Shown here one piece after another: positions 1 to 23,500 of a stretch of 23,500 nt of DNA (position 1 is its first letter; each line of letters opens with the position of its first letter). The stretch lies in the IMG/VR virus record IMGVR_UViG_3300010354_002644, positions 1 to 23,500 of that record; one strand, written 5' to 3'. This DNA comes from a virus. The position numbers and the translations under genes are program-made. The notes beneath the pieces are model-generated. The model saw only the letters and a list, made by a program, of their open reading frames with translations, was not told where the DNA came from and did not search any database.

Positions 1-879
1 ATTATGATTAGTAATCTGATGATGCAACTGAAGGGCGATGCTCTTAATGAAAATCTTGTTCGTCATATGGTGCTTACTGCCCTTCGTGCATTTGAAAAAC
101 AATACTCTCCTAAGTATGGTGAGATTGTTCTTGCATATGACAGCAAGCATTACTGGCGAAAAGAGGCATTCCCTTATTACAAACAGAATAGAAAGAAAGA
201 CCGAGAGGCATCCGACCTAGATTGGAATGCTATCTTTGAGGTTCTGAATAAGATACGAGACGAGATTAAAACCTTCTTCCCTTACAAGGTTGTCGAAGTG
301 TATGGCGCTGAAGCAGATGATGTCATCAGCACTCTTACTACTTACCAAGCATATCGCAACATCAAACTTCAGAAAGAAGGTGGTGACGGTGAAGAAGTAT
401 TGATTCTTTCGGGTGATAAAGATTTTATTCAACTACAGAAGTATCCTTTTGTAAAGCAATACAATCCTATTCTGAAGAAAGAAATTAAACATGCAGACCC
501 CAAAGCATATGCCAGAGAACATATCATTAAAGGAGATAAGTCAGATGGCATACCTAACTTCCTATCTGATGCTGATACATTTGTGGTAGGTAAGAGACAG
601 AAACCTATAAGTAAGAAAAACTTAGAAAAGTGGGTAAACCAAGACCCGTCTGTATTCTGTTTGGACCAACAAGCAAGAGAAAATTATGAGCGTAATCGGA
701 AATTAATCGATCTTACCTGCATTCCTGAACATCTTGCAACAGAGATTGTATCTTGTTACAAGTCACTAAATAGCAACGAAAGGAAAGTACCACTTGAATA
801 CTTTCAACAGCATCAACTCACTAAGTTGATGGAGGAATTTGTATTCCGTAATACACAACCACATTTTGAGGTGAAATAA
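1..879 (+). CDS. rnh: T4-type RNase H (5'-3' exonuclease/flap nuclease), 5' end cut by window
   Basis: This is the RNase H/FEN-family nuclease that T4-like phages use to remove RNA primers and 5' flaps from lagging-strand fragments. The frame is open to the left edge, and the usual N-terminal metal-binding Asp lies outside, so the gene is partial. Counting from the first ATG at base 4, visible metal-site motifs are D46 in YDSKHYWR, the EADD block at 103-106, GDKDF at 137-141 and GDKSDGI at 177-183. This order and spacing match T4 RNase H, and the remaining length fits the family (about 305 residues in T4). It is followed after 2 bases by the next gene, whose GAGGTG ribosome site lies within this gene's last codons, suggesting coupled translation in one operon. 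Confidence 0.9.
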   Translation: MMISNLMMQLKGDALNENLVRHMVLTALRAFEKQYSPKYGEIVLAYDSKHYWRKEAFPYYKQNRKKDREASDLDWNAIFEVLNKIRDEIKTFFPYKVVEVYGAEADDVISTLTTYQAYRNIKLQKEGGDGEEVLILSGDKDFIQLQKYPFVKQYNPILKKEIKHADPKAYAREHIIKGDKSDGIPNFLSDADTFVVGKRQKPISKKNLEKWVNQDPSVFCLDQQARENYERNRKLIDLTCIPEHLATEIVSCYKSLNSNERKVPLEYFQQHQLTKLMEEFVFRNTQPHFEVK

Positions 880-881
880 CC

Positions 882-1334
882 ATGGCAACTGATACTTATA
901 GACCACTCATTTCTGAGATTCTTCGTAAGGTTAATAACGCGAAGACAAAAGCAGAGAAGAAAGAACTGCTTGCAAAATATAATACACAAACACTGCGTAG
1001 CTTGTTCATCTGGAACTTCGATGAAACTGTTAAGTCGATGCTTCCTGAAGGAGAAGTTCCTTACACTCCTAACCCAGCACCAGAAGGAACAGACAACACT
1101 CTTCTAGAAAACGAAGGCAAGAAACTGTTTTACTTTGTTAAAGGTGGCGCTGACCACATCAGTCAGAGTAAGCGAGAGCAACTGTTTCTTGCTATGCTAG
1201 AGAACCTGCATCCAGATGAGGCAGAAGTTATTTGTCTAGTTAAGGATAAGAAACTTCAGACAAAGTACACGCGCATTTCAAAACCACTTATTCAAGAAGC
1301 GTTCCCCAACATTCAATGGGGGGGTCGTAGCTGA
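882..1334 (+). CDS. Conserved cyanophage protein of unknown function (DUF6433-like)
   Basis: A 150-residue soluble protein with no signal peptide or membrane segment. The N-terminal third is charged and helical (repeated Lys/Glu around residues 15-32). A Pro-rich stretch near 62-67 leads into a second helical part containing the HPDEAEVICLVKDKK segment. I recognise it only as a small protein that recurs in T4-like cyanophages next to replication genes; the DUF6433 link is from memory and not checked. The start at 882 is supported by GAGGTG 8 bases upstream. Its stop overlaps the next start (TGATG), so translation of the pair is probably coupled. Its position after RNase H hints at a role in DNA metabolism, which is inference only. 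Confidence 0.7.
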   Translation: MATDTYRPLISEILRKVNNAKTKAEKKELLAKYNTQTLRSLFIWNFDETVKSMLPEGEVPYTPNPAPEGTDNTLLENEGKKLFYFVKGGADHISQSKREQLFLAMLENLHPDEAEVICLVKDKKLQTKYTRISKPLIQEAFPNIQWGGRS

Positions 1335-1588
1335 TGAAGATTCTCCATCAAAACTGTGACCCTGAACTGGCAAACGATAGAGGTCTGCCGTATACTGCTT
1401 ACTTAGTTACCTATGAGATTGATGGAGCACTTGCTTATGACATAGTTATCCCAGATAAACAATTAGAAATCTTTGATTACTATTGGGATAGATATAGAGA
1501 AGGTCTCAAAGGTTGGAAGCAATCTGAAGGTAGAGTTAACCCTAAACTTTGGGGAAGTCAAACAAAAGAATCTAAGAAGAGGAAGTAA
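1334..1588 (+). CDS. Small conserved cyanophage protein, unknown function
   Basis: An 84-residue protein rich in aromatic residues (FDYYWDRY motif near the middle) with a basic C-terminus ending in a run of Lys/Arg. No catalytic motif, metal ligand set or membrane helix is visible. The ATG overlaps the previous stop by one base (TGATG) and a G-rich stretch a few bases upstream can serve as ribosome site, so it is very likely co-translated with the gene before it. The composition (acidic/aromatic body, basic tail) would suit a small nucleic-acid or protein adaptor, but nothing in the sequence assigns a function. Confidence 0.7.
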   Translation: MKILHQNCDPELANDRGLPYTAYLVTYEIDGALAYDIVIPDKQLEIFDYYWDRYREGLKGWKQSEGRVNPKLWGSQTKESKKRK

Positions 1589-1590
1589 AA

Positions 1591-1986
1591 ATGTCTATTA
1601 ATTTAACAAACAACGGGAAAGATATTTCTCTTTCCTATTTGGTTGGTAAATCTACTACTCCAGAAAATTTATTATTAAAATTATTTACCAATAATATTAC
1701 GACATTAACTGTTGCTGATACTGCAAGTACTTATGTTGAAGCATCTGGTGGTGGGTATGCATACAAAACTTTAACAGGTTCCAGTTGGTCTATTGCCAAT
1801 GGAATTGCTACATATCCTACCCAAACATGGACTTTTACTGGAGCTGTAGGAACTGTTTATGGTTACTACATTGTTAGGGCATCTACAGGAGACATTGTTT
1901 TGTCTGAAAAGTTTTCTGGTGGACCATATAATGTTCAAACAAATGGCGACAATATTTCAGTAGACCTTTCATTAACTATTTCTTGA
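1591..1986 (+). CDS. Beta-rich virion-like protein, unknown function
   Basis: A 131-residue protein with almost no charged residues, rich in Thr, Ser, Gly, Asn and aromatics. It has alternating beta-strand patterns (LLLKLFTNNITTLTV, YVEASGGGYAYKTLTGSSW, TWTFTGAVGTVYGYYIV). This texture, including the GGGYA...LTGSSW and VYGYYIV...SEKF segments, resembles small structural or decoration proteins that recur in marine phages, and is unlike its charged, helical neighbours. A strong ribosome site (GAGGAAG) lies about 6 bases before the ATG, implying high output. The gene sits inside a DNA-metabolism operon, an odd place for a virion protein. The structural role is inferred from composition only. Confidence 0.65.
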   Translation: MSINLTNNGKDISLSYLVGKSTTPENLLLKLFTNNITTLTVADTASTYVEASGGGYAYKTLTGSSWSIANGIATYPTQTWTFTGAVGTVYGYYIVRASTGDIVLSEKFSGGPYNVQTNGDNISVDLSLTIS

Positions 1987-1987
1987 T

Positions 1988-2188
1988 ATGACAGAAGAAA
2001 TCATTGACACAACAGCACAAGAGGTGGTAGAATCACCAGAGGTAGAACCGCAAACTCCTTTTATCAATCCAAAGATTAATCAATCTGAATTGAGAAAAGT
2101 GATTAAACAGTACAAGCGTTATCGCAAATCTACCCTTGCTGAAATTCGTCGTCTCGATGGTGTTCCCCAATATGACAATCCATTCTAA
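1988..2188 (+). CDS. Small acidic/basic bipartite protein, unknown function
   Basis: A 66-residue protein split into an acidic, Thr/Glu-rich N-terminal half (residues 1-22) that looks disordered and a basic helical C-terminal half (residues 29-58, several Lys/Arg, ending RRLDGVPQYDNPF). It has no recognised domain. The ATG comes one base after the previous stop, and the 3' end overlaps the chosen thyX start by 17 bases, so it appears translationally linked on both sides. Small proteins of this kind precede thyX in some cyanophages, as far as I recall. No function can be assigned. Confidence 0.6.
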   Translation: MTEEIIDTTAQEVVESPEVEPQTPFINPKINQSELRKVIKQYKRYRKSTLAEIRRLDGVPQYDNPF

Positions 2189-2816
2189 AGTTAAACTCAT
2201 TTCTGTTACCCCCGATGCAGAACAGACAATGGCATACGTTGCTAGAGTGTCTAACCCTAGTAACCAAGATAACGAGAACTATGCGGGGTTACTGCGTTAT
2301 TGTATTAAGCATAATCATTGGTCTGTGTTTGAACAATCTCATATGACACTTGAGATTGAAACAAATCGTGGTATCGCAGCTCAGATACTTCGCCACCGTT
2401 CGTTTACATTTCAAGAGTTTTCTCAGCGTTATGCTGATGCCAATCTTCTCGGTAGTGATATTCCTATTCCAGATCTTCGTAGACAAGATGAAAAAAATCG
2501 TCAAAATTCTACTGATGATCTTGATGGTTATTTGAAACTCACTCTACAGTCAGCAATTTCTGAGCACTTTGGCGCTGCTAACGCCCTCTACAAGCGCCTT
2601 CTGCACCATGGAGTCGCCAAGGAGTGTGCTCGCTTCGTGCTCCCTCTAGCGACGCCCACACGCCTGTATATGACGGGCTCGTGCAGGTCATGGTTGCATT
2701 ACATTGACCTTCGTTCTGCCCATGGCACTCAGAAGGAACACATGGAAATCGCTGAGCAGTGTAGAGAAATCTTTAAGGATCAGTTTCCAACGGTTGCGGA
2801 AGCCATGGAATGGTGA
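2172..2816 (+). CDS. thyX: ThyX flavin-dependent thymidylate synthase
   Basis: Makes dTMP from dUMP using methylene-tetrahydrofolate and FAD/NADPH, supplying thymidylate for phage DNA synthesis. The ThyX signature is present as RHRSFTFQEFSQRY (family pattern RHRxxS/TxxExSxR). The C-terminal part has CARFVLPLATPTRLY, the segment normally following the active-site region, and an SWLHYIDLR motif typical of substrate binding. The product is 214 residues from the ATG at 2172. An upstream in-frame ATG at 2136 adds 12 non-ThyX-like residues, so the internal start is preferred. The stop codon overlaps the -10 element of a promoter for the next gene. The 3' half is clearly more GC-rich than the 5' half, hinting at mosaic origin. 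Confidence 0.93.
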   Translation: MTIHSKVKLISVTPDAEQTMAYVARVSNPSNQDNENYAGLLRYCIKHNHWSVFEQSHMTLEIETNRGIAAQILRHRSFTFQEFSQRYADANLLGSDIPIPDLRRQDEKNRQNSTDDLDGYLKLTLQSAISEHFGAANALYKRLLHHGVAKECARFVLPLATPTRLYMTGSCRSWLHYIDLRSAHGTQKEHMEIAEQCREIFKDQFPTVAEAMEW

Positions 2817-2822
2817 TATAAT
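2794..2822 (+). promoter_or_regulatory. Sigma70-type promoter with extended -10
   Basis: A TTGCGG -35 element, a 17-base spacer and a perfect TATAAT -10 preceded by TGa (extended -10) lie across the end of thyX. The predicted start site is about 15 bases before the ATG at 2844, giving a very short leader that contains a 5-bp GGGTC/GACCC dyad and no clear Shine-Dalgarno. Probably read by host RNA polymerase early in infection. Confidence 0.7.
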
Positions 2823-2843
2823 AGGGTCAACCACACAGACCCG

Positions 2844-3407
2844 ATGAATATCTTCTATCTCAGCTACGATCCCCGAACGTGTGCCGCCGAGCATTGCGAC
2901 AAGCATGTGGTTAAAATGATTGTTGAGTATGCTCAACTTCTCTCCACTGCTCATCGTGTGCTTGACGGCATTCCTTATACTTCCAAAACTGCTAACAATC
3001 GTAATATCAAACGCTGGCGACTTGACAAACCACGCGAAGATATTCTATACAAAGCATCACATATCAATCATCCATCTGCTGTGTGGGTGAGACAATCACG
3101 TTCTCATTACAAATGGTTGTTTGATTTGTTTCAACATTGCTGTGTAGAATATACACGACGCTACAAAAAATATCACAGCACAGAAAGTTTAGTAAGTTAT
3201 CTTTGGGTTGCTCCATTTAGTATTCCCAATGCTGGGTGGATTGATCCACCTCCCGCGATGCCTGATAAATACAAGGTAACTGGAGATTCAATCCAGTCAT
3301 ATCGCAACTATTATATTGGAGACAAAGTTGCTTTTGCTACTTGGAAACCTCCATCTACTCCACCATTATGGTTTATTGAAGATGCCAACTTACAAATTCA
3401 AGGATAA
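2844..3407 (+). CDS. Conserved phage protein of unknown function (MNIFYLSYDP family)
   Basis: A 187-residue protein beginning MNIFYLSYDPRTCAAEHCDK, an N-terminal signature I recognise from many T4-like and other large phages. It has conserved Cys/His positions (C13, H17, C18, H21) that could bind a metal or form an active site, followed by an EYAQLLSTAHRVLDG helix and aromatic-rich segments (HINHPSAVWVRQS, HYKWLFDLF). Similar proteins are sometimes loosely annotated as DNA repair proteins, but I cannot support that here. It starts a short transcription unit behind an extended -10 promoter overlapping the thyX stop. Its end overlaps the next gene by 26 bases in another frame. Confidence 0.75.
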   Translation: MNIFYLSYDPRTCAAEHCDKHVVKMIVEYAQLLSTAHRVLDGIPYTSKTANNRNIKRWRLDKPREDILYKASHINHPSAVWVRQSRSHYKWLFDLFQHCCVEYTRRYKKYHSTESLVSYLWVAPFSIPNAGWIDPPPAMPDKYKVTGDSIQSYRNYYIGDKVAFATWKPPSTPPLWFIEDANLQIQG

Positions 3408-3612
3408 TAATACAGGTGAAGAGTTTGAGAAGTGGATGTATATGGCAGAGAGAGAACCATATCTTGAAGCTAATCCCCACATCACTCAGATGCCTACTAT
3501 TCTCCATGCGGTTTCCGAAGTAGGAAACTGGCAGAATAAAACTGACAGTGATTGGAAACACGTTATCAATCGCGCAGCAGATACTCCTGGTTCTAACATT
3601 AATCGTCTCTAA
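3382..3612 (+). CDS. Small conserved phage protein, FmdB-like N-terminus without cysteines
   Basis: A 76-residue protein starting MPTYKFKDNNTGEEFEKWM. The opening resembles the MPTYEYRC..CG..FE start of FmdB-type zinc ribbons, but the expected Cys pairs are replaced (N and T where Cys would be), so no zinc site is possible. A helical segment with YLEANPHITQMPTIL follows. The start is taken at the ATG at 3382 because the longer frame from a TTG at 3316 merely shadows the previous gene. It overlaps that gene by 26 bases and ends 2 bases before phoH. Function unknown; the FmdB relationship is a pattern impression, not a verified homology. Confidence 0.65.
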   Translation: MPTYKFKDNNTGEEFEKWMYMAEREPYLEANPHITQMPTILHAVSEVGNWQNKTDSDWKHVINRAADTPGSNINRL

Positions 3613-3614
3613 TT

Positions 3615-4373
3615 ATGCCTGTAAGAAATCGTAAGACAAAACAAGCTGTTCCAACGGGAATGAGCGTGAAACAAATGAAGCGTAAGAAGCCTCTCAACGA
3701 AGAATATTTCGCTAAGGATATCGAACCTCTTACAGATTCACAACGTAAGATGTTTGATGAGTGGAATAATGATAAGCATCTATTCGCTTATGGTGCTGCA
3801 GGAACTGGTAAAACATTCGTAGCACTTTACCTTGCTCTGAAGGATGTTCTCAATGAGAACACTCCATACGAAAAAGTTTATATTGTTCGCTCACTTGTAG
3901 CGACACGCGAGATTGGTTTCCTTCCTGGTGATCATGAGGATAAGTCATCTCTTTACCAAATTCCATATAAGAATATGGTAAAGTATATGTTTGAGTTATC
4001 AACTGATGAAGAGTTTGAGATGCTGTATGGTAACTTAAAGAATCAAGGCACCATTAGTTTCTGGTCTACATCATTCCTTCGTGGAACTACAATGGATAAC
4101 TGTATCATTCTTGTTGATGAAATGCAGAATCTAAATTTCCATGAACTTGATTCTATCATCACTCGCGTTGGTCAAGATTGTAAGATTATCTTCTCTGGTG
4201 ACGTTCAACAGACTGATTTGATTCGTACTAACGAACGTAATGGTATCCTTGACTTCCAAAAGATTATCAATACCATGGAAGAGTTTTCATCTATTGAGTT
4301 TGGTGTGCAAGACATCGTTCGTTCTGGTTTAGTTCGCAGTTACATTATTAGCAAAATTAATTTGGGATTCTAA
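3615..4373 (+). CDS. phoH: PhoH-like P-loop ATPase
   Basis: A PhoH-family ATPase, related to the N-terminal half of superfamily I helicases and carried by most marine T4-like phages. Its role in infection is unsettled (phosphate-stress or RNA-metabolism roles have been proposed). Walker A is GAAGTGKT (residues 60-67) and Walker B is IILVDEMQN (164-172). The SGDVQQTD motif (194-201) and the DIVRSGLVRSYI segment near 233-245 supply the sensor and arginine-finger positions of the family. The first 35 residues form a basic, probably flexible tail. At 252 residues it is of normal length for phage PhoH. The stop is directly followed by the ATG of the exonuclease gene, so the two are co-translated. 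Confidence 0.93.
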   Translation: MPVRNRKTKQAVPTGMSVKQMKRKKPLNEEYFAKDIEPLTDSQRKMFDEWNNDKHLFAYGAAGTGKTFVALYLALKDVLNENTPYEKVYIVRSLVATREIGFLPGDHEDKSSLYQIPYKNMVKYMFELSTDEEFEMLYGNLKNQGTISFWSTSFLRGTTMDNCIILVDEMQNLNFHELDSIITRVGQDCKIIFSGDVQQTDLIRTNERNGILDFQKIINTMEEFSSIEFGVQDIVRSGLVRSYIISKINLGF

Positions 4374-5048
4374 ATGTTTATTCATTCTTCGTCATTCACT
4401 CCTATTGAACTTGAAGCTGTTATGGTAGATGGTCGTAGGGTTTATCCAACACCTTCGGGTGGTAAGTATCCATCTATCACAACTGTTCTTGGGGTATGCC
4501 CGAAGAAGAAAAAGAAACTGAATGAATGGAAGCAGCGCGTCGGTTACGATAAAGCGCAAGCAATCTCCACCCGTGCTGCCACTCGCGGTACGGACTTCCA
4601 CAAGATGGTTGAAGATTTGCTCAATAACTGCTATAATGAAGACAACTTCAAAGGGAAGTTCCTCCCCCTTATGATGTTCAAAAATGCTGTTCCAACACTC
4701 AATAGAATCACTCAGGTCTATTTACAAGAAGCAGCATTATATTCTGACCACTTGGAAGTAGCAGGGCGAGTCGATTGCATCGGTGAGTTTGATGGTATTC
4801 CATCCATCATTGACTTCAAAACCTCAAAGGAAGAGAAGCGTGAAGAATGGATGGAAGATTATTACATTCAAGAAACTGCATATGGTTGCATGTTTTATGA
4901 ACTATATAATACACGCATCAAACAACTTGTAACTATCGTTGCCTGTGAAGACGGCAATACACAAGTCGTTATCAAGCAACCTAAAAAAGAATACTTAGAC
5001 CGACTAATCGAACTACGCTCTCTCTACCAGGAAATCTATGGAGGATAA
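4374..5048 (+). CDS. RecB-like PD-(D/E)XK exonuclease
   Basis: A single-domain nuclease of the PD-(D/E)XK superfamily, of the type described as MGME1-like or Cas4/RecB-like exonuclease in T4-like cyanophages. All family motifs are visible in order: RGTDFH (residues 71-76, the conserved His), E119 in QEAALYS, GRVD (131-134, first catalytic Asp), IIDFKTS (145-151, D147 and K149) and the QETAY motif (166-170). It probably processes DNA ends during replication/recombination or degrades host DNA; the substrate cannot be read from sequence. The ATG abuts the phoH stop. Length 224 residues with no accessory domain. Confidence 0.85.
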   Translation: MFIHSSSFTPIELEAVMVDGRRVYPTPSGGKYPSITTVLGVCPKKKKKLNEWKQRVGYDKAQAISTRAATRGTDFHKMVEDLLNNCYNEDNFKGKFLPLMMFKNAVPTLNRITQVYLQEAALYSDHLEVAGRVDCIGEFDGIPSIIDFKTSKEEKREEWMEDYYIQETAYGCMFYELYNTRIKQLVTIVACEDGNTQVVIKQPKKEYLDRLIELRSLYQEIYGG

Positions 5049-5067
5049 TATACTACAGGAAAAATTT

Positions 5068-5286
5068 ATGACAATTGCAAGATTCTCAGCAGAGGTTGAG
5101 ACACTTGTGAACAGTGATTCGATGAGTTACATTGATGCTATCATTCATTATTGTGATACCAATGATATTGAGTTAGAAACTGTGCCCAAGTTGATTTCAA
5201 AACCATTAAAAGAAAAACTAAGGCATGAAGCTCAACAGTTGAACTTCATTAAAAAAACTTCCCGTGCAAAGTTGATGTTAGTATGA
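5068..5286 (+). CDS. gp33: gp33-like late transcription coactivator
   Basis: Resembles T4 gp33, the RNA-polymerase-bound coactivator that links the sliding clamp to sigma-gp55 at late promoters. The core MSYIDAIIHYCDTNDIELETVPKLI... mirrors the T4 segment MSYLEATTAFLEENSIPETQFAKFI: a helix, a short turn with an acidic residue, and a second helix. The protein is 72 residues from the ATG at 5068 (AGGA 7 bases upstream). A longer version from the ATG at 5038, overlapping the exonuclease gene by 11 bases and with its own AGGA, adds 10 residues and cannot be excluded. The stop overlaps the next start (ATGA). Its presence fits the T4-type late boxes seen elsewhere in the window. Confidence 0.75.
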   Translation: MTIARFSAEVETLVNSDSMSYIDAIIHYCDTNDIELETVPKLISKPLKEKLRHEAQQLNFIKKTSRAKLMLV

Positions 5287-5627
5287 GCGACTTCTTTGAT
5301 TCAGACATCGTAAGAGAAGAGGCAAAAGAAATGGAGCGTCTTCAAATGAAAGCGATGGAACTTACACTTTCTGGTCCTATGCGAGGCACTAAGGAAGACC
5401 AACTTGAATACATTTCAACAGTGCGAGCACTTGTAGAAAAACAACAAGTGTTTTACATGCGTCTGAAACTTTCAGATGATGAAAGAGCACAGGACATGGT
5501 GACACAAATCGAAGAAGGTGCTAAAATGTTGTACGGATGGTGGGAGACAACTGATGTTCTTTCACTCATGCGTAACATGCTTGATAAGCTTGACGAGTTT
5601 GAGCAGGAGATCGAGGCAGAGGGTTGA
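5283..5627 (+). CDS. DUF1825-family protein
   Basis: A 114-residue helical, acidic protein that begins MSDFFDSDIVREEAKEMERLQ. The FFDSDIVREEAKE start and the VEKQQVFYMRLKLSDDERA block match the DUF1825 family, small proteins found in cyanobacteria and their T4-like phages; no biochemical role is known to me. It overlaps gp33 by 4 bases (ATGA), so the two are translated together, and its stop codon lies inside the -35 element of the gp32 promoter. The pairing with gp33 and gp32 suggests a job in replication or transcription control, which is inference. Confidence 0.8.
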   Translation: MSDFFDSDIVREEAKEMERLQMKAMELTLSGPMRGTKEDQLEYISTVRALVEKQQVFYMRLKLSDDERAQDMVTQIEEGAKMLYGWWETTDVLSLMRNMLDKLDEFEQEIEAEG

Positions 5628-5641
5628 CGCCGCCCTCTGCC
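5615..5641 (+). repeat. 9-bp perfect inverted repeat around the gp32 -35 element
   Basis: GGCAGAGGG (5615-5623) and CCCTCTGCC (5633-5641) form a perfect dyad whose 9-base loop contains the TTGACG -35 hexamer and the DUF1825 stop codon. It is not followed by a T-run, so it is not a standard terminator. It could be an operator-like dyad, an RNA hairpin protecting the upstream transcript end, or an attenuator. Confidence 0.7.
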
Positions 5642-5652
5642 CGTGGTATGAT
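5624..5652 (+). promoter_or_regulatory. Sigma70-type promoter of gp32
   Basis: TTGACG, a 17-base spacer, then TATGAT preceded by TGG (extended -10). The predicted transcript starts near 5659 and has a leader of about 49 bases before the ATG at 5708, ending in a GAGG ribosome site 7 bases from the start. T4 gp32 represses its own mRNA by binding the leader; the same could happen here, but no pseudoknot was demonstrated. Confidence 0.8.
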
Positions 5653-5707
5653 GAACAGGTGATGAGGCGTCACACAGACCAAATCTAAAACAATCCGAGG
5701 TAATCCT

Positions 5708-6628
5708 ATGTCTTTTGCTGACCTTAAGCGCAAATCTCAAAACTCCTTTGCTTCTCTGACTAAGGAACTTGAGAAAGCAAACTCTACTTCCACTAGCGAT
5801 GACCGCTTCTGGAAACCTAGCGTTGACGCCGCTGGTAATGGGTATGCTGTTATTCGTTTCCTCCCTGCTCCTGATGGTGAGGAACTGCCCTTCGTGAAAC
5901 TGTATTCTCACGCATTTCAGGGTGATGGTGGATGGTATATTGAAAACTCTTTGACTACTCTCGGGGGTAAAGACCCTGTGGGTGAAGTGAACCGCCGCCT
6001 GTGGAATAGTGGTCGTGATTCTGATAAAGAAACTGCTCGCAAGCAGAAGCGTAAACTGACCTACTACTCTAACATCTATGTTGTGAGTGACAAGGCAAAT
6101 CCTGAGAACGAAGGTAAGGTGTTCCTGTATAAGTACGGCAAGAAAATCTTCGACAAGATTACTGCCGCTATGCAACCTGAGTTCGAAGATGAAACTCCCG
6201 TGAATCCTTTTGACCTGTGGGAAGGTGCTAACTTCAAACTGAAGATCACCAACGTCGCTGGTTACTGGAACTACGACAAGTCCGAATTTGCTGCTGCTTC
6301 TGCACTCGCTGCTGATGATTCTAAACTGGAATCTATCTGGAAGCAAGCACACTCCCTTCAAGCATTCGTGTCTCCTGATAACTTCAAGAGCTATGAAGAA
6401 CTGGAAGAGCGTCTGAATCTGGTGCTCGGTATCACTCAGACCCCTGCTGCTGCCCGCGCTGCTCAGGTGACTCGCGTGATGGATGAGGAAGAGGATGAAG
6501 AGTTCTCTGCTCCCGCTCCTGTTGCTCGCCGTGAACCTGCGCTGCCTAAGGTTGCAGTCGCTGCTGGTGTAGATGAGGATGAAGATGATGCTCTCAGTTA
6601 CTTCGCTCGCCTTGCTGAAGAGGACTGA
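5708..6628 (+). CDS. gp32: gp32 single-stranded DNA-binding protein
   Basis: The phage SSB that coats single-stranded DNA in replication, recombination and repair. The 306-residue protein has the gp32 layout: basic N-terminal cooperativity region (1-20), OB-fold core with FVKLYSHAFQGDGGWYIEN (62-80), SNIYVVSDKANPENEGKVF and YGKKIFDK (121-150), and PFDLWEGANFKLKI (167-180), then a linker and a highly acidic C-terminal tail (258-306) that in T4 recruits partners. The zinc-binding Cys residues of T4 gp32 are absent: the protein has no cysteine, and S81, D89 and G92 occupy the equivalent stretch. It has its own promoter and terminator. Codon use is more GC-rich and regular than in neighbours, consistent with high expression. 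Confidence 0.95.
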   Translation: MSFADLKRKSQNSFASLTKELEKANSTSTSDDRFWKPSVDAAGNGYAVIRFLPAPDGEELPFVKLYSHAFQGDGGWYIENSLTTLGGKDPVGEVNRRLWNSGRDSDKETARKQKRKLTYYSNIYVVSDKANPENEGKVFLYKYGKKIFDKITAAMQPEFEDETPVNPFDLWEGANFKLKITNVAGYWNYDKSEFAAASALAADDSKLESIWKQAHSLQAFVSPDNFKSYEELEERLNLVLGITQTPAAARAAQVTRVMDEEEDEEFSAPAPVARREPALPKVAVAAGVDEDEDDALSYFARLAEED

Positions 6629-6654
6629 AACCAAAATCCATAGTTAAAAACTCT

Positions 6655-6686
6655 TTGGGCGGAAAAAAAATCCGCCCAATTTTTTT
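6655..6686 (+). terminator. Intrinsic terminator of gp32
   Basis: TTGGGCGGA (6655-6663), an all-A loop of 7 bases and TCCGCCCAA (6671-6679) form a 9-bp stem followed directly by seven T residues. It stops the gp32 transcript. A shorter A-rich stretch on the left (AAAAACTCT) could give weak termination of the opposing gp53 transcript, so it may act in both directions. Confidence 0.92.
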
Positions 6687-6696
6687 GTCTAAAAAG

Positions 6697-7344
6697 TTAA
6701 ACTGAAGTTTTCTTTAATTGAGATGAGATATAATCGGATGACTTTGAATATAGATTTAATTTTCTAAATTCATTTACAAAAGCATCAAAGTATCTACCCT
6801 TTAGTAAATAAATTTCTCTTTTGCTTTCATTCTTTTTGAATTCATATTCAAAATTACTTACTGGTATTGCAGCATTTAATTTTGTGGTAGGTTTTTTTGT
6901 TTTACTGTCATAGAATTTAAATGGATTGTTGTAGAAGTTCTCGTCTACTATTACTCCTTCTTTTAAAACCAGTTTCCCGTTACTATCTTTAACTTCTAAA
7001 GTTTCGTAATGATGTATACCATCTGGTTCATCGTATTTTTCTTCTACATATTTCCTCAATTGATACTCATTCATGGGCCAGTCCAGAACTGGATTGATTA
7101 TATTGTTTAGAATAGCAATCACCCAATCATAGTAAGGACTACCGTATGCTTTTTCTGCTAGTAAATCTAATCTATCCGAGTCAGTTATACTATACTTCTG
7201 AAAGAATACAGCATAGGATAACATGTCCTCGTTGATTTTATATCTTCGGAAGAAATTTTTTACAACGACGTAATCTGTTTTCCCGAACGGGAACTTAGAT
7301 GGTTTGGTATCGTATTGTAAATCTGGAACGTATGAGAAGAACAT
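6697..7344 (-). CDS. gp53: gp53-like baseplate wedge protein
   Basis: Baseplate wedge subunit related to T4 gp53, which joins wedges together around the hub. Recognisable features are the MFFSYVPDLQYDTKPSKFPFGKTDY opening, the LDLLAEKAYGSPYYDWVIAILNNI segment (the family's characteristic LA...YG...YDWVI motif, early in the protein) and NPVLDWPMNEYQLRKYV. The start is taken at the ATG whose A is at 7344, which overlaps the gp48 stop as TAATG and has GGAG about 8 bases upstream. An in-frame ATG at 7356 would add four residues inside gp48. It is the last gene of a minus-strand cassette and converges on the gp32 terminator. Confidence 0.85.
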   Translation of the reverse strand: MFFSYVPDLQYDTKPSKFPFGKTDYVVVKNFFRRYKINEDMLSYAVFFQKYSITDSDRLDLLAEKAYGSPYYDWVIAILNNIINPVLDWPMNEYQLRKYVEEKYDEPDGIHHYETLEVKDSNGKLVLKEGVIVDENFYNNPFKFYDSKTKKPTTKLNAAIPVSNFEYEFKKNESKREIYLLKGRYFDAFVNEFRKLNLYSKSSDYISSQLKKTSV

Positions 7345-8306
7345 TAGTAACTCCACCCCTGACTATTAATTTCTTGACGATATAGAACTTTGAGTTCTGC
7401 AAAAGCTAAATCTAAAGTAATTGCTACTGGTGCTCCATCTCTTGTAGTATTATATGTTCCGTCTGGAGTGTAATTTATTTTTACTGTAGTTATTGCAGAG
7501 GGTTTATACTGAGATACATGTCTGTTTAATTCAGCACCTTTCATAAAATTGACATCAACTATGTTAGGAACGCCAATAAAGTTTGTACTCTTAGCACCAG
7601 TGAATCCAAACACTCCAGCACCACCGAAAGATGGCAATGATGCTTTTTTAAATGTTGTTATGATACCTTTAACTGTCTCCATTTCTGTAGCATTTCTAGG
7701 AACCAGTTTAAAGCTGAGATTAAATGTTCTCATCTCTGCTTTATCAAACATTAATTCTGCATTAGGGTTTAGAATAACTCCTCTAGTTCCAGATAAAATA
7801 TCATCAACACTAACACCACCACCTGCACCTGGAATTTCATTTATAGCTTTCGATATTCCTGCAGCTGCTAGTGCTGGTCCAAATCCTTGTACTTGTTCGT
7901 TTATAGAACCAATTAAATTTTGTACAGAACCAGCAATGTTTGCACTTTCCATTGTTGGTCCAACTGTTTTTAAAATACCAGCACCAATGTTGCTAAAAGA
8001 TTTTCCTCCCCACGAAGCACCATAATCTGCTGACACATCTTCTGGCATGTATAGTATTACAGATGTTAAATCATCTGCACCTTTCATGTTTAAGGACATG
8101 TTATATACTTCCAAATCAGTTCCACCAGTGCTAGCAAATGGTGGTTTGTATTCATAAAAATCAAAGCGAACATAATCAGTGTGACTATCTATCATTTCTT
8201 TGGGATACTTCAGAGTACCTCCACTGCCTGCTGCTCCTAATCCTGTAGTGATTTTAGCTGCGCCACTATTTCCTAGAGCAGCAGATGTTCCTGTTGGTAT
8301 TGCCAT
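7344..8306 (-). CDS. gp48: gp48-like baseplate tail-tube cap protein
   Basis: A 320-residue protein matching cyanophage gp48, which caps the hub and, with gp54, starts tail-tube assembly. The middle (residues 95-170) is Gly/Ala/Ser-rich and low in charge, as in T4 gp48. The C-terminal half carries LMFDKAEMRTFNLSFKLVPRNATEM, a strand-rich tube-fold block found in this family, and ends with ...LDLAFAELKVLYRQEINSQGWSY, comparable to the T4 end around the ITMREIITLNR strand. Its ATG directly follows the upstream gene's TAA and its stop overlaps the gp53 start, so the minus-strand genes are translationally coupled. Confidence 0.8.
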   Translation of the reverse strand: MAIPTGTSAALGNSGAAKITTGLGAAGSGGTLKYPKEMIDSHTDYVRFDFYEYKPPFASTGGTDLEVYNMSLNMKGADDLTSVILYMPEDVSADYGASWGGKSFSNIGAGILKTVGPTMESANIAGSVQNLIGSINEQVQGFGPALAAAGISKAINEIPGAGGGVSVDDILSGTRGVILNPNAELMFDKAEMRTFNLSFKLVPRNATEMETVKGIITTFKKASLPSFGGAGVFGFTGAKSTNFIGVPNIVDVNFMKGAELNRHVSQYKPSAITTVKINYTPDGTYNTTRDGAPVAITLDLAFAELKVLYRQEINSQGWSY

Positions 8307-8993
8307 TTACTGTTTTACATCCGAAATGTCTTCTGGTTTGCCGTATCCTTTTATAATACGTTTCGCTTTGATGCGGTCACTATAACTTTCGTTGGTTTCT
8401 TTCCACACATCAGAAGATTTATATGGAACTAAAGTTCCTTTTCTATCTTTTACAAAATGTTCCACGGGTAATACTACAGCAGTATCCCATTCTTCAAGAG
8501 CAAGGTCTAATAAGAATCCATCTACATGGTCTAAAATATATTTATGGAAACATGCCCTAGGTAAATCTATTCTATCTTGTTTTAATTTTTCTATTGCAAT
8601 AATTCTTTTTCTTGGTTCCATGTAATGTAAATTAGCACCAATAAAATGATCTGAATTTGCTTGTATTACATAGACCAATGGAAAGGTATCATAGTAAGGA
8701 AGATACTTCATCTTTGCTTTGTATTCAAACAAAAAAAGATGCCCTTGCCTAGCATATCTTCTTAGTTGATTTTTATCTTTACTATCTTCATCATCAACTT
8801 TATCTTTTCTCTCGTCTCGTATAGTTTTATCTGGATGTTCTTTGTATTCCATTGCCATAGAACGAACAGTTTTTCTATACCAAGCCCAAGTTTGTTCTTC
8901 GCTACCTGCTTTTTCTTTTACTCTTTCGAATAAAGTTTGATATCCTTTTTTCTTTTCTTTAGTTTCTTTTTTGAAACCCTTTCCTGCTGGCAT
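8307..8993 (-). CDS. Conserved T4-type phage protein, unknown function
   Basis: A 228-residue protein with a strongly basic N-terminus (about residues 1-30) and a Lys/Asp/Glu-rich linker (55-76). The folded part starts at GHLFLFEYKAKMKYLPYYDTFPLVYVI (about 84-110) and continues through GANLHYMEP and the EEWDTAVVLPVEHF strand. I recognise the segment of PYYDTFPLV followed by GxNLHY from many marine T4-like phages, but the role is not known to me. In T4, the genes next to gp4 and gp53 are gp2 (DNA end protector) and gp3 (sheath terminator), so a capsid/neck or packaging role is possible by position only. The stop is directly followed by the gp48 ATG. Confidence 0.7.
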   Translation of the reverse strand: MPAGKGFKKETKEKKKGYQTLFERVKEKAGSEEQTWAWYRKTVRSMAMEYKEHPDKTIRDERKDKVDDEDSKDKNQLRRYARQGHLFLFEYKAKMKYLPYYDTFPLVYVIQANSDHFIGANLHYMEPRKRIIAIEKLKQDRIDLPRACFHKYILDHVDGFLLDLALEEWDTAVVLPVEHFVKDRKGTLVPYKSSDVWKETNESYSDRIKAKRIIKGYGKPEDISDVKQ

Positions 8994-8996
8994 ACA

Positions 8997-9431
8997 TCAT
9001 ACCCCCAAGTGATCTTCGGTGAGAATAAGGAATTGCATCTGTCTATCCTCACACCAGTCACTTGCGGCTTCCCATTTCGCTTGGTTTTTTAGAAACGTTA
9101 GGACTTTATCTTTGTATAATTTAGTTTGTTTCTTTGCTGGAGGTGGAGGAGTTGTTTGATTCTTTGGTTTGATTTCAATGAGATACTTTTTGATTTCATT
9201 TGTCTTAGTACGAATTTTAATATAGAAGTCAACATAATACCGATGTACTCTACCATCTAAAGGAGAACGATAGGGTATCACAACTTCCTCACTGCCCCAC
9301 TCGATGACATCCTTATTGCCATCGCAAAATAACATAAATTTTCTTTCCCATAGTGAACGGTACACTATGTTTGTGGGATTTCCTCTATACTTTAAAGGAT
9401 TTGTGGGTTTAAAAAAACCAGAATACGCCAT
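8997..9431 (-). CDS. gp4: gp4-like head completion protein
   Basis: A 144-residue homologue of T4 gp4 (also called gp50/gp65), needed to finish DNA-filled heads so tails can attach. The start MAYSGFFKPTNPLKYRGNPT, then YRSLWERKFMLFCD, IEWGSEEVVIPY and RRYYVDFYI...LIEIKPK, follow the T4 protein closely. The arrangement E48, D68, E86-x-K88 is the PD-(D/E)XK-like core seen in this family and in TnsA-type endonucleases, so nuclease activity is plausible. A Pro-rich linker (94-98) precedes a helical C-terminus ending LILTEDHLGV. It is the first gene of the minus-strand cassette, driven by a late box in the short divergent gap. Confidence 0.88.
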   Translation of the reverse strand: MAYSGFFKPTNPLKYRGNPTNIVYRSLWERKFMLFCDGNKDVIEWGSEEVVIPYRSPLDGRVHRYYVDFYIKIRTKTNEIKKYLIEIKPKNQTTPPPPAKKQTKLYKDKVLTFLKNQAKWEAASDWCEDRQMQFLILTEDHLGV

Positions 9432-9434
9432 AAA

Positions 9435-9442
9435 TATAAATA
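9435..9442 (+). promoter_or_regulatory. T4-type late promoter box (plus strand)
   Basis: A perfect TATAAATA, the T4 late -10 sequence, lies 21 bases before the ATG of the gp54-like gene, in a 32-bp intergenic gap. Such boxes are read by RNA polymerase carrying the phage late sigma (gp55) and gp33. Confidence 0.8.
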
Positions 9443-9456
9443 CACAACCACAAAAG

Positions 9457-9464
9457 TATTTAGA
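9457..9464 (-). promoter_or_regulatory. T4-type late promoter box (minus strand)
   Basis: Reads TCTAAATA on the minus strand, containing the CTAAATA variant found at late promoters of cyanophages. It is about 26 bases upstream of the gp4 start, the usual distance, and points opposite to the TATAAATA box 15 bases away. Confidence 0.6.
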
Positions 9465-10204
9465 TGGGAATTAGTAACACAATAGCTGCTATATCTAGTG
9501 CTGGTGGGGTCGCATATAGTAATAATTTTGATGTAAAGTTTAGATTTAGTGGTCCTTCAAACAAAGTTCAATCCGCTTTGAATTCTGTTGAGATTGATGT
9601 AAATAGACAGACAGGATCTGATGCATCTCAAGGTAAATGGATTAATTTATTTTGCGAAGAAGCAGTTCTTCCAGGTATGCAATCTTCTACTGGAACTATT
9701 ACAGGACGCCACATGGGTGAAGGGCAAGTAAATTATCCTACCAGTAGAATTTTTACTGACTTTTCTTTGACCTGGATTTGTGATGCAAATATGACACCAT
9801 TAAAGTTTCTGCATATTTGGATGGGACAAATATACAGAGAGTATGGTTCCAACGGAGAAGAGTTTGATTATAGTAATAGGTATTATAATAACAGAAGAGA
9901 TGATACACCAGGAAATAACAGGAGTGGTGGTTCATCTTACAGTAGTAACAGATATAATTATGTTAGATTAAATTATCCAGAAGATTATCTATGTGATGAG
10001 GTAATTATAACTAAATGCGAGAAAGGTCCATTTGCAGACAATCAAAGGCAATCTATTTCTATACACTGTGTAGATGTTTTCCCCTACTCTGTTGATGCTG
10101 TTCCTTTATCATATGGATCTTCCCAAATAGTAAGAGTAACAGCAAATTTTTATTATAGTAAATGGTTTTCTACTTTCAATACTCTTTGGGGTAGACAGAC
10201 CTGA
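9464..10204 (+). CDS. gp54: Tail-tube-fold protein, probably gp54-like baseplate tube initiator
   Basis: A 246-residue protein with the strand pattern of the T4 tube fold (gp19/gp48/gp54). An N-terminal FDVKFRFSGPS strand is followed by INLFCEEAVLPGM (compare the F.C..A.LPG turn of gp19), RIFTDFSLTWICDANMTPLKFLHIWMGQI (compare the FDDWTVTVMND...F..W part) and the C-terminal CDEVIITKCEKG...ISIHCVDVFPYSVDAVPLSYG...VRVTANFYYSKW, matching the GL.P strands and final YW. A Tyr/Asn/Arg/Ser-rich loop (about residues 131-167) is inserted. Because gp48 is nearby and the gene lies just upstream of the hub genes, gp54 is the best call; a gp19-type tube protein is the alternative. A late promoter box precedes it. 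Confidence 0.65.
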   Translation: MGISNTIAAISSAGGVAYSNNFDVKFRFSGPSNKVQSALNSVEIDVNRQTGSDASQGKWINLFCEEAVLPGMQSSTGTITGRHMGEGQVNYPTSRIFTDFSLTWICDANMTPLKFLHIWMGQIYREYGSNGEEFDYSNRYYNNRRDDTPGNNRSGGSSYSSNRYNYVRLNYPEDYLCDEVIITKCEKGPFADNQRQSISIHCVDVFPYSVDAVPLSYGSSQIVRVTANFYYSKWFSTFNTLWGRQT

Positions 10205-10211
10205 ATAAATA
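10204..10211 (+). promoter_or_regulatory. T4-type late promoter box upstream of gp26
   Basis: AATAAATA overlaps the end of the gp54-like gene and lies 28 bases before the gp26 ATG. It fits the relaxed NATAAATA late consensus. A nearby TTGACA (10214-10219) has no matching -10 at the right distance. Confidence 0.55.
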
Positions 10212-10239
10212 AATTGACATCATTATCTGTGATAATACA

Positions 10240-10956
10240 ATGCCATTACCAAAACCTTCCGTACCTGTTTATGAATTGACAGTTCCTTCTACAGGTAAGA
10301 CAATTAAGTACAGACCATTTCTAGTTAAAGAAGAGAAAGTTCTTTTGATTGCTTTAGAATCTCAAGATGAAAAGCAAATGCAGAATGCAATCATGGATAT
10401 TCTCAAGGGGTGCATTCAAACTCGTGGTATTAAAGTAGAAGAGTTATCTATTTTTGATATTGAATATATTTTCCTTAAGATTAGATCAAAATCTGTGGGT
10501 GAAATTGTCTCTATGAAGATAACTTGTTTGGATGATAACACTACATCAGTTACATATGAATTGAATCTTGATGATGTTGAAGTGCAAAAACCAGAAGGTC
10601 ACCATAATAAAATTGATATTGGTGAAGGTATGGGATTAGTCATGAAGTATCCTGGCATGACTGAGTTTGTAAATACTCAAATGATTGGTAAAGATTTGAG
10701 CGCCGAAGAAGTTTTCAATACTATTGTTACTAGTGTTCATCAAATTTATACGGCAGATGAGGTGTGGGAAGCTAAAACAACTCCCAAAAAAGAGATTGAA
10801 CAATTTTTAGATTCACTTACCACTAAACAGTTTGAAGAAATTCAAACCTTCTTTGAGACCATGCCAAAGTTATCTCATACTTTTAAAATTACCAATCCAA
10901 ACACTGGCGTTGAATCTGAATACACCATTGAGGGCTTAGCAAATTTTTTCGGATAA
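10240..10956 (+). CDS. gp26: gp26-like baseplate hub assembly protein
   Basis: A 238-residue protein of the T4 baseplate hub assembly family (gp26). It opens MPLPKPSVPVYELTVPSTGKTIKYRPFLVKEEKVLLIALES, the motif I associate with phage gp26 and related tail chaperones. Conserved parts follow: MDILKGCIQTRG, LSIFDIEYIFLKIRSKSVGE, and a C-terminal EIQTFFETMPKLSHTF region ending GLANFFG. It is expected to act during hub assembly rather than remain a major virion part. Just before the stop is a slippery A_AAT_TTT, and a -1 shift extends the protein by 58 residues into gp51-like sequence, the layout used by tail assembly chaperones in many phages. The gene is preceded by a late box. Confidence 0.85.
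   Translation: MPLPKPSVPVYELTVPSTGKTIKYRPFLVKEEKVLLIALESQDEKQMQNAIMDILKGCIQTRGIKVEELSIFDIEYIFLKIRSKSVGEIVSMKITCLDDNTTSVTYELNLDDVEVQKPEGHHNKIDIGEGMGLVMKYPGMTEFVNTQMIGKDLSAEEVFNTIVTSVHQIYTADEVWEAKTTPKKEIEQFLDSLTTKQFEEIQTFFETMPKLSHTFKITNPNTGVESEYTIEGLANFFG
10941..10947 (+). promoter_or_regulatory. Candidate programmed -1 ribosomal frameshift site
   Basis: In the gp26 frame the last codons read gca aat ttt ttc gga taa. The heptamer A_AAT_TTT (10941-10947) is an ideal X_XXY_YYZ slip sequence: after slippage both tRNAs re-pair on AAA and TTT. The zero-frame stop follows 6 bases later. The -1 frame then stays open to 11123. Confidence 0.7.
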
Positions 10957-11123
10957 GTCTTTTTCATGAATCGTTGGAGAATTTTTATAAATCAAATTTT
11001 AATTTGATGTTTCATCATAAATTTTCTCTAACAGAATTGGATGATATGATGCCATGGGAGAGAGAGGTATATGTTATTATGTTGAACAACTATTTTGAAG
11101 AGCAAAAACAGAAGCAACAGTAA
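10947..11123 (+). CDS. gp51: gp51-like extension of gp26, in the -1 frame
   Basis: Reading from the slip site in the -1 frame gives 58 residues containing SLENFYKSNFNLMFHHKFSL and TELDDMMPWEREVYVIMLNN, ending in a Glu/Gln/Lys-rich tail. This helical segment with the MPWERE motif is what I know as the gp51/tail-chaperone C-terminal piece in T4-like marine phages. Independent start codons are poor: the first ATG in this frame is at 11007 and has no Shine-Dalgarno, and the coding signal clearly begins upstream of it. Fusion to gp26 by frameshifting is therefore favoured over a separate 38-residue gene. The stop overlaps the next gene (TAATG), so ribosomes finishing here would feed the following giant gene. 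Confidence 0.75.
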   Translation, partial: FRISLFHESLENFYKSNFNLMFHHKFSLTELDDMMPWEREVYVIMLNNYFEEQKQKQQ

Positions 11124-14110
11124 TGGCAGAAGAGTCCCAACAAATTAATGACCCCCAAGAAAATTCAAAACCTTCTCCTGTAAATAAAAAGGGGAAGGTT
11201 CTGAAAAAGATTGGGCAAATTTTTAAGGGGAAGATTGCTGCTAAATCCAAAGACAAAGAGAAAGTAATACCAGCACCACCATTAGATAAAAAGTTTATTC
11301 AAAATTTGGTTGACAGTGGAATAGAAAAGAAAATTGCAGATTCCACAGATCAAACTACGCTTGATACAATCATTGATGATTCAAAAGCATTAAAAGAATC
11401 TGACAAGACAGATAAAGATACAAAAATAAAAGAACAGGATTACGGTAAAATTATAGATGCAGGTACAACAGGTTTACAATCTGATGTAGAGAAGGTATCG
11501 CAATCTGTAGATTCTTTAATCAAAGTTAATCAAAGTATTCTTAATAGTACAGAAAACATTGTTAAATGTTTGAACGATATTAAATCTATTCTTCTGAAGA
11601 ATGTTGGAGATGAGAAGCAGAAACTGGAGGATAGTAAAGCAGCAGCTGAAGAAGCATCAATGGATGCTACATCTTCTGCTTCGGGAACACAGCAATATGT
11701 AAAGACATATGATGACACTCCAGGAAATGATAATCAACAGGGGGGTGGACCTAACTTATTTGATAAGGTAGTTGGTGCTGTAGATTTTGCTGATGATGTC
11801 TTTGATATTAGTAGGCATCTAGGTGGAAAGAAAAGAAAAGGTCTTCGTGGTAACAAAGCATATGGAAAGTTTAGAAGAACTAGAGCAGGAAGATTTCTTG
11901 GTGGTAGGTTTAATCTAGCAAGAGGAATTAGAAGCAGAAGAAAATTATCTGAAGGTGCTTTCATGGGTCTTCCTCAACCAGTAATGGTTGGTGAAGCAGG
12001 TCCAGAAATAGTTACACCACCTAAGATGGCTGCTGGTGGATTGAAGGCAGGGGTATATGACAATCCAACAAAAGGAAATCTGCAACCTGGGCAATCAGTT
12101 ATACCATTGAATAGAAATTCTGGCAAGAGTATCGTGAGTCAGAAGGGTGGTATGAAGAAAGAGGGTGAAGGATATGGATTGGCGCAACCATTAGCAACAG
12201 CAATGACAATACCATTCAAAGCAGTTGGTGGTGCATTGTTTGGTATTGCTGCTAGTTTTCTTCCAATGTTGGGTCCATTTGCTGGCATACTAAAACCATT
12301 CTTATCGTTTTTGATACGACCTCTTGGTAAAATACTTGGTGTTTCTCCTCAAGCATTAGATGCTGCTCTTAATATAAGACCATTTGGATTCTCATTTGGT
12401 GAGGTATTTAAAGATATTGCAAAGACATTAAACATAGGTGGTACATCAAAAGTAGATGAAAAAGGTAATGTTAGTAGTAGTGAAGGGAGTGATGTAGGAG
12501 AACCAGAAATGACTGGTCCTGTGCCACAAGGAAATGATGCTGATTTTTGGACACTTGCTGCTATTGCATCCAGAGAAGATGTTAAACCACAGGGAAGTGC
12601 AGACGTTGCTCAATCAGTTTATAATAGAAAAGTTTCTGGTGCTTATGGTGGTAATAGTATAAAAGATTTAATTAATGCTGATAATCAATACGAACCAACC
12701 TTCGGAAACAAAGGAGCATGGAGAGCAATTAAAGATAGGGCTACTGCTATTAAAGCAGCAGGTTCTGCTACAAATGTTGATCAATCTGCGAGAGCAATTT
12801 TAAATCCTCAACTACAATCTAAAGCAAAAAGTTTTGTTCAAGGTAGAACGGATTTTAAAGGTGAGTCACAGAAAGGAAATATGAGAAGAGATAAAGGAGA
12901 TATTACTAGGGGAAGTGGATCTAATTTCTTTGGTTGGCACGCTAATTATAAAGAAAATAAGGTCGGACAAGTTCCAAATTTTAATGTAAGTTTGAAAGCA
13001 GAATCTGGAACAAGCACTGGGTCTGACGAAAGTTCTTCATACATGATTAAGGGACCAAATTCAGGATATCCAATTAAGATTACAACCAATGATGGAGCAA
13101 CAACAGATGTTGTAGCACACGGTAAAGAATCTGTTCATGTAGGTGACTCTGGATTTACAATTCTTCCACACGAAAATAATAAATGGAGTGTATCAAAAAA
13201 TCCATTTGAAACTTTTAATCAATGGAATAGAGTTTTAGATCCTAAAGAATCTAGTGATAGAAATTCTCCCAACAAACCAGCAATGGAAAGTGGAGGTGTT
13301 CATAGAACACCAGTTCTAAATGATTGGAGAGCAGCTACAGCAAGAAGACAAACCAGACAGAATGCTAGGAATAGAACTGCACAGCGAGAGAGATTAGGTG
13401 TATTCCGTGGTTCCAATGGCAGGTGGCAAACGCATGGTGTTAGTGATTCAGCAGTTGGTAGCAATCCATGGTGGCAAGTATGGAATAAAAAAGGAGCAAC
13501 TGCAGAGAGAAGAAGAAAGCAAGAGGCACTTGCCAAATCTCTAGCAGATAGAATGAATAAAGAGGAAGATAATATAAGAAGGTTGCATCCAGCAGCCGCT
13601 CCACAAACTAGGCGTTCATTGCAATCTGGTTCTTCTGGTTCTAGTGGGGGTGGCAAACCTTCTACTACCTCAGCAAAGGCATCAGAACCAAAGGCACCTA
13701 CTCTTGACTCATCTCTAACACCAATGCAAAACTGGGCTAAATTATTCCCAGACCTTGCAAAGAAAGTTAAACCAGGGCAATCTGGATACGATGAGATACA
13801 AGCGTACTTTACTAGACAAAAGTTTTCTGCAATTGCTGGTAAAGGATTTGAAATGGCAGCGAAGGGAGCAACATTTGTATCTCCTCCTGCTAAGGCACAA
13901 ACATATAATGATTTGTTTAAAACTGGTGGTACTACTCCAGCAGCAACTGCTGCAATAACAACAACTGCATTTACTGCAGCAACACAATTGGTTCAAAGTA
14001 AACCCATTCCTTTGCCAGTTCAACTACCCTCACCTCCACCAGCTCCAAATGTTTCAATAAGAGAAACTGTCTGCCAAGTAAGGCAGAGAGATATGCTTTC
14101 TCGTTTATAA
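11123..14110 (+). CDS. Giant tape-measure-like structural protein with SleB-like cell-wall hydrolase domain
   Basis: A 995-residue virion-type protein of the hub block. Order: charged, Lys-rich N-terminus (1-110); helical coiled region (115-180) ending EEASMDAT; Gly/Arg-rich part with a VGEAGPEIVTPPK motif (289-301) typical of tape-measure proteins; hydrophobic segment IPFKAVGGALFGIAASFLPMLGPFAGIL (363-390). Next comes a SleB-like domain (about 474-620) with FWTLAAIASREDVKPQGSAD, VAQSVYNR and an NQYEPTF block, where E485 is the likely catalytic Glu. Low-complexity Arg/Gln and Ser/Gly/Pro/Ala stretches fill the C-terminus. It is paralogous to the next gene. A role in the central tail and in peptidoglycan opening is inferred. 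It starts inside the gp51 stop (TAATG). Confidence 0.7.
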   Translation: MAEESQQINDPQENSKPSPVNKKGKVLKKIGQIFKGKIAAKSKDKEKVIPAPPLDKKFIQNLVDSGIEKKIADSTDQTTLDTIIDDSKALKESDKTDKDTKIKEQDYGKIIDAGTTGLQSDVEKVSQSVDSLIKVNQSILNSTENIVKCLNDIKSILLKNVGDEKQKLEDSKAAAEEASMDATSSASGTQQYVKTYDDTPGNDNQQGGGPNLFDKVVGAVDFADDVFDISRHLGGKKRKGLRGNKAYGKFRRTRAGRFLGGRFNLARGIRSRRKLSEGAFMGLPQPVMVGEAGPEIVTPPKMAAGGLKAGVYDNPTKGNLQPGQSVIPLNRNSGKSIVSQKGGMKKEGEGYGLAQPLATAMTIPFKAVGGALFGIAASFLPMLGPFAGILKPFLSFLIRPLGKILGVSPQALDAALNIRPFGFSFGEVFKDIAKTLNIGGTSKVDEKGNVSSSEGSDVGEPEMTGPVPQGNDADFWTLAAIASREDVKPQGSADVAQSVYNRKVSGAYGGNSIKDLINADNQYEPTFGNKGAWRAIKDRATAIKAAGSATNVDQSARAILNPQLQSKAKSFVQGRTDFKGESQKGNMRRDKGDITRGSGSNFFGWHANYKENKVGQVPNFNVSLKAESGTSTGSDESSSYMIKGPNSGYPIKITTNDGATTDVVAHGKESVHVGDSGFTILPHENNKWSVSKNPFETFNQWNRVLDPKESSDRNSPNKPAMESGGVHRTPVLNDWRAATARRQTRQNARNRTAQRERLGVFRGSNGRWQTHGVSDSAVGSNPWWQVWNKKGATAERRRKQEALAKSLADRMNKEEDNIRRLHPAAAPQTRRSLQSGSSGSSGGGKPSTTSAKASEPKAPTLDSSLTPMQNWAKLFPDLAKKVKPGQSGYDEIQAYFTRQKFSAIAGKGFEMAAKGATFVSPPAKAQTYNDLFKTGGTTPAATAAITTTAFTAATQLVQSKPIPLPVQLPSPPPAPNVSIRETVCQVRQRDMLSRL
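11648..11671 (+). repeat. 24-bp exact repeat, copy 1
   Basis: A 24-base stretch encoding EEASMDAT is identical to one at 14723-14746 in the next gene. It marks the shared N-terminal block of the two giant paralogues. Identity at every base, including third positions, suggests selection on sequence, gene conversion, or a fairly recent duplication. Confidence 0.85.
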
Positions 14111-14118
14111 AATAAATA
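14111..14118 (+). promoter_or_regulatory. T4-type late promoter box
   Basis: AATAAATA lies directly after the stop of the first giant gene and 19 bases before the ATG at 14138. It matches the NATAAATA late consensus, and an AAAAAAGG stretch that may aid ribosome binding follows. The gap is only 27 bases, so readthrough from upstream is also expected. Confidence 0.55.
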
Positions 14119-14137
14119 GAAAAAAGGTACTATCTAG

Positions 14138-17100
14138 ATGGCATCAGGACTGCAATCATATACCGCTACTTTCAGTGGAGACTTTACCTCATTCATTGCA
14201 GGTAAAGTAATTAATGCAGCTAAAAATGCGAAGCAAGAAAAAGAAAATCAAAAGAAAGCAGAGGAACTGGGGATAGAAGTTCCAGCAGAAGAGAAGAAAG
14301 GATTATTTAAACGAGCATTAGGGTATGAATTTGGTGGCAGAAGATTTGATAGAAATGTTGGACCATTTTTAAAGAATAAATCCAGTGAAGAAGTAAGTAA
14401 CAAATCAAAGTTTGCCGACCAGTTTTCATACACAAAAGCATTAAAGAAGGGAGGTAAAAATAAACCAGTATCTCCTATCAGTACGACTGGTAGAACCACA
14501 ACAAAAAAAGGACAAGGTAGATTTAATTTTACAAAAGGTTTCGGTCAGATAGCATTAGAACTTGAGTTACTTAATAACAAAGTATCTTCTTTAGTTGCAG
14601 TTGCAAATAAACAACTAGGTGCAACTTATAGAACAAGTGGTGGTCTTGCTGGTATTCAAAAGATATTATTAGAGCAGAATAATATTCAAAAAGAAGCTAG
14701 AGATGATGCTAAGGCGCAACAAGAAGAAGCATCAATGGATGCTACAAAAGATACTTCAGCATCTGATGCATACAAATCTACATTTGACCAGACACCAGGA
14801 TGGAATGACGAAACTGGGCAACCAGAACCTATCGCTCCCGCTGGAGGTGGACCTGCTGTTCCTGAAGGAGAAGATGGAGGTGGTGGAGGACTAGGTAGTA
14901 TCCTTGATATCGCAGATACTGCATTAGATTTAGGCAAAACTGTCAAGGGATTGGGAAAACGAGGAGCAGGTAGAGCATTAACTAGAGCTGGCGCTGCAGT
15001 TGGTGGTAAACGAGGCGCTAAAATTGGTAGCAAAGTTGGTGGTTTTGGTTCGAAGTTTTTTGGTAAGGCAGGAAGTAAAGCAGCAGGCAAAGGAATAGCA
15101 AAGGCAGCAGGCAAAGGTATTGCTAAGGGAGTAGGCAAATCATTAGTTAAAAAGATACCAATCATAGGAGCGATTGCTGGTCTAGGATTCGGCATCCAGA
15201 GGGCGATGCAAGGTGACTGGTTGGGCGCTGCAGGCGAGGTAGCATCTGGTGTGGCATCGACAGTCCCAGGAGCAGGAACAGCGGTCTCAGCGGGCATTGA
15301 CGCCGCTCTGATAGGTAAGGACGTTGCTTCTGAAGCATCACAACCACAGGCAGAGGGTGGTGTGATGCCTTTATCCAGTGCAGTAAGTAAAAACATTCTT
15401 CCATCATTGATACCTGGCATCGGACCTGCTCTTGCTACTGGCATGGCAATGAATGATATGAGTGGTGGAGCAGTTGAGGATGCAGCAAAGATGCCATTCA
15501 AGGCAGTGGGTGGTGCTATGCTTGCTGTTACTTCTGGATTCATTAAGGCACTCGGACCTGTTGCTGGATTAGTTGCTCCAATGATTAAACAGGAGACAGC
15601 TCCACTGGCAAGATTATTAGGTATGCCTTCATCTCTTGTTAAGTTTGGTGGTATTGGTGGTGCTGCGCTGCAGTCATCTTCGGCGGCACAAAAAGAGGGC
15701 ATGAATTTCTTATCTAATTTTATGAACAGTGCTCTGGAAAAATTAGGTTTGAAACCAAAGAAAGAAGAGAAGCAATCCTCTGGCGGTGGTGGAGGTGGAG
15801 GTGGTGGAGGTGGTGCCCCTGCTGATGACTCTGCCGATGCAAGTGAAGGCGGTGGAGGTGGTGGAGCACCTACGCCAGAGCCAGGTAAACGTTTTATGAC
15901 AGCAGATGAGTTTGCTGCTAAAACTATGAAAGAAACTCAGCTCAAAGAAGTTGCTGGTGCTAGAGGTTCGACGCAACTAGTAGCTGATACTGGAAACCTA
16001 TCTCCTGTTAACGATGCTGAAGAAGGTAAAGCAACAAATTATTATCATGATATGTTTGGTCAAGTATATAAGGTAGACCAGAAAGCACAGAAACTTGTTA
16101 GAGTTACACAAAAAGAATTAGAAGCAGGAGTTCCACAAGAGGGAGCAAAAGGATTACTGTTTAGCAACAAACAATTCTTCAGAAAACCAGACAAGAATGT
16201 AGTTGTCGCCAATCTACAGTCAGCACCAATAGATTCCATAGAACTTGGCAGCAAAAAGATAGTTAAACAATCACGCATGGGCAAAGCATTGATGGCACCC
16301 ACTGATGAAGATAAAAAGAAGTTTGGTATTGATTCTATCAAAACTCCATACGGTGCTTCTTCTGCTCCCGCTCCTCAAATTCAAGCAGCATCAGGTGTTA
16401 CTCTTACTTCAAATAGCAATAGAGGAAACGAAAGATTGACTCCAGGCAAAACATTTTCTTTCGGGCAACTTGGACCCCATCATAGTGAAGAGGGAGTGTT
16501 TAGATCATATGGGAAATATAAAGTTGGATATCCTAAAGATTATGGTATTGGAGTTGCTCCAAATTATATGCCATCTGGTCCTGCTAATGGATTAATACCA
16601 TCACCTTTGCCAGCAGAAGTTGTGGCTAAAGATCCAACATCTGTTTCTGGTGGATACGGTAACACTGTAGTTTTAAAAACTTCAAAAGGTTACATGCAAT
16701 TCTCCCACCTTAGTGCTTTTGGTTCATCTATTAAAGTAGGTTCTAGAATATCGGCTGGCACTGTGATAGGTAGACAAGGAAACACAGGAAATTCTGGAGG
16801 AGAACATCTTCACATGAATGCCACAAAGGCAGGGCACGAAGCATTTATTAATTATATAACAACTGGTAAACCTATAAGTGGTTCTGCTGCAGAAGCTGAT
16901 AGTGGAGCTGATATGTCAGGAGAAGATTCTGGAACTGAACCACAAGAACCAGTAGATCCAATGCAATCACTTCAACAAACTGTTGCTGCTGCTTTATCAG
17001 GAGTAGCAAAACTAAGAGGATTATCTGAAGGCAAATCGTGGGAAGATGTACAAGCAGAACCAGATAAATCATGGGATGAATGGATGAATCCATCAAATCC

Positions 17101-17368
17101 AAGTGCTACTGCTCCTGCTGGTAAACCATCGACCAATAAACCAGACGTTAAGCCAGGTGCAACATCTCCAGCAGCAACAGCACCACCAGCAAAGCCCAGT
17201 CGCCCGCCAGCAGCTGCTCCATCGGCAGTTTCTGCTGCTCCATCATCATTTGTTCCACTTCCAATGGCAAGTGCAACTCCTGGCGGTGCTGGTTCTTTCC
17301 ACGTCAGAGCAACTGACATTGGAACAGCAGAAAGTTTAAGACCACAATTAGCATCTTACATAGGATAA
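14138..17368 (+). CDS. Giant tape-measure-like structural protein with M23 peptidase-like domain
   Basis: A 1076-residue paralogue of the preceding gene. It shares the EEASMDAT block (196-203) and the MPFKAVGGAMLAVTSGFIKALGPVAGL segment (452-478). Other parts are Ala/Gly/Lys repeats (309-340), a hydrophobic Gly-rich hairpin IPIIGAIAGLGFGIQRAMQGDWLGAAGEVASGVASTVPG (340-378) that could enter a membrane, poly-Gly linkers (549-559, 571-576), and an M23/LytM-like domain (about 800-905). That domain has the QFSHLS strand, GxxIGRQGNTGNSGGEHLHM and ligands H857, H890 and H892. The usual first motif HxGxD reads D801-Y-G-I-G805, so two zinc ligands look lost. The C-terminus is Pro/Ala/Ser-rich. Probably a tail-hub protein that meets the cell wall; enzymatic activity is uncertain. 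Confidence 0.7.
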   Translation: MASGLQSYTATFSGDFTSFIAGKVINAAKNAKQEKENQKKAEELGIEVPAEEKKGLFKRALGYEFGGRRFDRNVGPFLKNKSSEEVSNKSKFADQFSYTKALKKGGKNKPVSPISTTGRTTTKKGQGRFNFTKGFGQIALELELLNNKVSSLVAVANKQLGATYRTSGGLAGIQKILLEQNNIQKEARDDAKAQQEEASMDATKDTSASDAYKSTFDQTPGWNDETGQPEPIAPAGGGPAVPEGEDGGGGGLGSILDIADTALDLGKTVKGLGKRGAGRALTRAGAAVGGKRGAKIGSKVGGFGSKFFGKAGSKAAGKGIAKAAGKGIAKGVGKSLVKKIPIIGAIAGLGFGIQRAMQGDWLGAAGEVASGVASTVPGAGTAVSAGIDAALIGKDVASEASQPQAEGGVMPLSSAVSKNILPSLIPGIGPALATGMAMNDMSGGAVEDAAKMPFKAVGGAMLAVTSGFIKALGPVAGLVAPMIKQETAPLARLLGMPSSLVKFGGIGGAALQSSSAAQKEGMNFLSNFMNSALEKLGLKPKKEEKQSSGGGGGGGGGGGAPADDSADASEGGGGGGAPTPEPGKRFMTADEFAAKTMKETQLKEVAGARGSTQLVADTGNLSPVNDAEEGKATNYYHDMFGQVYKVDQKAQKLVRVTQKELEAGVPQEGAKGLLFSNKQFFRKPDKNVVVANLQSAPIDSIELGSKKIVKQSRMGKALMAPTDEDKKKFGIDSIKTPYGASSAPAPQIQAASGVTLTSNSNRGNERLTPGKTFSFGQLGPHHSEEGVFRSYGKYKVGYPKDYGIGVAPNYMPSGPANGLIPSPLPAEVVAKDPTSVSGGYGNTVVLKTSKGYMQFSHLSAFGSSIKVGSRISAGTVIGRQGNTGNSGGEHLHMNATKAGHEAFINYITTGKPISGSAAEADSGADMSGEDSGTEPQEPVDPMQSLQQTVAAALSGVAKLRGLSEGKSWEDVQAEPDKSWDEWMNPSNPSATAPAGKPSTNKPDVKPGATSPAATAPPAKPSRPPAAAPSAVSAAPSSFVPLPMASATPGGAGSFHVRATDIGTAESLRPQLASYIG
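14723..14746 (+). repeat. 24-bp exact repeat, copy 2
   Basis: The second copy of the block encoding EEASMDAT, identical in all 24 bases to 11648-11671. It sits at the same relative place, between a helical N-terminal region and a Gly-rich segment, in the paralogous giant gene. Confidence 0.85.
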
Positions 17369-17372
17369 ACAA

Positions 17373-18800
17373 GTGTCAGTACTCAATTATAATCTAGAAG
17401 CAATAGAACTCTACAGTGTAGATAATAAAAAACTAGTCATCAATGATTTGATGGTGGAGCTTAGCATCTATGAGAGTATCTTATCTCCTTTCATGACAGC
17501 ATCTTTAATTCTTGCTGACTCTGGTAAAAATATTATTGGCACGTTACCTATACAAGGAAATGAAAAGGTGGTAATTAAAATATCCACACAGGCAGCGCCT
17601 GATAAAAAATTTGAATATAATTTTGTAGTATTTTCTGTGAACAATAGATTTACTAGTGGAAAAATTCAGATGTATGAATTGAAACTTATAACACAGGAGG
17701 GATTGGCAAACGAAGCATTGAGAATAGGCAAAAAACTAGAAGGATATGGTCATGAGATTGTTAATGATATAATGAAAAATATTATTAAAACTGACAAGAA
17801 GATAGTTGCTGATGACAATTGTAAATTTAAGATGAAATTTATTCCAGCAAATAAAAGACCATTTGATTTGATATATTCTATGGCACCTAAATGTATTTCA
17901 TCTAAAGCAAATCCATCAGCAGAAGAAGGCAAAGGTAATCCAGTTTCTGCTTCTGCATCTAGTACACCAAGCACTGCTAGTGCAACTGCTGGAAAGATGA
18001 AAGGAACTGCAGGATATCTTTTCTTTGAAACTTATGATGGATATATTTTTAGATCTATAGATAAATTATGCTGCGATGGTTCTAGCGATCCTAATTTTGG
18101 TGGCGTACCACCTAAAGCTACGTTAGAGTTTGCAGTTGCTGCAGATGATAAGAGTACACCAGAAAGTAATGCATTAAAGATATTAGAATATACATTCGAT
18201 AACGAACTTGATATCATGAAACGAATGCGTATGGGAACATATTCTAGTTTGGTTGTGTTTTTTAATCCAAGCACAGGATACTATGAAGAGTATGTCTATT
18301 CTTTATCGAATACATATGATAGTATGGTTCACATGGGGTCTGCAGATAAACTACCAAAAGGTCAGAAAGAATTATCTGGTTATCCAACTAGAATCATGAC
18401 ACAATTTGTTGATCACGAAACATTTTATAATGATACTGGCACTGCTTCTCCAGAAAAGAAGGATAAGGGGACAAATCCAACACAATATCCAGATTGGAAA
18501 AAGTTCTTCACTGCTCAATCTATAGGAAGAATGTCATTAATGACAAATCAGGTGTTAAATATAACTATACCATGTAATTTAACTTTGAGAGCAGGTGATA
18601 AGATTGAAGCGTTGTTACCAAATGCTAGTCAAGAAGAGGATAGAAAGACACAAAAATATGATGAGGAACACAGTGGTGTGTATTTAATACAGGATATTTG
18701 TTATCAGTTTAGAAGAACAGATGGTAGTAAATCTTATACTAGTATGAAAGTTGTACGCGATTCCTATGGTATGAAAGACAAACCAAGTAAGGTAAAATAA
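17373..18800 (+). CDS. gp27: gp27-like baseplate hub protein
   Basis: A 475-residue hub protein comparable to T4 gp27, the trimeric torus that carries the gp5 spike. The N-terminal domain has LVINDLMVELSIYESILSPFMTASLILADSGKNI and then IPIQGNEKVVIKIST-like strands, the usual tube-like hub start. The final part, LNITIPCNLTLRAGDKIEALLPN...SGVYLIQDICYQFRRTDGS, matches the last hub domain of gp27-type proteins (strand, GD.I.., YLI..I.H.F). A Ser/Ala/Thr-rich loop lies near residues 185-210. The start codon is GTG with AGGA 7 bases upstream. Position before the gp5-like gene supports the call, although overall similarity to T4 gp27 is too low to be sure by eye. Confidence 0.65.
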   Translation: MSVLNYNLEAIELYSVDNKKLVINDLMVELSIYESILSPFMTASLILADSGKNIIGTLPIQGNEKVVIKISTQAAPDKKFEYNFVVFSVNNRFTSGKIQMYELKLITQEGLANEALRIGKKLEGYGHEIVNDIMKNIIKTDKKIVADDNCKFKMKFIPANKRPFDLIYSMAPKCISSKANPSAEEGKGNPVSASASSTPSTASATAGKMKGTAGYLFFETYDGYIFRSIDKLCCDGSSDPNFGGVPPKATLEFAVAADDKSTPESNALKILEYTFDNELDIMKRMRMGTYSSLVVFFNPSTGYYEEYVYSLSNTYDSMVHMGSADKLPKGQKELSGYPTRIMTQFVDHETFYNDTGTASPEKKDKGTNPTQYPDWKKFFTAQSIGRMSLMTNQVLNITIPCNLTLRAGDKIEALLPNASQEEDRKTQKYDEEHSGVYLIQDICYQFRRTDGSKSYTSMKVVRDSYGMKDKPSKVK

Positions 18801-18801
18801 A

Positions 18802-19014
18802 ATGGAAAACATTCATCAACACATCGAACACGATAGAAAAATTGTAGGTGATGCACAGACATCTCCACAACAAAGAAGACATGCAAAAGAAGAATTGGAA
18901 TCTCTAGAGAGATATCATGCTAGACATCCAGAGGATGAGCATGACCCATCTGCTTTAGAATTATATTGTGATGATAATCCAAACGCTTTAGAATGTAGAA
19001 TTTACGAAGATTGA
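18802..19014 (+). CDS. CP12-like small protein in the baseplate module
   Basis: A 70-residue protein whose last part, YCDDNPNALECRIYED (55-70), is the C-terminal CP12 motif. C56 and C65 have the CX8C spacing of the redox-active loop that lets CP12 bind GAPDH and phosphoribulokinase, switching off the Calvin cycle. The N-terminal half is helical, His/Glu/Arg-rich and carries no second Cys pair and no clear AWD..EEL core, so it resembles C-terminal-only CP12 variants. cp12 is a known auxiliary metabolic gene in cyanophages, but here the gene lies between the gp27-like and gp5-like genes, one base from each. It could be a virion-linked or injected CP12, or a structural protein that borrowed the motif. 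Confidence 0.72.
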   Translation: MENIHQHIEHDRKIVGDAQTSPQQRRHAKEELESLERYHARHPEDEHDPSALELYCDDNPNALECRIYED

Positions 19015-19015
19015 T

Positions 19016-21865
19016 ATGTTATCAGAATTTACTTTACCGACTAACTTTGCTGGGCGCGACGGGTTCTATTGGTGGATAGGGCAGATAGAATCTGACGATA
19101 AAGGATTAAAGCAAGCAAATAGATTTAAGGTGAGAATTGTAGGTCATCACTTACGAGATTGTAATGCGGTAAAGACAGAGGATTTACCATGGGCTCAGGC
19201 GATGTTGCCTGTTACTACTCCATACTCCACAGGAAATAGTTCTGGTGCTACTGCTAACTTTAAGCAGGGCGATTGGGTTGTAGGATTTTTCTTGGATGGG
19301 CATGAAGGGCAGCAACCTATTATCATGGGTTCTATTGGTGCAGTTCCAAATGCTACTAACGACAAACCAAAACAAGATCCAAATCCTGGAGAAACATGTA
19401 AAGCATTTACTACATTCACTAGAAAAGATTTTAATCCTGCAGCAGATCAACCAGGAAAAACAGAAGCACAAGATAAAAACAAAAACCAGGCAGGAGTTCC
19501 ACCTGCAGCTGGAGGAAATGCAACTGCACCAAATACATTACTTGCTCTGCCATGTGATAATTCTGAAGCGAATCCTTTTGGAAATCAATTCTGTGTTACT
19601 TTAGCTGATGCACAATGCAGTGAAGATCCTTCAAGTGCATTCGAAAGAATACTAAGTGAGTTGTTTTTAAATGTGCAAAATTCTAATGGAAGAATTGGTA
19701 GTTATTTAATCAGTAAATACACTGGTCAATTATTTAATTATGTCAATGTTGCTCAAGGTTATATTAATAGAATCTTGGGTGTGTTGGGCAACATAATAGG
19801 ATATCTAAAAGGAGAATTGACAAAATTAATCAGACAAGGGGTTGATGCGGTACTAAAAGCTATCCTAACACCAAAGAATGGTGGACTCAAATCAGTTATT
19901 GAGTTCATGAAAAAACAACTAGAAAAAATTGGTTGTACTTTGGATGGATTACTCGACCGATTAATTTCTTGGTTGACAAATTTAATTATGAATTGGATTA
20001 CTCAAATTATTAATGCTGCTACATGCCAAATCGAAAATTTAGTTGCAGATACAATAAGTCAATTACAGAGTGCATTGAACGAAGCAGTTGCTAGCATACT
20101 AGGTTCTCTTCAATCAATATTGGGTGCTATTGCTGTTCCATTAGATCTGATAGGCAGTGCAATGAAATATGTCATGGATCTATTGGGGATAACATGTACT
20201 GGATTAGGTAAATGTAATAAAAATAAAGAAAGTTGTTCTCAAGCTCCAAAGAAAAAAAATCAAAACAAATTGGATGAAATATTATCCGCTTTAGAAAATG
20301 GACAGGGTGCAGGTAGAGGATATTGTTCTGATGCTTATGAAGAACCAGACACGATACCAACAGATGTTGTATTTGTTGGTGGCGATCCAGTTACCCCAGA
20401 AATACCTGATGGAACAACTACAGGTGGTGCAGGAGAAACAGTTCCATCGTACACTCTTACTGCTGATAGACACGAAGCATCAGAAGGAGATACAATTACT
20501 TATTTAATTTCAACTACAAATATACCTGATGGCACATCATTAAATTATGAATTAGTATTACAGAACGGTAATGTTGCAACTGAACTTGCTGGAGATGCTG
20601 CAAGCGGTACTCTAACAATCAATGCTAACACTGCTACTAGAGTAATTACTGTCATAGATGATACTGTGCAAGAAGCTTCTGATATATTAACATTTAATTT
20701 GTATGATATTGATACTAATATAACAAGTCAAGTAGATGTTACTATTTTGTCATCTGATGTACCAAGTGCTACATTTACTCCAGTTAGTTTGATAACAAAT
20801 AGTATTGTAAATATAAATTTAAGTTCTCTTTCAAAATATACTTCTTCTACTTTTGTTTCATCTCCATCAAACTCTCCTCTTGTACCTAGTTCTTGGTCTT
20901 ATGTTATAAATGGCGGACAAAGTTCGTTTGCAAACATATCATCAAAATCTGGCGCTAAAGTTACTGCAAATATTCAAACTGTTTCTTCAATACTTACTCC
21001 AACTTATGCTGTTAGAGCAGACAGAAGAATTGTTTATGAAGGAGATCAAATAATATTTACAATAACAACAACAAATGTTGCAGATAATACTGTATTAAAT
21101 TACACTATGTTTGGTTCTGGTATACAAAATTCTGACTTTGTATCTAATACAAACATTGGTAGTTTTTATATCTTCAATAATACTGCTACAGTTACAGTAA
21201 ATATTGCTGAAGACAATACCATAGAGGGGATTGAAAATTGCGTATTCGCTGTCGATAATACTGGTGCTCAAATTGATTTCAGTATCATAGGAGTTCCCCC
21301 ATCTAATCCTGTTGTTGTTACGCAACCTGATATAGAAGATCCAGTAGTATGTGAACCAGACGTAGATGAAAATGGAAGCATTTTAAGTATAGATATATGC
21401 TCCAAGGGTACTCAATATAATTATCCACCCAATGTGTTAATAACTGGTACTGGGTTTGGTGCTACTGCTACTGCTGTATTAGATGAAGATGGATACGTCA
21501 CAAAAGTAAATGTGTTAACACCTGGGGTTGGTTATCAACCAAATAGTACTGGTAGAAATTGTATTATTACTGGTTTCAATTTGATACGACCAGGAGTAGG
21601 ATATAGTTCTGCACCAACTGTATATGTAGATGGAGATTCTAGCATAGTCAAAGCAAAAATACAAGATGGAAGAGTTGTCGGTTTTGAAGTTGTAAATAAA
21701 ACAAAAGTTTTTACTTCTTTCCCTGAGGTAGAAATTTTTGGTGATGGATACGGTGCATTAGCAATTCCATTTATTGGTTGCGTTCCAGATGAAGAACTAA
21801 ATACAATCGAAACTCAAACTGTAGCAGAACTTAGCACTAGAGGTTCTTATGTTGATTGCCCATAG
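19016..21865 (+). CDS. gp5: gp5-like hub protein: OB fold, helical insert, two Calx-beta-like domains, no lysozyme
   Basis: A 949-residue protein. Residues 14-112 match the OB domain of T4 gp5: FYWWIGQIESDDKG, NRFKVRIVGHHL, EDLPWAQAMLPVTTPYSTG and VVGFFLDGHEGQQPIIMGSIG. The T4 lysozyme domain that should follow is missing. Instead come a long helical, partly hydrophobic stretch (205-400), a Cys-rich linker (384-437), two Calx-beta-like domains (about 478-578 and 662-760, each with an EGD motif and a TV.I..D...E.......F.......D ending) and C-terminal GVGYxxxxP repeats (787-920) often seen in cyanophage structural proteins. It would sit on the gp27-like trimer. The Calx-beta parts suggest Ca-dependent or surface-binding adhesion. 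The missing spike helix is supplied by the next gene. Confidence 0.75.
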   Translation: MLSEFTLPTNFAGRDGFYWWIGQIESDDKGLKQANRFKVRIVGHHLRDCNAVKTEDLPWAQAMLPVTTPYSTGNSSGATANFKQGDWVVGFFLDGHEGQQPIIMGSIGAVPNATNDKPKQDPNPGETCKAFTTFTRKDFNPAADQPGKTEAQDKNKNQAGVPPAAGGNATAPNTLLALPCDNSEANPFGNQFCVTLADAQCSEDPSSAFERILSELFLNVQNSNGRIGSYLISKYTGQLFNYVNVAQGYINRILGVLGNIIGYLKGELTKLIRQGVDAVLKAILTPKNGGLKSVIEFMKKQLEKIGCTLDGLLDRLISWLTNLIMNWITQIINAATCQIENLVADTISQLQSALNEAVASILGSLQSILGAIAVPLDLIGSAMKYVMDLLGITCTGLGKCNKNKESCSQAPKKKNQNKLDEILSALENGQGAGRGYCSDAYEEPDTIPTDVVFVGGDPVTPEIPDGTTTGGAGETVPSYTLTADRHEASEGDTITYLISTTNIPDGTSLNYELVLQNGNVATELAGDAASGTLTINANTATRVITVIDDTVQEASDILTFNLYDIDTNITSQVDVTILSSDVPSATFTPVSLITNSIVNINLSSLSKYTSSTFVSSPSNSPLVPSSWSYVINGGQSSFANISSKSGAKVTANIQTVSSILTPTYAVRADRRIVYEGDQIIFTITTTNVADNTVLNYTMFGSGIQNSDFVSNTNIGSFYIFNNTATVTVNIAEDNTIEGIENCVFAVDNTGAQIDFSIIGVPPSNPVVVTQPDIEDPVVCEPDVDENGSILSIDICSKGTQYNYPPNVLITGTGFGATATAVLDEDGYVTKVNVLTPGVGYQPNSTGRNCIITGFNLIRPGVGYSSAPTVYVDGDSSIVKAKIQDGRVVGFEVVNKTKVFTSFPEVEIFGDGYGALAIPFIGCVPDEELNTIETQTVAELSTRGSYVDCP

Positions 21866-21875
21866 GAGATAATAA

Positions 21876-23054
21876 ATGGCAGCGTCATCGTCATACAATA
21901 ATGCTCTGAATTTATTTGAAACAAATCAAACAAGCATTGCTAATTCTACTACACCAGCTACTGGTCAGTGTGCTGAAGCATTTACTACTGCACAAAAACC
22001 ATCTAATGTATCTGTAGTAAGACAGAGTGGAATCACTGAAGTAAAAGCAAAAAATGATCAGACAGGAACTATACAATATAGAATTGTATGTGACAATGGA
22101 CCTAACTTTGGTATAGATGAGAGTGGTGCTATAGTATTAGTTAGTGCTAAAACTCCACCAGATAATAATGAATCGGGGCATTTCAAATGGAGATGTGCTG
22201 GCAAAACTATCTGGAAAATAGGGAACGAATTACATATAGAAATAGAAAATAAAGCAAAGCACGAAAACCCACTATCAATTTACATTAATGGTAACGTAAA
22301 TATCAAAGCAGAGGGCGGTAATTTAAATCTTGCTGGAAAAAATATTAGTATTAATGCAGCTGATACTTTAACATTAAATGCTGGCAGAAATGTTCAAATA
22401 AATGCTGGTCAAGGTGGATCATCTAGCACTGTTAAAGCAGTTACAAATGCATTGAATGGTGTTGACGCTGGTACTGCTGGCGGAAAAATAGAATTAAATG
22501 CAGGAGAAGTTGTACAAAAATCTAGTGCAAAAACTAGTAATGTAAATGTTACTTACGAAAATATTTCTTCCGAAAGAGCATTGGAAATGAAAGATCCTAG
22601 AGGAACTTTTAAGATAGGTTCTTTAGGTCATATGGAATTTTCTGTGACAGGTGATTACATAGAAACTGTTTATGGAAAAAAATCAACAAAGATTTTCGGC
22701 AAACCATCGCTGCCAATGCCACATCCTAGTGCTCCATTAGATACTACATGGGATATTCAATTAGGAGCATCTAGTGTATCACCATATGATTTGAAAGTCA
22801 AAGCTTTGAAAGGATCTCTAGACATTCAAACAGTTGCAGGAAAATTTGATCTTAAAACAGCATTAGATGTCACAGTTTTGAGTACAAGTGGAGGACTATT
22901 TAAATTATCTTCATCAAATTCAGGTATCAATGCATATACAAATTTAGTTCTCAGAGCGACTGGTATTGCACAATTTGGTACAGCAAGTGCAAGTTATATG
23001 CAAACAGATTCTAGCGGCACAAAAATGATTGCTCCAGCAATTTTCTTAAACTAA
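21876..23054 (+). CDS. Beta-helix spike protein (gp5 C-terminal-like)
   Basis: A 392-residue protein with short repeating beta-strand units characteristic of the trimeric beta-helix of T4 gp5. Residues 132-178 carry PLSIYINGNVNIKAEGGNLNLAG, KNISINAADTLTLNAGRNVQINAG, and residues 300-392 a second run (LKVKALKGSLDIQTVAGKFDLKTALDVTVLST). Between them are a globular insert and GTFKIGSLGHMEFSVTGDYIETVYGKK, which matches spike-base segments of this family. It probably forms the cell-puncturing needle that in T4 is fused to gp5. The ATG has AGGAG 8 bases upstream and follows the gp5-like stop by 10 bases, so the pair is coordinately made. No PAAR-type tip is visible. Confidence 0.7.
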   Translation: MAASSSYNNALNLFETNQTSIANSTTPATGQCAEAFTTAQKPSNVSVVRQSGITEVKAKNDQTGTIQYRIVCDNGPNFGIDESGAIVLVSAKTPPDNNESGHFKWRCAGKTIWKIGNELHIEIENKAKHENPLSIYINGNVNIKAEGGNLNLAGKNISINAADTLTLNAGRNVQINAGQGGSSSTVKAVTNALNGVDAGTAGGKIELNAGEVVQKSSAKTSNVNVTYENISSERALEMKDPRGTFKIGSLGHMEFSVTGDYIETVYGKKSTKIFGKPSLPMPHPSAPLDTTWDIQLGASSVSPYDLKVKALKGSLDIQTVAGKFDLKTALDVTVLSTSGGLFKLSSSNSGINAYTNLVLRATGIAQFGTASASYMQTDSSGTKMIAPAIFLN

Positions 23055-23134
23055 TAGTGATTTCAAAATTGACTTTTAAATAACAAAAGGTCGCAAAAAA
23101 AATTCGGGGTAATTTTTGAGTAAAAAAGTCGAGC

Positions 23135-23163
23135 TTGACACGACCCCTAAATACCGCTATACT
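23135..23163 (+). promoter_or_regulatory. Strong sigma70-type promoter before the tRNA region
   Basis: A perfect TTGACA, a 17-base spacer and TATACT. The spacer also contains CCTAAATA (23146-23153), similar to the late box, so the site may work early and late. It would drive the small gene at 23193 and the tRNAs after it. The rest of 23055-23192 holds only a weak AT hairpin (23098-23117). Confidence 0.82.
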
Positions 23164-23192
23164 AGCAATGTGGCGCTTTGAGGTCTGGTCTT

Positions 23193-23381
23193 ATGAATCT
23201 CCAAAATCCTTCTGAACAAGCTCTTGACACCATCTCGATAGACCTGTATAATAAGAAGGTCTTCATCACTGGGTCTGAAGGAACCTCTCTAACCTTCAAA
23301 TGTGCTACAATCAATGAGTTGGTTGAACTAAAGCAACAATGTGCTAAACTCCTCAGAACTAAACATTTCTTAGTTCGTTGA
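23193..23381 (+). CDS. Small protein of unknown function upstream of tRNA genes
   Basis: A 62-residue protein. The start is the ATG at 23193, with GAGG 9 bases upstream; an in-frame TTG at 23178 would add five residues and lacks support. The sequence looks like a compact beta-strand part (ISIDLYNKKVFITGSEGTSLTFKCATI) followed by a Leu/Lys helix (NELVELKQQCAKLL) and a basic end. I know of no function; similar small proteins occur in T4-like cyanophages, as far as I recall. The stop is one base from the first tRNA, so the gene and the tRNAs are probably one transcript from the promoter at 23135. Confidence 0.65.
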   Translation: MNLQNPSEQALDTISIDLYNKKVFITGSEGTSLTFKCATINELVELKQQCAKLLRTKHFLVR

Positions 23382-23382
23382 T

Positions 23383-23455
23383 GCTCGATTAGCTATCTGG
23401 TGAAAGCACCCGACTCATAATCGGATATAGGTGGGTTCGATCCCCTCATCGAGCA
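23383..23455 (+). tRNA. tRNA with CAT anticodon (Met, or Ile2 if modified)
   Basis: The acceptor stem GCTCGAT/ATCGAGC is a perfect 7 bp with discriminator A. The D stem is GCT/AGC. The anticodon loop is CTCATAA (anticodon CAT) on a 4-bp CCGA/TCGG stem with one C-A mismatch at its top. The T loop is TTCGATC on a GTGGG/CCCTC stem with one T-T mismatch. CCA is not encoded. A paired first base argues against initiator tRNA. Elongator Met or lysidine-modified Ile(CAU) cannot be told apart by eye. Confidence 0.85.
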
Positions 23456-23459
23456 CTCT

Positions 23460-23500
23460 GGGTTATTAACTCAGCGGTAGAGTATTCGGCTTTTAACCGA
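23460..23500 (+). tRNA. tRNA-Lys (TTT), 3' end cut by window
   Basis: GGGTTAT starts the acceptor stem, ACTC/GAGT form the D stem, and TTCGG with CTTTTAA and CCGA give the anticodon arm with a TTT anticodon. The right half lies beyond the window. Only four bases separate it from the previous tRNA, suggesting a tRNA cluster continuing to the right. Confidence 0.85.

Follow-up and report, generated by a model that had tools for sequence, protein, structure and literature searches.

A cp12 gene in the standard hub slot of a T4-like cyanophage and its likely late expression

Introduction

In solved structures, the C-terminal end of CP12 sits with GAPDH. Oxidised CP12 forms complexes with GAPDH and PRK (PMC8699064), and the published model for cyanophages proposes that phage-encoded CP12 lowers Calvin flux (PMC3037559, PMC5082946). 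According to Sullivan et al. (2010), 15 of 16 cyanophages carry cp12 and a gene hot spot lies close to gp5 (PMC3037559); the T4-GC15 tail protein has been reported from the S-SM1 virion (PMC3037559). With regard to timing, measurements place the cp12 gene of P-HM2, a copy located outside the hub, in the middle cluster (PMC5082946). The cyanomyovirus late promoter has been described as NATAAATA (PMC2984593), and PMC2988020 ties T4-type late transcription to the replication clamp gp45. Within the limited body of literature that we searched, no explicit wording presents cp12 as a member of the hub operon.

Here we analyze a 23.5-kb viral record (the window, meaning the whole stretch of DNA under analysis) that carries cp12 between two hub-region genes. 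Our results show this gene to be an already known auxiliary metabolic gene at its usual position and reveal a promoter split between spaced and packed hub copies of cp12, which is the new point of this analysis. We consider it fairly probable that the standard-slot cp12 of the window is expressed late with the hub operon and yields a free CP12 that lowers Calvin flux via GAPDH.

Results

The window follows a T4-like gene order. Minus-strand genes for a ssDNA-binding protein and for gp53-, gp48- and DNA-end-protector-like products are followed by a tail-tube gene (9464-10204; PF23849, E=5.9e-41), a gp26-like gene (10240-10956; PF12322, E=1e-70), two large hub-region proteins, the T4-GC15 tail gene, cp12, gp5 and a further baseplate protein. 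The first large protein (11123-14110, 995 aa) resembles Hydrolase_2 (cell-wall hydrolase) only weakly, with a score under the cut-off, matches no PHROG convincingly, and adjoins the second, a 1076-aa protein with a peptidase M23 domain (14138..17368, plus strand; PF01551, E=5.9e-12). After 4 nt, the T4-GC15 tail (hub) protein of 475 aa begins with a GTG codon (17373..18800, plus strand; PHROG 350, E=2.5e-111). The cp12 gene (18802..19014, plus strand) starts with ATG and encodes a 70-aa CP12-domain protein, separated by one base from the tail gene and by one base from a 949-aa gp5-like baseplate hub/tail lysozyme protein (19016..21865, plus strand; PHROG 1922, E=4e-180; Pfam Gp5_OB, E=2.9e-6). 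A 392-aa baseplate-type protein (21876..23054, plus strand; PHROG 4540, E=2.9e-26) is the last gene ahead of the non-coding end of the window. The one-base packing on both sides agrees with a preliminary description of this DNA, which had called the neighbors gp27-like and gp5-like; the second assignment is borne out by PHROG 1922, while the first is reasonable by position but finds no match to gp27 models in the 17373-18800 product, which falls in PHROG 350 (‘tail protein’). Downstream of the hub operon lie a perfect sigma-70 consensus (23224-23252; TTGACA, 17 nt, TATAAT) and a tRNA-Met (23383-23456). A search of the phage collection with the hub region returned no close DNA relative.

The 70-aa product matches Pfam PF02672 over essentially the full domain (E=9.2e-15, residues 2-69, model positions 3-70 of 70), with a score of 55.6 bits against a cut-off of 22.7, and also matches PHROG 627 (E=3.1e-26). 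Its C-terminal end, YCDDNPNALECRIYED, contains C56-X8-C65 with a GAPDH-binding-type flank; these are the only two cysteines in the protein. The closest solved sequence is the cyanobacterial CP12 of 6gfo (E=1.5e-7), and the C-X8-C region aligns with the CP12 of both 6gfo and 3zdf. Phage records matching the product number 372, all with names denoting cyanophage, Synechococcus, Prochlorococcus or marine virus. The Pfam match, these 372 records and the 6gfo alignment reject chance similarity to CP12, and 18802-19014 is accordingly classified, on its sequence, as a genuine cyanophage CP12 and an auxiliary metabolic gene, in line with the CP12 motif noted previously. Structure prediction, which had been put forward as a check, yielded an AlphaFold2 model with a mean pLDDT of 93.5, composed of a helical hairpin, a third helix (helices 4-16, 22-41 and 51-58) and a C-terminal loop, with the C-X8-C end. 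The top PDB fold match was the GAPDH-CP12 complex 6gfo (probability 0.97, E=7.8e-3, TM 0.38), a result that is weak when taken alone, and nothing besides the CP12 entry stood out when the fold search was inspected for likeness to tail-tube or hub structures.

Of the features of classical CP12, the N-terminal cysteine pair is missing from the window protein. So is the AWD_VEE core, described as a classical CP12 feature (PMC3906501); the aligned stretch reads RRHAKEEL, in which EEL is kept and AWD is gone. Because both elements are missing, the protein does not classify as a classical CP12. It groups instead with the CP12 of marine Synechococcus and Prochlorococcus, since these are built alike, with the C-terminal pair only. 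Among 61 distinct 72-aa picocyanobacterial CP12 sequences we observed the pattern H-I..D, RH..EEL, EY..HHPED..HDP..LEL(Y/F)C, EC, again with the C-terminal pair only; the combination of RH..EEL, HDP..LEL(Y/F)C and a lone C-terminal pair is present in these 61 host sequences, in 22 phage sequences and in the window protein. We therefore assign the window protein by its sequence features to the marine picocyanobacterial kind of CP12.

The location of cp12 had been regarded as surprising, on the expectation that the gene would accompany other metabolic genes rather than virion genes, and a comparison of synteny had been suggested. Among 16 public cp12-bearing genomes examined, 13 carry cp12 between the T4-GC15 tail gene and gp5 (DSL-LC03, S-T4, S-RIM50, P-SSM4, Syn19, S-RSM4, Syn10, S-SSM7, DSL-LC02, S-SZBM1, S-CREM1, S-SM1 and Syn9, where cp12 is annotated only as gp17 and was named from its position and because it matches the copy in Syn10). 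As in the window, the T4-GC15 tail gene lies upstream of cp12 in other cyanophages, and gp5 follows either directly or after intervening CpeT, 2OG oxygenase or tRNA genes. The three exceptions, with cp12 outside the hub, are P-HM2, S-TIM5 and S-TIM54, and in both P-HM2 and P-SSM2 the tail gene abuts gp5, leaving an empty slot. When IMG/VR loci were anchored on the tail gene alone, to avoid bias, cp12 occupied the slot in 53 of 68 readable loci and the hub genes abutted in the remaining 15; some tree loci labelled as empty are contigs ending near the tail gene. A further 27 IMG/VR cp12 loci, found among the best 80 matches to the motif query (a non-random sample), were classed as other than hub. 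The T4-GC15/gp5 junction is the standard home of cp12 in T4-like cyanophages, and the public genomes, the IMG/VR loci and the published gp5 hot spot make its location in the window ordinary; the idea of an unusual location is rejected on the 13 genomes and 53 loci that share the slot. These phages commonly carry metabolic genes amid their virion genes, as illustrated by petE, PTOX, gnd and zwf between gp16 and gp17 in another structural region of S-SM1 (L197, record positions 100439-103892).

To score late-type promoter elements we used the motif [ACT]TAAATA, with spacing calibrated in P-HM2 and S-SM1, where it concentrates 26-35 nt upstream of start codons. At this spacing the motif precedes 17 of 78 structural genes versus 1 of 47 replication/nucleotide genes in the two phages combined, the classes being assigned by us from annotation. 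The hub cp12 test set comprised 120 distinct loci, divided into spaced (gap of at least 18 nt; 66 loci) and packed (tighter; 54 loci). The motif was found 26-35 nt before the cp12 ATG in 60 of the 66 spaced loci versus none of the 54 packed loci; shuffled controls gave a mean of 2.4 and a maximum of 8, and the six spaced exceptions include three (L216, L224 and L262) with badly called starts or divergent N-termini. Packed copies have spacers of at most 15 nt, free of the motif, and in 10 loci cp12 overlaps the tail gene by 4 bases. Mapped onto a tail-protein tree, the gap state switches roughly 10 times and the motif roughly 7, so the split does not reflect a single lineage, and among eight independent pairs gap and motif differ together in 5-6 and never in the opposite sense (p ~0.03). 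The motif is also present, at -27 to -31, before the non-hub cp12 of an unplaced phage group recovered among the best 80 matches to the motif query. Ten loci of this group (L034, L046, L059, L061, L071, L074, L087, L092, L095 and L110) carry a near-fixed sequence like AAATAAATATTATCATCACGATACAAAAC upstream of the cp12 ATG.

The window is of the packed type, with gaps of 4, 1, 1 and 10 nt from ORF 14138 onward. Late-type elements, all on the plus strand, occur as two overlapping copies of ATAAATA (9430..9442) before the tail-tube gene, as ATAAATA at 10205..10211, starting 35 nt before the gp26-like gene, and as ATAAATA at 14112..14118, starting 26 nt before ORF 14138, the gene that opens the inferred transcription unit. 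The last of these is the nearest upstream late-type element for cp12; directly before cp12 the motif is absent, and the gap is too small to hold one. An own sigma-70 promoter was considered and rejected, as matches near 18771-18803 reached 9/12 and the count for the region was 54 against 48.5 expected from shuffles. Between 14112 and cp12, scans for sigma-70-like promoters and for the late-type motif returned nothing above background. Given the lack of an own motif, the tight gaps and the ATAAATA at canonical spacing before ORF 14138, the simplest reading is that cp12 is most likely co-transcribed with the hub genes from the element at 14112; a promoter internal to the 1.4-kb tail gene may also exist. 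The motif alone is no proof of late timing, since the P-HM2 cp12 has ATAAATA at -31, overlapping a TTGACA box, yet is middle-expressed. The late timing put forward in the preliminary description nonetheless fits this context, which predicts late expression through elements at canonical spacing before hub genes, with none at cp12 itself, and we regard late expression of the window cp12 as likely.

The cp12 gene is under purifying selection, with a median dN/dS of 0.27 in packed and 0.16 in spaced copies. Of 53 packed variants, 52 preserve the C-X8-C motif; the remaining one is a truncated ORF. In one packed subgroup (L243-L249, L257, L268 and L272) the N-terminal half is rewritten (M-E-L-Q...) while C-X8-C is intact, and most members have 3-4 cysteines. 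The CP12 match of L063 (1765-1974) carries a 62-residue N-terminal extension, for a total of 132 aa, possibly reflecting a fusion or an in-frame ORF upstream. Phage-type 75-aa cp12 genes were also found in L121 (NZ_RMVE01000006.1, 188,235 bp, the size of a cyanophage genome), L112, L113, L123 and L141, which are assigned to Nonlabens xiamenensis or Euryarchaeota MAGs and are probably admixed cyanophage contigs.

Discussion

The arrangement of the window suggests a mechanism in which cp12 would be expressed, at the level of both transcript and protein, as part of the late hub operon driven by the element at 14112. By analogy with the CP12 family, the product would remain free in the infected cell, where its oxidised C-terminal loop would bind host GAPDH. 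Calvin-cycle flux would then fall, mainly through GAPDH, during late transcription, and NADPH and sugar phosphates could serve phage nucleotide synthesis. Since T4-type late transcription is linked to the gp45 clamp, CP12 output might be highest at peak phage replication. For hub copies at large, the proposition that cp12 is a late gene, with about half of the copies examined using their own late-type promoter and packed lineages coupling it to hub proteins, strikes us as evenly balanced.

A different timing is suggested by P-HM2, whose auxiliary metabolic genes, cp12 among them, fall exclusively in the middle cluster (PMC5082946), and by the occurrence of cp12 outside the hub in P-HM2, S-TIM5, S-TIM54 and the 27 IMG/VR loci drawn from the best 80 matches. 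The gene could accordingly be a middle-phase one with a promoter that our scans do not recognise and a hub position devoid of regulatory meaning. We hold this to be rather unlikely: the P-HM2 copy is itself non-hub, its tail gene abuts gp5 and the P-SSM2 slot is empty too, so the middle-phase data are silent on hub copies, and the short, motif-free spacers of packed copies also speak against it.

The tight packing of cp12 between two hub genes, with 4-base tail-gene overlaps in 10 loci, and the report of regulatory proteins of other kinds in cyanophage virions (PMC10665884) could instead be read as signs of a CP12 that is incorporated in the tail hub, or injected along with it, and that targets host GAPDH from the onset of infection; packaging or injection with the tail had been raised as a possibility before. 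Yet the S-SZBM1 virion proteins identified by mass spectrometry include the tail protein encoded next to cp12 (536 aa, S-SZBM1_65, matched to its gene by length) and another protein of 87 aa, whereas CP12 is not among them, a weak negative given that the table also lacks gp5 and that CP12 is small. CP12 is likewise missing from the table of S-CREM2 virion proteins, again a weak negative for so small a protein. Spaced copies carry their own promoter-like element, some phages keep cp12 away from the hub, and the window protein remains close to host CP12, with the host architecture retained. Packaging or injection thus lacks support and is unlikely; in this specific form we consider it highly improbable. 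Equally hard to credit is a conversion of the CP12 fold into an assembly or spacer protein of the hub devoid of metabolic role. The packed subgroup with a rewritten N-terminal half and mostly extra cysteines would fit such a change, but C-X8-C is retained even there, the window protein still shows the pattern of picocyanobacterial CP12, and 15 of 68 hubs dispense with cp12.

If hub cp12 is indeed late, the Calvin cycle would be shut late, in step with replication, rather than in the middle phase as measured for the non-hub copy of P-HM2. Although cp12 is among the commonest cyanophage metabolic genes, its middle-phase timing derives from a phage with the copy off the usual locus. The promoter split predicts late synthesis from the common hub cp12, which would alter models of when carbon fixation stops in infected cells.

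Compared with described systems, the window cp12 belongs to the same family as cyanomyovirus cp12 (T4-GC337; S-T4, DSL-LC03, DSL-LC02, S-SSM7, S-RSM4, Syn9 and S-SM1), with at most 67% identity, and those loci share the upstream tail gene, with gp5 directly next or after a short insert. The window is packed, with 1-nt gaps and no late-type motif of its own, and S-T4 and DSL-LC03 are also of the packed type. A motif-bearing spacer precedes cp12 in S-SM1 (SSM1_018), Syn19, P-SSM4 and S-RIM50, where, unlike in the window, a CpeT or tRNA gene is often inserted before gp5; the hub cp12 of Syn9 has a spacer too. The P-HM2 cp12, next to talC, is of the same family (55.7% identity) and has ATAAATA at -31, but it lies outside the hub, its motif is overlapped by TTGACA and it is middle-expressed. 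The CP12 of 6gfo has a nearly identical C-terminal GAPDH-binding segment (YCDDNP.A.ECRIY.D) and a helical N-terminal half in common with the window protein, which differs in having no N-terminal cysteine pair and no AWD_VEE core. Marine Synechococcus and Prochlorococcus CP12 (e.g. WH7803, 72 aa) resemble the window protein over the full length (~46-54% identity), sharing the C-terminal pair only, the RH..EEL core and the HDP..LEL(Y/F)CD..P...EC end; the phage form is distinguished by its 70-aa length, by DP..SPQ.RRH in place of the host loop and by being encoded in a virion operon.
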